64,000 bases of DNA from Phycisphaerales bacterium. Its GTDB lineage: Bacteria; Planctomycetota; Phycisphaerae; SM23-33. The first letter of the stretch is position 1; each line of letters begins with the position of its first letter. The position numbers and the translations under genes are program-made. The notes below the pieces were generated by a model, which searched no databases, was not told the DNA's origin, and saw only the letters and a list, made by a program, of their open reading frames with translations. Where the stretch lies: the NCBI GenBank assembly GCA_018644725.1, contig JABGPZ010000060.1, positions 21,974-85,973 of the forward strand. Direction: 5' to 3'. Below are positions 1 to 64,000 of the stretch, in pieces.

Positions 1-1138
1 TGCCCGCAGCGAGGGGCGTGACGCCCGAGAGCTTGTCGAGGCCCTGGCGAATTTGATCGATGTGCAGGTCTTCGGAAGGGCTGCCGTCGTCAGCGCCAAA
101 CTCTTCGATGCTGGCGTTGAGGTTGCCGGTGGCCCACATTTGGCCCGGGCCGACAGGGCGTTCGAGGAAGTCGTCGATGCCCTTGCCGAGATACATCTTG
201 AACGATTGATACGTCACGCGGTGGGCGCGGTCGCACAGGCGTGTGTTGAGCTCGTCCTGCAGCGGGATCATCGGCTCGACGTCGCTGAAGCCGGCATAAC
301 TGCCGGGCGCGGCGATGTTCTGGATGTGGACGATGGGCAGGCGCCCCAGGGCGTTGGGGCCTTGGGCAACGAGGCGGCGGTTTTCGTAGCGCTGCCACCA
401 GGAGGGCGAAAGGATCTCGACGATCTCGGTGGGCTTGGGCGACGAGGGTGTGCGGTTGAGCAGTCGGCGGATCGCGCCGGATTTGGTCGGCTCGGTACTC
501 GAGCGGAAGTAGCGCTGAACCCAGTAGCGAGTCTGGCGGTAGTTGTCCGATTCGAGGATCGGAATCACACGCGGCGCTTCGATGGGTTCCAGGCGCAGGT
601 TTCCTGCGGCGGCGATGGCGGTTTCGAGCGGGTCGTCGCTGGGGGGGATGGATTCTGCGAAGTTGGCGGGGACGCGCAGGGCGACATCGACAAATCCGTA
701 GACACTCGCGAAGAGGGCCATTTCTTCGAGGAGCAATTCCGAGCCGTTGGCGGCCAGGAGTGCGCCGAGGATTGCTTCGATGGCTTCGGCGCGAGCGGGG
801 TCGGTGGCGCGACTTCGAAGGGTGACACCGCGGCCGAAGAGATAGTCGACCATAGTGTTCACGCGCCATGCGATGTCGTTTTCGATGACGACTTCTTTGC
901 GGCCTGCGTTGGGGCCCGCGCCGGGTTCGCCCGTGATGCGCGGGGGAAGGCCTTCTTCCTGCGCAAGGCGATAGGCTCGGCCCTGTTCGCCGCTGGGGGC
1001 GGGGGTCATGGGGTTTCGGTAGTAGTTCCACAGCCGTCGGTAGAGCGGTTCCTGGGCGGGCGAAAGCTGATCGATCAGCCAACGGACATGCTCGTCGTGA
1101 AGTGTGGAATCCTGGAAGGGTGCAAGTTCAAATGTCAT
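1..1138 (-). CDS. Phage portal-like protein (SPP1 gp6-like), C-terminus truncated by left window edge
   Basis: I translated the minus strand from ATG at 1138 and found ~379 codons open to position 1 with no stop: MTFELAPFQDSTLHDEHVRWLIDQLSPAQEPLYRRLWNYYRNPM...RKEVVIENDIAWRVNTMVDYLFGRGVTLRS...GSYAGFSDVEPMIPLQDELNTRLCDRAHRVTYQSFKMYLGKG...VGPGQMWATGNLNASIEEFGADDGSPSEDLHIDQIRQGLDKLSGVTPLAAG. Resembles portal proteins in layout. Missing from the ORF track, probably because it has no stop in the window. Confidence 0.75.
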   Translation of the reverse strand, partial: MTFELAPFQDSTLHDEHVRWLIDQLSPAQEPLYRRLWNYYRNPMTPAPSGEQGRAYRLAQEEGLPPRITGEPGAGPNAGRKEVVIENDIAWRVNTMVDYLFGRGVTLRSRATDPARAEAIEAILGALLAANGSELLLEEMALFASVYGFVDVALRVPANFAESIPPSDDPLETAIAAAGNLRLEPIEAPRVIPILESDNYRQTRYWVQRYFRSSTEPTKSGAIRRLLNRTPSSPKPTEIVEILSPSWWQRYENRRLVAQGPNALGRLPIVHIQNIAAPGSYAGFSDVEPMIPLQDELNTRLCDRAHRVTYQSFKMYLGKGIDDFLERPVGPGQMWATGNLNASIEEFGADDGSPSEDLHIDQIRQGLDKLSGVTPLAAG

Positions 1139-1346
1139 AGTGGGGTCTCCTCACTCTTGGAGGAATGTCGCAATGCTATGCGCAAAAAGTGTGTCCTCTT
1201 TTTTTCGAGGTTCGTGGGAGGTGCATGAATAGGGAGTGGAAATTTTCGGACGGTTTTTTGCTCCGCGACAGGCTACGCAGAAATTCTGCGCGAGGGGCAT
1301 CGGCTTTTCCGTTTCAATCCCTCCCGCGCCGGAGTATGATGGTGCC

Positions 1347-1937
1347 ATGACGAAATTGATCAGCATCATGGGGCCCATTGGCGTGGGCAAGACGACTCTC
1401 GCAGAGCACCTCGCCGAAGAGCTGGGCGCGGAGTTGGTCCTCGAAGATTTTGCGGGCAATCCCTATTTGGCCGACAGTTGCAGGGGGCGCAATGATTTGA
1501 TCTTGCCGTCGCAGGTCTATTTTTTGATGACGCGCGCTCGGCAGTTGGCCCGGGAACACTGGGACTCGCGCGAGGGCCTGGCGGTGAGCGATTATGCGTT
1601 TTGTCAGGATGAGTTGTATGCCCGGCTGAAGCTCGTGCCGCAGGAGCTGGCGATCTATCGAGCGCTGCTGGAACCGACGATGGGGTTGGTGACGCGGCCT
1701 CGGGTGCTGATTCATCTCGACGCGCCGCTGGAGGTCCTCTGCGACCGGATCGCCGGACGCGGGCGGGAGTTTGAATCGTGGTACACCGAAGAATTTCTCG
1801 CCGCGCACCGTCAGGCGCACTGGGACTATCAGCCGCCGGCGGGGGTGAAATTGTTGCGGGTGAACACGGCCGAAAGCGATCTGCGCGAGGACTCGACGCG
1901 CGAAAAACTGGGCCGGATGATCCGCGCGGTGCTTTGA
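1347..1937 (+). CDS. Deoxynucleoside kinase family protein
   Basis: MTKLISIMGPIGVGKTTLAEHLAEELGAELVLEDFAGNPYL...; P-loop GPIGVGKTT, DYxFxQD-like motif (SDYAFCQDELYARL), lid-like RIAGRGREFE. Start moved to the internal ATG at 1347. Confidence 0.85.
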   Translation: MTKLISIMGPIGVGKTTLAEHLAEELGAELVLEDFAGNPYLADSCRGRNDLILPSQVYFLMTRARQLAREHWDSREGLAVSDYAFCQDELYARLKLVPQELAIYRALLEPTMGLVTRPRVLIHLDAPLEVLCDRIAGRGREFESWYTEEFLAAHRQAHWDYQPPAGVKLLRVNTAESDLREDSTREKLGRMIRAVL

Positions 1938-1981
1938 ATTGCCACAATCCATTTGCTCCCCAGCCCGGAAGTTGCTAGCAT

Positions 1982-3724
1982 GTGGCCATGTACAAATACT
2001 TTCTGACACTCCGCTACATGCTCAGCAAGTTCCTGCCCCACCTTTCGTCGTTGGGCGTGGCGCTGTGTGTGTTCCTGTCGCTGACGGTGATCAGCCTGTT
2101 CTCGGGATTCCTCGACAAGCTTGAAACGTCCGCGCGCGGACTTTTCGGCGAGATCATCATCGAAGCGCCCGGCGCGAACGGCATGCCCGACTATGATGCG
2201 TTTATCCAGTCTGTCACCGACGCGAAAACGGGCGTGGCCGAGGTTGCCGCCGCAGAGCCATTCATCATCAGCTATGGCATGTTGCGCCTCAAGGGCGATT
2301 CGACATTTCGTCAATATGTCCAGGTCGCGGGCATTCGCCTGCCGGGCCGTGAGAAAGTCAGTAGCTTTGCCGAAGGCCTGAAGGTTCAGCGTGGAGTCAA
2401 CGCGCCGACGTTCAATCCCACGGCCAAGCAAACCGTCGCGGCGATCAAGGCCGAGCAGAAGATCATGGCCGATGCGATCCTCAAAGACGTTCCGCAGCTC
2501 ACTAAGTTGCTGACGGCCAAAGAGCGTGAGGAGATTCGCAAAGACCCCGGGATGGCGGTGCGATTGTTCTTGCGGAAGGAATTGACCTTGACGGCCGCCC
2601 AGTCGCGGTTCCGCGAGGAGTGTTATCATGCGAGCACGCTATTGCTGGGAGCGCGCAGGCGACTGGCGGCTCAGGACCGCGTGCTGCCCATGATTGCGGC
2701 GGCACAAAAGGCCCTCGACGAGGCCATCGCCAACAAGGCCAGTGTGACCGAGATTGATGACCGGCGCGAGAACCTCGAAGATTTGCAAGATGCATATGAG
2801 GTGGTCCCCGATGAGTATTCGGTGATTATCGGTTCGGAAATTCCGAGTTTGACGTTCCCGAGTCCTTCGGGCGAGATGATCCGTAGGATTGGCCCGGGCC
2901 ACCAGATGACGCTGTATGTGTTTCCGGCCGGGAGAAATCCCAGCAAGGCCGATTTCTCGCCGGAAATTCGCATGTTCAAGATTACCGACGCAAACGAGTC
3001 GGGCGTGTTCAGCATCGACAAACTGTTCATCTATGTCCCGTTTGAAACGCTCCAGACCCTGAGCTATATGGATGCGAACCCCACGTCGAGTGTGCCTACG
3101 CGTGCGCGGTGCAGCCAGATTCACATGCGCGTGAGCGGTGACGGTAGCGAGGAACACCTCCAGGCCGTCGCGGCGAAAGTGCGCGAAACCCTTGCGAAGT
3201 TCATGCAATCACATCCGGGGATGGCCGCAGCCAAGCCGACCGTGCAAACTTGGCGCGAACGACAGGCGCAGGTTCTTCAGCCGCTCCAGCAACAGCGGAT
3301 GCTCGCGATTTTCGCGTTGATCCTGATTTCGCTGGTGGCGGTGGTTCTGATTTTCGCGATCCTCTATATGATGACGGTGCAGAAGACCCGCGAGATCGGG
3401 TTGCTCAAGGCACTCGGCGCGTCGAATTCCGGCGTGGCGGGGCTGTTCTTCATCTTCGGGTCGACGATCGGCGTGGCGGGGTCAGCCATCGGCGTGGGCC
3501 TGGCCTATCTCGTGGTGACGAACATCAACGCGGTGCAGTCGGCGCTGGGCCTGCAGGTCTTTACGCGGCGGACGCACCTGTTCAATGAGATTCCCAACAC
3601 GATGGACTGGAACGCGGCGATTTGGGTGGTCGGCGGGGCGATTCTCGCGGGCCTGCTCGGCGCGCTGATTCCTGCCCTTCGCGCGGCCTGGAAACAACCC
3701 GTCGCAGCACTCCGATACGAATAG
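1982..3724 (+). CDS. LolC/E- or MacB-like ABC transporter permease (FtsX family)
   Basis: N-terminal TM, large extracytoplasmic domain, C-terminal three-TM FtsX-like region (ILYMMTVQKTREIGLLKALGAS...). An alternative ATG lies at 1988. Confidence 0.8.
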   Translation: MAMYKYFLTLRYMLSKFLPHLSSLGVALCVFLSLTVISLFSGFLDKLETSARGLFGEIIIEAPGANGMPDYDAFIQSVTDAKTGVAEVAAAEPFIISYGMLRLKGDSTFRQYVQVAGIRLPGREKVSSFAEGLKVQRGVNAPTFNPTAKQTVAAIKAEQKIMADAILKDVPQLTKLLTAKEREEIRKDPGMAVRLFLRKELTLTAAQSRFREECYHASTLLLGARRRLAAQDRVLPMIAAAQKALDEAIANKASVTEIDDRRENLEDLQDAYEVVPDEYSVIIGSEIPSLTFPSPSGEMIRRIGPGHQMTLYVFPAGRNPSKADFSPEIRMFKITDANESGVFSIDKLFIYVPFETLQTLSYMDANPTSSVPTRARCSQIHMRVSGDGSEEHLQAVAAKVRETLAKFMQSHPGMAAAKPTVQTWRERQAQVLQPLQQQRMLAIFALILISLVAVVLIFAILYMMTVQKTREIGLLKALGASNSGVAGLFFIFGSTIGVAGSAIGVGLAYLVVTNINAVQSALGLQVFTRRTHLFNEIPNTMDWNAAIWVVGGAILAGLLGALIPALRAAWKQPVAALRYE

Positions 3725-3750
3725 GCACTGCGCGAATTCCGCATAGACAC

Positions 3751-3781
3751 AAAAAAACCTTCCCAATGGAAGGTTTTTTTA
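3751..3781. terminator. Rho-independent, bidirectional-type terminator
   Basis: AAAAAAACCTTCC-CAAT-GGAAGGTTTTTTT hairpin between the permease gene and tRNA-Asp. Confidence 0.8.
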
Positions 3782-3783
3782 AA

Positions 3784-3857
3784 CGAGGCAGACGGGACTC
3801 GAACCCGCAACCTCCGGCGTGACAGGCCGGTGCGCTAACCAATTGTGCTACTGCCCC
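3784..3857 (-). tRNA. tRNA-Asp (GTC)
   Basis: Reverse complement GGGGCAGTAGCACAATTGGTTAGCGCACCGGCCTGTCACGCCGGAGGTTGCGGGTTCGAGTCCCGTCTGCCTCG; acceptor stem GGGGCAG/CTGCCTC, anticodon loop CTGTCAC, T-arm GGTTCGAGTCC; CCA not encoded. Confidence 0.92.
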
Positions 3858-4168
3858 GTTCGTTCGCCACGGTTGGCGACGGGAGGAGGATTATACTTAC
3901 CGCGCGAAAATTGTCAACCGCTCTTTGCAAATTTTTGGGAATTTCTTTCTCAAACCCACAAATCGCGGCCCCGAAGGGCTTCATTCTGTGTTTTCTTTCA
4001 AAAACGAAAATAGTACTTGCAAAATTTTCTAAATTCGCTTCAATAGATGGCTTCTTCCTGCGTTGATCACAGGAGAGCTAGAAACCAATGGACCCCTATC
4101 GCGCCTCGCTTTGGGAGCTACTTTATCGTGGCCTCGAGTCGAGCGCTTACCCCAAGGAGATTGGATTG

Positions 4169-5473
4169 ATGAGTCAGCATACCAAGATTTCACGCCGACG
4201 GTTTTTGACCTCGGCCACCGCCGCGGCAGCGTTGCCGATGATTGTTCCTTCCAGTGTATTTGGCGCCAATGCCCCCAGCGAGCGGATCGAACTGGCGGGG
4301 ATCGGCATGGGCGGCCGTGGCGTGGGGAATATGAAAAACCTGATGAACCAAAAAGGTGTTCAGGTCGTTGCGACGTGTGATGCGGACCTCCTTAAGGCCC
4401 AGAGCTTTGCGCGATACGCTGAGGGCAAGCAGGGGCAAAAGGGCGTCAAGGTTTATCAGGACTACCGCGAGCTTCTCGCGAAGACGTCCTGTGACGCGGT
4501 GATGATTGGCACGCCGGACCACCTTCATGCCGTGATCGGTATTGCCTGTGCCAATGCGGGCAAGGACATCTATGGCGAAAAGCCGTTCGCGCGCTACATC
4601 AAAGAAGGCCGCGCACTGGTCAATGCCGTCGAACGCAATGGTGTGATTTGGCAGACCGGCAGCTGGCAGCGTAGCAAGAAGAGTTTCCGCCATGCGTGCG
4701 AGCTCGTTCGCAATGGCCACATGGGCAAGATCACGAAGATTACCATCGGCTTGCCCGCAGGTTGGGGCAGCTACGACAAGTACAAGGCTCCCATCAAGCC
4801 GCAGGCGGTTCCCAAGACTTTGGACTATGATTTGTGGCTTGGCCCGGCGCCGTGGTCTCCCTACTACAAAGAGAAGGTTACCTATTCCTGGCGCCTGATC
4901 AGCGATTATGGCGGCGGCAAGCTGCTCGACTGGATTGGTCACCACGGCGACATCGCTCAGTGGGGCCTTGGCCGCGACAATTCTGGCCCGTGCAAGTGTA
5001 CCCCCGGCAAGATTACCTATCCCACGCACGGCCTTTTCGACACGCCGATCCAATACAAATACACCCTCGAATATGATGATGGCATTGAGGTCGAAATTGG
5101 TGACGACAAGCAGGTGCCCAAGGGGTGCCGGTTCTGGAATGACAAGGGCGAATGGCTGGAGGTTTCTCGCAGTGATCTCACGGCGTCGAATAAGGCGTTG
5201 CTCAAGACCGTCATTGGTCCGGGCGAAACGCGATTGTACCATTCGAGCGACCACGAAGCCAACTGGACCAGCTGCATCCGGTCTCGCAAGCAGACCATCA
5301 CACCAGCAGAAACCGCGCACCGTTCGGTGACGCTGGGGCACTTGTGCCTGATCGCCGAACGCCTCGGGCGGACGGTCAACTTCGATCCCAAGACGGAATC
5401 GTTCCTCAAAGATCCCGCCGCACAGGCCCTCACGCAACGCGCATACCGCGCTGGCTGGGAACTGCCGCTGTAG
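4169..5473 (+). CDS. Gfo/Idh/MocA family oxidoreductase with Tat-like signal
   Basis: MSQHTKISRRRFLTSATAAAALPM (twin Arg), ...GIGMGGRGVGNM..., GEKPFARYIKEGR, WLGPAPWSPYYKEK. AAGGAG RBS upstream of ATG 4169. Confidence 0.88.
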   Translation: MSQHTKISRRRFLTSATAAAALPMIVPSSVFGANAPSERIELAGIGMGGRGVGNMKNLMNQKGVQVVATCDADLLKAQSFARYAEGKQGQKGVKVYQDYRELLAKTSCDAVMIGTPDHLHAVIGIACANAGKDIYGEKPFARYIKEGRALVNAVERNGVIWQTGSWQRSKKSFRHACELVRNGHMGKITKITIGLPAGWGSYDKYKAPIKPQAVPKTLDYDLWLGPAPWSPYYKEKVTYSWRLISDYGGGKLLDWIGHHGDIAQWGLGRDNSGPCKCTPGKITYPTHGLFDTPIQYKYTLEYDDGIEVEIGDDKQVPKGCRFWNDKGEWLEVSRSDLTASNKALLKTVIGPGETRLYHSSDHEANWTSCIRSRKQTITPAETAHRSVTLGHLCLIAERLGRTVNFDPKTESFLKDPAAQALTQRAYRAGWELPL

Positions 5474-5514
5474 CTTCGACCCCTTTTCGATAGACCTCTC
5501 ATAAGGATATACCC

Positions 5515-8500
5515 ATGAAGACAAAATATACCATACTGCTGCTCCTGCTGGCGACGACGTTCGCTGTCGCGGCCAAGCCGATTGCAAAACTCGAATCGTT
5601 CCAATTCAATCCGGACCAACAAAAGGTTCTCACACCGATTGAAAAGTCCATCTGGCAGACCAAGCCCGCCGACCGTGCCAATTGGGAAGCCAAGCTTCTC
5701 GCGACGCTTGAGTCGCCCAAGGCGACCGTTGACGGCAAGATCATCATTCTTCGCCGCCTGCTTCCGTCCGTGATTTCCGAGAAGAGCGTCGCTGTTGTCG
5801 CGCCGCTGCTGCTCGATGCAAAGCTCACCGATGACGCCCGTGGCGTGCTGCAGAATTATGATGCACCCTCGGCCGCAGAAGCCCTTCTTGCCGCACTCCC
5901 CAAGGCTAAGGGCAAAACCAAGCTGGGCCTCGTTCAGTCGCTCGGTTTGTGCCGCAGCCCTGCTGCTGTCGCGGCGGTCAAGGCTGCGCTCTATAGTGAT
6001 TCGTGCGACGCGAGCCTGATGCGTGCCTGCCTGACGGCCCTCGGCAACATTGGCGACAAAGCCGCTGGCGAGCATCTCCTCGGCATCCAAGGCTTCAAGG
6101 CCTTCCAGACGACGCTGAATGACGCGACGCTGATTGCCTCGGCGCACCTCGCCGCAGAAGGCCAATCTGGACTTGCCACAAAGCTCGCCAAGAAGGTGTA
6201 TGCGGGCGAGGCTGCAACAACGGGTCAAAAGAATTCAGCGCTCCGGTGTTTGCTGAAGGCCGATCCAGTTGCCTCGGTTGGACAAGTGATTCAGGTGGCA
6301 AAAGACAACAAGTACGCCAAAGCACTTTTGGGCATGATGCCTGCGGGCAAGGCCTGCACCATCGCGTTTGGCGAGACATTGATTAAGCAGAATGCGTTGG
6401 CAGAACCGGGGATGCTCCAGCTGTTGTTGGACCGTGAAGATCCCGCAGCCATGCCTGTTGTTTGTGAGGCGCTCAAAGGCAAGCTCGCTTCGAGCGACCG
6501 GGATGCGGCGATGGAATTCGTTGGCCAATTCGGAGCCCTGTCCGACTTGGGCTGGTTACTCAAAGAATTCAAGGCAGGCAACAAGACGGCCGCGGAGGCG
6601 TTGATGGCTCTCAATGCCGACGGCGTCGAAGACGAACTGCTCGCCAAGGCCGAAACCGATGCATCACTCATCGCGATTCTTGCTGGGCGCAGAGCCCAAG
6701 CGGCATTGCCGATGATGATTGCCCAGCTCAAGAAACCCACCAACTCCAGCGCGGTCAAGGCTGCTGCCAGCGCTGTCCCTGTGATGGCAGGCGAAAAAGA
6801 CCTTCCCGCATTGATTGATGCGCTGCTGGCGAATCCCAAATCGACCGTCACCAAGGTCGTCGTTGCCGTCGCCGTCAAGGGTAAGGGCTCGGCTCAGACG
6901 GCCGGCTTGGTCGCTGCGATGCCTAAGGCATCGGCGAAGGCGCAAGGCGAACTTCTCTCCGCGTTGGCACAGATCGGCGGGGGCGATGCCCTCAAGGCCG
7001 TCAAGGCCCAGATGGCCTCCAAGGACGAAGCCGTTGCCGACGCCGCCACTCGCGCACTGTGCGGCTGGAAGTCTGTCGAAGCGATGGGCGAGCTGAAAAC
7101 GCTCGCAGCCTCCACCAAGAACGCGACGTACAAAGTTCTCGCGGTGCGCGGCTATCTCACGCTGGCGGACACGCAGCTTGATTCCCGTCGCGGCGGGACC
7201 AAGTCCAATGTCGCGACGATCGGCAAGATTCTTCCTCAGTGCAGCCGCCCGGAAGAAAAGCGCATGGCCATCAGCATCCTGAAAAAATGCTATTGCAGCG
7301 AATCGATTGCGATGCTGAAAACGCTGGCCAAGGACGAAGCCGTCGCCAAGGAAGCCGCCGACGCGATCAAGGCCGCCGACAAAAAGAACAAGCCGAAGAA
7401 GTCCAAAAACAAAAAGAAGTCGTCCAAGAAATCGAGTGCGGGAAATGACGCCGCTTTTTCCACGGCCCCCTCTACCACATCTTCTGCTCCAGTCAAAAAA
7501 ACCAAAAAGACCAAAAAAGCCAAAGAGCCTAAAAAGATCGAAGAGCTTAACCAGGCCGCACCCGTCACCGAAAAATGGGTCAGCCTCTTTGATGGCAAAA
7601 CCCTCACGGGCTGGGAGCGCCACGGTGGCAAGGCGGACTACAAAGTCGAAGATGGTGCGATTGTCGGCACGTCGCGCCCCAAGACGCCCAACACGTTCCT
7701 CTGCACCACCCGCGAATATGGGGACTTTGCCCTCGAATATGAATACTTCCCGCACGACCACCTCAACTGCGGCGTGCAGTTCCGCAGCAAGATTCGCGAA
7801 AAAGATGACCGCGTGTATGGCTACCAATGCGAAATCGACCCGTCGAGTCGCGCGTGGAGCGCGGGCGTGTTCGGTGAAGCGAGTCGCGGCTGGCTGAACC
7901 CGGTCGAATGCCCCAAGGCCCAGGCCGCCTACAAGCCCGGCGAGTGGAACAAGGTGCGCATCGTCTGCATCGGCCACTCGATCCGGACCTATCTCAATGG
8001 CGTGCCCGTCGCGGACCTGTTCGACAAGGATGAAAAAGAAGGCATCATCGGCCTGCAGGTCCACAGCGTGGGTAAGAACAATACTCCGATGAGCATCAAA
8101 TGGCGCAACCTGCGCATCATGGAACTCGCCCCGACCAACACCGTCGCACTGTTGGACGCGCCGGCTGACTCGATGGGCAAGGTTGCCCCGCGCGGCGCGA
8201 CGGTTCTGATCGCACCCGGCAAGGGTCTCGACGCGTGGACTGTCAGCAGCTATAAGCCCAAATGGATGACCAACCAGCAAAAAGGCAAACTGCAGTGGAC
8301 CGTGGATACGAAGACGGGCATCGCTACCGTGAAACCAAAAACTGGCAGCATGGTCAGCAAGAAAAAATTCGGCGCGCAACGGATTCATGTCGAATTCTGC
8401 ACACCGGAGTCGACGGAAACCTCACCCGAGAAATCGGGCAATTCGGGCATCTTCATTCAGGATCGCTACGAGTTGCAGATTTGCAACACCGCCGGCCTCA

Positions 8501-8874
8501 AGCCCGAAGCGCAGTACTGCGGCGGCATCTATCGCCAGCGTAAACCCGACGTCAATGCTGCGAAAAAACCCGGCGAGTGGCAGGTCTATGACATCTACTT
8601 CATTCCCGCGAAATTCAAGGGTAAGAAGAAAGTCGCCAATGCCCGCGTGAGCGCCAAGCTCAACGGCCAATGGATTCACCGCGATGCGGCCATCACGGGA
8701 AATACTGGCCCGGGTCCCAAAGAGGACGCGTCCAATCAGTCGCTGGTGTTGCAGGATCACGGCCAAGAGGTGAAGTTCCGCAATGTCTGGGTCTGCGATC
8801 TGGACCATCCCGAAACACTCGGCCAGTATGACCCTCGCAAAAAAGGCGCGGACCGCAACTCCCGCATGAAGTAG
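5515..8874 (+). CDS. HEAT-repeat protein fused to two DUF1080 (3-keto-disaccharide hydrolase-like) domains
   Basis: Signal peptide; ~600 aa Ala-rich helical repeats; Lys-rich linker (KKNKPKKSKNKKKSSKK...KKTKKTKKAKEPKK); DUF1080-like FVSLFDGKTLTGWE-type start (WVSLFDGKTLTGWERHGG) and a second domain with SGNSGIFIQDRYELQICN...YGG-like GGIYRQ. Confidence 0.85.
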   Translation: MKTKYTILLLLLATTFAVAAKPIAKLESFQFNPDQQKVLTPIEKSIWQTKPADRANWEAKLLATLESPKATVDGKIIILRRLLPSVISEKSVAVVAPLLLDAKLTDDARGVLQNYDAPSAAEALLAALPKAKGKTKLGLVQSLGLCRSPAAVAAVKAALYSDSCDASLMRACLTALGNIGDKAAGEHLLGIQGFKAFQTTLNDATLIASAHLAAEGQSGLATKLAKKVYAGEAATTGQKNSALRCLLKADPVASVGQVIQVAKDNKYAKALLGMMPAGKACTIAFGETLIKQNALAEPGMLQLLLDREDPAAMPVVCEALKGKLASSDRDAAMEFVGQFGALSDLGWLLKEFKAGNKTAAEALMALNADGVEDELLAKAETDASLIAILAGRRAQAALPMMIAQLKKPTNSSAVKAAASAVPVMAGEKDLPALIDALLANPKSTVTKVVVAVAVKGKGSAQTAGLVAAMPKASAKAQGELLSALAQIGGGDALKAVKAQMASKDEAVADAATRALCGWKSVEAMGELKTLAASTKNATYKVLAVRGYLTLADTQLDSRRGGTKSNVATIGKILPQCSRPEEKRMAISILKKCYCSESIAMLKTLAKDEAVAKEAADAIKAADKKNKPKKSKNKKKSSKKSSAGNDAAFSTAPSTTSSAPVKKTKKTKKAKEPKKIEELNQAAPVTEKWVSLFDGKTLTGWERHGGKADYKVEDGAIVGTSRPKTPNTFLCTTREYGDFALEYEYFPHDHLNCGVQFRSKIREKDDRVYGYQCEIDPSSRAWSAGVFGEASRGWLNPVECPKAQAAYKPGEWNKVRIVCIGHSIRTYLNGVPVADLFDKDEKEGIIGLQVHSVGKNNTPMSIKWRNLRIMELAPTNTVALLDAPADSMGKVAPRGATVLIAPGKGLDAWTVSSYKPKWMTNQQKGKLQWTVDTKTGIATVKPKTGSMVSKKKFGAQRIHVEFCTPESTETSPEKSGNSGIFIQDRYELQICNTAGLKPEAQYCGGIYRQRKPDVNAAKKPGEWQVYDIYFIPAKFKGKKKVANARVSAKLNGQWIHRDAAITGNTGPGPKEDASNQSLVLQDHGQEVKFRNVWVCDLDHPETLGQYDPRKKGADRNSRMK

Positions 8875-8891
8875 AAAGGCGACACGACGAC

Positions 8892-10061
8892 ATGAGTGAA
8901 CCAGAAGTGATTCGTATCGGTATCGTCGGCTTCGGGTCGATCGCACGCGTCCACGCGGGCTATTTGCTCGCGGGCGAAGTGCCCGGCGCGGTGTTGTCGG
9001 CGGTGTCGTCGATTGATGAACCCGGCCAGGCTGCCGCACGAGAACTCGGCGGCGAGATTGCCGTGTTCGCTTCGGCGGCGGAGATGTATGCAGCGGGCGC
9101 GTGTGACGCGGCGCTGATTTGCACACCGCACAAGGCGCACCCTGCGTGCGCGATGGAAGCGATGCAGGCCGGCGTGGCCGTCCTCAGCGAAAAACCCGCC
9201 GGCGTGGAACCCGCATCCGTCGCCGCGATGAACGATGCCGCCGACGAGGCAGGCGTCGCATTCAGCATGATGTATCACTGGCGCACGAGCGGGCTGTATC
9301 AAACCCTCAAGCGCCTGCTCGACGAGGACACCCTCGGCGCGATCAAGCGCATTCACTGGAGCGTGACGAACTGGTATCGCACGCAGGCCTATTACGACGC
9401 GAGCAGCTGGCGCGCAACGTGGGAAGGCGAGGGCGGCGGCGCGACGATCAATCAATCCGCACACCAACTCGACCTGTGGCAGTGGCTGTTCGGGCTGCCG
9501 ACGCGCCTGCGCGCGTTTTGCGGCTTTGGAAAATATCACGACATCGAGGTCGAGGACGACGTCACGGCCTATATGGAATATGACTCGGGCACGACGGCGA
9601 CGTTCATCGCCTCGACCGGCGAAGCGCCCGGCGAAAGCCGTCTGGTGATTCACGGCGATCTCGGGAAGATTGTTGTCGAGGACGACACGATCACGCTGTG
9701 GAAAAACGCCATCTCCGAGCGGGCCCACAACGCCTCCGACCCGACGGGCTTCGAATTGCCCGCATGCGAAAAAACAGTCGTCGACTATCCCGAAGGCACA
9801 CCCGCGCACGCGCTGGTGACGGCCGACTTCGTTACTCATCTTCGCACCGGTTCTCCGCTACTCGTCGATGGCCGCGATGGCCTCGCGAGCATGCAGCTGG
9901 TCAACGCGATGATTCTCAGCGGCTGGACGGACGAGTGGTGCAGCCTGCCCGTCGATGCCGAAACCTATAACAAACACCTCGCCGAGCACATCGCCAACTC
10001 CGCCGGCAAGGCCGAAACAACCGCGACGACCCTCGACATGAGCAAGTCGTTCAGCTACTAA
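8892..10061 (+). CDS. Gfo/Idh/MocA family oxidoreductase
   Basis: IRIGIVGFGSIARVHAGYLLAGEVPGAVL...CTPHKAHPACAMEAMQAGVAVLSEKPAGVEPASVAAM; Rossmann GxGxxA and EKP motif. Confidence 0.9.
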   Translation: MSEPEVIRIGIVGFGSIARVHAGYLLAGEVPGAVLSAVSSIDEPGQAAARELGGEIAVFASAAEMYAAGACDAALICTPHKAHPACAMEAMQAGVAVLSEKPAGVEPASVAAMNDAADEAGVAFSMMYHWRTSGLYQTLKRLLDEDTLGAIKRIHWSVTNWYRTQAYYDASSWRATWEGEGGGATINQSAHQLDLWQWLFGLPTRLRAFCGFGKYHDIEVEDDVTAYMEYDSGTTATFIASTGEAPGESRLVIHGDLGKIVVEDDTITLWKNAISERAHNASDPTGFELPACEKTVVDYPEGTPAHALVTADFVTHLRTGSPLLVDGRDGLASMQLVNAMILSGWTDEWCSLPVDAETYNKHLAEHIANSAGKAETTATTLDMSKSFSY

Positions 10062-10085
10062 ATTCACACAGAGTAAGGACCAGAC

Positions 10086-11993
10086 ATGACTGACCAACCC
10101 GCACCCGCCACCGATCCACTCGCCGCAGAACGCGCGTACCTCGCCGACCTCGAAACCAAGCCGCTGCCCAGGCGCTGGGGTGGCTACCTCAAGCTTTCCG
10201 GCCCGGGCTTTTTGCAGAGCGCGATGACCCTTGGCGGCGGCACGGCGTTTACGTCGCTGCTGTTGGCGACGTACGACTATCGCCTGCTGTGGGTCGCACC
10301 ACTGGGGATGATTATGGGCGTGGTGATGCTCTCGGCGCTGAGCTATCAAACGCTCTCGACGGGCGAACGTCCGTTCGAAGCCGTCCGCAAGCACGTCAGT
10401 CCCGCTTTGGCGTGGGCGTGGGTGCTCACCTCGCTGGGCGCGACGGTGATCTGGCATTTCGCGCAATATGGCCTGCTCGCGGGCATGGGCAAAGACCTTC
10501 TCAAGGCATCCGGCGTGGCCATGCCCAAACAGGGAACCCCGGCCGATACGTGGCTGGTGCTTGGGATCGGGGCCGTCGTGTTGTGCATCGCGATCTGGAT
10601 CGTTTTTCAATATTCCAAAGGTCACCGCGGCATCCGCATTTACGAAACCGTCGTCAAGTCGCTGGTCTGGATGATCGTCGCAATCCTTGCCGTCGTGGTC
10701 ATTATGTTCGGCATCAAGGGCAAACTTGATGCGGGCCAGATTTTCTCAGGCTATATTCCGAACTTCCTGCCAGAAGACCCCAAGGGGATCGAAAAAGTCA
10801 TCGGCGCACTCGGCGCATCGGTGGGCATCAATATGACGTTCCTGTTCGGCTATTCCCAGCTCTCGCGCGGCTGGGGTCGCGAGCACCGAGGCCTGGCGCG
10901 ATTCGACCTCGCGTTCGGGATGCTCGTGCCGTTTACCATTGCAACGTCGCTTCTGGTCATCGCGGCTGCGACCGCCTTCCAGGGCAAAGTCGCCCCCGGC
11001 GCCCAGGTTCGTCCAGATGAGTTGGGCGCTATGTTCGTTGAGGCGGGCATGCCCGCAGTCGCCACTCGGATCGTCTTTGACTTCGGCATCTGCGCGATGC
11101 TTCTCTCGTGCATCACGATGCACATGCTTTGCTGCGGGTTCTGCTGGTCCGAGGCGCTGAAGTTCAAGCCCGAAGGCTGGAAATATAAACTCGCCTGTCT
11201 CACGCCGTGTGTTGGCGTGTTCGGCGTGTTGCTCTGGAGTACGATGGGTGCCTATGTCGCGCCGTGGACGAGTGCGATTTGCTGGGTGATGCTTCCGATT
11301 GCCTACATCGCGTTCTTCCTTCTCAACAACAAAAAGAAGTATCTCGGCGAGGACAAACCCAAAGGCCCCAAGGGTGCCATTTGGAATCTCGCCATGCTGC
11401 TGATCGTACTGTTCACGCTGGGATCGACGGGCTATTTCTTCTACGCGAAGTATGGCATGCCCCAGTCGACGCGCATTGCGGCCGAGGTGAACATGGCCGA
11501 GTTCTATGCGGACCTGGCGCGCAAGGATTTCGCGGAAGCGGAAAAAACAGGAGAAGGGCTTGTCGCCGCCAAGGCTAAGGCCGAATTGCTGACCCAAAAG
11601 AAAGCGCTTCTGGATGTGGTCCTTACCAAACAGAAGGCTCTCGAAGCTGCGAAGGATCCCGCCGTTGCCGCGATTCTGGCTAAGAGCGTAGACTCTGCCC
11701 GCGGGCAAGTCGACGTTTTTCTGAAGTTGGATGCAATGGGCAAATCGATCCAGGCGAAGGAAACGGCCCTCGCTGGAGCAAAAGAGAAAACGAAACTCCA
11801 AGGCGAGCTGGACGACTTGCTGGCCCAAAAGAAACGTCTCGACATGAGGAGTGCACTTCTGAAAACGATTTGCACCACGCTGGAAACGCTGGAGGCGACT
11901 CCGGATGACGTGGTCGCGAATAAGGTTCTTGGAAATTATGAAGAGCAGCTGAAAACAATGGACGAGGCGAAAGCAAAGGCGTTGAACAAATGA
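10086..11993 (+). CDS. Nramp-like (SLC11-fold) transporter with C-terminal coiled-coil extension
   Basis: KLSGPGFLQSAMTLGGGTAFTSLL, many TM segments, GINMTFLFGYSQLSRGWGREHRGLARFD; followed by ~150 aa of Lys/Ala/Leu-rich predicted coiled coil. Confidence 0.72.
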   Translation: MTDQPAPATDPLAAERAYLADLETKPLPRRWGGYLKLSGPGFLQSAMTLGGGTAFTSLLLATYDYRLLWVAPLGMIMGVVMLSALSYQTLSTGERPFEAVRKHVSPALAWAWVLTSLGATVIWHFAQYGLLAGMGKDLLKASGVAMPKQGTPADTWLVLGIGAVVLCIAIWIVFQYSKGHRGIRIYETVVKSLVWMIVAILAVVVIMFGIKGKLDAGQIFSGYIPNFLPEDPKGIEKVIGALGASVGINMTFLFGYSQLSRGWGREHRGLARFDLAFGMLVPFTIATSLLVIAAATAFQGKVAPGAQVRPDELGAMFVEAGMPAVATRIVFDFGICAMLLSCITMHMLCCGFCWSEALKFKPEGWKYKLACLTPCVGVFGVLLWSTMGAYVAPWTSAICWVMLPIAYIAFFLLNNKKKYLGEDKPKGPKGAIWNLAMLLIVLFTLGSTGYFFYAKYGMPQSTRIAAEVNMAEFYADLARKDFAEAEKTGEGLVAAKAKAELLTQKKALLDVVLTKQKALEAAKDPAVAAILAKSVDSARGQVDVFLKLDAMGKSIQAKETALAGAKEKTKLQGELDDLLAQKKRLDMRSALLKTICTTLETLEATPDDVVANKVLGNYEEQLKTMDEAKAKALNK

Positions 11994-12868
11994 CGCCGGA
12001 TGGAATCTACTATACCGGCTTTGCCGACGAAGCCGCCAAGGGCATCGACGGGCAGATTGCTGCGACCACCGCCCTCGGCTGGTCGAACATCGAGGCGCGC
12101 GCGATCGATGGCGTCAATCTTACCGACATTTCTGATTTGCAATTCGACCTTGTCGCGCAGAAGCTCTCTGATGCGGGCGTTACGGTCAACTGCTTTGGCT
12201 CGGCGATTTCCAACTGGGCCAAGGACGTTCTCGACCCCGCCGACACCAGCTTCGAGGAAACCGACCGCGCCATCACGCGCATGCAGACCCTCGGGGCCAA
12301 GCTGATCCGCATCATGAGCTACAAGGTGTACGAGGACCGCGAGCCGGGCGACCAAGACAAGGCCGCACGGTTCGAGACGCTTCGCCGCATCGTCGACCGC
12401 TTCCTCGACGCGGGGCTCCAGCCCGTCCACGAAAACTGTATGAACTTTGGCGGCATGGGCTGGGAATACACGCAGGAATTGCTCGACAATGTCCCCGGCC
12501 TGAAGCTGGTCTACGATACGGGCAATCCGGTGTTCCTCGCCGATCGTGCCCAGCCGCGGCCTTATCCGCGCCAGAATCCGTGGGAGTTCTATTCCCACGT
12601 TCGCGACCACATCGCCTACATCCACATCAAGGATTGCGTGTACCGCAGTGACGACGATGTGACCTATACGTTCCCCGGCGAGGGTGACGCCGACGTGAAG
12701 CGCATTCTGGCCGACCTCCTCGGGCGCGGGTATCAAGGTGGTATCAGTATCGAGCCGCATATGGCCGTCGTATTCCACGATGCCGCGCAGTCGTCCGACG
12801 AACAGGTCCGCTTCAACAATTACGTCGAGTATGGCCGTCGGCTGGAATCTCTCGTGGCCTCGTTGTAG
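11990..12868 (+). CDS. Sugar phosphate isomerase/epimerase-like TIM-barrel protein
   Basis: YTGFADEAAKGIDGQIAATTALGWSNIEARAIDG...LQPVHENCMNFGGMG...LVYDTGNPVF...YIHIKDC; ATGA overlap with the upstream gene. Confidence 0.85.
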   Translation: MTPDGIYYTGFADEAAKGIDGQIAATTALGWSNIEARAIDGVNLTDISDLQFDLVAQKLSDAGVTVNCFGSAISNWAKDVLDPADTSFEETDRAITRMQTLGAKLIRIMSYKVYEDREPGDQDKAARFETLRRIVDRFLDAGLQPVHENCMNFGGMGWEYTQELLDNVPGLKLVYDTGNPVFLADRAQPRPYPRQNPWEFYSHVRDHIAYIHIKDCVYRSDDDVTYTFPGEGDADVKRILADLLGRGYQGGISIEPHMAVVFHDAAQSSDEQVRFNNYVEYGRRLESLVASL

Positions 12869-12966
12869 CAAAACTGTGTAAAAAGCAGTGCTTCGGCCTT
12901 GTCAGAGAGATTGGGGCGTGGTAAAATTTCCTGTTCATTGGCCTCATGCAACTAAAGGAGATCGGC

Positions 12967-13440
12967 ATGTCTGAACGTCTCAAAGAAATCTTTCGTTTTC
13001 GCGAAGATGCATCCACCAAAGAGTACGCCATTGCGGGCGGCGCGGGGGTGGTGATTCTGGTCGCGCTTTATTTCATCTTCTTTTCTGGCTCCAGCACCCC
13101 GACGGTCCCCGCGGGATACGCGACCAGAGACATTCCTTTTTGGTGCACCAAGGCCAATAAAGAGTTCACGATTCCCTACAACGAGTTGGAGGAAGCGGGA
13201 CCGCAGGACTTTGATGCAGTCGTCCTGCCGAACCATATCAGGCGCTACCCCTCCTCGTTGAACAATGGCAAAAAGACGGGTGTCAGGATGATTTCCTGTC
13301 TCTCGTGCAAAAAGTGGTTCTGCCCGGATTGGTGGAAGCGCGATTGGTCCGAGGCGGATACCGAGATTGAAAAGCCGCTGGTTTGTCCGCATTGTGGTAC
13401 GGATCGGGACAAATATTTAGACAAGATGATGAGACGATAA
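12967..13440 (+). CDS. Small membrane protein with CxxC zinc-ribbon-like pairs
   Basis: MSERLKEIFRFREDASTKEYAIAGGAGVVILVALYFIFFSG (TM), ISCLSCKKWFCPDWW and VCPHCGTD. Confidence 0.65.
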   Translation: MSERLKEIFRFREDASTKEYAIAGGAGVVILVALYFIFFSGSSTPTVPAGYATRDIPFWCTKANKEFTIPYNELEEAGPQDFDAVVLPNHIRRYPSSLNNGKKTGVRMISCLSCKKWFCPDWWKRDWSEADTEIEKPLVCPHCGTDRDKYLDKMMRR

Positions 13441-13466
13441 TCTGCGTAACAAAGCGACTCACACGA

Positions 13467-13491
13467 CCCCGCCCATCGGCGGGGTTTTTTT
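13467..13491 (+). terminator. Rho-independent terminator
   Basis: CCCCGCC-CATC-GGCGGGGTTTTTTT. Confidence 0.85.
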
Positions 13492-13560
13492 GTGCCTGGG
13501 GGGATGGCGCGCGCGTGATTTTGGGTGCATTTTTTGGCTCAGGTCGGTACACTATGGGCC

Positions 13561-14262
13561 ATGTCACTTGTGAAAATTGACAATCTGTGGAAAATCTACC
13601 CGCTTTTGGCGGGGGACGTAGTCGCTCTCGGCGGAGTGTCGCTGGAGATCAAGGCCGGGGACTATGTCTCCATCATGGGCCAATCTGGCAGCGGCAAAAG
13701 TACGATGCTGAACCTGCTGGGCTGCCTCGACAAGCCCTCCCGCGGGCAATATTGGCTGGGCGATGCCGACGTCGCGACATTGACTGACGAGCAGCTTAGC
13801 GTGGTTCGCAATGAGCGGATCGGGTTTGTCTTTCAGAGCTTCAATCTCATTCCCTGGTTGACGATCGAGGAGAACGTGGAAGTGCCCCTGTTCTATCAAG
13901 GCATTGCTCCCGCCGCCCGCCGCGCCAAGTCGATGGAGATGTTGTCGCTCGTCGGCCTCGGAGATCGCGTCGGCCACAAACCCAACGAACTCTCGGGCGG
14001 CCAGCGTCAACGCGCCGCCATCGCCCGGGCGCTGGTGAACGACCCGCTGATTATTCTCGCCGACGAGCCAACGGGGAATCTCGACAGCGCGACGACGTTG
14101 GAGATCCTCGACCTGTTTGACGAGCTCAACCAAAATGGCTGTACGATCATCATGGTTACCCACGAGGCCGACGTGGCCGAGCGCACCCGCCGCGTGATTG
14201 TTCTCCGCGACGGCGAGTTGGAATCGGACCGCACGCAGGCCCCCCAAGGGGGTAAGCGATGA
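13561..14262 (+). CDS. LolD/MacB-type ABC transporter ATP-binding protein
   Basis: Walker A GQSGSGKST, signature LSGGQRQRAAIARAL, Walker B LIILADEPTGNLDS, H-loop MVTHEADVA. Confidence 0.93.
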   Translation: MSLVKIDNLWKIYPLLAGDVVALGGVSLEIKAGDYVSIMGQSGSGKSTMLNLLGCLDKPSRGQYWLGDADVATLTDEQLSVVRNERIGFVFQSFNLIPWLTIEENVEVPLFYQGIAPAARRAKSMEMLSLVGLGDRVGHKPNELSGGQRQRAAIARALVNDPLIILADEPTGNLDSATTLEILDLFDELNQNGCTIIMVTHEADVAERTRRVIVLRDGELESDRTQAPQGGKR

Positions 14263-15539
14263 GCCTCTCACTGTTTAAATTTCGCGACATGGTCATCCTC
14301 GGCCTCCACGGTGTGGTGGTTCACAAGGTGCGCAGCGTTTTGACGATCCTGGGGATTTTGTTCGGCGTGTGGAGTGTGATCGCGATGCTGGCGATCAATG
14401 CAGGCCTGAGCGTGCAGAGCCAAAAAGCGCTCCGGCGGCTGGGCTCGACGAACATCATCATTAATTCGATCAAGCCCGAAACCGACGCGGCGAATTCTGG
14501 CGCGTACAACGGTGCGCTGGTCTATGGTCTGACTCTTCGGGATGTCGAGCGTCTCGGGACCAATACGCCCGGCGTGGTCGAAAGTGCCATCCTTCACAAG
14601 ACCCAGAAAACCGCCTGTGCCGGCGAGCACATTCGGGCGGTAGGGGTGCTCGGCATCGAACCGAACTACCTGGCCGTCGCCAATGGAGAAGTGTCCCGCG
14701 GGCGATTCATCAGCGATCTGGACATCCTCCTCTGCCGCAATGTCTGCGTGATTCCCCAGTCGTTTGCCAATCGGATGTTCCCCGCAGACGATGCGCTCGG
14801 CAAGGATCTCCACCTGCTCGATTCCGACGGCAAGCCGTTTCACATCGTGGGGATTATGGAGACGTTGCCCGCCGCACTGGAAAGCCAACTCGGCGAGTCG
14901 GGCGACGCGGTCCTCGTGCCGCTGTCGACCTCGCGCGCGGAATTTGGTTCGATGACAATCCGCTATTCCCAGGGATCGCGCAGTGTCGAACAAGTCGATA
15001 TTTCCCAGTGCATCCTGCGGATGGAGAACGAATCGGCGGTGATTCGCGGGGCCGGGGTCGTGCGAAATCTTCTCCAGCGCGATCATCCCCAGGGCGATTA
15101 CGCGCTGAAGGTCCCCGTCGAAGAAATCAAATTGATGAAGGCGGACATGCGCCGTTGGAACGTGATGTTCTTTCTGATCGCGAGCATTTCGCTGCTGGTC
15201 GGCGGCATCGGGATTATGAATATCATGCTCGCCAGCGTCACCGAGCGGACACGCGAAATTGGTGTGCGCCGGGCTTTGGGCGCGAAAAAACAGGACATCG
15301 TCACGCAGTTCCTCGTCGAGGCTGTGACGCTGACGACGCTGGGCGGGCTGCTCGGGATCGGCATTGGGACGTTCGTGCCGTGGATCCTCCAGCAGATTCT
15401 CGCGATTGAAACGCTGATTACGCCGATGACGCTGATCGTGCCGTTCGTGATGGCGGTCGTGGTGGGGCTGCTGAGCGGATTTTACCCGGCGCTGCGTGCA
15501 GCGAAACTCGATCCGATCGACGCACTCCGTCACGAATAA
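14259..15539 (+). CDS. MacB-like ABC transporter permease
   Basis: VVVHKVRSVLTILGILFGVWSVIAMLAI..., GIGIMNIMLASVTERTREIGVRRALGAKKQDI; 4-bp overlap with the ATPase gene. Confidence 0.9.
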   Translation: MSLSLFKFRDMVILGLHGVVVHKVRSVLTILGILFGVWSVIAMLAINAGLSVQSQKALRRLGSTNIIINSIKPETDAANSGAYNGALVYGLTLRDVERLGTNTPGVVESAILHKTQKTACAGEHIRAVGVLGIEPNYLAVANGEVSRGRFISDLDILLCRNVCVIPQSFANRMFPADDALGKDLHLLDSDGKPFHIVGIMETLPAALESQLGESGDAVLVPLSTSRAEFGSMTIRYSQGSRSVEQVDISQCILRMENESAVIRGAGVVRNLLQRDHPQGDYALKVPVEEIKLMKADMRRWNVMFFLIASISLLVGGIGIMNIMLASVTERTREIGVRRALGAKKQDIVTQFLVEAVTLTTLGGLLGIGIGTFVPWILQQILAIETLITPMTLIVPFVMAVVVGLLSGFYPALRAAKLDPIDALRHE

Positions 15540-15597
15540 TACAATCGCTGGTCTGCGCCCACGTTGAACAGAAGACACGCCTTGTTAGGAGACCGGA

Positions 15598-17103
15598 ATG
15601 GACAAGCAGACTGTGAACCTTGGCAAGCTCTCGCGGCGGCGCCTGTTGCAAAGTGCGGGGTTGGCGGCGATTTGGCCAGCAGCATCCCGCCTTGTGGCTG
15701 CGGGAAAACCCGCCAAGCCGAACATCATTCTCGTAATTGGCGACGACATGACCTGGCACGATTGCGAGCCCTACGGCAGTACAATCGTCAAAACCCCGAA
15801 CATGGCGCGTCTCGCAAGCGAAGGCATACGGCTGGATAATATGTTCACGTCGACGGCGATGTGTGCACCGACGCGTCAGCAATTGTATACGGGTCTGTTC
15901 CCCGTTCGCAACGGTGCGTACCCAAACCACAGCCAAATCCGCTCGGGCATCAAAACCCTGCCGGTCTACCTCAAGGCGCTCGGCTATCGTGTCGGCCTCG
16001 TCGGCAAAAGGCACTTTGGCCCGGCCGCGCAGTATCCGTATGAAAATCTCGGCATCTTGCCCAAGACGGCCAAGGCTGTCGCGGACCTCACGAAGACCAA
16101 GGCCTTTGTCAATCGCGATGCGAGTCAGCCGTTCTGCCTGGTGGTGTGTCCCTCTGACGCACATGGCCCGTGGACGCGTGGCGATGCCTCGAAGTATCCG
16201 CCAGCGAAAATCACGCCGCCGCCATATCTGCCAGACACCCCCGAGACTCGCACTGCGCTTTCGCACTACTATGCCGAAGTCACGTCGCTGGACGATTTGC
16301 TCGGCGAGGTTCTTGCGATGGCCGACGCGCCGAAACGCAAGGCCAATACCATCGTCATGTTCACCAGCGAGCAGGGATCGAGTATGCCGTTTGGCGGCAA
16401 GTGGAGCTGCCATGATACGGGTCTGAAAACGGCGTTCCTGGTCCGCTGGCCGGGGATGGTCAAGCCCGGTTCGTCATCGGATGCGCTTTGCCAATATGTC
16501 GACGTGCTCCCGACAATGATCGAAGCGGCTGGCGGAAAACCCGAGGCGCTCAAAGCTGGGCGGCCTGATGCGAATGGCAAGACAGGGTTTGACGGCGAGA
16601 GCCTCGTCGGCGTGTTGACGGGCAAAGCCGAATCACACCGAAAGCATGTCTACGGCGTACACACCACGCGCGGGATTATCAACGGCAACGAGGCGTGGCC
16701 GATTCGCTCTGTCAGCGATGGCCGCTATAAGCTGATCTTGAATCTGAATTCGGGCACGCCATTCAGCAATGTGATTTCCGCACCGAGAAAAGGGACCAAG
16801 GCGAGTACGCACCGGCATGAGCCCGATGCTCTGCAATCGTGGGCGAAGGCCGGCGGCGAGGCCGCCAAGCGTGCGGCGTTCTACACGACTCGTCCCGCCG
16901 TCGAACTCTATGACCTGAAGGCCGATCCGTGGGAACTGAAAAACCGCGCGAAGGACGAAACACTGTCTGCCATCCGCAAGCGCCTCGAAGCGCAGCTTGC
17001 GACATGGATGGTCTCTCAGGGCGACCAAGGCATGAAGACCGAGAAGGCCGCCCGCCGCCGTCACGGTAAGAGTCCTGCGAAACCCGCGAAGGGCAAGAAG
17101 TAG
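15598..17103 (+). CDS. Sulfatase (S1-type)
   Basis: Signal region; KPNIILVIGDDMTWHDCEPYG; motif CAPTRQQLYTG; VGLVGKRHFG; FTSEQGSSMPFGGKW. Confidence 0.88.
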   Translation: MDKQTVNLGKLSRRRLLQSAGLAAIWPAASRLVAAGKPAKPNIILVIGDDMTWHDCEPYGSTIVKTPNMARLASEGIRLDNMFTSTAMCAPTRQQLYTGLFPVRNGAYPNHSQIRSGIKTLPVYLKALGYRVGLVGKRHFGPAAQYPYENLGILPKTAKAVADLTKTKAFVNRDASQPFCLVVCPSDAHGPWTRGDASKYPPAKITPPPYLPDTPETRTALSHYYAEVTSLDDLLGEVLAMADAPKRKANTIVMFTSEQGSSMPFGGKWSCHDTGLKTAFLVRWPGMVKPGSSSDALCQYVDVLPTMIEAAGGKPEALKAGRPDANGKTGFDGESLVGVLTGKAESHRKHVYGVHTTRGIINGNEAWPIRSVSDGRYKLILNLNSGTPFSNVISAPRKGTKASTHRHEPDALQSWAKAGGEAAKRAAFYTTRPAVELYDLKADPWELKNRAKDETLSAIRKRLEAQLATWMVSQGDQGMKTEKAARRRHGKSPAKPAKGKK

Positions 17104-17130
17104 CATTTCGCGCCCCATTCTTTCTGACAT

Positions 17131-17167
17131 AAAAACAACCCCGCCAGATGACGGGGTTGTTTTTTTG
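17131..17167. terminator. Bidirectional-type Rho-independent terminator between convergent sulfatase genes
   Basis: AAAAACAACCCCG-CCAGATGA-CGGGGTTGTTTTTTT. Confidence 0.85.
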
Positions 17168-17186
17168 TCGGTAGAACGCCGAGATA

Positions 17187-18719
17187 TTATTTCTTGGCGG
17201 GTTTCTTGGGTGACTTCTTGGGTGATTTCTTTTCGCGCTTGGGAGGCCGAACCGCGGGGATTTTGCCATTGAACTTCGCGCGGATTTTGCGGAGGGTGGC
17301 CGAGAGTTGTTTGACGGTCTCGGCGTGTTTGGGATCTTTGGCGAGGTTGGTGAATTCGCCGGGGTCGGCCTTCACATCATACAGCTCGGTGCCCTTTTTC
17401 CCGTCGTACCAGAGATTGAGGTGCCAGTTGTCCGTCCGGAGCGATTCCCCCGCGCCGCGTTGGGTTACGGTGTAGGCGGGTTTGTCGTTCCAGGCCTTGG
17501 ATGCGGGGTCGTCAAGAAGCGCAGTCATCGATTGGCCAGGGAGTATCTCGGGCGGCGTGAATCCGCACAATTCGACGAGCGTCGGATAGATGTCCGTGTG
17601 CTCGACGATGCGGTCGCACTGCTTGCCCGCGGCCTTCATGCCGGGCGCGGAAATAATCAGCGGCGTACGGATTACATCTTCCCAGAGACTCTGTTTTTGC
17701 CAGCAGTCGTGCTCGCCGAGGTTCCAGCCGTGGTCGGACATGAACAGGACGATGGTGTTGTCTTCGAGGCCGTTTTCTTTGAGCCCGTCGAGCAGGCGGC
17801 CGACCTGGGCATCCATGAAGCTCACGGAGGCGTAGTAGGCGCTGAGGGATTTTTTCTGCTGTTCTACGCTCATGCCGTAGCGCGGGAAGTTTTTCATTGC
17901 CAGTGCGTGCGGGGGCACGTCCTTCAGGTCGTCCTTGACGGCCTTGGCGAGGATCATGCTTTTGGAGGGGAACGGCTCGAAGAATCGCTTGGGCGCGACG
18001 AGCGGCACGTGCGGCCGAACCAGCCCCACGCCGAGGAAGAACGGTTTGTCTTTGCCGAGTTTCGGCATCATTTCAAGCGCGAGGTCGGTGGCCATCACGT
18101 CGGCGTGAAGGTTGTCCGGGCCATCGGCTTCGACGCGGACGAAGTCGCACCCTTGATGCGTCATGTTAGGCGAGCAATCTTCTTTTTTGCCGGGGGTGTT
18201 CTGCTCTTTGGCCTTGACGTTGATCGCGACATCCCAAGATTTTTTATCATCGGCTCTGGCGGTGCCGTCAATGATTTCGCCGGGGATGCCCATGTGATAA
18301 ATCTTGCTCACGCGGGCAGCATGATAGCCATTGGCCTTGAGGAACTGCGGCAGCGTGACGAGGTTTTTGACCCTGGCGCGGAGTTTGTCGCCGTGCGGGC
18401 CGTTGTGGTAGTTGCCCATCACGCCTGTGGTCCACGGGGACAGGCCAGACATGATCGCCGCGCGCGCCGGGCCGCAGACCGGGTTCATCGTGTAGGCGCG
18501 ATTGAACTGCATGCCTTGCTTGGCGAGGCGGTCGAGGTGGGGCGTTTTGCATTGGCGCCGGCCATAGCCGCTCAGCGCACAGGTCAGGTCATCGGAAATG
18601 ATGAACAGGACGTTCGGCCGCTTGGCGGGTTTGGTTTCCGCCAGCAAGCGGGTGGGGCTCGTCAGTGAGATCGCTACGCCACCGAGGGCGGCTGCGGAGA
18701 GGAATTTGCGTCGGTTCAT
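17187..18719 (-). CDS. Sulfatase (iduronate-2-sulfatase-like)
   Basis: MNRRKFLSAAALGGVAISLTSP; KRPNVLFIISDDLTCALSGYG; CGPARAAIMSGLSP; FMSDHGWNLGEHDCWQKQSLWE. Confidence 0.88.
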   Translation of the reverse strand: MNRRKFLSAAALGGVAISLTSPTRLLAETKPAKRPNVLFIISDDLTCALSGYGRRQCKTPHLDRLAKQGMQFNRAYTMNPVCGPARAAIMSGLSPWTTGVMGNYHNGPHGDKLRARVKNLVTLPQFLKANGYHAARVSKIYHMGIPGEIIDGTARADDKKSWDVAINVKAKEQNTPGKKEDCSPNMTHQGCDFVRVEADGPDNLHADVMATDLALEMMPKLGKDKPFFLGVGLVRPHVPLVAPKRFFEPFPSKSMILAKAVKDDLKDVPPHALAMKNFPRYGMSVEQQKKSLSAYYASVSFMDAQVGRLLDGLKENGLEDNTIVLFMSDHGWNLGEHDCWQKQSLWEDVIRTPLIISAPGMKAAGKQCDRIVEHTDIYPTLVELCGFTPPEILPGQSMTALLDDPASKAWNDKPAYTVTQRGAGESLRTDNWHLNLWYDGKKGTELYDVKADPGEFTNLAKDPKHAETVKQLSATLRKIRAKFNGKIPAVRPPKREKKSPKKSPKKPAKK

Positions 18720-20239
18720 CGTTTGACCTTTCGTGCGAGAATCTTCTTGTGTAGTTTCAGGAGGCGCTTGACCACCGCCGGATTTTTCTTCGCGACGTTG
18801 GTGGTTTCGCCGGGGTCTTCGAGCAGGTTGAACAGGTGTAGTGTTTTTGTTCCGTGGCGGCCGGATTTGGGAAGAATCACTTTCCAGTGGCCCTGGCGGA
18901 GAGTGTATTTCTGATAGAACACATCAATGCCAGTGTCGGATTCGCCCAGCAGCGCGGGCATGATATCGACGCTGTCGATGGCCTTGCCCTCGGGCATGGT
19001 TTCGCCGACGAGGGACGCGAAAGACGCGAAGAAATCGGTCTGTGAGACCATGGCATCCGAGACGCCGGGTTTGATGGTCCCGGGCCAGGAGGTGATAAAC
19101 GGCACGCGCGTTCCGGCCTCGAACGGCGAAGCTTTTCGGCCGCGATAGATGCCGCCGGCTTTGTGGTCGCCGTTGAGTTCCGGCGATTGGTCGTGGTAGC
19201 CGTTGTCGAGAACGGGTCCGTTGTCGCTGGAGAAAATCACCAGCGTGTCCTCTTCGATCCCGAGGGTCTTGAGGGTTTTGAGCACCTCGCCGACGCACCA
19301 ATCCATCTCGACGATCACGTCGCCGCGCGGGCCGAGCTTGGTCGTGCCCACGAACCGCTTGTTGGGCACGCGGGGGACGTGGGGTTGGTGGAGCGCGAAG
19401 TAGAGGAAGAACGGTTTGTCTTTTTTGGCGTTGCGATTGAGGAAGTCGACGGCCTTGGCAGTGAACACGTCGGCCATGTCTTCGTCGGTCCACAGGGCCT
19501 TTTTGCCGCCCTTCATATAGCCGATGCGGCCGATGCCGTTGACGATCGAACAGTCGTGGCCTTTGGAGTGCTTCATCTTCAGCAGCTCCGGATTTTTCCT
19601 GCCCGTAGGCTCGCCGGGGAAGTTCGTTCCGTAATTCACGAGGATCGGATCGTTTGGATCGAGGCCGACGACCGTGCCATTTTTGACGTAGACGCACGGC
19701 ACGCGGTCGTTGGTCGCGGCCATGATGTATGACTCGTCAAAGCCGACTTCGTTCGTGCCGGGCGTGATTTTCTTGTTCCAGTCCACGCCGCCCTTGGTGG
19801 TGCCCAGGCCGAGGTGCCACTTGCCGACGATGCCGGTGAGGTAGCCCGCCTTCTGGAGCATTTTCGGGAGCGTCGGCTGGTCGGTCTTGATAATCATCGC
19901 CGCATCTCCGGGGAGAATTTTCGCGCGGGAGTTGCGGAACGGTGCTTCGCCCGTCAGCAGCGAATAGCGACTCGGCGTGCACGTCGGTGCCGAGCAATAG
20001 CCATTGGTGAAGCGCAGGCCTCGCTTGGCGATGGCATCGATGTTGGGCGTGGGGATGGCCTTGGAGCCATAGCAGCCAGGGTCGCCATAGCCGAGGTCAT
20101 CAGCGTACAGAATCACAATGTTGGGCTTGCGCGGAGCGCGGGGCTTGGCGGCGTTCGTTGCCAGCAAGCCCCGGCCCGCAGTCACACCACCGGCGATGCC
20201 GGCGATGGTGGTCGCGCGAAGGAAGGCGCGTCGGTTCAT
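18716..20239 (-). CDS. Arylsulfatase-type sulfatase
   Basis: KPNIVILYADDLGYGDPGCYG; CTPSRYSLLTG; GIVGKWHLG; FSSDNGPVLDNGY. 4-bp overlaps with both neighbouring genes. Confidence 0.92.
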   Translation of the reverse strand: MNRRAFLRATTIAGIAGGVTAGRGLLATNAAKPRAPRKPNIVILYADDLGYGDPGCYGSKAIPTPNIDAIAKRGLRFTNGYCSAPTCTPSRYSLLTGEAPFRNSRAKILPGDAAMIIKTDQPTLPKMLQKAGYLTGIVGKWHLGLGTTKGGVDWNKKITPGTNEVGFDESYIMAATNDRVPCVYVKNGTVVGLDPNDPILVNYGTNFPGEPTGRKNPELLKMKHSKGHDCSIVNGIGRIGYMKGGKKALWTDEDMADVFTAKAVDFLNRNAKKDKPFFLYFALHQPHVPRVPNKRFVGTTKLGPRGDVIVEMDWCVGEVLKTLKTLGIEEDTLVIFSSDNGPVLDNGYHDQSPELNGDHKAGGIYRGRKASPFEAGTRVPFITSWPGTIKPGVSDAMVSQTDFFASFASLVGETMPEGKAIDSVDIMPALLGESDTGIDVFYQKYTLRQGHWKVILPKSGRHGTKTLHLFNLLEDPGETTNVAKKNPAVVKRLLKLHKKILARKVKR

Positions 20240-21792
20240 TTAGTTTTCTTTCTTTTGGCCTTGGCTTTGACCGCGGCTTGGCCTTTGGCCTTGGTGGCTT
20301 TCAGCATGGCCTGAAGCTTGGTAACGACCTTGGGGTTAGCCTTGGCGACGTTTTTCTTTTCGCTCGGGTCGGCCTTGAGGTTGTAGAGCTGCGAGTGTTT
20401 CACGGTGCCGTCACGTTTGGTGCTGCCCGCGATGAACTTCCACTCGCCGCAGCGAACGGTGCCCTTTTGGTAGAACGCTTCGATGCCTTCTTTGGATTCG
20501 CCCAACAGTGCAGGCATGATGTTGACGCTGTCGATGGCTTGGCCGGCGGGAACGGTCGCGCCGGTCATGGCTGCGAGCGACGCGAGGTAGTCGGTCTGGC
20601 TGACAACGGCATCGCTGACACCGGGCTTGATCGTGCCGGGCCAGTAGGTGATGAACGGGACGCACGTGCCACCCTCGAAGTGGGAATATTTCCCGCCCTT
20701 GAGAATGCCCGATGCGGTGTGCTTGCCATTTTTCTGGCGAGCGTCGTCCTTGTAGCCATCGTCGAGAACCGGGCCGTTGTCGGAGCTGAAGAGGATCAGT
20801 GTGTCTTCGGCAATGCCGAGAGTTTCGAGGGCCTTGGTGATCTCGCCGACGCACCAGTCCATCTCGACGATCACGTCACCACGCGGGCCGAGCTTGGTCG
20901 TGCCGACGAAGCGCTTGTTGGGGACGCGCGGGACGTGGGGTTGGTGCAGCGCGAAGAACAGGAAGAACGGTTTGTCTTCCTTGGACTTGCGGGTGACGAA
21001 ATCGACAGCTTTGGCGGTGAAGAGGTCGGCCATGTCTTCGTCGACCCACAGGGCCTTCTTGCCGCCCTTCATGAATCCGATGCGGCCGATGCCGTTGACG
21101 ATCGAGCAGTTGTGCCCGTGGGAGTGCTTCATCTTCGTCAGCAACTCGGGGTTGTCTTTGCCGGTGGGTTCGCCGGGGAAGTTCTTCTTGTAGCTCACGA
21201 GGATCGGGTCTTTGGGGTCGAGCCCGACGACGCCTTTGTCCTTAACATAGACGCACGGGACGCGGTCATTCGTGGCGGCCATAATGTACGATTCGTCAAA
21301 GCCGATGTCGTTGGGCGTCTGGGTGATTTTCTTGTTCCAGTCGATCGGAGCCTTGCCGTCGCCGAGGCCGAGGTGCCACTTGCCGACGACGCCGGTGGTG
21401 TAGCCCGCACTGCGGAGCACTGTTGCGACGGTGGCCTGCTTGGTGGAGATGATCATCGCCGCGTCGCCGCGGAGGATGTGTGCGCGGCTGTTGCGGAACG
21501 GGGACTCGCCCGTCAGCAGCGAGTAGCGGCTGGGGGTGCAGGTCGGCGCGGCGCAGTAGCCGTTGGTGAACTTTTGGCCGCCCTTGGCGAGCTTGTCGAT
21601 ATTCGGCGTATTGATGAACTTGCTGCCATAGCAGCTCGGGTCGCCATAGCCGAGGTCGTCGGCATAGACGATGACGATATTGGGTTTTTTGATGGTGGAC
21701 TTGGTGTCGGCCTTCAGCAGGTTGCGGCCAGAGATTGCGCCAGCGGCAACGCCAGCAACAGCTGCACTTCGTAGGAACATACGTCGATTCAT
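20236..21792 (-). CDS. Arylsulfatase-type sulfatase
   Basis: MNRRMFLRSAAVAGVAAGAISGRNLLKAD; KPNIVIVYADDLGYGDPSCYG; CTPSRYSLLTG; VVGKWHLG. Start placed at ATG 21792. Confidence 0.92.
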   Translation of the reverse strand: MNRRMFLRSAAVAGVAAGAISGRNLLKADTKSTIKKPNIVIVYADDLGYGDPSCYGSKFINTPNIDKLAKGGQKFTNGYCAAPTCTPSRYSLLTGESPFRNSRAHILRGDAAMIISTKQATVATVLRSAGYTTGVVGKWHLGLGDGKAPIDWNKKITQTPNDIGFDESYIMAATNDRVPCVYVKDKGVVGLDPKDPILVSYKKNFPGEPTGKDNPELLTKMKHSHGHNCSIVNGIGRIGFMKGGKKALWVDEDMADLFTAKAVDFVTRKSKEDKPFFLFFALHQPHVPRVPNKRFVGTTKLGPRGDVIVEMDWCVGEITKALETLGIAEDTLILFSSDNGPVLDDGYKDDARQKNGKHTASGILKGGKYSHFEGGTCVPFITYWPGTIKPGVSDAVVSQTDYLASLAAMTGATVPAGQAIDSVNIMPALLGESKEGIEAFYQKGTVRCGEWKFIAGSTKRDGTVKHSQLYNLKADPSEKKNVAKANPKVVTKLQAMLKATKAKGQAAVKAKAKRKKTK

Positions 21793-21969
21793 TTGGATCT
21801 CCAATGTAGAAGGGGTTTGTGGCCGAGCTCGCATCGTGCTCACAGGAGGGATAACGGGTTTTCGGGTCGATTATTGTACTCTCCTGGCGTGATTTTCAAA
21901 CAGACATTTTCGGAAATCGGGACAAAAGGGCATCCCGCCAGCAAAAAGGCCAATTCATCGCGGAGAGGC

Positions 21970-23169
21970 CTATCCATAGGCGCCGAAGCCGAAGAACCAG
22001 TGTTTTTTGGCGAAGCGGTACATCCAGTGTTTCTCGGGGATTTCTTCGCCGGGGATGTGGTGGCAGGGCAGCAGCGGCAGCGCGCGCAGGTCGTCGGTCG
22101 TCGCGCCGCGCAGGGAGGTGTCGCGGGCGTCGTGGTCGTCGAGGAAGTCGGCGAGTTTGTCCGGGCAGTCCAGCAGGACGCAGCCGCGGGTTTGCTCGGC
22201 GGCGAAGCGGCGGAAGTCGGCGAGGAATTTGCTCTCGGTGAGCGTCTTGGCGAGGTCGTCGTCGTTGTCGTGGATGTGGTCGCGGGCGAATTGGATCGGC
22301 GGGCACGGTTCGATGAATCCCGCCGGCGAGACGTGATGGCTGATGCCGGTCGCGGCCGGGCAGAGTGCGCGGCCCTTCGCGTCCCAATAGCTGTCGACGA
22401 TCATGATCGGCTTTTTGCAGCGCTGCTCGACGATGAAGCGACGTGCGCGGGTGATTTCGTCGGCATCGAGCGCCAGCTCGACGTGCGGCTCGGCCCCGGC
22501 TGGGCGGTAGAGATAGTACCACGCGTAGAGTGCGCCGCGACGGATCAGCTCGTCGAGCCACGCCTCGCTACACAACTCGTCGAGGTTCGATTTGCACAGG
22601 CTCGTCGCGACGCCGGTGAACAGTTTTTCACGAACACAGTTTTCCAGCCCCGCCAGCGAGCGCTCGAGGACGTCGCTGCCGCCGCGCCGGATGTCGCTGA
22701 CTGACGCGCCACCTTCGATGCTGATCAGCGGCGTGACGTTGGCGAGGGCGCGCAGTTGTTTTGCGATCTCGGGCGTGATGAGCGTGCCGTTGGTGAAGAG
22801 CTGAAACGTGCAGTCGCGGTGTCGCCCGAAAAGGTCCAGCAGCCCTTCGTGAAGGAGCGGCTCGCCGCCGAGGATGCCGAAGAAGCGGCATTTGCGTTTG
22901 CGCGCCGCCGCGATGATCGTCGCCAATTCGTCCAGCGACAGTTCCGTCTTCGGCGCGTCGACCGCGACCCAGCATCCCTGGCAGTGCAGGTTGCATTTGT
23001 TGGTGATCGACAGGAACAGAAACGGCGGGAAGACTTCGCCCGCTTTGAGGCCTTTGTTGAAGCGGCGGATTGCGCGAACGTTCGCCAGCCCGCAATTCAG
23101 CCCGAGCTTCCACAGCGTGCGGAAGGACGCGCCGCGCAGCATGCGCCATGTGAGTTGCGGCAGAATCAT
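21970..23169 (-). CDS. Radical SAM protein with additional C-terminal cysteines
   Basis: ITNKCNLHCQGCW (CxxxCxxC), LGGEPLLHEG, FTNGTLIT; later cysteines in RALCPAATG, EPCPPIQFA, RGCVLLDCPDK. Confidence 0.85.
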   Translation of the reverse strand: MILPQLTWRMLRGASFRTLWKLGLNCGLANVRAIRRFNKGLKAGEVFPPFLFLSITNKCNLHCQGCWVAVDAPKTELSLDELATIIAAARKRKCRFFGILGGEPLLHEGLLDLFGRHRDCTFQLFTNGTLITPEIAKQLRALANVTPLISIEGGASVSDIRRGGSDVLERSLAGLENCVREKLFTGVATSLCKSNLDELCSEAWLDELIRRGALYAWYYLYRPAGAEPHVELALDADEITRARRFIVEQRCKKPIMIVDSYWDAKGRALCPAATGISHHVSPAGFIEPCPPIQFARDHIHDNDDDLAKTLTESKFLADFRRFAAEQTRGCVLLDCPDKLADFLDDHDARDTSLRGATTDDLRALPLLPCHHIPGEEIPEKHWMYRFAKKHWFFGFGAYG

Positions 23170-23870
23170 TGTTCGCCTCCGGTCGATGTGTCGGGGTCGA
23201 TGTGTTTGAGACGCTCGGCGATTTCTGGCGGCACGGCGGCACTACCGGTGCGCGCGCGAAGTTGATCGAGAATCGATCCCGCGAGTTTTTTGCCGCCCTC
23301 GGCCGAGGCGTTTCCGGGATAGCCGTCGATGCCGCGTTCGTCACATTTGGGGAAAATGATTGCCTTCTGCGGACACGCTCGCGCGCAGGCGGGGCAATTG
23401 TTCTTGCACTTGGTTGGTTCGACGACTTGCACGGTTTCGCCGTCTTTGCGGTAAACGCCGAACAGACAAAACGAGACGCACTGGCCGCACGCGGTGCAAA
23501 GCTCGCGGTCGAGCACAGGGTACCAAGGCCGCCAGTCACCCGGCGGGTCGAGCGCGTCGATCATGTCGGCGACGGCTGCGATGGCCTCGGGAGTTGCCCT
23601 GGCGGCGGGCAGGGTTTCGCTTTGGCGCGAATCGATCACGTCGACGCTTGGCGCAAGCGCTGCTCCGGCGAAGTCCGCCAGCCAGCGAATCGCCCGCGGG
23701 GAATAGGGTGCGAGCACGCACGTCGCGTTTGCCAGCGCGTCGGCCGCGATGGTTGGCGCAAGCACACACAGCCCCGGCAAGTCGCCGAAGACCGCCGCCT
23801 CGTTCGTCGCCAGCGTCGCGAGCAATGTCTCGCTCGCCGCCGCTTCACCATGAAAATAGATCGTTGTCAT
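23166..23870 (-). CDS. 4Fe-4S ferredoxin-domain protein
   Basis: LCTACGQCVSFCLFGVYRKDG...CKNNCPACARACPQKAIIFP; 4-bp overlap with the radical SAM gene. Confidence 0.82.
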   Translation of the reverse strand: MTTIYFHGEAAASETLLATLATNEAAVFGDLPGLCVLAPTIAADALANATCVLAPYSPRAIRWLADFAGAALAPSVDVIDSRQSETLPAARATPEAIAAVADMIDALDPPGDWRPWYPVLDRELCTACGQCVSFCLFGVYRKDGETVQVVEPTKCKNNCPACARACPQKAIIFPKCDERGIDGYPGNASAEGGKKLAGSILDQLRARTGSAAVPPEIAERLKHIDPDTSTGGEQ

Positions 23871-23900
23871 AGGTCAATCATTATAGAGCATTGCTCGCAG

Positions 23901-23936
23901 AAAAAAAGCAGGCCCGCCGAAAATCGACGAGCCTGC
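23901..23936 (-). terminator. Rho-independent terminator downstream of the PQQ-like gene
   Basis: Minus strand GCAGGCTCGTCGATTTTCGGCGGGCCTGC followed by TTTTTTT. Confidence 0.7.
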
Positions 23937-24005
23937 GAGATTTATTTTTGCTGTTCAGTATTCTTTTTTCCTATAGCCTTTGGCCTGAAGCCTACAGTCT
24001 CTTCC

Positions 24006-25193
24006 CTACTTCACCTCGTAGCAGACGAGGGTGGCAGTTTTTGAGCTTTTGGGATTGTCGCGGAAAAATACCATCTTGCCTGCGACGCACGGCGAGGTCC
24101 AGCACGGCTTGGTGTTGAAGACCTTGAGGGTTTGCGTCGCCTTGAATCCTGTGGCCGAAAACGGCGCGAGGTACACGGTTCCCCGATTTCCAATGACGAT
24201 CATATTCGTGCCACAGGCGATCAGCCCGCCATCGCCGATGCCCTTTTTGGACCATGTCCGCTTGCCAGTTTTGGCATCGAGGCAGACCAGCGGCGGGGTC
24301 TTCGTCGTATTGCCAGAGAAGCCGTAGAGGTAGCCCTTGTGGAGCATCGGATTGGAGAAGTGGGTGCACATGTTTTTATTTTCCCACACTTTTTTGACTT
24401 TGCCCGTCGCGTCAATTTCCAGCATCGCGCAGCCGCGATCATAGTCACTGGAAATGAATACGCGGTTTGTGCCGACGATCAGCGGTGTCGCGGCGTTGAT
24501 GTTGTACTTGGTTTCCCACGCGATGCTTCCCAAGGCCTTGCCCGTTTTGGGGTCCAGCACGACCAGCCCGCGCGCGGGGAAGGTCAGCAGGACCGTCTTG
24601 TCGCCGGGGAGAGTCATGGGAATCGCCGAGGAGTACGCCTGGCCATAGTCGGTGCGCGTTTGCCATTTGGTCTTGCCCGTCTTGGCGTCGAAGGCGACGA
24701 TCCGGCCGATGTCAATCACGCACAGGCCGTCGTGGATCAGCGGGCTGTTGGCAAAGCCCCACCGGCCCGGGCGGCAGCGGAATTTCTTCGCGTGGCTTTC
24801 CCAGACGGGCTTGCCGGTTTTCGCGTTGAGGCAGAGGATGTGCCCTTCGCGGCTGACGGTGTAGACCTTGCCGTCGAAGACCGAAGGTGTGCAGCGCGGG
24901 CCGCGAAAGTTGCCGTCCGAGCAGCGGTAGGTATGCGTCCAGGTCGTCTTGCCGGTTTTGGCTTCGAGGCAGTACACCGTATCCATACCATTGGAGTTGC
25001 CCATCGTGTACAGCGCGTCACCGACGACGGTGACGTTGGAATAGCCCGTGCCGATGGATTTGGTCCAGAGCTTCTTGCCGATGGAGTTGACCTGCGGGTA
25101 TTGGCCATCGCGCTTGGGCCCGAGGTAGCCTTCGAAGCCCGCAGCCATCACGGCCGTGGTGAGCAACAAAATTGTCAGTGCGGTACGTTTCAT
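24006..25193 (-). CDS. PQQ-like beta-propeller repeat protein
   Basis: Signal peptide; repeated blades YCLEAKTGKTTWTH, LCLNAKTGKPVWES, VAFDAKTGKTKWQT, VVLDPKTGKALGSI, VCLDAKTGKRTWSK. Confidence 0.9.
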   Translation of the reverse strand: MKRTALTILLLTTAVMAAGFEGYLGPKRDGQYPQVNSIGKKLWTKSIGTGYSNVTVVGDALYTMGNSNGMDTVYCLEAKTGKTTWTHTYRCSDGNFRGPRCTPSVFDGKVYTVSREGHILCLNAKTGKPVWESHAKKFRCRPGRWGFANSPLIHDGLCVIDIGRIVAFDAKTGKTKWQTRTDYGQAYSSAIPMTLPGDKTVLLTFPARGLVVLDPKTGKALGSIAWETKYNINAATPLIVGTNRVFISSDYDRGCAMLEIDATGKVKKVWENKNMCTHFSNPMLHKGYLYGFSGNTTKTPPLVCLDAKTGKRTWSKKGIGDGGLIACGTNMIVIGNRGTVYLAPFSATGFKATQTLKVFNTKPCWTSPCVAGKMVFFRDNPKSSKTATLVCYEVK

Positions 25194-25224
25194 ATCGATC
25201 TCCTTATGAGAGTGTCGTCGTATT

Positions 25225-25312
25225 CTATTCGATGCGTTTCAGTGTCAGCGTTCGCGTGGTTTTCGAGAATCACAGGGTTGCTATTCGATGCGTTTCAGTG
25301 TCAGCGTTCGCG
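25225..25312. repeat. 32-bp direct repeat: tsaE 3' end duplicated downstream of the gene
   Basis: CTATTCGATGCGTTTCAGTGTCAGCGTTCGCG occurs at 25225-25256 and 25281-25312; the latter encodes the TsaE C-terminus (RTLTLKRIE*). Confidence 0.95.
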
Positions 25313-25712
25313 AGTTTTCGCCGGTGATGTCAATCGTCAGTTCCCAGCGCGGGTGCGGCAGGGTTGCCCCGGCGAGGTTGGCCCATTCGATCACGACCGC
25401 GCCCTCGGCGAGGAAATCTTCAAGGCCGATGTCTTCGAGTTCTTCGTCCGCGCTGACCATCCGGTAGAGGTCGAGGTGATACAGCGGCCGATCGCCAGCG
25501 GGGTATTGATGGCAGAGAACGTAGGTCGGACTCGAAACGTTGCTCGCATCCGCGCCATAGCCCTCGGCAATCCCGCGCGTGATGGCGGTCTTGCCCGCGC
25601 CGAGAGTCCCCAGCAGCGCCAGGCAGTCGCCCGCGCCGAGTGTCGCGCCGATTTCCCGGCCAACCGCGTAGGTCTCGTCCACGCTCGTCGTATTGTAGAT
25701 GGTTTCGTTCAC
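25281..25712 (-). CDS. tsaE: tRNA threonylcarbamoyladenosine biosynthesis ATPase TsaE
   Basis: LALLGTLGAGKTAITRGIAEGYG...VSSPTYVLCHQYPAGDRPLYHLDLYRM...VVIEWANLAG. Confidence 0.92.
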   Translation of the reverse strand: MNETIYNTTSVDETYAVGREIGATLGAGDCLALLGTLGAGKTAITRGIAEGYGADASNVSSPTYVLCHQYPAGDRPLYHLDLYRMVSADEELEDIGLEDFLAEGAVVIEWANLAGATLPHPRWELTIDITGENSRTLTLKRIE

Positions 25713-25865
25713 GCGCAGAGTTTACCAAAATCGACACGAATTCCCAAGAGGTATTCCTGTGTCAATTCTCAGGGAAAGCTATCAGATTTAACGGGATTTG
25801 CCAAGTGCTATTGCGGCGATAAATTGTGCGGTTGCGTTTTGCGCTTGGCGTGGTATACTTTGGCC

Positions 25866-27008
25866 GTGGAACTACATAACTACATCCGGGCGGAAATCTC
25901 TGCGGGCGCGATTCGTCATAACGTCGCGACGCTGCGTGGTTTGATTCCCGCAGCGACCAAGCTTTGCGCCGTCGTCAAGGCCAACGCGTATGGCCACGGG
26001 CAGCATTTGCTGCTGGAGACGATGAGCGAGTTGGCCGACTTTCTCGCCGTCGCTACCCCGGCCGAGGCGCTCGAATTGCGCAATCTCGGATATGGCGGCG
26101 AATTGCTCGTGTTGTTCACCGCCTGCACCGACAATCGCGAGCCGCACCTTGCGATCACCCTCGACGCACTCGTGCGCGCGGGCGTGACGGTTTCGGTTGC
26201 GTCCCAGCGCGGCATGGACCTGCTGACCAAGTCGGCCCGGCGCGTGGGCGAGCGCGTGAAGATGCACCTCGTCGTCGATACGGGGATGACCCGCAGCGGC
26301 CTGCCTTCGGCCGACGTGCCCGCCGTCGTGCGGAATGCACAGATGGATCCGTCGCTGGAACTCGCGGGGATCTATTCGCACTTTGCCACGGCCGACGAGG
26401 CGGATAAGTCGTCCGCTAAAAATCAGTTGCAGGTGTTTATGGAGACGCTTTCGGCGGCTGGAATTGATAAACATTCAGGCGTAATTCGCCATATGGCCAA
26501 CTCGGCCGCCACGATCGACCTTCCCGAGGCGCATTTGGACATGGTGCGGCCTGGGATCGCGCTGTTTGGCTATCAGCCGTCGACCGAGATGCACAATCGG
26601 CCGGGTCTTCAGCCGGCGTTGCAGCTTTCGGCGCACATTATGCAAACGAAGCAAGTCCCTGCGGGGACTCGGGTTGGATACGGTTTAACGTATGAATTTG
26701 ACCGCGATTCGCGCGTGGGACTCGTGCCGCTGGGCTATGCCGATGGCTATGATCGGCGGCTGGGGAACGTCGCGGCCGTTCGCGTCGGCGAGCGGGTCTG
26801 CCCGGTGCGCGGGCGGGTGTCGATGGACCAGATTTCGATTGACCTCACCGATTGCCCCGAGGCCGAGGCCGGCGATCTTGTGGAAGTGATTTCCACCGAT
26901 CCTGCCGCCCCGAATTCGCTGGAAGCCCTTGCTATTGCAGCGGATACGATTCCGTATGAATTGATGTGTCGCCTCGGCGCCCGCGTCCGCCGCACCCTTG
27001 TGGAGTAG
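25866..27008 (+). CDS. alr: Alanine racemase
   Basis: GTG start 25866: VELHNYIRAEISAGAIRHNVATLRGLIPAATKLCAVVKANAYGHG (PLP Lys motif); RVGYGLTYEF; VSMDQISIDLTD. The upstream part of the track ORF (from 24132) is antisense to other genes. Confidence 0.93.
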   Translation: MELHNYIRAEISAGAIRHNVATLRGLIPAATKLCAVVKANAYGHGQHLLLETMSELADFLAVATPAEALELRNLGYGGELLVLFTACTDNREPHLAITLDALVRAGVTVSVASQRGMDLLTKSARRVGERVKMHLVVDTGMTRSGLPSADVPAVVRNAQMDPSLELAGIYSHFATADEADKSSAKNQLQVFMETLSAAGIDKHSGVIRHMANSAATIDLPEAHLDMVRPGIALFGYQPSTEMHNRPGLQPALQLSAHIMQTKQVPAGTRVGYGLTYEFDRDSRVGLVPLGYADGYDRRLGNVAAVRVGERVCPVRGRVSMDQISIDLTDCPEAEAGDLVEVISTDPAAPNSLEALAIAADTIPYELMCRLGARVRRTLVE

Positions 27009-27316
27009 CCTGTTGGCCTGAATTCGGCCTATTTTTTGTATAAAAAAGCGTCAATGTACGAAAAATCTTGGATTTGTGAGTCATGGCTTCTTTTTCCAGA
27101 GGGCTCTGGGCGTGGCGAGGGAGTTGTGGATTTGTAGAAGTTGTTCGGAAATTTATTTTGAGAAATCTGGTGAAAATCTCGTGTTTTTGTGTCGATAGGT
27201 GGCGAAAGAGGTCGATATAAGTGTTGACTCGCGGAAGAATTGTATTCTTTCCGCCCGTCATGACACCAAGGATGGATGTCATAACCTTCTGCAGTAGAAG
27301 GACTAAGGAGAATCAC

Positions 27317-30300
27317 ATGCGTCACGGACGACAATGGATGATTGCGATGCTGCTGGCAGGGATGCTGGCGATTTGCATGTGCAATGGTTTAATTTTTGCA
27401 GAAGAGTCGGCGGAGTCTGCGCCGAATACGCCCACCGTCACGAACCCTGACACCCCGTCCTCACAAGAGAAGTCTGTCCCCACCCCCAATATCGAATCTT
27501 CCGAGAAAAAAGCAGATAAGCCGAGTGTAGAAAACGAGATAGCCCCGAAAGAGGCGCCTGCGTCCAAGTCCGAGCCCAAACCGGAAGTAAACCCAGAAAC
27601 CAAGCCAGAAGTTAAGCCTGTAGAAGAAGTTAAGCCGGAACCCGCGAAGAAGGCGAAAAAGGCCAAGAAAGCCAAGGCCGAGATCAAGGCCGCGGCGGAC
27701 ACGAAGACAAAAGCGGATATCCGCTTCCAGTTCGACGCGGTTCCCTATAAGGATGTCCTCAAGCGGTTCAGCCAGATGATGAATAAGCCGATTCTCGGCG
27801 AGATTGCCGTCGAGGGAACGCTAACCTTCTCCGATCCAAGGCCTTACACGAATGACGAAGCGATGGATACGCTGAATTTGATCCTCGCGATGAAGGGCTA
27901 TGCCCTGCGCGAAGAGGGTCGATTCCTCCGCCTGCGTCCTCTGGCGGAAGTGGCGACGACGACGAAAATCTTCCACGGCCTGGGCGCGGCGACGGGCATT
28001 CGCAGCAACGAAATCGTCACCGTGGTTTTGCCCGTGGCGCATCTGGATTCGACGGCGGCCTCCAAGGCCGTGATTCGCCTGGTGTCCGCGTTTGGATCGA
28101 TCACGCCGCTGGACAACAATCGCGGTATGGTCATCACCGACACGATGGCGAATATCCGCCGCGTGGCGGGCATGCTCAAGGAGCTCGACGTCGAGCCTCC
28201 CGCCAAGGCCAAGCCCCAGATCAAGTCGGTCCTGCTGCACAACGCCTCGGCCAAGACGGTCGCGATGATTCTCCAGAAAATGTTTACATCGACCCCGCAA
28301 ATGCGGTACGACTCGGCCACTCGCCGGATGGTCCCCGTGACCCCCTCCTCGTCAAGTTCTACAAAGAAGTCCGAGTCGAAGCTGATGGTGGCGTATGACG
28401 AGCGGATCAATCTGATTATCCTGTTTGGCGCAGAGGATATGGTTACCCAGGCCGAACAGGTCATCGCCACGTTGGATAAGGATCACCGCGAGGGCCAGGA
28501 CGACATTCGCGTGTTTGAGTTGAAGAACGCGACGGCCTCGGCGGTTGCTCAGGCGATCCACACCATGTTCCCCGCGCCGCGGGCAGGAATGCCGTCGGAC
28601 GTGGCCGTCAGTGCCGACGCCGCGAACAATCGCGTGATCGTGACTGCGACGAAGGTGAAGATGGACCGCATCGAGAATCTGATTAACAAGCTGGACTCCG
28701 CCGGCAAGGAGCTTTCGCGCACACGGATCATTCGCATCGAAAACGCGGACGCGGCGAGTCTCGCCTCGCCTCTGGTTTCGGCGACGCGCAAGATTGACTC
28801 GCGCGGCAGACCGCTCTATCCGCTCGTTGTGACCGCAGAAATGGGAACGAATTCCATTATTTTGACCGGCCCGGAAGTTGAAATCGCAAAGGCCGAAAAA
28901 ATCATCGCGACCCTCGACGTCGCACCGACCGAGCAATACCCCGTGAAGATCATTGCGCTCACCCAGGCTGACCCGGTTTCGGTGGCGACGATTTTGACTC
29001 AGCTCTATGCGCCCCAGGCCATGTCCAAAAGCTCGAAGGTTCCCACCAAGCGCAAGGGCGGCAAGGTTGTGACCGTGTCGATCCGCCCCGAGTTGCGCAG
29101 CCGCAGCTTGCTGGTCCGCGCCGACAAAGCGACCTTTGAAGCCATCGCCGCACTGGCGAAGAAAATTGACGAATCGGCCTCGCGCGGCGAGCGCAAGCGC
29201 ACGATTATTATGATGAATTACGCCGATGCGACCACCGTGTCTCTGGCGTTGCGTCAGGCGTTTGCGCCGGCGCGTGGCAAGAAGATCAATCCCGAAGACG
29301 AGGTGACGATTGTTCCCGAGCCGGGCACGAATTCGCTGATCGTGACTGCCAGCGAAGCGAACCTTAAGAAGGTTCAGGATGTGGTCTCCGGCCTCGACCG
29401 CGAAGACGCCGCCCGTCAACAGACGGCGATGATGGTTCTCAAGAACGCCAAGGCGGCGGACGTGTCGAACGTTCTGGCCGACATTTTCGGCGGTGGCACG
29501 GGCTCCTCGCGTACGTCGCGCAAGCTCAGCGGCAATTCGGTGCTGGCGATTTCGGCCGACGAAACGTCCAACGCCATCGTGCTGCGGGGTTCGGCGAATG
29601 ACGTGGATCGCGCCAAGGATATGATTACCCAGCTCGACAGCGCCTCGAGCAGTGGCGCGACGGCGGTGTATCTGCTGCCGCTGAAGTCGTCCGAGGCCAG
29701 TGCCGTTCTCCAGCGCGTTCAGGACCTGTACAACCAGCAGGCAAGCCAGGCGCGTGCGGCGAAAAAGAAGATTGACCCGATGGCGGTCACGGCCGACACG
29801 CGGGCGAATGTGCTGATCCTCGCGACGTCGAAAACGATGTACGAAACGGTCAAAACGTGGGTCCAGCAGGTCGAGGCGATGAAGCCTGCCTCGCGGACGA
29901 TGAAGATTATTCCGCTGAAACATTCCAAACCCGCCGATGTCAAAACCGTCGTCGATCAGATGTTCAACGAGGCGACATCGGGTACGGGTTCCTCCGTTAA
30001 CATCCGGTACAGTTCGTCGCGCAGTTCCAAGCCCGCCAGCAGCAATCGATGCGAAGTGACGGTGCTGTCCGATCAGAGCGCGGTGATGGTCAAGGCCTCG
30101 AGCGACGATCTCGCCGAGATCGAGAAGATCGTCCAGAGTCTCGAAGAGTCTGCCAAGACGAATAAACGACAGACGAAAATTTTCGCGCTGAAAAACGCGC
30201 CCAACCAGCGAGTGCTGCAGGCGCTGAGGGGAATGTATCCCACCGCCCGTGGCGCTACGGCTGACCAGCAGGTGACCATCTCGGCTGTGACGGGCAGCAA

Positions 30301-33300
30301 CGCGATTCTCGTCGCCGCGCCGACCAGCAAGATGGATGAAATTTCCCACCTCATCGAGCAGCTCGACAAGAAGGAAGTATCCTCCAAGCTCGACTTCCGG
30401 ATTTATGTGCTCGAGAATGCCCAGCCGACAAAAGTCCTGCCGACACTGCAAAAGATGATCGCGCAGATCCTCAGGGCCTATCCTGGCGACACGATTGACA
30501 TCCAGGCCGACCAGCGTACCAAGAGCCTGATCGTGACCGCGCGCGAGGCGCTCTTTAGCGACATTGAACAGCTCATCGGCGCGCTGGACGTCGCACCCGC
30601 AGCGGCTGAAGCGTTTGTCGAAGTCATCATGATCGAGCATGGCAATGCCTCGACCCTGGCGAATGTGCTCAACGAATTGCTGCGCCCCTCGACGACCAAG
30701 CTTGTTACGCCCGAAGCCCTCGCGCTTCAGGAACAGGTCCGCAAGCTCCAGGTCCGTTGCGCCGCCGACGGTACGCTCGCCAAACTCGACCTGACCAAAC
30801 CCATCAAGGTCAATGCGATTCCGCCCGCGCCGCAAGGCTGCAACGCGCTGGTGATCCAATCGACCAAAGAGAACCTTGCCGCGCTGAGTGCGATTGCCGC
30901 GGCGATGGACGCTCCGCCCGCGGGCACGACGCCTAAGGTGCACGAGTACAAACTTGAGAACGGGAATGTGACTTCGATCGCCAGCACGCTGCAGACGCTC
31001 TTTGCCGAGCGCCACGCGGTGATTCGCCTGCGCGATCCCAAGGCCGCCAAGGCCGTCATTGCTCCCGATGTGCGGACGAACACGCTGATGGTCTCGGCCG
31101 TCAAGGAAGACCTTGCCATCATCGAATCGCTGCTGAAAAAGCTCGACGTTGAACTCGACGATGCGACGGTGCAGCTGGAAGTGCTTTCGCTGAAATACAA
31201 TGACGCGGGCACGCTGACGACGTCGCTGAAGCGCCTCTTTGCCGCGCGGCGTAAAAGTCTCACCCCGCTCGGCCAGCAGCAAAATCCCCAGGACGCAGTC
31301 GATATTGAAGCGGACTCGCTGTCGAACTCCCTAGTCGTCTCGGCCAGCAAAGAAAACCTTTCGTTGCTGAAGGGGCTGCTGAAGAAGATCGATGTTTTGC
31401 CCACGGACGAAGCGGGCGTGGTGCGGATGTATGTGCTGGAACACGCCGACGCGTCGCGCGTGGCGGAGATGCTCAAAGACCTCGTCAAGCAGGGGCTCTA
31501 CAAGCCTTCGCTCGTTGGTCAGGGCGCGGCGAAGCTCAAGGATCGCGAGAAGGTTTCGATCACGGTCGACACACGCACGAACGTGCTGATCGTTTCGGCC
31601 AGTCGCGAAAACTTCACGATTCTCGAACAGGTTCTCGGCCGGCTTGACTCCAACGAGAACATTGCCCAGCTTAACCAGATTCAGACCTTCCCGCTGAAAA
31701 AGGCCGACGCGGTTTCGATCGCGCCGACGATTCAGCAATTCTTTGACAAGCGCCTGAGCGCACTCAAGACGGCGGGTTCGACGACGCGGATTCAGCCGGT
31801 CGTGGTCATCGCGGACGGGCGGACCAACAGCCTGCTCGTCGCGGGTAGCCGCGAAACCTTCGGCGAGATCAAGAGCATGATCGAGCGCCTCGACGGTGAC
31901 GCGGTGACGCCGGAAAACAGTTACGAAATCTTCACCCTCAAACATGCTTCGGCCTCGGTGCTTCAGGGTACGTTGCAGAAACTGTTCGACAGCCGCAACC
32001 AGCGCGACGGCAGCAAGGACAAAATCACCGTCCTCTCCGAGCCGACGGCCAACACGCTGATCGTGGGCTGTCCGCCGGAGGACATGCTCGAAGTGCGCAA
32101 GCTGATTACGTCGCTCGACAAGCCGACCGCTGGAGACACCGCGAGCAACACCAAGAGCTATCCGCTCAAGCATGCCGACGCGGCCGAGCTCGTCAAGACG
32201 CTCTCCGACCTGTACAAGACGCAAAACCCCACCGGGACAATCCTCATCGCCGCCGACGAACGCACCAACACCATCGTCCTCACCGGCGGGCTGGGTGACA
32301 TCAAGCGCGTGGGCGAACTCGTTGCCCAGTTGGATCGTGAGACCGTTGCCAACGTGACCGAGATTCGCGTCTTCCCGCTGAAGAACGCTAACGCCGAAGA
32401 GCTGGCGACGTTGCTGACGGAATTGCTGACTCAAAAGCCCAAGGCTCTGACCAAGCTTTCAGCCAACCGCCAGACGCTGTTGCAGTTCGTCACGGCCGAC
32501 AAGAACAACCAGAAAATTATCTCCCAGGCGCTGCACGAAGGGCTGCTGATCAATTCTGATAAGCGCACCAATTCCATTGTCGTCTCTGCGCCCCAGTCCG
32601 TAATTCCGCTGCTGAGTAATCTCATCGGCGCGATGGATGCCATCAGTCCCCAAGAGGCTGAAATCCGCGTCTTCAAGCTCACCAATGCCGACGCGACGCA
32701 GATGGCCGACGTGCTCAACCAGCTCTTCCGCACCGAGGACGCCCCCACGGGTACCTCGCGCAAGGCGCCGGAAGTGACCTACACCCTCAAGGACGGTTCG
32801 GGCAAAGCCGCCGCAAGTACCGGCTCGGCCTCGCAGTCGTCACTGAATATTACCGTCGATGAACGGACCAACTGTCTGCTGATCGGTGGCACGCATCGCC
32901 AGATCGAAATGGCCGCAGCGGTTATCGCCGACCTCGATTCGTCGCCTGCCCAACAGCGCGTGACGAAGGTCTATCGCCCGCGCAACAACGAAGTCGAGAA
33001 CATTGAAAAGGCCCTGCGCAGTTTCCTCGACGAAGAACGCAAACGCATCGAAACCGCCCTCGGCAAAGACCGCCTTGGCGCGGCCCAGCGACTCTTGGAG
33101 CGCGAAGTCGCCGTCGTTGCCGAGCCCAACACCAACACACTGATGATCTCCGCGTCGCCGCGGTATTTCGACACGCTCGTGAAGATGATTGACGAGCTGG
33201 ACCAGCCGCCCGCGCAGGTGCTCATCCAGGCACTGCTCGCGGAGGTGAACATCGACGACACGACCGACCTCGGGATGGAGTGGTCGCACAAAGGCACCGC

Positions 33301-34366
33301 TGGGAGCAACGCGCTCGCCACGGGTGCGGACTTCAACATCCAAGCGGGCATCCAGCAGGGCACGGCCGTGCCGGGCTTCAGCGTGTCGGTCTCGGGCGGA
33401 AATCTGAATTTCTTCCTTCAGGCGTTGCGAAGCCAGAACCGCCTCGAGATTCTCTCTCGCCCGCAATTGCTGGCGATGGACAATCAAAAGGGCGTGATCA
33501 ATGTCGGCCAGGAATTCCCGATCATCACGGGCAGCCGCATCTCCGACAATGACCAGACCTACACCACGATCCAGTACAAGAAAATCGGCGTGACGCTGGA
33601 GATTCTCCCGCGCATCGGCTCGGACGATACGATTCGCCTGGAAGTCCTCGCGTCAAGCTCGTCGGTGGGCACGTCGCAGGTCCAGGTGGCCGAGGGCGTT
33701 CAGGCGCGTTCGATCAACAACCGTTCGGCCGAGACGACCGTCACCTGCTATGACGGCCAGACCATCATTATTGGCGGGCTGATCACGACCGAAGAAAACT
33801 CCGTAGAGAACAAGATCCCCGTCCTGGGCGACCTGCCCTACATCGGCCCGCTCTTCCGCGACATCCACAAGGAAAAACGGCGCGTCGAGTTGCTGATTTT
33901 CCTCACGCCGAAGATCATGCGTTCCAAGACCGCCGCCAAGGACATCACGACCAACGAGCTCAAACGCGAGCACCTCGTCCACACGCTCAACAGCGACGAC
34001 CGCATCAAGCGCGGCACGCTCGACGGCATTCAGGACAAGACGCTCCAGCAGGCTACGGGCATCGGCTCGACGGCCGCCCCCGCCGGTCGCAATGCGGAAA
34101 TCCGCCAGACGGTCATCGACCTGGGCCTCGTGCCCCAGCCTTGGCCAGGCCAGAAGGATCTCTTCCCGCGCTCGGTCGAAATCACACCCCCCGCCAAGTC
34201 GACTTCCGTCCCTGCCCCCGCGCAGGCGGAGCCCGCGTCGACGACGGCTTCTTCTACTTCCCATCAATCTCACTTTGCGCCGCGGCGCTTGTCCGTGACA
34301 CCTCGGGCTGCTGCGAACTCCCGTCGGCGAGTGCCCCGGCTCAGTGAGATGGAGGACTCCCGATGA
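27317..34366 (+). CDS. Giant secretin family protein (~2349 aa) with about 21 tandem N1/NolW-like modules
   Basis: Start MRHGRQWMIAMLLAGMLAICMCNGLIFAEE after AAGGAG; N0-like domain (FDAVPYKDVLKRFSQMMNKPILGE...); repeated xxLKxADAxxVAxxLxxLF...ADxRTNxLIVxxxxxxxxxIxxLIxxLD; C-terminal secretin domain (ILSRPQLLAMDNQKGVINVGQEFPI...GGLITTEENSVENKIPVLGDLPYIGPLFRD...ELLIFLTPKIM). Confidence 0.95.
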   Translation: MRHGRQWMIAMLLAGMLAICMCNGLIFAEESAESAPNTPTVTNPDTPSSQEKSVPTPNIESSEKKADKPSVENEIAPKEAPASKSEPKPEVNPETKPEVKPVEEVKPEPAKKAKKAKKAKAEIKAAADTKTKADIRFQFDAVPYKDVLKRFSQMMNKPILGEIAVEGTLTFSDPRPYTNDEAMDTLNLILAMKGYALREEGRFLRLRPLAEVATTTKIFHGLGAATGIRSNEIVTVVLPVAHLDSTAASKAVIRLVSAFGSITPLDNNRGMVITDTMANIRRVAGMLKELDVEPPAKAKPQIKSVLLHNASAKTVAMILQKMFTSTPQMRYDSATRRMVPVTPSSSSSTKKSESKLMVAYDERINLIILFGAEDMVTQAEQVIATLDKDHREGQDDIRVFELKNATASAVAQAIHTMFPAPRAGMPSDVAVSADAANNRVIVTATKVKMDRIENLINKLDSAGKELSRTRIIRIENADAASLASPLVSATRKIDSRGRPLYPLVVTAEMGTNSIILTGPEVEIAKAEKIIATLDVAPTEQYPVKIIALTQADPVSVATILTQLYAPQAMSKSSKVPTKRKGGKVVTVSIRPELRSRSLLVRADKATFEAIAALAKKIDESASRGERKRTIIMMNYADATTVSLALRQAFAPARGKKINPEDEVTIVPEPGTNSLIVTASEANLKKVQDVVSGLDREDAARQQTAMMVLKNAKAADVSNVLADIFGGGTGSSRTSRKLSGNSVLAISADETSNAIVLRGSANDVDRAKDMITQLDSASSSGATAVYLLPLKSSEASAVLQRVQDLYNQQASQARAAKKKIDPMAVTADTRANVLILATSKTMYETVKTWVQQVEAMKPASRTMKIIPLKHSKPADVKTVVDQMFNEATSGTGSSVNIRYSSSRSSKPASSNRCEVTVLSDQSAVMVKASSDDLAEIEKIVQSLEESAKTNKRQTKIFALKNAPNQRVLQALRGMYPTARGATADQQVTISAVTGSNAILVAAPTSKMDEISHLIEQLDKKEVSSKLDFRIYVLENAQPTKVLPTLQKMIAQILRAYPGDTIDIQADQRTKSLIVTAREALFSDIEQLIGALDVAPAAAEAFVEVIMIEHGNASTLANVLNELLRPSTTKLVTPEALALQEQVRKLQVRCAADGTLAKLDLTKPIKVNAIPPAPQGCNALVIQSTKENLAALSAIAAAMDAPPAGTTPKVHEYKLENGNVTSIASTLQTLFAERHAVIRLRDPKAAKAVIAPDVRTNTLMVSAVKEDLAIIESLLKKLDVELDDATVQLEVLSLKYNDAGTLTTSLKRLFAARRKSLTPLGQQQNPQDAVDIEADSLSNSLVVSASKENLSLLKGLLKKIDVLPTDEAGVVRMYVLEHADASRVAEMLKDLVKQGLYKPSLVGQGAAKLKDREKVSITVDTRTNVLIVSASRENFTILEQVLGRLDSNENIAQLNQIQTFPLKKADAVSIAPTIQQFFDKRLSALKTAGSTTRIQPVVVIADGRTNSLLVAGSRETFGEIKSMIERLDGDAVTPENSYEIFTLKHASASVLQGTLQKLFDSRNQRDGSKDKITVLSEPTANTLIVGCPPEDMLEVRKLITSLDKPTAGDTASNTKSYPLKHADAAELVKTLSDLYKTQNPTGTILIAADERTNTIVLTGGLGDIKRVGELVAQLDRETVANVTEIRVFPLKNANAEELATLLTELLTQKPKALTKLSANRQTLLQFVTADKNNQKIISQALHEGLLINSDKRTNSIVVSAPQSVIPLLSNLIGAMDAISPQEAEIRVFKLTNADATQMADVLNQLFRTEDAPTGTSRKAPEVTYTLKDGSGKAAASTGSASQSSLNITVDERTNCLLIGGTHRQIEMAAAVIADLDSSPAQQRVTKVYRPRNNEVENIEKALRSFLDEERKRIETALGKDRLGAAQRLLEREVAVVAEPNTNTLMISASPRYFDTLVKMIDELDQPPAQVLIQALLAEVNIDDTTDLGMEWSHKGTAGSNALATGADFNIQAGIQQGTAVPGFSVSVSGGNLNFFLQALRSQNRLEILSRPQLLAMDNQKGVINVGQEFPIITGSRISDNDQTYTTIQYKKIGVTLEILPRIGSDDTIRLEVLASSSSVGTSQVQVAEGVQARSINNRSAETTVTCYDGQTIIIGGLITTEENSVENKIPVLGDLPYIGPLFRDIHKEKRRVELLIFLTPKIMRSKTAAKDITTNELKREHLVHTLNSDDRIKRGTLDGIQDKTLQQATGIGSTAAPAGRNAEIRQTVIDLGLVPQPWPGQKDLFPRSVEITPPAKSTSVPAPAQAEPASTTASSTSHQSHFAPRRLSVTPRAAANSRRRVPRLSEMEDSR

Positions 34367-34902
34367 GCGTACCCAAACCGCGCCTGAGCTGGTTCCTGAT
34401 CCTGGTGGTCGTAGGCTTTTTAATGGGCCTGTTCGCCAGCAGCGGCTGTGGGGGCATGGAGACCCCCAATTGGCTGCGGACCAAGCCCAAGCCCAGCCCG
34501 CCCGTCGCACACATCAGCATGTCCTGCCCGCCTGTCGCCGCCGACTTTGACGGCGATGGCGAGAATGACGGCGTGCCGGTGTTGTTGATGTTTTACGCGA
34601 ACACGGAGGGGGCAATTACCGCCATCCGTCCCGACGGAACGGTGAAGATGGGCCTCTATGTCGGGAAGCATACGGGCAAAATTCCCGCCAACGTCAAGCC
34701 GCATCAGACCTGGACCCTCACCGCCGCCGAGCTTGCCAGCTGTGAAGGTACGCAGATGAAGTTGGTCTCCTATCGGGTGCCGCTTCGCTGGAAAACCGCG
34801 CCGCCCAAGGGTCGCATCACCTTCAGCTGTCTCTTCACGCCCGCCTCGGGCGACCGGCCTCAGGTCGCGGCCGAGCCCGTCATTTTGCCCTATTACAAAT
34901 AA
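34363..34902 (+). CDS. Small membrane-anchored/lipoprotein-like protein translationally coupled to the secretin
   Basis: MSVPKPRLSWFLILVVVGFLMGLFASSGCGGMETPNW; ATGA overlap with the secretin stop codon; imperfect lipobox (SSGC). Confidence 0.65.
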   Translation: MSVPKPRLSWFLILVVVGFLMGLFASSGCGGMETPNWLRTKPKPSPPVAHISMSCPPVAADFDGDGENDGVPVLLMFYANTEGAITAIRPDGTVKMGLYVGKHTGKIPANVKPHQTWTLTAAELASCEGTQMKLVSYRVPLRWKTAPPKGRITFSCLFTPASGDRPQVAAEPVILPYYK

Positions 34903-34951
34903 GCAAGCAGGCCAGAGGCAATAGGCCGAGGCTGTAGGAAAGAAAAAACAA

Positions 34952-34978
34952 GGGCGAAACATTTTTCGCCCCTACGAA
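34952..34978. repeat. Dispersed palindromic repeat copy (GGGCGAAA..TTTCGCCCCTACGA)
   Basis: GGGCGAAACATTTTTCGCCCCTACGAA; see other copies at 44.2 and 63.4 kb. Confidence 0.8.
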
Positions 34979-34989
34979 ATAGACAAACA

Positions 34990-35017
34990 AAAACCCGGCC
35001 AATCGGTCGGGTGTTTT
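34990..35017. terminator. Terminator hairpin between convergent genes
   Basis: AAAACCCGGCC-AATC-GGTCGGGTGTTTTT. Confidence 0.75.
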
Positions 35018-35053
35018 TGTAGGGGCGACGCTTGCTGCGCCCGAATTTGGGAT

Positions 35054-37666
35054 TTACAGTTCCGACTTGAGGCGGCGGAGGAATGCGTGGGCTTCGATGG
35101 GGGACATGTTGTCGAGGTCGGCTGCGGAGATATCGGCCGCGACGCGGTCGGCGGGGGACGCAAATAAGTTGAACTGTTCGATCTCTTGCCGCGCGGTTTC
35201 CGCGAGTTCCGGCAGGTCCAGACCCGTGGCGAAATGTTCCTGGAGTTGCGGCAGAAGTTCCCGCGCGCGCTGGGTAACTTCTTTGGGCACGCCTGCGAGT
35301 TTTGCGACGTGGACGCCGTAGCTCGCCTCGGCCGGGCCGGGAATAATTTTGTGCAGGAAGACCACTTCGTCATGCCATTCGCGCACGGAAACATTGAGGT
35401 TCGTCGTCGCGGGCAGCACGCTGTCCAGCTCGGTCAGCTCGTGATAGTGTGTCGCGAACAGTGTGCGGCAGCGGCAGTGGTTGGCGATGAATTCGCAGAT
35501 CGCCCACGCCAGCGCCAGCCCGTCGCACGTCGAGGTGCCCCGGCCGACTTCGTCGAGAATCACCAGCGAGCGGCTTGTGGCGTTGTTGAGGATGTTCGCG
35601 GTTTCGACCATTTCGAGCATGAATGTCGAGAGGCCTTTGGCGAGTTCGTCGGCCGCGCCCACGCGTGTGAAAATCCGGTCGGCGATGCCAATCGTCGCGC
35701 TCTCGGCCGGGATGAAACTCCCGGTCTGCGCCAGCAACACCAGCAGGGCGACTTGGCGGATGTAGGTCGATTTGCCGGCCATGTTCGGGCCAGTGATCAG
35801 CAGAAGGCGGTCGATGTCGCCGCCCATGGTCACGTCGTTGGGGACGAATTTTTCGCGCAGTTCTTCGGCCACCACGGGGTGTTTGCCGCCATTGATTTCG
35901 AGGACGTTGTCCTGCGTGATCGTCGGGCGGGTGTAGTCGCGGCTTCGGGCGAGATGCCCGAGCGCGGCGAGGACGTCGATGGTGGCGAGCGCTTCGGCGG
36001 CGGCTTGGAGTTCTTCGAGGCAGTCGGCGAGTTTGACACGCAATTCTTCGAAGAGTTTCGCTTCGAGATTTTTCGCGCGTTCCTCGGCCGTCAGCACTTC
36101 CGATTCGTACTGCTTGAGTTCGTCGGTGATATAGCGCTCGGCGTTTTTGAGCGTCTGCTTGCGGTGGAATTCCGGCGGCGCCTTGTCGCTGTGGAGGCGG
36201 CTGATTTCGATGTAGTAGCCAAAGACGCGGTTGAAGCCCATCTTCAGCGGCAGGTCGTATTGCTCGGCGAGTTTTTTCTGATAGTCCGCCAGCCAGGTTT
36301 CGCCGTCGCGGCCAATGGTGCGCAGGCGGTCGAGCTCTTCGTCAAAGCCGGTCGCGATCACGCCGCCGTCGCGCAGGAGTGCGCTGCAGTCGGGGTCGAT
36401 GGTGGCTTCGATCCACGCGGCCGGTTCGTCGAGGCCATCGAGCGCGGGGGCGAGATCGTTCAGCAGGCCTGGTGCGCCTTCGAGACTCGCGGCGAGCGCG
36501 GGCAGGTTCGCCAGCGTTTGGCCGAGGGCGAGGACTTCGCGCGGGCGGACGCGATTCAGCGCGATGTTTGTCGAGATGCGGTCGATCTGCGCACAGTCGG
36601 CGAGAATGGTTCGTAGCGCGGCGACGGCGTCGGCGGACTCGGCGAAAAACGCGACGGCCTCTTGGCGTGCGAGGATGGCCGAGTAGTTCACCAGCGGGTA
36701 GGTCAGCCAGCGTTCGAGCAGGCGGCTACCCATGCCGGTTTTGGTTTGGTCGAGGCTCGCCAGCAGGCTTCCCGTGCGGACGTTGTCGCGCAGGGTGCGC
36801 TGAACTTCCAGGCAGCGCAGCGTGTTGCCGTCGATGGCCATGTAGCGTTCGCGCTGGAAGGGCATGAGTTTGCGGATGTGGCCGAGCGCGGATTTTTGCG
36901 TCTCGCGGAGATAGTCCAGCAGCGCTCCGGCCGCGCAGACGCCTTCGTCGGCGGTTTCGATCCCGAAGCCTGCGAGCGTGGTCACGGCGAATTGTTCGTG
37001 GAGCGCTTCGGTGGCGGCGTGGATGTCGAAGACCCACGGCGGGCGGCGCGTGGCGACGGCACTGGTCGCGGCGGAAAGTTGCGCGGTCCATTCGCGCTGG
37101 TCAAAGTGGGAGTCTTCGGCGAGGACGACTTCGGCCGGGCGGATACGGATGAGTTCGTCGACGACGTGTTCGGCCGGCGCGGTCATCGTGAAAAATTGCC
37201 CGCTGGACAGTTCCACCCACGACAGGCCCACCAGCGCGTCGCGCTTGGCGGTTGCGGTTTTCGCCTGGAAGATCGCGGCGAGGTAGTTGCCTTCGCGCTG
37301 ATCGAGCAGTGTTTCGTCGGTGAGCGTCCCGGGCGTCACCAGCCGCACGACATCGCGCTTGACCACGCCCTTGGCGGTTTTGGGGTCTTCGACCTGTTCA
37401 CAGATCGCGACGCGAATGCCCTCGGCGACCAGGCGGCGGAGGTAGTTGTCCAGCGCGTGATAGGGGATGCCCGCGAGGGGGATCGCGTTCGCACCTTTGT
37501 TGCGCGTGGTTACGGCAATGCCGAGAATCCGCGCGGCCGTCTTGGCGTCGTCGGCGAAGAGTTCGTAGAAATCCCCCATGCGAAAGAAGAGCAGATAGTC
37601 GGGGTATTGCTCCTTGAATTCGCTCCATTGACGCATCGCAGGGGTGTCGTACGGGGTCTTTGCCAT
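35054..37666 (-). CDS. mutS: DNA mismatch repair protein MutS
   Basis: TPAMRQWSEFKEQYPDYLLFFRMGDFYELFADDA; TGPNMAGKSTYIRQVALLVLLAQTGSFIPA; VILDEVGRGTSTCDGLALAWAI; LFATHYHELTEL. Confidence 0.98.
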   Translation of the reverse strand: MAKTPYDTPAMRQWSEFKEQYPDYLLFFRMGDFYELFADDAKTAARILGIAVTTRNKGANAIPLAGIPYHALDNYLRRLVAEGIRVAICEQVEDPKTAKGVVKRDVVRLVTPGTLTDETLLDQREGNYLAAIFQAKTATAKRDALVGLSWVELSSGQFFTMTAPAEHVVDELIRIRPAEVVLAEDSHFDQREWTAQLSAATSAVATRRPPWVFDIHAATEALHEQFAVTTLAGFGIETADEGVCAAGALLDYLRETQKSALGHIRKLMPFQRERYMAIDGNTLRCLEVQRTLRDNVRTGSLLASLDQTKTGMGSRLLERWLTYPLVNYSAILARQEAVAFFAESADAVAALRTILADCAQIDRISTNIALNRVRPREVLALGQTLANLPALAASLEGAPGLLNDLAPALDGLDEPAAWIEATIDPDCSALLRDGGVIATGFDEELDRLRTIGRDGETWLADYQKKLAEQYDLPLKMGFNRVFGYYIEISRLHSDKAPPEFHRKQTLKNAERYITDELKQYESEVLTAEERAKNLEAKLFEELRVKLADCLEELQAAAEALATIDVLAALGHLARSRDYTRPTITQDNVLEINGGKHPVVAEELREKFVPNDVTMGGDIDRLLLITGPNMAGKSTYIRQVALLVLLAQTGSFIPAESATIGIADRIFTRVGAADELAKGLSTFMLEMVETANILNNATSRSLVILDEVGRGTSTCDGLALAWAICEFIANHCRCRTLFATHYHELTELDSVLPATTNLNVSVREWHDEVVFLHKIIPGPAEASYGVHVAKLAGVPKEVTQRARELLPQLQEHFATGLDLPELAETARQEIEQFNLFASPADRVAADISAADLDNMSPIEAHAFLRRLKSEL

Positions 37667-37761
37667 AGAGGCGCGATTCTATCGGCACAAGGGTAAAATT
37701 GCAAGCGATTGACTTGCAGGGCAGGAGAGAGTAGGATTGGCAGGTGTCGATGTAGCGATCA

Positions 37762-40083
37762 GTGGAATTCAACCATGGAGATAGTTTCGTGAAGACAAAG
37801 CGACAACTCCGGCCAAGCGTGATGAGGTGTATTGCAATTGCAGGTTTGCTTTCGGGATGCGCCACGGCGACACTCGGGGACACTGCGGTCTATTATGTTT
37901 CCCCGAAGGGGCTCGACAGCAATTCCGGCACGAAGGACGCCCCGCTGGCGACGTTGCAGTCGGCGGCAAAGCAAATGAAGCCGGGTGACACCTGTATTCT
38001 GCGCGGCGGGGTCTATCGTCAAACGCTCCGCCTGACTCATGGCGGTACGGCGGCCAAGCCGTTGACGTTCAAGGCCTATCCCGGTGAAGTGCCCGTTCTC
38101 GATGGGACGGATGTAGTGGGCGGAACGTGGAAAAAATACAAAGGGAAAATCTACCGCACGCAACTCAAGGCGGGACTCTCTCTCGGGCAAGTCTTCGTGG
38201 ACAAGGCCATGATGACGTGGGCACGCTGGCCGAACGCGACGTTCAAGGATCGCTGGGCAAACAAGAAGTGGGCGCCATGCAAAGGCCCGCTTGGGACGTT
38301 GATTGGCGGCAAGGCGCTGGCGAAAACCAGGATTGACTGGACCGGCGGAATTGTGATGTTGAACACGAAGCCCAATTGGGACAAGTGGACGGCCATCGTA
38401 AAAAAACACGCCAAAGGGAAAGATCGGTTCAACTACTCCAAGGCGCTGCAGTGGAAATGGCCGCGCGAGCAGGGAGGGTCCTATTCCCTCCATGGTAAGC
38501 TCGAAGCCCTCGATGCGGCGGAGGAATGGTATTACGATGCGAAGACGGGGATGCTCTATCTTTATTGTCCCAAAGGTGACACTCCAGCCAACCATGTGGT
38601 GGAAGTCAAGAAGCGCACCTATGGTGTGGATGCGGAAACGTGTGATTTTGTTCAGCTGAAGGGAATTCATTTTCGCGCGACGACGTTTACTTTTCGCGAG
38701 TGCCACCATTGCCTCGTGGATGGATGTCACATTCGGTTTCCCAATGTTGCACCGCTCTTGTGGGACTTGAATATGCCGTCGAAGCCCATGGTTGCCACGC
38801 AGATGATTGGCCATCACAATACGGTTCGCAATTCCAGCCTGGCCTACAGTCCGACGTTCGGATTGCGCATGCTCGGTTCGCACAATCGTGTGGAAAACAA
38901 TCTGATCTATGACGTCAATTGGGTGGGTTCGCTGTGCTATGCCAATGTGTGGATGGGGAGCCTCGAAGACAACTACACATGGGAAGGCTGCCTGAAGTAC
39001 GAGGGCCTGCTCAAGGAGACCGTGCCCCAGGCTACGGCGGAAGAGCTTGCCAATGTGCAGTGGGGCGGGAAGATGGGACGGATTGTGAAGGTTCATGATC
39101 CCGACCGGGCGAAACCCGCAGGCAACTGTGTTGTCCGCCGCAACACACTGTTTGGTTCGGGAAATATCGTCTTGGGCTTTTTCGAACAGCCGAACTACGA
39201 CATTGGATACAACTACGTCTACGATGGCGGGATGTTTGTCCACGATGTGTCAATGATTTACACGACCTTGCCGCAGATTCGAGGCTCGGTGGTGCACCAC
39301 AATTGGGTGACGACGAAATACAAGTTGTGCATTCGCGCCGACGATCAGTCTCGTGGCGTGGCGGTGCATCACAATGTAATGTGGGGGGCGAGCACAGGGA
39401 GTCTGGTTGTCAAGGGTGATGACAATGCTGTCTATCACAACACCTCTTTGGCAAGGTCGCTCAAGAATTGGGACTTGAATGTGAAGACGATGGCAGAACC
39501 GGACAAGCCGCACTATCGCAAGCTTTGGCCGCTGCTGAAGGCGCAGAATACGAAGACGCCCATTTGGAATAATTTTGTCCATCGCATCACGACTGCGAAT
39601 GGGGACACCCTTTACGCGAAAGGCGACCCGCGGTTGTCGCACAATTTGATCGATGCGAATCCGGCATCGTTGTTGGTGAATCCGGCTGGGCTGGACTTCC
39701 GCCCGAAACCCGGCTCGCCGCTGATTGATGCGGGGCGGGTGATCAAGGGGGTCAATGACGGGTTTGCGGGGAAAGCGCCAGATGTGGGTGCCTATGAATT
39801 TGGGGTCAAGCCATGGGTGGCGGGGCACAAGAACTTTGTTCGGACCCATGGCGAGACCACCGACCCGGAGACCGGTGAATCCACGATGACGCTTTGTTTG
39901 TCGATGCCTGCGGTCAAGAATGTCTCGGTGACGCTGGTTCCTGCCGAGGGTGTGACCCTCACGAGCAGGTCCAAACTGGTGTTCACTGCCGCGAATTGGG
40001 CCGCGGGGCGGACGGTCCGATTCAAGGTCAGCAAAGAGAGTTCCGCCAAGGCCATCACGTTTGTCATTGAGCAACCGAGGTGA
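37762..40083 (+). CDS. Right-handed parallel beta-helix repeat protein with C-terminal Calx-beta-like segment
   Basis: [51 protein letters not shown]-rich helix turns ([24 protein letters not shown]); C-term [33 protein letters not shown]. Start ambiguous (GTG 37762 or GTG 37789). Confidence 0.82.
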
Positions 40084-40102
40084 CGGTTGCAGTAGAAGCA
40101 TA

Positions 40103-40135
40103 GAAAAAGCCCGAGCAATTGCCCGGGCTTTTTTT
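40103..40135. terminator. Terminator hairpin between convergent genes
   Basis: AAAAAGCCCGAGC-AATT-GCCCGGGCTTTTTTT. Confidence 0.85.
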
Positions 40136-40158
40136 GTGGGACAAGTTGTCGTCGTAAT

Positions 40159-41700
40159 TTACTTGCTTGTGCCTGCACTCATCATTGCGCGGATTTTGGT
40201 GTGGAGGCGATTGACGACTTCGGGGTTGGCTGCGGCGACGTTTTTGGTTTCGCTGGGGTCGGCGGCCATGTCGTAGAGCTGGAACGGTTTTTTCCATGCG
40301 TCGCCCTTGGGTCTGGCGCGGCCACCCGAGCCGGCCGAGCAGATCAGTTTCCATTTGCCGTCACGGATGGCGAAGTGCCCCCCAGACGAGTGGTGGATGA
40401 CTGGCGCGCGCGGGGTGGGGAGGGGCTTGCCTTCCATCAGCGGCAGGAGGTTGAAGCTGTCTTCGCCGGTGGTCTTGGCGAGCTTGGTTACGCCGCCGGC
40501 TGCGGCGCAGGTTGCGAGGAGGTCGACGATGCTAACCGGCGTGTCGCAGGTAGAAGCCTTGGGCGTTTTGCCCGGCCAGCGAACGATAAACGGTACGCGG
40601 TGGCCGCCGTCATAGATGTCCGCTTTCGTGCCGCGATAGATGTGGTTGGCGGTGTGGTTCGACTCGCGGAAGCCCTGGACGGAGGGCGTTTTGATGTGGC
40701 CGGGCTCGTTGTCTTTCAGGCGGTACATGTACGAGCCGTTGTCGCTGGAAACGATCAGCAGCGTGTTGTCGGCGACCTTCGCGTCGTCGAGCGCTTTGAG
40801 GACTTCGCCGACGACCCAGTCGGTCTGCATGAGGAAGTCGCCATAGAGGCCGCGCTTGGATTTTCCAACGAAGCGCTCGGCGGGCAGGCAGGGCTTGTGC
40901 GGCGAGGTGAGCGGGAAGTAGAGGAAGAACGGCTTGTCGCCCTTGGCCGATTTGGCGATGTGCTCGCACGATTTTTTCGTGAGGATGTCCAGCGCGCCGA
41001 CGTGGCTGAAGTCCTTAGCCATGTCGCCGCCGCGGCTATAGTTCGGGAAGCTGCTGCCGGGGTAGCGGCTGGTGGCGGGCGCGACGAATTTGTCGTTCTC
41101 GATGAAGGTGTACGGCGGCATGTCCAGCGAGGCCGTCACGCCGAAGTAGTAGTCAAATCCATTGACGTTCGGGCTGTTTTGGATTTTCTTCGTATAGTCG
41201 ACTCTGCCCTTGTGCTTGTCTTTGGGTTTGGGTCCAGCCTTGGCGGGTTTCGGCAGGTCCATCCCGAGGTGCCACTTGCCGATGCAGGCGGTGTCATAGC
41301 CAGCGCCCTTGAGCAGCGTGGCAATGGTCTCTCGTTTTGGGTCGATGAGGTGGCTGGAGAACCCGCTGAGCACACCATGCTTGAGACGCGTCCGCCAGCA
41401 GTAGCGGCCGGTAACGAGCGAGTAGCGGCTCGGGGTACAGACGGCTGAGGTGGTGTGCGCGTCGGTGAAGATCATGCCTTCGTTGGCGAGGCGCGTGGTG
41501 TGCGGCGTGGGGATGACCGATTTCTTGTTGATGCACTGCAGGTCGCCCGAGCCGAGGTCGTCAGCGAAAATGATGACGATGTTGGGCTTCTTTGCGGGTG
41601 CGGGTGCGCAGGTTCCGCAGTGGGCCAGCGCGCGCGGCGCGGCCGAGGCGGCAAGGGCGATCGATGCGGACTTCAAAAATGTGCGGCGTTGAACGGTCAT
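40159..41700 (-). CDS. Arylsulfatase-type sulfatase
   Basis: KKPNIVIIFADDLGSGDLQC; CTPSRYSLVTGRY; CIGKWHLGMDLP; VSSDNGSYMYRLKDNEPG. Confidence 0.92.
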   Translation of the reverse strand: MTVQRRTFLKSASIALAASAAPRALAHCGTCAPAPAKKPNIVIIFADDLGSGDLQCINKKSVIPTPHTTRLANEGMIFTDAHTTSAVCTPSRYSLVTGRYCWRTRLKHGVLSGFSSHLIDPKRETIATLLKGAGYDTACIGKWHLGMDLPKPAKAGPKPKDKHKGRVDYTKKIQNSPNVNGFDYYFGVTASLDMPPYTFIENDKFVAPATSRYPGSSFPNYSRGGDMAKDFSHVGALDILTKKSCEHIAKSAKGDKPFFLYFPLTSPHKPCLPAERFVGKSKRGLYGDFLMQTDWVVGEVLKALDDAKVADNTLLIVSSDNGSYMYRLKDNEPGHIKTPSVQGFRESNHTANHIYRGTKADIYDGGHRVPFIVRWPGKTPKASTCDTPVSIVDLLATCAAAGGVTKLAKTTGEDSFNLLPLMEGKPLPTPRAPVIHHSSGGHFAIRDGKWKLICSAGSGGRARPKGDAWKKPFQLYDMAADPSETKNVAAANPEVVNRLHTKIRAMMSAGTSK

Positions 41701-42080
41701 GGCGAATCCTTTTTATGTAGATAGGAGGTTGAAGATCAATGGCGTTGTCCAAGTAATAAACGCAACGATACCACTTGCATTGCAAATCCGCAAGCGGCAG
41801 TGCCATAAATGTGGGGTGCTGGCCGGGAAAGTCATCGTGGAAATTTCGCGAACCCGAAGAATGAAACATAATAAATAGGCCTTTGAATAAACAACAATTT
41901 ACGATTCGTACGCTTCGATAAGAAAGTCCGAAAAACACTAATTTTATGGGCGGATTTCGCTTGTGTGGCAGGGGGCGGTGACGTATAACCGAAAGCTCAC
42001 AACCTATGACCAGCGATGCGAATCGGGGCTGTGTTAGCCCGCCGCGCGCTGGAGCTGCAACCGATTGAAAGGAGATTTTT

Positions 42081-44120
42081 ATGCCGGCTATTAAACCGCA
42101 AGACGTGAGGAATGTCGTGTTCCTTGGACACGGGGGAGCAGGCAAGACCACCCTCGCCGAAGCCATGCTCCTGAACGCCAAAGTCACGACGAGATTGGGC
42201 TGTGTCAACGATGGGTCGAGCAAGCTGGATTACACGGATATCGAAAAAGAACGCCAGCACTCGGTAGACCCGTCGTTGTGTTTTGTTGAGAGCAACGGCA
42301 AGACGATCAACGTTATCGACACGCCGGGCTATCCCGATTTTATCGGTGGCGCACTGTCGGCGATGACCGGTGCGGATGCGGCCGTGATTGTGATCTCCGC
42401 GATCAACGGCATCGAGACCAACACCCGCCGGATGTACAAAGAAGCCAAGGCCGCCGGCTTGCCGATCTCGTTTGTGATTACGAAGATCCACGGCGACAAC
42501 GTCGACCTCCATGGCCTGATGGACACCGTGCACGAAACCTTCGGCAGCGAATGCCACGACATGAACTTGCCCGCCAACGGCGGCAAAGAGGTCATCGACT
42601 GCTGGCTGAACAAGACCGGCGACTGCGACTGGGGCAGCGTCGAAGAAGCGCACCAGGAACTCGTCGAGTCGGTCATTGAAGCCGACGAAGACATGATGAC
42701 GGCCTATCTCGAAGGCGAAGAAATTTGCGAAGAAGCGCTCTCGTCGGCCTTTGGCAAGGCGATGGCGGCGGGCACGATCGTGCCAGTGTTCTTCACTTCC
42801 GCCCACGACGACGTCGGCATCAATCAGTTCACCTCTGCGCTCGCGAAATATTATCCCAAACCAGGCCGCGTCCCCGGCGCGCCCGTCACCGGCGAACCCG
42901 CCGGCGAAGGCGAAGCCATCGAAGTTGCCGCCGACGAAACCAAGCCCTTTATCGGCCAGGCCTTCAAAATTACTTCCGACCCGTTCGTCGGCAAAATTTC
43001 CTGGATCCGCATCCTGCAGGGGACGCTCAAGGGCAGCACGAACTATCACCTCGACGATGAAAAGAAGACCGCTAAGATTGGCCACCTCTTTAAGGTCCAG
43101 GGCGGCGAAACCATCGAAGCGCCCCAGGCCGTCGCGGGCGACATCGTCGCGCTTGCCAAGGTCGATACCCTCTCCAGCGGTGTGATCCTTCACGAAGATG
43201 CCGCGCCGATGTATCGCGCCATGCCCAAATGCCCCACGCCGATGTACTCGCTGGCGGTCACGCCCCAAAAGCGTGGCGACGAAGGGAAAATTTCCGAAGC
43301 GCTCCACCGCTTCACCGACGAAGATCCCACGTTCAAATCGCGCCTCGATACCCAGACGCACGAAACCGTCATCGACGGCATCGGCGATCTGCATCTGCGC
43401 GTGATGCTCGCGAAAATGTCCAAGCGCTACAAGGTCGATGTCGACACCAAGCAGCCGAAGATCGCCTATCGCGAAACGATTTCGTCCAAGTCCGCCGCGC
43501 AGTATCGCCACAAGAAACAGACCGGCGGCAGTGGCCAGTTTGGCGAAGTCCACCTTCGCGTCGAACCGCGTGAACGCGGAGCTGGCTTTGAGTTCGTCAG
43601 CGAGCTGTTTGGCGAATCGATTCCGCGCCAATATCTCCCTGCGATTGAGAAGGGTGTGCGCGGCGTGCTCGAACACGGCGCGGTTGCGGGCTATCCGATG
43701 CAGGATATTCTCGTGGCGGTCACTGATGGCAAGCACCACCCGGTTGACTCGAAGGAAGTGGCGTTCAAGGCCGCCGGCAAGCACGCGTTCATCGCCGCCT
43801 GTCAGCAGGCCAAGCCCGTTCTGCTCGAGCCGGTGGTCACGTTGGAAGTGACGATCCCGATGGACTACATGGGCGACATCACGTCGGACCTCGCCGGCCG
43901 TCGTGGCCGCATCCTCGGCCAGGATATGCTCCCCGGCCAGCTCTGCTCGATCCAGGCCACCGCGCCGCTCGCGGAAGTGATGCAGTACAATTCCGTGCTG
44001 CGTTCGATCACCGCCGGCACGGGCAGTTATGCCATGGAGTTCAGCCACTATGACCCCGTCCCCGCGATGGTCCAAAAGCAAATCATCGCCGAAGCCGCCA
44101 CCGCAAAAGACGAAGACTAA
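42081..44120 (+). CDS. Elongation factor G-like translational GTPase (paralog type)
   Basis: P-loop GHGGAGKTTLAEA, G3 DTPGYPDF, EF-G domain II-V features (GSGQFGEVHLRVEP, GDLHLRVMLAKMSKRYKVDVD, SDLAGRRGRILGQD). Confidence 0.9.
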   Translation: MPAIKPQDVRNVVFLGHGGAGKTTLAEAMLLNAKVTTRLGCVNDGSSKLDYTDIEKERQHSVDPSLCFVESNGKTINVIDTPGYPDFIGGALSAMTGADAAVIVISAINGIETNTRRMYKEAKAAGLPISFVITKIHGDNVDLHGLMDTVHETFGSECHDMNLPANGGKEVIDCWLNKTGDCDWGSVEEAHQELVESVIEADEDMMTAYLEGEEICEEALSSAFGKAMAAGTIVPVFFTSAHDDVGINQFTSALAKYYPKPGRVPGAPVTGEPAGEGEAIEVAADETKPFIGQAFKITSDPFVGKISWIRILQGTLKGSTNYHLDDEKKTAKIGHLFKVQGGETIEAPQAVAGDIVALAKVDTLSSGVILHEDAAPMYRAMPKCPTPMYSLAVTPQKRGDEGKISEALHRFTDEDPTFKSRLDTQTHETVIDGIGDLHLRVMLAKMSKRYKVDVDTKQPKIAYRETISSKSAAQYRHKKQTGGSGQFGEVHLRVEPRERGAGFEFVSELFGESIPRQYLPAIEKGVRGVLEHGAVAGYPMQDILVAVTDGKHHPVDSKEVAFKAAGKHAFIAACQQAKPVLLEPVVTLEVTIPMDYMGDITSDLAGRRGRILGQDMLPGQLCSIQATAPLAEVMQYNSVLRSITAGTGSYAMEFSHYDPVPAMVQKQIIAEAATAKDED

Positions 44121-44158
44121 CACGCGGCCAGGATAACGGAAGAGAATAAAATGAAACC

Positions 44159-44291
44159 GTAGGGGCGGGCCTTGTGCCCGTCCCTTTTTTATGGCCCTGT
44201 TTCGTAGGGGCGAAAATCTTTCGCCCATTCGTTATTTTTCATGGCACATCAAAACAGGAAAACACGAGCGGAAGATTTTCCGCCCCTACGA
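44159..44291. repeat. Cluster of three dispersed palindromic repeat copies
   Basis: GTAGGGGCGGGCCTTGTGCCCGTCCC (44159-44184), CGTAGGGGCGAAAATCTTTCGCCC (44203-44226), GCGGAAGATTTTCCGCCCCTACGA (44269-44292). Confidence 0.85.
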
Positions 44292-44301
44292 CAGAAAGAG
44301 A

Positions 44302-44349
44302 CACAAAAACCGCCGAGGGGATTCATTTCCCCTCGGCGGTTGTTTTGTG
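44302..44349. terminator. Terminator hairpin between convergent genes
   Basis: ACAAAAACCGCCGAGGGGA-TTCAT-TTCCCCTCGGCGGTTGTTTTGT. Confidence 0.8.
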
Positions 44350-44388
44350 TCGAGATAGCCTTATTTCTTCGGTGGCCAAGGATGGACG

Positions 44389-44706
44389 TTACTTCAAATA
44401 TTTACAGCCGCAGAAGGGGCAATAGCGGACATCTTCGAGGACGCCGCCGAGGTAGCGCAGCGACTGTTTGCAGTTCGGGCATTCCAGCCTCGTCAGCAGC
44501 AGCATCCACAGCAGCATGTTCACCACCATCACGCCCGCCAGAATGAACAAGCGCATAAGGAACATGCTCCGCAGAAAATAGAGCGCAATGCAGATCAGGC
44601 CCGAGTAAATAAGCACACGGTTTTGCAATTTCACCAGCGGGAGATTGTTGGCGATGAATTCCGGGATCGGCGTTTTTTTCGGTTCGGTGTGGCGGGGAGT
44701 GCTCAT
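44389..44706 (-). CDS. Small membrane protein with C-terminal zinc-ribbon
   Basis: MSTPRHTEPKKTPIPEFIANN...two TM segments...LECPNCKQSLRYLGGVLEDVRYCPFCGCKYLK; start overlaps the stop of the GGDEF gene. Confidence 0.72.
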   Translation of the reverse strand: MSTPRHTEPKKTPIPEFIANNLPLVKLQNRVLIYSGLICIALYFLRSMFLMRLFILAGVMVVNMLLWMLLLTRLECPNCKQSLRYLGGVLEDVRYCPFCGCKYLK

Positions 44707-45413
44707 GAGGCCTCGCGGGGGTTGGAGATCAGTAGGATGTTGTTTTTGCCGCACGTTTTGGCTTCGGCCAGTGCGGCGTCGGCTGCGGCGAGCAGGTCTT
44801 CGGCCGTCGCGCCATCGGCGGGGTAGACCGCCAGGCCGCCGGAGATGGTCAGGTGTCCTTCGCCGCTGCTACCCAGGGCGGGGAGCGAGGCGCTTTCCAC
44901 GGCCGCGCGGAATCGTTCGGCGATCACGTCGATGGCTTCGAGCGGTGCGCTGTCTGCGGTGCGCGGGCGGGTGTCCCAGAACAGCACGGCGAATTCGTCG
45001 CCGCCGATGCGGCCCAGCAGGTCGTGCTCGCGCGTGGTCGCTTGGAGGAGCTTGGCGATGGAGTGGAGAATGGTGTCGCCGACCCCATGGCCGTGGGCGT
45101 CATTGTATTGCTTGAAGTCGTCGATGTCGAACAGCAGCAGCGTCGCGCGGAATTCTTCGGGTTTGGCTTCGGCGCGTGCGAGCATGGAATCGACCCGCGG
45201 GGCAAAGACGCGTCGGTTGGCCAGCCCGGTCAGGTCGTCGGTACTCGCGAGGCATTCGAGCTCCTCGGCGCGGTGGGCCTGCTCGGCGAGTGCCTCGACC
45301 AGTGGGGCAAGTTCCTCGGGCGGAGCTAGGCGCGCGATGGCCTTGGCGAGAGCATCCGGCGAGGAGGCCGATTGGGCGAGTTCGGTCGCGATGTCAATCC
45401 ATCGTTGATTCAT
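44703..45413 (-). CDS. GGDEF-domain diguanylate cyclase
   Basis: LLLFDIDDFKQYNDAHGHGVGDTIL...TREHDLLGRIGGDEFAVLFW; intact GGDEF and upstream RxxD (REHD). Confidence 0.93.
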   Translation of the reverse strand: MNQRWIDIATELAQSASSPDALAKAIARLAPPEELAPLVEALAEQAHRAEELECLASTDDLTGLANRRVFAPRVDSMLARAEAKPEEFRATLLLFDIDDFKQYNDAHGHGVGDTILHSIAKLLQATTREHDLLGRIGGDEFAVLFWDTRPRTADSAPLEAIDVIAERFRAAVESASLPALGSSGEGHLTISGGLAVYPADGATAEDLLAAADAALAEAKTCGKNNILLISNPREAS

Positions 45414-45457
45414 GCGTCCTATCGTAGCATTTGCGCGCGGGTGTGTAAACCGTGTGG

Positions 45458-46864
45458 CTATTTCTTTGCGGGGTTCGCCGTGCGCGTCACGACGTCGCCG
45501 GCGGTGAGGCCAGAGACAATTTCGGTCTTGCCTTCATAGCTATGGCCGAGGCGGACGGGGGTGCGCTTGGCCTCGCGCCAGACATAATCGCCCTCGGCAT
45601 CGCCAAAGACAAACGCCGCCGGCACGACAAGCGCGTCGGGTTTATTGTAGGCGGTCCACCAGCCCGTCGCGGTCATGCCCGGGCGAAGTGAGCCCGAGTT
45701 GGAGAGCGAAAATCGAAGGATGAATTTCCCGTCGCGCGGCACCAGTGAAACGTGTTCGAGTTTGGCGGGGTGGCGAGTTTGGACAAAGCCTGTCGCGCGG
45801 ATCGAGGCGGCCTGGCCTGCTCGTGCGACGCTCAGCAGCGATTCCTTGATGGAGCATTCCAGGTGGAGGGTCTTGGTTTCTGCGATGGTCATTGCGATGT
45901 CATTGGCCTTGAGGAACGCGCCGGGTAGCAGCTTTGCCGAGGCGGCTTTGAACGGGGTGAACGCGCCGTGGGCATAGCGGCCATAATAGACCACGCCGTC
46001 GGTCGGTGCGCGCAGAACCAGGGCCGCGGCGACGGTGCGGAGCTTGGCGAGGTCGCTGCGGATCTTGGCGGTGGCGATCTGCTTTTGTTGCAGTTCCGTC
46101 TTTTGCTTGGCGGCGATCAGCGGCAGCTGGCAGAGGTAGGTTTTCTCGTCGCGCGCCTTGAGTTCCATCGTGCGTTTGAGGTCTACGAGCTTGCGCGGGA
46201 TCGTTACGGTTTTGGCGTTGGTTTCGTTGATCTTGGCTTTGTGAACCTTGAACGTCCAGTAGTCCACCGACCATTGTTGGCGCTTGAGGAGCATCTCTTC
46301 GGTCTCTTCGGCCAAGTCGTCGGCTGCGTACATTTTCTTGAGCTGCGCGAGTTCTTCCTGTGCGCTCAGCAAGGAATAGTCCGCGCTTTTGCGATCGATT
46401 TCGACGTTGCGTTCTTCGAGTTTGCGGAAGGTGTTGACGAACGAAAGGTAGTCGTCTTTGGTGCGCGTGGCGGCGCGTTTGTGGAACGCAATGTCGCGCG
46501 GCGTGTTGAACTCGCGCAGGCGGTTGAGCTCGATGGCGAGCTTGAGATCGATTTCGGCGAGCTCCAGCGCGAGGGCCTTGTCGCGGATGATGCGTTCGAT
46601 GTCTTCGGTGTCCAGACGAATCAGCGCGTCGCCTTTGCGGACGATCTGGCCGTGGGGCGCCGCCCAGAGGACCTTCGCGCCGGTGACTTCGCGGGTCTGG
46701 AGTTGGATGTCGTGGTAGACGGCCGGGACGAACGTGCCGCTGAGGGTGTAGCTGATCTTGAGGGGTTCGATTTTGGCGGTGGCGCTGTCGGTTTGCGGCG
46801 TGGGGGTGGCCGAGGTCAGCGCAGTCGCGAGAACAAGTGTTGAAAGCAGGGCGAGACGATTCAT
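45458..46864 (-). CDS. HlyD-like periplasmic adaptor / efflux subunit
   Basis: Signal peptide MNRLALLSTLVLATALTSA; biotinyl-lipoyl-like halves (VLWAAPHGQIVRKGDALIRLDTEDIERI; LRAPTDGVVYYGRY); long helical hairpin. Confidence 0.8.
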   Translation of the reverse strand: MNRLALLSTLVLATALTSATPTPQTDSATAKIEPLKISYTLSGTFVPAVYHDIQLQTREVTGAKVLWAAPHGQIVRKGDALIRLDTEDIERIIRDKALALELAEIDLKLAIELNRLREFNTPRDIAFHKRAATRTKDDYLSFVNTFRKLEERNVEIDRKSADYSLLSAQEELAQLKKMYAADDLAEETEEMLLKRQQWSVDYWTFKVHKAKINETNAKTVTIPRKLVDLKRTMELKARDEKTYLCQLPLIAAKQKTELQQKQIATAKIRSDLAKLRTVAAALVLRAPTDGVVYYGRYAHGAFTPFKAASAKLLPGAFLKANDIAMTIAETKTLHLECSIKESLLSVARAGQAASIRATGFVQTRHPAKLEHVSLVPRDGKFILRFSLSNSGSLRPGMTATGWWTAYNKPDALVVPAAFVFGDAEGDYVWREAKRTPVRLGHSYEGKTEIVSGLTAGDVVTRTANPAKK

Positions 46865-47101
46865 CGAAGGAGTCCTTTCGTAGGGGGCGAGGCCAGTATG
46901 AATCCGCCTATATACCACAAAATCGTGCGAAAGTCTGCAAAAATTGAGTTCTGGCGCTTCCGTCGCAGGGGAATAAGTTTGAAACCTCGGGGGAACTATG
47001 TCATAATGCCCACCGCATATAAATTGGGCATTTCAACCCTCTTTGCCCCATCCGCGGGATGGTGGCGATGAGTTGGGCTTGTTTTGCTTTATGGAGAACG
47101 A

Positions 47102-48292
47102 ATGACGCAACGCGCACTTTGCATTTTGGGCTCGACGGGCAGTATCGGAACGCAGACTCTCGAGGTCGTCGATGAGCTTGGGTCGTGGTCTGTCTCTGGC
47201 CTCGCCGCAGGGCGCAATGGGCAGATGCTGGTGAATCAGGCCGCGAAATATCGTCCTGCCTTCGCTGCGATTGGCGACGAGTCCCAGGCGCCGCGGTTGC
47301 GCACCGAATTGCCCGCCGAGACGGAGCTTTTGTCTGGCCCGGACGGCCTGTGCGAGATGGTCCGCCGCAGTGACGGCGAGATGGTCCTTAGCGCGGTTGT
47401 GGGTTCGGCCGGACTCAAGCCGATGCTGACCGCCATCGACGCGGGCAAGACCGTTGCGCTGGCCAACAAGGAAACACTGGTCTGCGCGGGCGAGCTGGTG
47501 ATGGGCGAGGTCGCCAAAGCGGGCACAACGCTTCTGCCCGTTGACAGCGAACATTCCGGCCTGTTGCAATGCCTCCTCGCCGGCCGACGCGATGAAGTGC
47601 GTCGCGTGATGATTACCTCGTCGGGCGGGGCGCTTCGCGACTGGTCCGACGCCAAAGCCGCCGACGCCAAAGCCGCCGACGCGCTGAACCACCCCACGTG
47701 GGAGATGGGCGCGAAAATCACCATCGATTCGGCGACGCTGATGAACAAGGTTCTCGAGGTCATCGAGGCGCACTGGCTGTTCGACCTACCGGCCGAGCAG
47801 ATCGACGTAGTGATCCATCCCCAGTCGATGATTCACGCGATGGTGGAATTCTGCGACGGCAGCATCATTGCGCAGATGGCTGCGCCGGACATGACCCTGC
47901 CGATCGCCTATGCGCTGGACTATCCCAATCGCCCGGCGCGAAACATTACTCCGGTGAACTTTGCCGAACTTGGCCGCCTGGACTTCCGGGAGACCGAGGG
48001 GCGCAATCTAGATACGATGCAACTCGCGTGGGACGTGATTCGTCTCGGCGGGTGTAGCGGCGCGGTCCTCAACGGCGCCAACGAACAGGCCGTCGAGGCG
48101 TTCCTCGCTGGCAAGATCCGATTCGGACAGATCGTCGCGACGGTCCGAACGGTTTTGGATGAATGGACATGCGGCGATTGTGGACACACTACTTTTGCTC
48201 CCGGCGAGGCGATGACGCTTGACGCGATTGTCGCCGCGGATGCCTGGAGCCGCACACGCACCCGAGCGCTGCTCGGCGTGGAAACGGAATAG
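47102..48292 (+). CDS. dxr: 1-deoxy-D-xylulose 5-phosphate reductoisomerase
   Basis: CILGSTGSIGTQTLEVV; ALANKETLVCAGELV; LLPVDSEHSGLLQCL; SSGGALRDW; DVVIHPQSMIHAMVEF. Confidence 0.97.
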   Translation: MTQRALCILGSTGSIGTQTLEVVDELGSWSVSGLAAGRNGQMLVNQAAKYRPAFAAIGDESQAPRLRTELPAETELLSGPDGLCEMVRRSDGEMVLSAVVGSAGLKPMLTAIDAGKTVALANKETLVCAGELVMGEVAKAGTTLLPVDSEHSGLLQCLLAGRRDEVRRVMITSSGGALRDWSDAKAADAKAADALNHPTWEMGAKITIDSATLMNKVLEVIEAHWLFDLPAEQIDVVIHPQSMIHAMVEFCDGSIIAQMAAPDMTLPIAYALDYPNRPARNITPVNFAELGRLDFRETEGRNLDTMQLAWDVIRLGGCSGAVLNGANEQAVEAFLAGKIRFGQIVATVRTVLDEWTCGDCGHTTFAPGEAMTLDAIVAADAWSRTRTRALLGVETE

Positions 48293-48298
48293 GACATC

Positions 48299-50530
48299 AT
48301 GGAATTATTCGCAAGCACCTCGGAGACACTGGCCTCGGCCGCCGGAACCATTTGGGCGATCCTCAAGGTTTTGATCTGTCTGAATTTTGTCATCTTCACG
48401 CACGAGCTGGGGCACTTTTTCGCCGCGCGTTGGGCCAAGGTCCGCGTCGAACGCTTCGCCATCGGTGTGGGGAAAACGCTGTGGAGCTGGAAGCCCGGTG
48501 AAACGGAATACCGCGTCGGCTGCATCCCGATCATGGGCTATGTGATGATGTCCGGGCAGGACGACTTTGATGCCGAGGGCTCGGCGAATGTCGCGGACCA
48601 GGTCTATCCCGCGGGCGATTTTCGCGGCGCAAGCGTCTTTAAGCGCTTTGTGATTATCGCGGCCGGTGTGACGATGAATATCATCACCGCGGCGATTCTG
48701 TTTGTGATCGTCGGGATGATTGGCGTGGACTTCCCCGCTTCGGAAGTGGGCGCGGTGCAGGAGAACATGCCCGCCAAAACAAGTGAAATTACTTGGGCCG
48801 ACGGCACGACATCCAAGGGCATCGAGCCTGGCGACGTGCTGAGGAGCATTAACGGCAGTCGCGTCGATTCGTTTTTGGATATCAAATACGCATCGATCCT
48901 GGCAGACGCCGCGAGCAAAGAAGTCCTCCGGGTTGGCCTGGTCCGCGGCGGCCGCAAGGGTGTGGCCAAGCTGATTCCGGTCTACGACGATGGCATCGGC
49001 GCACCAGTGGTGGGGCTGGCTCCCTCGTTCTTGTTGAAGGTTAAGCCGTCCAGCAAGGACTATACCACACTGCTGAAGGTGGAACACAAGGGCGAAATCA
49101 TCCAGGTCGCTACGACCGATGGCAAGCATGCCGTGGACACGACGGGCTGGCATTCGTGGAAGTTCTCTGCCGCCTACCTCAAGACCCATCATCCCAACCT
49201 GCCCGTCAATGGCCAGGCGCTGCGCGTTCGCATTCGTCGCACGGACAAGGATGGCAAGACCGTGGACGACGACGTCACCTTTACCCCGCCGCTGTGGAGC
49301 AAGTCCCAGCGCGTCTTCCGGAAAGACGGAACATTCCTCGTCGGCAAGATCGAAGTGTTCGACCCCAAAGAGGCCGTTGAACTCGACCCGGACAAGAACA
49401 ACGACAAAGACAAGCCCGTCAAGGTTCAGCCGAAGCAACTCGCCGTTCGCGTTGAAGGCAAACTCGAAATCGTCGACCTCAAGGACTACGCCGGTGCCCC
49501 CCAACGCGACGGATTGGACCTGCTCGGGATGACCCCGCGGCGACTGGTTGCGGGCGTGATTAAGGGCTTGCCCGCCAGTGTTGCTGGCGTCGAGCCGGGC
49601 GACGTGGTCGTCCGCTATGGCGATACGCAGAACCCCATGGTGCAGGAATTCTTCGAGATCAGCAAGGCCCGCGAAGGCAAAGCCACCGCGCTGGTGGTGA
49701 TCCGCAACGGCAAACAGATTTCGCTGAGCGTCACGCCCAAGTCCAAAAAGGGACGGGTCATCATTGGCACCAGCAACAGGGCGGCCATGAATGCCGCGCC
49801 GGTGGTCTGCGGCGTCCGCGACGGGTCACCCGCCGCCAAGGCCGGCGTCCAGACCGGCTGGACGATTACGAAAATTGGCAAGGTCGATGTCAAAACCTGG
49901 CACGATGTTTACTGTGCGATGGTGCTGCTGAAGCAGGGCGATTCTACCAAGGCGCGCACCGCAGAGGCCGCCGTCCCCCTCGAATCCATGGCGCTGCTCG
50001 ACCCCGCCGGAAAAATCCATACGGTGAAATTGCCGATCGTCTCTGGCGACTACGATTCCATCGAGGCCGACTTTACCCGCGAGTTCGATCTGGAGCCCAT
50101 GCTCAAAACGGTGCGCTTTGAAAGCCCGCTCGTGGCGATGCGTTGGGGCCTCAAGCAGACCTGGCAGCAGAGCGTTGGCATGTATTCCCAGTTGCGCGCG
50201 ATGATCAAGGGCACCGTGTCTTCGAAGAACGCCGCCGGTATTGTCGGCATCGTTCACATGGCCTCGGGCGTTGCGCGCGAAGGCTGGATGCGGTTGCTCC
50301 ACTTCATGGCGATCATCTCTGTCGCGTTGGCGGTGTTCAACTTCCTGCCGCTGCCGGTCGTCGACGGTGGCCACGCCGTGCTGCTGGTTATCGAAGGCGT
50401 TCGCGGAAAACCGCTGCCCGAAAAATGGGTGACGTGGATTCAGCGCATTGGGATCTACCTGATTCTTGGCCTGTTCGTCCTACTGACCATTCGGGACATT
50501 TACCGCATCGTTGAAAACTGGATCGGCTGA
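48299..50530 (+). CDS. rseP: RseP-like site-2 zinc metalloprotease with three PDZ-like segments
   Basis: FTHELGHFFAARWAKVRVERFAIGVGK (HExxH); C-terminal NFLPLPVVDGGHAVLLVIE; PDZ-like GIEPGDVLRSING, GVEPGDVVVRYG, GVQTGWTITKIG. Confidence 0.9.
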   Translation: MELFASTSETLASAAGTIWAILKVLICLNFVIFTHELGHFFAARWAKVRVERFAIGVGKTLWSWKPGETEYRVGCIPIMGYVMMSGQDDFDAEGSANVADQVYPAGDFRGASVFKRFVIIAAGVTMNIITAAILFVIVGMIGVDFPASEVGAVQENMPAKTSEITWADGTTSKGIEPGDVLRSINGSRVDSFLDIKYASILADAASKEVLRVGLVRGGRKGVAKLIPVYDDGIGAPVVGLAPSFLLKVKPSSKDYTTLLKVEHKGEIIQVATTDGKHAVDTTGWHSWKFSAAYLKTHHPNLPVNGQALRVRIRRTDKDGKTVDDDVTFTPPLWSKSQRVFRKDGTFLVGKIEVFDPKEAVELDPDKNNDKDKPVKVQPKQLAVRVEGKLEIVDLKDYAGAPQRDGLDLLGMTPRRLVAGVIKGLPASVAGVEPGDVVVRYGDTQNPMVQEFFEISKAREGKATALVVIRNGKQISLSVTPKSKKGRVIIGTSNRAAMNAAPVVCGVRDGSPAAKAGVQTGWTITKIGKVDVKTWHDVYCAMVLLKQGDSTKARTAEAAVPLESMALLDPAGKIHTVKLPIVSGDYDSIEADFTREFDLEPMLKTVRFESPLVAMRWGLKQTWQQSVGMYSQLRAMIKGTVSSKNAAGIVGIVHMASGVAREGWMRLLHFMAIISVALAVFNFLPLPVVDGGHAVLLVIEGVRGKPLPEKWVTWIQRIGIYLILGLFVLLTIRDIYRIVENWIG

Positions 50531-50572
50531 TTTATCGCGGGCGCTGGGCGCCTGCAAGAAGGGATTCGCCCC

Positions 50573-53500
50573 GTGAAATTCCTCCGGCGACAATCTGCTC
50601 GGGCCCTGTGGCAACGGCTGTTGCGTGCGGGGTTGCTGGCGGGGCTGGTGGTTCTGTTGGCCTACGCTCTTCTGCCGTGGTGGATGCCAGCGGGCTGGGT
50701 TCGCTCGCGCATCGAGGCCGACCTCAGCCGCGCGCTGGGGGTGGAGGTTCGCGTTGGCGAGGTGGATTGCAGCTGGGCGCGCATGAAAATCGACAGCCTG
50801 GAATTGATCGACCCGTCCACGCGCCAGCGCATGGTGATGATTGAAGAATTGCGCTGTGAATATGCACCGTTACGAGTTTTGGCAGGTCGCAAATTGCGTT
50901 GGTTGGAGTTGCGCCATGTGTGGGCGCATGTAGATTTTCCTTCCAAGGCAACGCCTCGTCCGCGCCTGCTGAAAATGCTCAGCGATGCCTCGACGTTGCG
51001 GGGAATTTTGAACGTGCAGCGGATTTCAATTCGCGGGGCCGAGCTGCGTCTCCACGCGGCCGACCTGGATCGCGATTGGTTGCTGGAAGTGGGCGAGGTC
51101 CAGATGAACCGCGGGGAGACGACACCGATCAATCGCATGAGCTTTACCGCGCGTCTGGTTCAGGACGGCAATGACGCGGTGCTTGCCGGGCGCCTTCTGC
51201 ATCAAAAGGCCGAGGGCGAGCTGCAGGTCGCGGCGATGGGGCTCGATTTGCAGGAGTTGCCGCTGGAACGGTTTGGCATTTCGCGCGAGTCCCTGTCCGG
51301 CCAATCGTCATTGCGAGGCATTGTGCGTCTCGGAGAAAACCTTCACATCGATCATGCTGAGATGTCATTCGAGGCCGATTCGCTGGACGTGACCACGGCG
51401 CATGGCCGTGTGCGTGCGCCGCGCGCGGCGGTTGCGTTTGAAGCGCGATTGCCCGCAGGGGCGGATCAGATTGAGCTGCAAAATGTGACGCTGTCGCTGC
51501 CGGGTATTGCGTTGTCTGGCCGGGCGGTGGTGAATGCGGGCATTCTCGTTGGCGACCCGGCAGAGCTTCGCGAGGTGCAGCTCGCGGGAACGGTGGATCC
51601 TGCTCCGGCGGCGAAAGTGTTCGCGATGGACGCGCTCGCGCCGTTGGAGTTGTCCAAGCCCGTCGACGTATCTCTGGTCGTTCGCCCGGGCGAGGAAGGC
51701 CTTGGGCTGAAAATTTCTGCTGACGCCTCGGAGGCATCGATGCGCTGGGCAGGACGTGCGATCAAGCCCGTCGGGCGAACGGCGCAACTGGCACTGGCGG
51801 CGACGCGAATCGCAGGCCGCTGGCAGCTTCACCCGGGACGCATGGACTTTGGAAACAATGCGGTGATTATCAATCGTGGCCAAGAAGCTGCGGCGGACTC
51901 TGGTTTGCGCGGCGTGATTGGTTCCGGTACAGCCGACCTCGTCGACCTTCCGGCGGTGCGTGATCTGCTGGGGGAACGCTTGGCACTGGATCCGCTTGAG
52001 GGCAGCTTGCGCGTGATCTGGAATGGCCGTCTTGGCCGCGTGGCGAGCGAACCAATCTCCGGCGAAGGATGGCAGGCGACCCTCAAGGCGCAACTGTTGT
52101 CGCCGAGGACCGAGACGCTGCGGCTGGGCGAATTTTTGCAGAAACCCGCGGGCGGCGAAATGACGATGGACCTGTCGTTGAATGCCCATCGCGAAGGCCT
52201 CGACTCTGGTGAGGCCACGCTCCGCTATGCTGGCGGCGAGGCGAACCTTCTGTTTCATTCCACCCCCAAGCAGCCAGGGTGCTATCGCGGAACGCTTCGC
52301 GCGGATCATGTCGAACGGCTGCTGAGTAGTTATCCGCGCTATGTTCAATCCACGGCCGACATTCGTGGCAGCGTTTCGGCCAAGGGCGTGTTGGCGGCGG
52401 ACGCGCTGACGGGCACGGCGACGCTGGACAAGGTGCAGATTCGCATTCCGGGCGTGTGGTACAAACCCCTCGAGGAGCCGCTTTCGATTGCACAAACCTC
52501 CGCCAATCCCGAGTCGATGGAATGGGTGATTTCGACACCCTCAGCCACGGCGACGATTGCAATTGCTCCCGACGACACTCTTTGCGTTCAGGTGCGCAGT
52601 ACGGATTTGTCCAAATTGGCCACCCGCTGTGCGCCTGTAGCAGCGCTGTTTTCTGCAGCGCCTTCGGGCAAGGCCGAGGCGCATCTGGCGCTTGTCAAAC
52701 CTCATGCAAAAAACTGGTCCGCGACGGGGAAACTTGATTTGCACGCCAAGGGGAGGCTGGCGAATTGGCTCGGGGGAATGGAACTCGACGGCCGGGCGGT
52801 GTCACTGATCGGTGCGCTCGATGCCCGTCGCGCCGAGGTCAAACTGACAACGCCCGTCGGCCATCTTCAGGCATCGGGGCAATTTGCCCAAGTGATGACA
52901 CCGCACACGCTGCGGGCGGCACCTGGGCTCAACGTGCTGTCGACGGTAACGGTTTCGGCCGCTGCCTCGACGCGCGACCTGCTGGATGCCTTGCCCAAGC
53001 GCTGGGTCAATCCGCTACTTCGCGCGGTGTCCGGGCCGATGACGCTCGAGGGCGTGGTGACGCTGGGCGAGATTCCGTCGGGGCGCGTGCATTGCGTCGG
53101 CAAGCTCGCCGGGACCCTTGGCCGGATGAAACTCGCGGGGAATCCGATCACCGTGGAGGTGGAGGTGGCACCCAGCCGCGACAAAAAAACGGCCCCCGTT
53201 TCGGGCACGGTGACCCTGCCGGGGCTCTCGGCGACGGCGGCTGCAACACTTCATCGCAAGGAAAGTTCGTTTGTTGTCCGCGACCTGACTTCCCGCATGA
53301 AAGTTGGCGATGCCTTTTTGGCGTTGTTGCCGCCACTGGCTCCCAAGAAATTGCGCGGGTCGGCGATGGTGGCCTTGGCCTCGACAGAGCCCGCGACGGG
53401 CGTGCTGGACTTGCTGTCCTTGACGATGGACAAGACGACCCTGTCCTACCGCACGTTGCCGATGGGGCTTTCGGGCGCAGCCAGCTTCGAAGAGTTGGAC

Positions 53501-54619
53501 CTCCACACGGGTGAGTTTTCGGCCGCGACATTGAAGGACGTGCGATGGGACATCGATCGCGGCCATGCCACCCTCAACGGCACAGTTACCTATCAGCGCG
53601 ACAGCGTCCAGGGCAAGCTGGCCCTGGTGGCGACGGGGGTGGATCTCCCCAAGGCGCTCGACAGTCTTCTCGTCACCCCGCCCAAGGCGCGCATCTCCCG
53701 CATGGAAACCCAGTCCGCAACCGCCGGAGCAAAGCGCGACCTCGCCCGCATGGCGAAGATCGCCAAGACCAGCAAACTCCAGCTGGACCTCAGCGCGAGC
53801 AAGTGCACCCTCCCCGATTTGCGGCTGCCGTTTTCCTATCCAGTGGAGACCTTGACGGCGCGCCTGTTGGTCGCCAAAGGGACCGCGACCGCCACCACCA
53901 GCGCGACGTTGCTCTCGGGCACCGCCAGCGGCAAGGCCTCGATCGCATTCGGCGATCCCCACCCCGCGCTGAAACTCAAGCAGTCCATGGAAACGATTTC
54001 GATCACCGATGTTGTCGCGCCGCAAATCCCTTGGGACTTTCCGGGCAATTCCGCGTCGGGCACACTCACCCGCCACGAAGATCTCCACGTCGGCCTTGCG
54101 CAACTTTTGGCCCGCTGCTATGACAGGCGTCTTCCGGCGATCTATACCGGCACGGTCAAGACGATTGCCACCAAGGGCGCACTGGAGGGTCCGTCGGCCC
54201 CGGCGGGCGTGGCGAAGGTGTTCCCCGGGCTGAACCTCACGAAGTACACCTACGATTCCATGCACCGCTTTACCACCATCGACGCGACCGGCAAGCAGCA
54301 GAACGAAATTTTGTTCCGCGGGACGCATTACAATCTCTACTCCGTCGGCACGATCAGCCGAGACCGCGCCGCCGAGTACAGCCTCGGGCTGGTGCTCTTG
54401 CCCGCGCCGGCCGACTCGGTCCACCTCCATCGCGACTGGAAACAAGGACGCGTGCCGCTGTTGACCTATCGCGGAACCATCGAACAGGGTGTCCTTCAAA
54501 ACCCGATCATCCGCTATTCCTGGAGCCGCGACTCGCTCGCGGAAGTTTTCCTGACCAACAATCTGCTCTATCGCGCGTGGCTGAATTGGAAGAGTGATCC
54601 CAAGGAGGATTCCGAGTGA
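50573..54619 (+). CDS. Large AsmA/TamB-like (DUF3971-type) envelope protein
   Basis: GTG start; single N-terminal TM (LLAGLVVLLAYALLPWWMPAGWVRSRIEADLSRALGVEVRVGEVDCSW), long beta-rich body, C-terminal FRGTHYNLYSVGTISRDRAAEYSLGLVLL. Confidence 0.72.
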   Translation: MKFLRRQSARALWQRLLRAGLLAGLVVLLAYALLPWWMPAGWVRSRIEADLSRALGVEVRVGEVDCSWARMKIDSLELIDPSTRQRMVMIEELRCEYAPLRVLAGRKLRWLELRHVWAHVDFPSKATPRPRLLKMLSDASTLRGILNVQRISIRGAELRLHAADLDRDWLLEVGEVQMNRGETTPINRMSFTARLVQDGNDAVLAGRLLHQKAEGELQVAAMGLDLQELPLERFGISRESLSGQSSLRGIVRLGENLHIDHAEMSFEADSLDVTTAHGRVRAPRAAVAFEARLPAGADQIELQNVTLSLPGIALSGRAVVNAGILVGDPAELREVQLAGTVDPAPAAKVFAMDALAPLELSKPVDVSLVVRPGEEGLGLKISADASEASMRWAGRAIKPVGRTAQLALAATRIAGRWQLHPGRMDFGNNAVIINRGQEAAADSGLRGVIGSGTADLVDLPAVRDLLGERLALDPLEGSLRVIWNGRLGRVASEPISGEGWQATLKAQLLSPRTETLRLGEFLQKPAGGEMTMDLSLNAHREGLDSGEATLRYAGGEANLLFHSTPKQPGCYRGTLRADHVERLLSSYPRYVQSTADIRGSVSAKGVLAADALTGTATLDKVQIRIPGVWYKPLEEPLSIAQTSANPESMEWVISTPSATATIAIAPDDTLCVQVRSTDLSKLATRCAPVAALFSAAPSGKAEAHLALVKPHAKNWSATGKLDLHAKGRLANWLGGMELDGRAVSLIGALDARRAEVKLTTPVGHLQASGQFAQVMTPHTLRAAPGLNVLSTVTVSAAASTRDLLDALPKRWVNPLLRAVSGPMTLEGVVTLGEIPSGRVHCVGKLAGTLGRMKLAGNPITVEVEVAPSRDKKTAPVSGTVTLPGLSATAAATLHRKESSFVVRDLTSRMKVGDAFLALLPPLAPKKLRGSAMVALASTEPATGVLDLLSLTMDKTTLSYRTLPMGLSGAASFEELDLHTGEFSAATLKDVRWDIDRGHATLNGTVTYQRDSVQGKLALVATGVDLPKALDSLLVTPPKARISRMETQSATAGAKRDLARMAKIAKTSKLQLDLSASKCTLPDLRLPFSYPVETLTARLLVAKGTATATTSATLLSGTASGKASIAFGDPHPALKLKQSMETISITDVVAPQIPWDFPGNSASGTLTRHEDLHVGLAQLLARCYDRRLPAIYTGTVKTIATKGALEGPSAPAGVAKVFPGLNLTKYTYDSMHRFTTIDATGKQQNEILFRGTHYNLYSVGTISRDRAAEYSLGLVLLPAPADSVHLHRDWKQGRVPLLTYRGTIEQGVLQNPIIRYSWSRDSLAEVFLTNNLLYRAWLNWKSDPKEDSE

Positions 54620-55377
54620 GGCACGTTGCCAAGGCCATCTGTCTGCGGGCGTGGGACTATTCCGAAACGTCGCAAATTCTTGCTCTGCTCACGCGCGAGT
54701 CGGGTGTGGTTCGCGTGATTGCCAAGGGGATCAAGCGGCCCAAGAGCAAGTCCGGCGGCATGGTCGATCTGCTCGCCGAGGGCAATATGGTCTATAGCCA
54801 GAAAAACGTGTCGTCGCTGGGAACGCTGGTGGAGTTCCGCGAATCGATTTCGCGGGCAGCGTTGCGGCGGCAGGGGAAGTCTCTCGCGGCCGGAATCTAT
54901 GCCGTGGAACTCGCGGGCGAAATGCTCGCCGAGCACGATCCGCATCCCGACGTGTACGACCTGCTCAGCGGGACATTGCGCCGGCTGGAGGGCGAGGCGT
55001 GTCCGGTTCAGGCCGTGCTTGCGTGGTACCAGTGGCGGCTGCTGCGGTTTGTGGGGCTGCTGGGCGGGCTGACGCATTGCTGCGCATGTGAAGAGGATGT
55101 GTCACACTTTGCGCATCATGCGGGCGTGTTTTTTTCATCGCGGCTGGGCGGATTGTTGTGTGACGGATGTGAGGCGGACGAGGCCGAGAAGCACCACGTC
55201 GCGCCGGTTGCGCTGGGGGCGATTGCATCGCTCTTGGCCAACGAGCAGGGTCAGCGGGCCTCGCTGGGCGAAACTCAGGCGGGACAGGTCAACCGGCTGC
55301 TACACTATCACATCGTCCACCAACTCGGCAAGGCTCTGCGAAGCGCGCGGTATGTCCTCCCGCGTGAACAGATTTAA
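54616..55377 (+). CDS. recO: DNA repair protein RecO
   Basis: GTG start overlapping upstream TGA; KAICLRAWDYSETSQILALLTRESGVVRVIAKGIKRPKSKSGG; zinc-like CCACEEDVSHFAHH...LLCDGC. Confidence 0.9.
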   Translation: MRHVAKAICLRAWDYSETSQILALLTRESGVVRVIAKGIKRPKSKSGGMVDLLAEGNMVYSQKNVSSLGTLVEFRESISRAALRRQGKSLAAGIYAVELAGEMLAEHDPHPDVYDLLSGTLRRLEGEACPVQAVLAWYQWRLLRFVGLLGGLTHCCACEEDVSHFAHHAGVFFSSRLGGLLCDGCEADEAEKHHVAPVALGAIASLLANEQGQRASLGETQAGQVNRLLHYHIVHQLGKALRSARYVLPREQI

Positions 55378-55521
55378 TCGCAACCTATAGAGGCTGCCGC
55401 AATTCAGACAAAGGCCATTCTTCGTGAGCAGTCGCGAAGCGGCGGCCAAAAAAAAAGAAGCTCCGCGCAGCGGGTTTCCGGTGTCACCTTTTTCTATTTT
55501 CCTGTCTTTATTGATTCGGGG

Positions 55522-56505
55522 TTATTTTTGGAAGTAGCGCTTGAGTATGGCCTGGTCGCGGGGTGTTCGATTGGAGCGGGCGGCGGGGGTCAATGCTGCT
55601 CGCCGGGCGCGTTGCCAGGCCTGGTCAAACGGAAAACTCCCCGCAGTGTCGGGCGCAGATTGAGCCCCGGCGGCGGGTGCGGCGGGGGGCGAATAGACGC
55701 GAAGGGTTCCGCTGGCGGTGGAGGCTTCTGACGCCTGTTCGCGGGCGGGAGTATTTGGTTTGGCGGCGGACAGAGAGTCCATGCCGGCGATCTGGAGCGC
55801 TTCGGGGAGGATTTCGCGCGGAGACAGGCCGTGTTGTTTCATCGTTTCCAGAAGGGCGCGGTAGGCCGCTTCGTCGCGGAGTTCGACGGACTTCGCCAGT
55901 GCGCGCAGGTCGCGGCGGAGTTGGGCATCGTGGGTGGTGGTTGCGGCGGCGAGCGCGGTGTCGAGTTTGTTCGCGAGGGCGACTCGTCGTGCGTGGGTCA
56001 TGGCCGAGAGGCGTTCGATGGTTCGTCCGGCGGCATCGGCTGGGGGGGCACTCGTGAGCATCAGTGCTGCGGCGGCAAGGCCCATCGCGCACACGGCGGC
56101 AATCACAAAGGCAGGCAGGGCGGGCGAACGGGGCGGCGTGGCGGTGATCTGGGCGAGGGCGCGCGCGAACAGAACGTCATCCATGGCCGAGGACGCGGGC
56201 GCGTTGAGCCGTTCGAGTCCGCTGGCGAGAAGGTTGTCGTTGTGTGGAGCCTGTCGGTCGCCAAGGTGCGCGGCGGTGGCGAGTGTTGGTCGTCGCCAGA
56301 GGAGTACGCTCAGGACGGCCCCTGCACACAGGGCTGCGGCGGCCAAGGGGAAATCGGTTCGGGGGAGACTTTTCGTCGCGACGAGGGCCGCCGCCAGCAC
56401 ACTGCCCAGGGCTGCGCTCGCGAGGGCGATACGCACAAGGCGAACGCCCAACAGTCTGCGCCGGGCGCGAGTGAGACGCTTGCGAAATGCCTGGGTGTCG
56501 CTCAT
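55522..56505 (-). CDS. Membrane protein of unknown function
   Basis: MSDTQAFRKRLTRARRRLLGVRLVRIALASAALGSVLAAALVA... three hydrophobic segments, then Ala/Pro-rich C-terminus. Confidence 0.6.
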   Translation of the reverse strand: MSDTQAFRKRLTRARRRLLGVRLVRIALASAALGSVLAAALVATKSLPRTDFPLAAAALCAGAVLSVLLWRRPTLATAAHLGDRQAPHNDNLLASGLERLNAPASSAMDDVLFARALAQITATPPRSPALPAFVIAAVCAMGLAAAALMLTSAPPADAAGRTIERLSAMTHARRVALANKLDTALAAATTTHDAQLRRDLRALAKSVELRDEAAYRALLETMKQHGLSPREILPEALQIAGMDSLSAAKPNTPAREQASEASTASGTLRVYSPPAAPAAGAQSAPDTAGSFPFDQAWQRARRAALTPAARSNRTPRDQAILKRYFQK

Positions 56506-56513
56506 GGTGTGGC

Positions 56514-56714
56514 TCAGCCGCCGCCGACGAGGGTGACGATTTCGACCGTGTCGCCATCGACGAGGGTGGTTTCGGCGTGGAGTTTTCGCGTGACGAGGTC
56601 GCGGTTAACTTCGACGGCGACGAGCTTGGGATTCTTGCCGAGCGTTTCGAGCAGGGCAGAGATCGTCATCGGCGCGTCGAAGGTTTCATTGTGTCCATTG
56701 ATCGTGAGGTTCAT
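56514..56714 (-). CDS. thiS: ThiS-like sulfur carrier protein
   Basis: MNLTINGHNETFDAPMTISALLETLGKNPKLVAVEVNRDLVTRKLHAETTLVDGDTVEIVTLVGGG; ~66 aa, C-terminal GG. Confidence 0.88.
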   Translation of the reverse strand: MNLTINGHNETFDAPMTISALLETLGKNPKLVAVEVNRDLVTRKLHAETTLVDGDTVEIVTLVGGG

Positions 56715-56797
56715 GGGCGGAGTATACCACAAGCGCGAGGTTTGCACAAAAAAACCGCCCGAAGAGTCGAGCGGTTTTGGGGTTTGGAATGGGTCGG

Positions 56798-59700
56798 TTA
56801 CGCGTCGATGTGCGTTTGGATGTATTGGTGGATTCGCTTGGCGCACTTGCGGCCGGAGTGGATCGCGGTGGCGACGTACGCGGCCGAGGTCACCACGTCG
56901 CCCGCAGCGAAGATGCCGTCGGTGGTGGTGGCGAACTGTTCGTTGACCAGCAGGCGTCCCGATCCGTCACAGGCGAGGTCGAGTTGCTCGGCGAGGCCCG
57001 CGTCGATGGCCGGCAGGAAGCCCGCCGCGAGAATCGCCAAGTCGGCCGGGAGAGTTGCTTCCGTGTCGGACACGTCTTGGGCGACGGGGCCAGTGGCGGA
57101 GGGGATGTATTTTACGCCGACGATGCGGATTGCCGAAATCGAATCGCCCTGGCCTTCAAACGCGACGGTGCGAGTGCAGGTCTTCATGTCGACGGTCTCG
57201 GGGAGATTGCCGACGGTGGGTGCTTCGGGTCGAATTTCGAGAATCGTTACGCTTTTGGCGCCTTGTTCGAGGGCGGCTTCGGCGCAGTCTTCGCCCGTGA
57301 GGCCGCCGCCGATGACGACGACATGTTTGCCGGCTGCGGGCGCGCTGCCGCGGGCGATTTTGCCTTGGCCGATGGTCAGATCGTGTTGGCGACGCAGGAA
57401 GTCTGTCGCGTAGACGATGCCTTGTTTGTCGCGGCCGGGCAGGTTCAAATCGCGCGGGGCGGGGGTCCCCACGGCGAGACAAATCGCGTCGAAGTCGGCG
57501 CGAAGAGTCTTGCCGGAGACGGTTTGGCCGATGGCGGTGTTGAGGGCAAACTGCGTGCCTTCGGCCTGGAGTTGCTTGATGCGGCGGTCGATGATGTCGC
57601 TGCCGAGGCGGTGTTCGGGGATGCCATAGCGCAACAGGCCGCCGGGTTGGTCGTCTTTCTCGAAGACGGTGACGCGATAGCCCGCGCGGGTGAGCTGTTG
57701 GGCGGCGGCGAGGCCCGCGGGCCCGCTCCCGACGACCGCGATGGTTTGTTCGCGCACGGCCGAGGGTTTTTGCGGCGTGATGTATCCACCGGAGAACGCG
57801 TGGGCGACGATTTCCTGTTCGGTGGTCTGGATCGGCACGGGCATATTTCGCCGGGCGCGCTTGCAGGACTCTTCACAGGGCGCAGGGCAGATTGCAGCGG
57901 TGAATTCGGGGAAGTTGTTCGTCGCGTGGAGTCGTTCGATCGCCGCTTTGTAGTCTCCGTCGGCAGCATGTGCCATCCACACAGGAATGTCGTTGTGCAG
58001 CGGGCAGCCCACGTCGCCGCAGGTCGGCGTGACGCAGTGCATGCACGACGAGCGCGAGAGGCTTTTGAGAATTGTCTGATAGGCCTCGGCCGAATCGTAG
58101 TCAAACGCGTTGACCAGATCGATGTAGCTGTCGCGATAGCGCAGGTTGTATTTGTTGGTGATCCATCCGCGCAGCCAGCGTTGCGAGCGCAGCCAGCGCA
58201 GAAGTTTGCTGCCGACGGGGACCGTCGCGTTCCAGCGTTTGCCGAAGAGTTTCATCTTGCGGTGGAACAGGAACTTGTAGATCATCCGGTCGCCGTTTTG
58301 GGGATTGACGTTGTACTTGCGGCGGTCGCGTGCGATTTTTTCTGGCCCGGTTGCGAGCTCGGCCTTGTAGATTGTATCTTTGATGAGCATCGCGCCAGCG
58401 AGGTGGCGGATGACGGTGGTGGTCGCCGCGAAGCCATATTCGCCGCGGTCGCGGTCATAGGTTTTGCGGACGAGGTCGGCATAGTGCTGGGCATAGGAGA
58501 TCCGGCCCCAGCGCACGCAGTCATAGAGGTGGACGACGAACTGGCGAAGGGCCTGCTCGTCGAGCTCGGCCATGTGCTCGCAGGCGTCGTTGGCGATGGC
58601 GTTGAGGCGATCGCCGATTTTGCGAGGCTTGCCAAAGCGGCGGATGATCCATCGGACGCGGTCTTCGAGCATGTCCCGCCAGGTATCGCGACTGGGCGGG
58701 CCCTGGAAGAGATCCGGCTCGACGACGAGTTTCCGCCCCATGTTGAACGCGTAAAGGTTCTTCTCGAAATCGACGCGGATTGAATCCTGAATCGCGCGCG
58801 CCATCGAATCCATCGACACGGGGATCAGGCCTTGCTGGAACGCGTAGCCCATCATCATGATGTTCGCGTAGAGCTTGCTACCGAGATAGGATTCGCAGAT
58901 TCGGCTGATGTTGCGCGCGAGGAATTCTTCGCTGCGGGTGTGGGCCTGGATGAGTTCGACGAGCTGGTCGGGGTCGTAGTCTTCGCGCCCCATGAGCCCG
59001 CCGATGGTGGCGATTTTGTCGGTGTTGATCACGGCGGCGGTGCTGTCTTTGCCGATCACGCGGAAGCGGTGCGCGGGCTGGAGCAGTCGGGCGGCCTCGA
59101 GGACGTCCACGCCCAGCAGCAGGTCGGCTTTGCCATAGCTGATGATCGGGGTGAGCGGCTGATGGGTGAGGTTGAACAGCACCTGGGAGACGACGCCGCC
59201 GTTGCGGATCGCCAGACCCTTTTTGTCGAGGAATTCGACTTCATAGCCTTCGTTGTGTCCGGCGCGCACGAGGATGCTCGTCGCGAGGCCAATGCCCATG
59301 CCGCCGACCCCGGTGAGTACCGCTTGCCAGACCTCTCGGCCTTGGCGCTGGCGCGGGTCGGGAATGTCATCCAGACCCAGCTCGGGGACTTTGCTCTTGG
59401 GCGGGTTGTTGCGGAGGACGGTCACCTGTTCGAAGGCGTCGCACGCACCGATGCGCTCGCAGCAACCATCGTTGACACACCAGCTCGCGTCGGTGTCCAT
59501 CTTGCGGCCATAGTCGGTCTCGACGTGGCGCAACCCGGGACAGCCAGTCATCTCGCTACACGCGAGGCAGAACCGACAGATGTCCTGGTTGATGTTCATG
59601 TGGGTCTTCTTGGGGAGGAACCCTTTTTCCTTGCGGATCTCCCGTTCGCTGCGCTTGCGGCGGCGATTCATGGTGATGCCACATTCCTTGTCCGCGATAA

Positions 59701-61501
59701 TCACCTTCACGCCGTCGGCGAGGAAGGTTTCTTCGAGCAGTTCGCGATATTCGTTGCGCCGTTCGGGATTGGCGCGCACGACATCCACCCCGAGCTCGCC
59801 GCCGATGCCGCGGACGATGTCTTCGATGTTCTGTTCGGGCGTGGGATTGCCGAGCAGATCGAAGGCGTTGCCGGGTTGAGGCTGGTGGCCGGTCATGGCC
59901 GTCGTCGAGTTGTCGAGAATGACGAAGGTGATGTCTTGATTGAGGTTCACCGCCTGGGAAATGGCGATCATGCCCGAGTGATAGAACGTCGAGTCGCCCA
60001 TGAAGACGACTTCCTTGTTGGTGAGGAACGGGTCGACACCGCTGGCCGTTCCGCCGCCGAGGCCCATGCCCGAGCAGTCGTGCATCAGGTCCGTGTTGGG
60101 CGGGAAGATGAGCATCGTATAGCAGCCCGTGTCGCCGTGGAACATCAGGTCGACGGGGTCGCGACCTTTGTCGCGCATGTAGCTCGCGTTGCGCAGGCGG
60201 CGCTTGATTTCGAGGCACAGGCTCGCCGTGTCGCGGTGGGGGCAGCCCGGGCAGAAGCTCGCAATGCGGGAGGGGATCGACGCCTGGTCGGTTTCGATGC
60301 GCTGGGTCGCGTCGACGGTGGCAAGGGCCTCGTCGATGATCGCCGGCGCGTTGGACGCGAAGCGCTGGATGAGCGGGCCGAGAAGAGTGATGAGCATCGA
60401 GGGGTGAAGCCCAAGCGAGTGGGGGATGGGCTCGAGGCCCTCGGGGAAGATCTTGCCCCACAGCTCCATTCCAGCCAGTGGCCCGCTGGCCTGGGTGTCG
60501 GCCATGATGATGGCGGCGATTTGTTCTTCCATGAACCCGCGTCGTTCTTCGACGACGACGATGCGTTCACAGTGGTTGGCGAGTTCGCGAATCATCGCCG
60601 GGTCGATGGGATAGCTCAGCCCGAGCTTGGCGATGGGGAATTGACCGAGGCACTTCATGTCGTGCAGCGCCTGGACGAGATAGCCGTGGCCCACGCCCGT
60701 GGCGACAAATCCGATGGGTGCTTTTTGACCCGTCGGAGGCGCGTGTTCGATCCGGTTGATGCCCAGATCTCGCGCGGCGGCCATGGCGCGTGCGTGGCGG
60801 TCAGTGAATGATTTTTCCTGGTTCCAGGTCGAGGGCGGGAGCATGATGCGCCTGCTGCGGTCGATCAGTGCGGTGTCCAGCTCGATCTTGGCGCGGGTGT
60901 TGAGCTTGGGATATTGGTTGGGCTGGCATTCAATCGTGCCGCCGCCGTCGGCGAGGTTGGTCGTGAGGATCAGCCCGGCGAACAGTTCGCTCTGCGCGGA
61001 CAGCTTGAACGCGAGGCCCACGAAGTCTTTGACATCTTGCGGGCTGGACGGTTCGATCACGGGCATGAACAAATGCTTGCAGAGAAAGCGGCTGTCGGCG
61101 GCGACTTGCGTGGAATCGCTCCAGGGGTCATCGCCACAGACGACGATGGCGCCACCTTCGCGATTGGCCCCGGCGAGGTTGCCCATCGCCAGCGCATCGG
61201 AGGCGACGTGGAACCCGACCGATTTCATAACGATCATGGAGCGGACCGGCAGGGCTTGTGAGCCGTTGAGCATCGCGGCCGAGAGTGCTTCATTGTTGTT
61301 GATCGCGCAGCGGATGCCTTTGCGTTTCATCAGATCGTTCAGGCGGGACAGGGAATCAAAATACCCCGCCACCGGGCTACCGGGATACCCCGCGAGCAGG
61401 TGGACGCCGCCTTCGGTCTCCAGTGCGCCTTTGATCAGCGCTTCATTGCCGGTGAAGACCTCCGGCCCGTATTCGGTGCAGAATCTGCGTTCAAAACTCA
61501 T
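56798..61501 (-). CDS. Indolepyruvate ferredoxin oxidoreductase-like fusion (IorA + IorB + GltD-like FAD/NAD(P) domain), ~1567 aa
   Basis: FTGNEALIKGALETEGGVHLLAGYPGSPVAGYFDSL; TPP region HDCSGMGLGGGTASGVDPF...GDSTFYHSGM; INQDICRFCLACSEMTGCPGL; VLTGVGGMGIGLATSILVRAGHNEGYEVEFLDKKGLAIRNGGVVSQV; C-term CMHCVTPTCGDVGCPLHNDIPVWM...VVGSGPAGLAAAQQLTRAGYRVTVFEKDDQPGGLLRYGIPEHRL. Confidence 0.9.
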   Translation of the reverse strand: MSFERRFCTEYGPEVFTGNEALIKGALETEGGVHLLAGYPGSPVAGYFDSLSRLNDLMKRKGIRCAINNNEALSAAMLNGSQALPVRSMIVMKSVGFHVASDALAMGNLAGANREGGAIVVCGDDPWSDSTQVAADSRFLCKHLFMPVIEPSSPQDVKDFVGLAFKLSAQSELFAGLILTTNLADGGGTIECQPNQYPKLNTRAKIELDTALIDRSRRIMLPPSTWNQEKSFTDRHARAMAAARDLGINRIEHAPPTGQKAPIGFVATGVGHGYLVQALHDMKCLGQFPIAKLGLSYPIDPAMIRELANHCERIVVVEERRGFMEEQIAAIIMADTQASGPLAGMELWGKIFPEGLEPIPHSLGLHPSMLITLLGPLIQRFASNAPAIIDEALATVDATQRIETDQASIPSRIASFCPGCPHRDTASLCLEIKRRLRNASYMRDKGRDPVDLMFHGDTGCYTMLIFPPNTDLMHDCSGMGLGGGTASGVDPFLTNKEVVFMGDSTFYHSGMIAISQAVNLNQDITFVILDNSTTAMTGHQPQPGNAFDLLGNPTPEQNIEDIVRGIGGELGVDVVRANPERRNEYRELLEETFLADGVKVIIADKECGITMNRRRKRSEREIRKEKGFLPKKTHMNINQDICRFCLACSEMTGCPGLRHVETDYGRKMDTDASWCVNDGCCERIGACDAFEQVTVLRNNPPKSKVPELGLDDIPDPRQRQGREVWQAVLTGVGGMGIGLATSILVRAGHNEGYEVEFLDKKGLAIRNGGVVSQVLFNLTHQPLTPIISYGKADLLLGVDVLEAARLLQPAHRFRVIGKDSTAAVINTDKIATIGGLMGREDYDPDQLVELIQAHTRSEEFLARNISRICESYLGSKLYANIMMMGYAFQQGLIPVSMDSMARAIQDSIRVDFEKNLYAFNMGRKLVVEPDLFQGPPSRDTWRDMLEDRVRWIIRRFGKPRKIGDRLNAIANDACEHMAELDEQALRQFVVHLYDCVRWGRISYAQHYADLVRKTYDRDRGEYGFAATTTVIRHLAGAMLIKDTIYKAELATGPEKIARDRRKYNVNPQNGDRMIYKFLFHRKMKLFGKRWNATVPVGSKLLRWLRSQRWLRGWITNKYNLRYRDSYIDLVNAFDYDSAEAYQTILKSLSRSSCMHCVTPTCGDVGCPLHNDIPVWMAHAADGDYKAAIERLHATNNFPEFTAAICPAPCEESCKRARRNMPVPIQTTEQEIVAHAFSGGYITPQKPSAVREQTIAVVGSGPAGLAAAQQLTRAGYRVTVFEKDDQPGGLLRYGIPEHRLGSDIIDRRIKQLQAEGTQFALNTAIGQTVSGKTLRADFDAICLAVGTPAPRDLNLPGRDKQGIVYATDFLRRQHDLTIGQGKIARGSAPAAGKHVVVIGGGLTGEDCAEAALEQGAKSVTILEIRPEAPTVGNLPETVDMKTCTRTVAFEGQGDSISAIRIVGVKYIPSATGPVAQDVSDTEATLPADLAILAAGFLPAIDAGLAEQLDLACDGSGRLLVNEQFATTTDGIFAAGDVVTSAAYVATAIHSGRKCAKRIHQYIQTHIDA

Positions 61502-61645
61502 AGTGGGAGCATTATATCCGCCGCCCGACAAAAATACAGCCGGAAAGTACATTTCCTCACCCAAAAATTCCGATTTTCGTACTGCAGCACATTTTCCCAT
61601 TCCTCCAGAAATCGGTGGATTTTGTATGTTAGAAAAAATATTGCA

Positions 61646-61671
61646 CCCCCTGACATCTAGCTGTCAGGGGG
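61646..61671. promoter_or_regulatory. Perfect 10-bp-stem inverted repeat in the divergent ior/rho intergenic region
   Basis: CCCCCTGACA-TCTAGC-TGTCAGGGGG, no adjacent T-tract. Confidence 0.6.
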
Positions 61672-62171
61672 GGTGGTGTATCCTACTGTCATACCAAGGG
61701 ATTGCCGCCAGCGCGGACCGCGCGCACGGGATTGCGAGGGAATTGACAATCGAATATCAAAACAGGCGTTGGCGCGTATTGTTTGCCAGGTCGCGGATCG
61801 GGGTCCCCGCCCCCAGGCCGCGCGTACCCCACTTTTGTCTCGTCAACGTTTCCCTGGCCCTCGGCCGTCGCATGGACCTCCCGTGCGGCGGCTGGTTTTG
61901 TGTTCCGGGCAAGTGCGCGAAAACCCTTTACATTCGGGTGGTTTCGTGTATGATGGGGGAGTGGGAATGAGTCGCATTCCCGGTGGTTGCGCGATTTTGC
62001 GTGGCCTGTTTGATTTCGCCGGATGAATTTGCTCTATGATCCGTCGAAGCCCCGCTGGACAACGAAACAACACGAACCATGGCGCGAGCGAGGATTGCTT
62101 GCTGCTGTTTTGTGGCTGTGCATTCGCACACCGCGCGGGTCGCCAAGTCGACCCGAAGAAAGGATTCCCTC

Positions 62172-63305
<1,134 letters not shown>

Positions 63306-63400
63306 TCGAGCGCGATCCTGACCTCTTGCAAGCAAGAGGATAGGCGCGGCAAGCACGAGGTGGAGTTTGGATGGAGATGCTTTAAGAATTGAAAAAGATT

Positions 63401-63428
63401 GGGCGAACCATTATTTGCCCCTACGAAA
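63401..63428. repeat. Dispersed palindromic repeat copy
   Basis: GGGCGAACCATTATTTGCCCCTACGAAA. Confidence 0.7.
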
Positions 63429-63438
63429 AGAAAACATA

Positions 63439-63472
63439 GAAAAAGCCCGGGCATCGCGCTCGGGCTTTTTTG
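63439..63472. terminator. Terminator hairpin between convergent rho and SUMF1-domain gene
   Basis: AAAAAGCCCGGGC-ATCGC-GCTCGGGCTTTTTT. Confidence 0.85.
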
Positions 63473-63501
63473 TGGGTGTTCGATTTGCGGGTGGTGGTGA
63501 A

Positions 63502-64000
63502 TTATTTCGCCGGGAGGATGATGCGGAAGGAGGTGTTGAACACGGGGTGGAACGGGCGATAGGCGATGCGGAAGCTCGATGTGCATCGCGCGGGTCGGTC
63601 GCGCCAGCTGCCGCCGCGTACGACGTAGCCTTTGGTTCCGCCGAGGAGAGCGTCGCCGCGGGAGTTGGTCCACTCGGCCGCGTTGCCGTGCATGTCATGC
63701 AGGCCCCACGGGTTCGGGGCATACTTCGCCACGTCCACGCTCACCAGCCCGCCATCGTTGAAGCGGTCGTCCTTGAGGAGGAAGTCGTCGCTCGGGCCGG
63801 GGTTCTTGCTCGGCTGGAGCGAGGCCTCGCGGCTGTAGGGGTTGTTGGCGAACTTCTTCAGCGAGACGTCGCCGAGATTGGCGAGTTTGCTGAAGTCGGT
63901 GTTCAAATCACCATACCAGAAGGGTGTCGCAGTTCCGGCGCGGCAGGCGTATTCCCACTGCGTCTCGGTGGGTAGCGTTGCGGCGGTGTTGGTTTTCTTC
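63502..64000 (-). CDS. SUMF1/formylglycine-generating-enzyme-domain protein, N-terminus beyond right window edge
   Basis: Reading frame continues past the track ORF start to the window edge: LPTETQWEYACRAGTATPFWYGDLNTDF...NPWGLHDMHGNAAEWTNSRGDALLGGTKGYVVRGGSWRDRPARCTSSFRIAYRP. Confidence 0.9.
   Translation of the reverse strand, partial: KKTNTAATLPTETQWEYACRAGTATPFWYGDLNTDFSKLANLGDVSLKKFANNPYSREASLQPSKNPGPSDDFLLKDDRFNDGGLVSVDVAKYAPNPWGLHDMHGNAAEWTNSRGDALLGGTKGYVVRGGSWRDRPARCTSSFRIAYRPFHPVFNTSFRIILPAK

Follow-up and report, generated by a model that had tools for sequence, protein, structure and literature searches.

A gene in a 64-kb stretch of Phycisphaerales DNA (the whole analysed stretch is termed the window) encodes what sequence and modelled structure indicate to be a genuine type II secretin whose N-module array is hugely expanded, of a kind widespread in the class Phycisphaerae. 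Secretin N-modules link two membranes and characterised secretins have few rings of them; GspD secretins normally carry about three N1-type modules. The window protein has far more N1-type modules than the characterised secretins with which it was compared (PulD and Thermus PilQ). Between 5 and 63 ring-building modules, distributed over one to three genes, make the questions of an extendable tube, and of ring number against periplasm width, testable. The system is moreover a concrete candidate for planctomycete protein export across an enlarged periplasm.

Domains of the giant secretin

A preliminary description of the locus, made from the sequence, had proposed a 2349-aa frame with a signal peptide, a Lys/Pro/Glu-rich linker, an N0-like domain, about 21 N1-type modules and a canonical secretin domain. 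All of this was borne out, the signal peptide by eye and the remainder by the frame itself, Pfam and the profile and fold searches below (Table 1). Base composition in the frame is of coding type (GC by codon position 0.59/0.43/0.78). The Pfam copy-number count that the description had called for gave 21 Secretin_N stretches (E=6.3e-213) and one PF00263 domain, and our own module profile likewise found 21 modules. Module starts are spaced by about 72–108 aa, with one 38-aa step that reflects a partial first match; the median over all giants is 81.5 aa. The gspD N0 family PF21305 matches residues 144–201 at E=9.5e-6 and 25.8 bits, 1.2 under its cut-off of 27, and residues 138–291 align weakly with PulD.

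Table 1. Features of the secretin locus, in window coordinates
Feature	Position	Strand	Basis or remark
Giant GspD-type secretin gene	27317..34366	+	Single uninterrupted frame, 2349 aa
Signal peptide, about residues 1–28	27317..27400	+	Judged by eye from sequence
Lys/Pro/Glu-rich linker, residues 29–134	27401..27718	+	Sequence
N0 domain, residues 135–209	27719..27943	+	PF21305 match below cut-off; iterated profile
21 abutting N1-type (Secretin_N) modules, residues 205–1967	27929..33217	+	Pfam; module profile; last nine in AlphaFold2 model
Secretin pore domain, residues 2036–2202	33422..33922	+	PF00263 (Pfam), E=3.2e-48; fold match GspD
C-terminal tail, residues 2220–2349, low-confidence/disordered	33974..34363	+	pLDDT <50, model residues 950–1075
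Coupled lipoprotein gene, 179 aa	34363..34902	+	4-base overlap with secretin stop

A profile built from the 21 window modules matched 26 PDB sequences at E≤0.01, secretins without exception. On E. coli GspD it hit three separate stretches (N1, N2 and N3), and several GspDs gave three stretches apiece. AlphaFold2 was used to model the last 1075 aa, which comprise nine modules and the pore, as a monomer from 28 aligned sequences. The model shows repeated beta-alpha-beta-beta-alpha units, with pLDDT mostly 70–90; its pTM is 0.35, and the module-to-module geometry is not fixed by it. Foldseek returned 49 matches at E≤1e-3, all of them secretins, the best being GspD 5zdh (E=5e-28).

Judged from sequence, the array is an old one, neither chance nor an assembly repeat, because its modules are on average 21% identical to one another (maximum 37%) and TRF reported no long tandem DNA repeat. 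An assembly artefact, which the preliminary description had named as a possible undoing of its reading, is ruled out by these two results together with equivalents in dozens of genomes, including seven single-contig assemblies that encode giant frames of 3776–4933 aa.

Three observations concern neighbouring frames. Directly upstream of the secretin gene, an over-long frame (24132–27008) has an alanine racemase as its C-terminal part, the true start probably lying near residue 580. On the minus strand, opposite the module array, a frame of 976 aa (28352–31282) is probably a shadow frame and not a gene. Pfam finds a sulfatase in the region 15598–17103/17187–20239, beside two more sulfatase-looking genes; the Pfam match is to the first only.

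Family identity and partner genes

The best-scoring curated family for the window secretin is TIGR02517 gspD (NCBIfam; 887.7 bits, cut-off 351). The NCBIfam models for PilQ (337) and SctC (294) likewise score above cut-off, though much lower than gspD, and the repeats inflate all three. Where a GspD would have three modules, 21 were found here, 21–63 in unsplit relatives and 39–48 when summed over split genes.

Relatives carry the gene in an operon of the order gspE-F-G-(minor pseudopilins)-J-K-L-M-giant D-lipoprotein, with E to M directly upstream of D. Pfam and NCBIfam recognise E (TIGR02533, above cut-off), F, G, J (below cut-off), K and a PilM-type L among the encoded proteins. The M-like protein has weak T2SSM matches in three of eight members, and one of the eight weakly matches T2SSC (E=0.11); no separate gspC gene was found.

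The window genome is a 95%-complete assembly of 2.54 Mb in 112 contigs, and the window makes up the final 64 kb of a contig of 86 kb. Of the type II secretion set the window itself holds D and the lipoprotein only, and the preliminary description had supposed an orphan, or a part of an undescribed export or pilus machine. That supposition is rejected, as other contigs of the same genome carry dispersed genes for E, F, G, K, L and M, and relatives have these in one operon. Inspection of the genome, which the description had proposed, located orthologues of E (L026:6995–8659, 924.6 bits; next paralogue 586), F (L023:7810–9018, 458.7 bits; next 327), G (contig C68), K (contig C106) and L and M (adjacent, L187:12431–15087), as well as prepilin peptidases on contigs C5 and C100.

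Two further secretins are present in this genome (contigs C67 and C89); the one on C89, of 994 aa, lies near another PilM-like gene and belongs to another pilus-type system (L025). A second pilus-type gene set on contig C40 (L022, 186–12499) encodes prepilins, PilC/GspF and three ATPases, two of which are of GspE/PilB type, along with a 938-aa protein that weakly matches the Lamin Tail Domain. Another such system, on contig C1 (L027, 2784–9322), has a PilM-like gene, small neighbours and an ATPase.

That the long barrel guides the filament of a pilus or DNA-uptake machine, and does not serve protein secretion, we regard as improbable. Parts of type II secretion systems and type IV pili are homologous, L resembles PilM, and the PilQ and SctC models pass as noted; other planctomycetes have crateriform-structure pili (PMC5394234). 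However, the gspD score is far above that of PilQ, GspE exceeds the gspE cut-off, and GspK and T2SSG/T2SSJ-type pseudopilins are encoded in the operon. PilT is absent from the listed operons of relatives, and no AMIN domain is listed in the Pfam scan of the window secretin. Membership of the PilQ (type IV pilus) family itself is rejected on the lack of AMIN and of pil neighbours and on the gsp-type neighbours in relatives.

Size and distribution of the family

Named relatives in the genome collection come mostly from Phycisphaerae (Planctomycetota). Among 299 genomes of the class, at least 124 rows matching the giant pore alignment are of giant type, with at least 78 frames of ≥2000 aa (median 4288 among the matches listed), at least 50 of ≥4000 aa and at least 35 of 1500–2000 aa; giant-type rows were selected by hand and the short ones include contig-truncated rows, so all of these counts are lower bounds. 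The largest protein has about 6165–6169 aa (L072, genome G044). The variation in length among relatives that the preliminary description had suggested looking for is thus present: 18 unsplit giants have a median of 39.5 modules (sd 9.8, range 21–63). The window protein is a short member, most relatives having more modules.

Elsewhere in the phylum, among the matches listed, the closest longer-than-standard relatives have about 1240–1490 aa. A tree of 102 pore regions places the giants and the 5–12-module forms from Planctomycetia on one branch (support 100/99), apart from standard GspDs; the exceptions are two short or truncated rows, L152 inside the giant branch and L124 outside it. Two proteins in or near Gemmataceae, with 9–12 modules, are longer than the other Planctomycetia forms (L154, 5108–12064, 2318 aa; L102, 5069–11869, 2266 aa). 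Two records named cyanobacterium and Leptolyngbya (L113 and L121) contain a Phycisphaerae-type giant secretin with its lipoprotein and are probably misnamed bins.

Split arrays

Some lineages divide the array between genes. A module-only gene precedes the secretin of 1500–1850 aa in the operon in 11 of the 11 cases fetched with enough upstream sequence. In genome G031 two consecutive module-only genes (1281 and 1243 aa; L195 and L210, contig G031:C10) stand before a 1600-aa secretin, forming a three-gene array, and the secretins of about 2400 aa in G161 and G240 are also each preceded by one module-only gene. In the tree, splits fall on at least two branches that are distant from each other (L073/L087-type and L094/L095), and the split genomes belong to several families.

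Summed over their genes, the 13 split genomes have 39–48 modules (mean 41.8, sd 2.9); the module total varies little among them and more widely among unsplit genomes. To detect N0 in relatives, a profile was iterated from the window's copy. In all 18 unsplit giants the domain lies towards the N-terminus, once per protein; among the 13 split sets it is in the first polypeptide of 12 (the exception is G045) and never in the secretin polypeptide. The pore is found in the last polypeptide only. Because N0 is in the first polypeptide and the pore in the last, the order N0, modules, pore is kept across gene boundaries.

Order, loss and gain of modules

Each window module was compared with those of eight relatives by reciprocal best matches. 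In six of these (L072, L075, L064, L079, L062 and L063) roughly the C-terminal half is in order, and modules 12–16 and 19–21 are reciprocal and ordered in all six; window modules 13 to 21, for example, correspond to 23 to 31 in L062, and to 54 to 62 in L072. Non-reciprocal exceptions are module 17 (L063, L064 and L075), 18 (L064), 11 (L063) and 10 (L079). A four-module gap lies between window modules 12 and 13, consistently across the six relatives.

The N-terminal side is patchier. In L064 modules 1–4 match and the correspondence then jumps from 4 to 21. In L072, L075 and L079 order is regained from module 5 or 6 on, apart from single misses, and in L062 and L063 modules 1–8 have few reciprocal or ordered matches. 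The distant L066 and L070 are mostly non-colinear except for the last few modules (34–36 and 39–41 in L066; 20–22 in L070). Full colinearity is not upheld: it is limited to the part near the pore and to nearer relatives. Support for the positional identity of modules is thus good close to the pore and between nearer relatives; in other regions it is partial, and in distant relatives most of it is gone. This suggests that modules near the pore are individual and ordered.

The comparison further suggests that the window lineage lost a four-module block relative to the six relatives; the window protein has perhaps also lost about 16 more modules near the N-terminus, a figure that comes mainly from L064. 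Gain is seen in L072, where modules around 21–44 have paralogues 51–85% identical within the same protein, a recent block expansion within the gene. Such an expansion, the apparent losses from the window protein and the wide range of 21–63 modules are what would be seen if modules were gained and lost neutrally, with no structural role. We consider this very improbable, given that split genomes of several families total 39–48 modules, that positional orthology holds near the pore and that 854 modules retain the sequence pattern of the N1 type.

The coupled lipoprotein

Of 48 giants, 45 are followed directly by a gene of one lipoprotein family. In the window's member of this family the lipobox has Gly-Cys at residues 28–29, and the Cys is invariant across 24 aligned homologues. 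At the secretin loci compared, those with at least five modules have the lipoprotein close downstream except for L109 (where it was found in another frame), L129 (228 bp of room) and L124 (truncated). None of the complete secretins with four or fewer modules at these loci has it, although the profile was trained on giants, so that absence beside distant standard GspDs is partly a matter of its reach; in Planctomycetia its matches are weaker (30–60 bits). The family, still uncharacterised, is found with almost all of the extended secretins examined and with none of the standard ones.

No Pfam or NCBIfam family was found for the lipoprotein, and a PDB profile search gave two weak unrelated matches. 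AlphaFold2 models it as a beta-sandwich (pLDDT 88), for which Foldseek found nothing at E≤1e-3. Identity with a known pilotin is rejected, since these searches gave no sequence or fold match to one, although the lipobox Cys is present. From its position and lipidation we would guess that the lipoprotein probably serves to target the complex to the outer membrane or to anchor it there, in a pilotin-like manner. The lipoprotein, the gene splitting, the larger relatives and the low module number of the window protein relative to most of them had gone unseen in the preliminary description.

A proposed ring stack

Linkers between consecutive modules have a median of -1 aa in the giants and 98% are ≤10 aa; standard GspDs in the same set have a median of -2. 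Because its linkers are as short as those between standard GspD modules, the array does not look like a loose string. Short linkers, likeness to secretin N-domains only and the end-to-end order of split genes favour a ring stack, in which ring closure itself is what we infer. The explanation that we think best, and consider probable, is a Phycisphaerae type II GspD whose N-module has grown into a very long ring stack by duplication of N1-type modules.

N0 would lie at the inner-membrane end, docking a GspM/GspC-like protein, and the outer membrane would hold the pore. Each of a dozen or more protomers would contribute one domain per ring, and 21 stacked rings would make a long tube. The pseudopilus (G, J and K), driven by GspE, F and L, would push folded enzymes through it. 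On our own estimate of 2.5–4 nm per ring, the 22 rings of the window protein would reach roughly 55–90 nm and the 41 or so of a 40-module relative 100–165 nm, plus the barrel. The preliminary description had foreseen a periplasmic barrel far longer than in characterised secretins; zero-length linkers, N0 and pore at opposite ends of split arrays and the near-constant split total strengthen the part on length, and the closing of every unit into a ring stays at the level of a deduction.

Several findings weigh against the ring stack. A tube of 50–150 nm is longer than an ordinary periplasm, and the range of 21–63 modules in unsplit proteins does not fit one fixed span for the whole class; there are also the pTM of 0.35, the patchy N-terminal colinearity, the search that found no separate gspC gene, the scattered genes in this genome and the passing PilQ and SctC models. 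The planctomycete periplasm is enlarged and invaginated (PMC5394234), and no periplasm width for Phycisphaerae was found in the literature. Crateriform structures are absent in described Phycisphaeraceae (PMC8882080).

Some of the same findings would suit a periplasmic tether or scaffold that is flexible or forms no rings. In this case N0 would stay at the inner membrane and the pore in the outer one, and the domains between them would be strung out in a line that tolerates a variable periplasm. The module range of unsplit proteins, the unfixed module geometry, the variable, invaginated planctomycete periplasm (PMC5394234) and the hinges between rings in Thermus PilQ (PMC5745081) speak for it. 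We nevertheless hold it unlikely, as the linkers are as short as in the ring-forming N1–N3 of GspD, the modules resemble secretin ring-building domains only, and the separate polypeptides of split arrays need some module-to-module contact.

The ring stack can be taken further, in a form that we put forward tentatively and at somewhat less than even chances: Phycisphaerae secretion tubes may be the longest known, with about 40 (21–63) rings and a length of about 100 nm or above. In several lineages two or three proteins would join end to end to form the tube, and the total of about 40 modules in those lineages would be a gauge of the inter-membrane distance.

Comparison with known systems

No description of a giant secretin was found in a search of open-access papers, which is weak evidence of absence as the search covered open-licence papers only. 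GspD/PulD/XcpD are the best family and fold match: like the giant they have N0, N1-type modules and a pore, with partners E, F, G, J, K, L and M. The giant differs in having 21 modules (up to 63 in relatives) where these have three, and its own downstream lipoprotein, a modelled beta-sandwich that matches no known pilotin. Some lineages also have companion genes that encode modules only, and no separate gspC was found. PulD, with N0–N3, is 20 nm long (PMC6882859).

Thermus thermophilus PilQ shares with the giant the extra N rings. With six N rings it is 350 Å (35 nm) long and is called one of the largest secretins, and the extra rings reportedly enable it to bridge most of a wide periplasm (PMC5745081). 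It has six rings against 21–63 modules, serves a pilus/DNA-uptake machine and is encoded by a single gene. The Deinococcus secretin DR_0774 (8co1) is matched by the module profile and by fold, but has 740 aa and one module stretch by profile.

The extended GspDs of Planctomycetia (about 1070–2320 aa, 5–12 modules) share with the giants the same supported tree branch and the same downstream lipoprotein family. They have far fewer modules, and the gsp genes are not adjacent at the two of their loci for which both flanks were fetched (L174 and L175) but are adjacent in Gemmataceae (L107).
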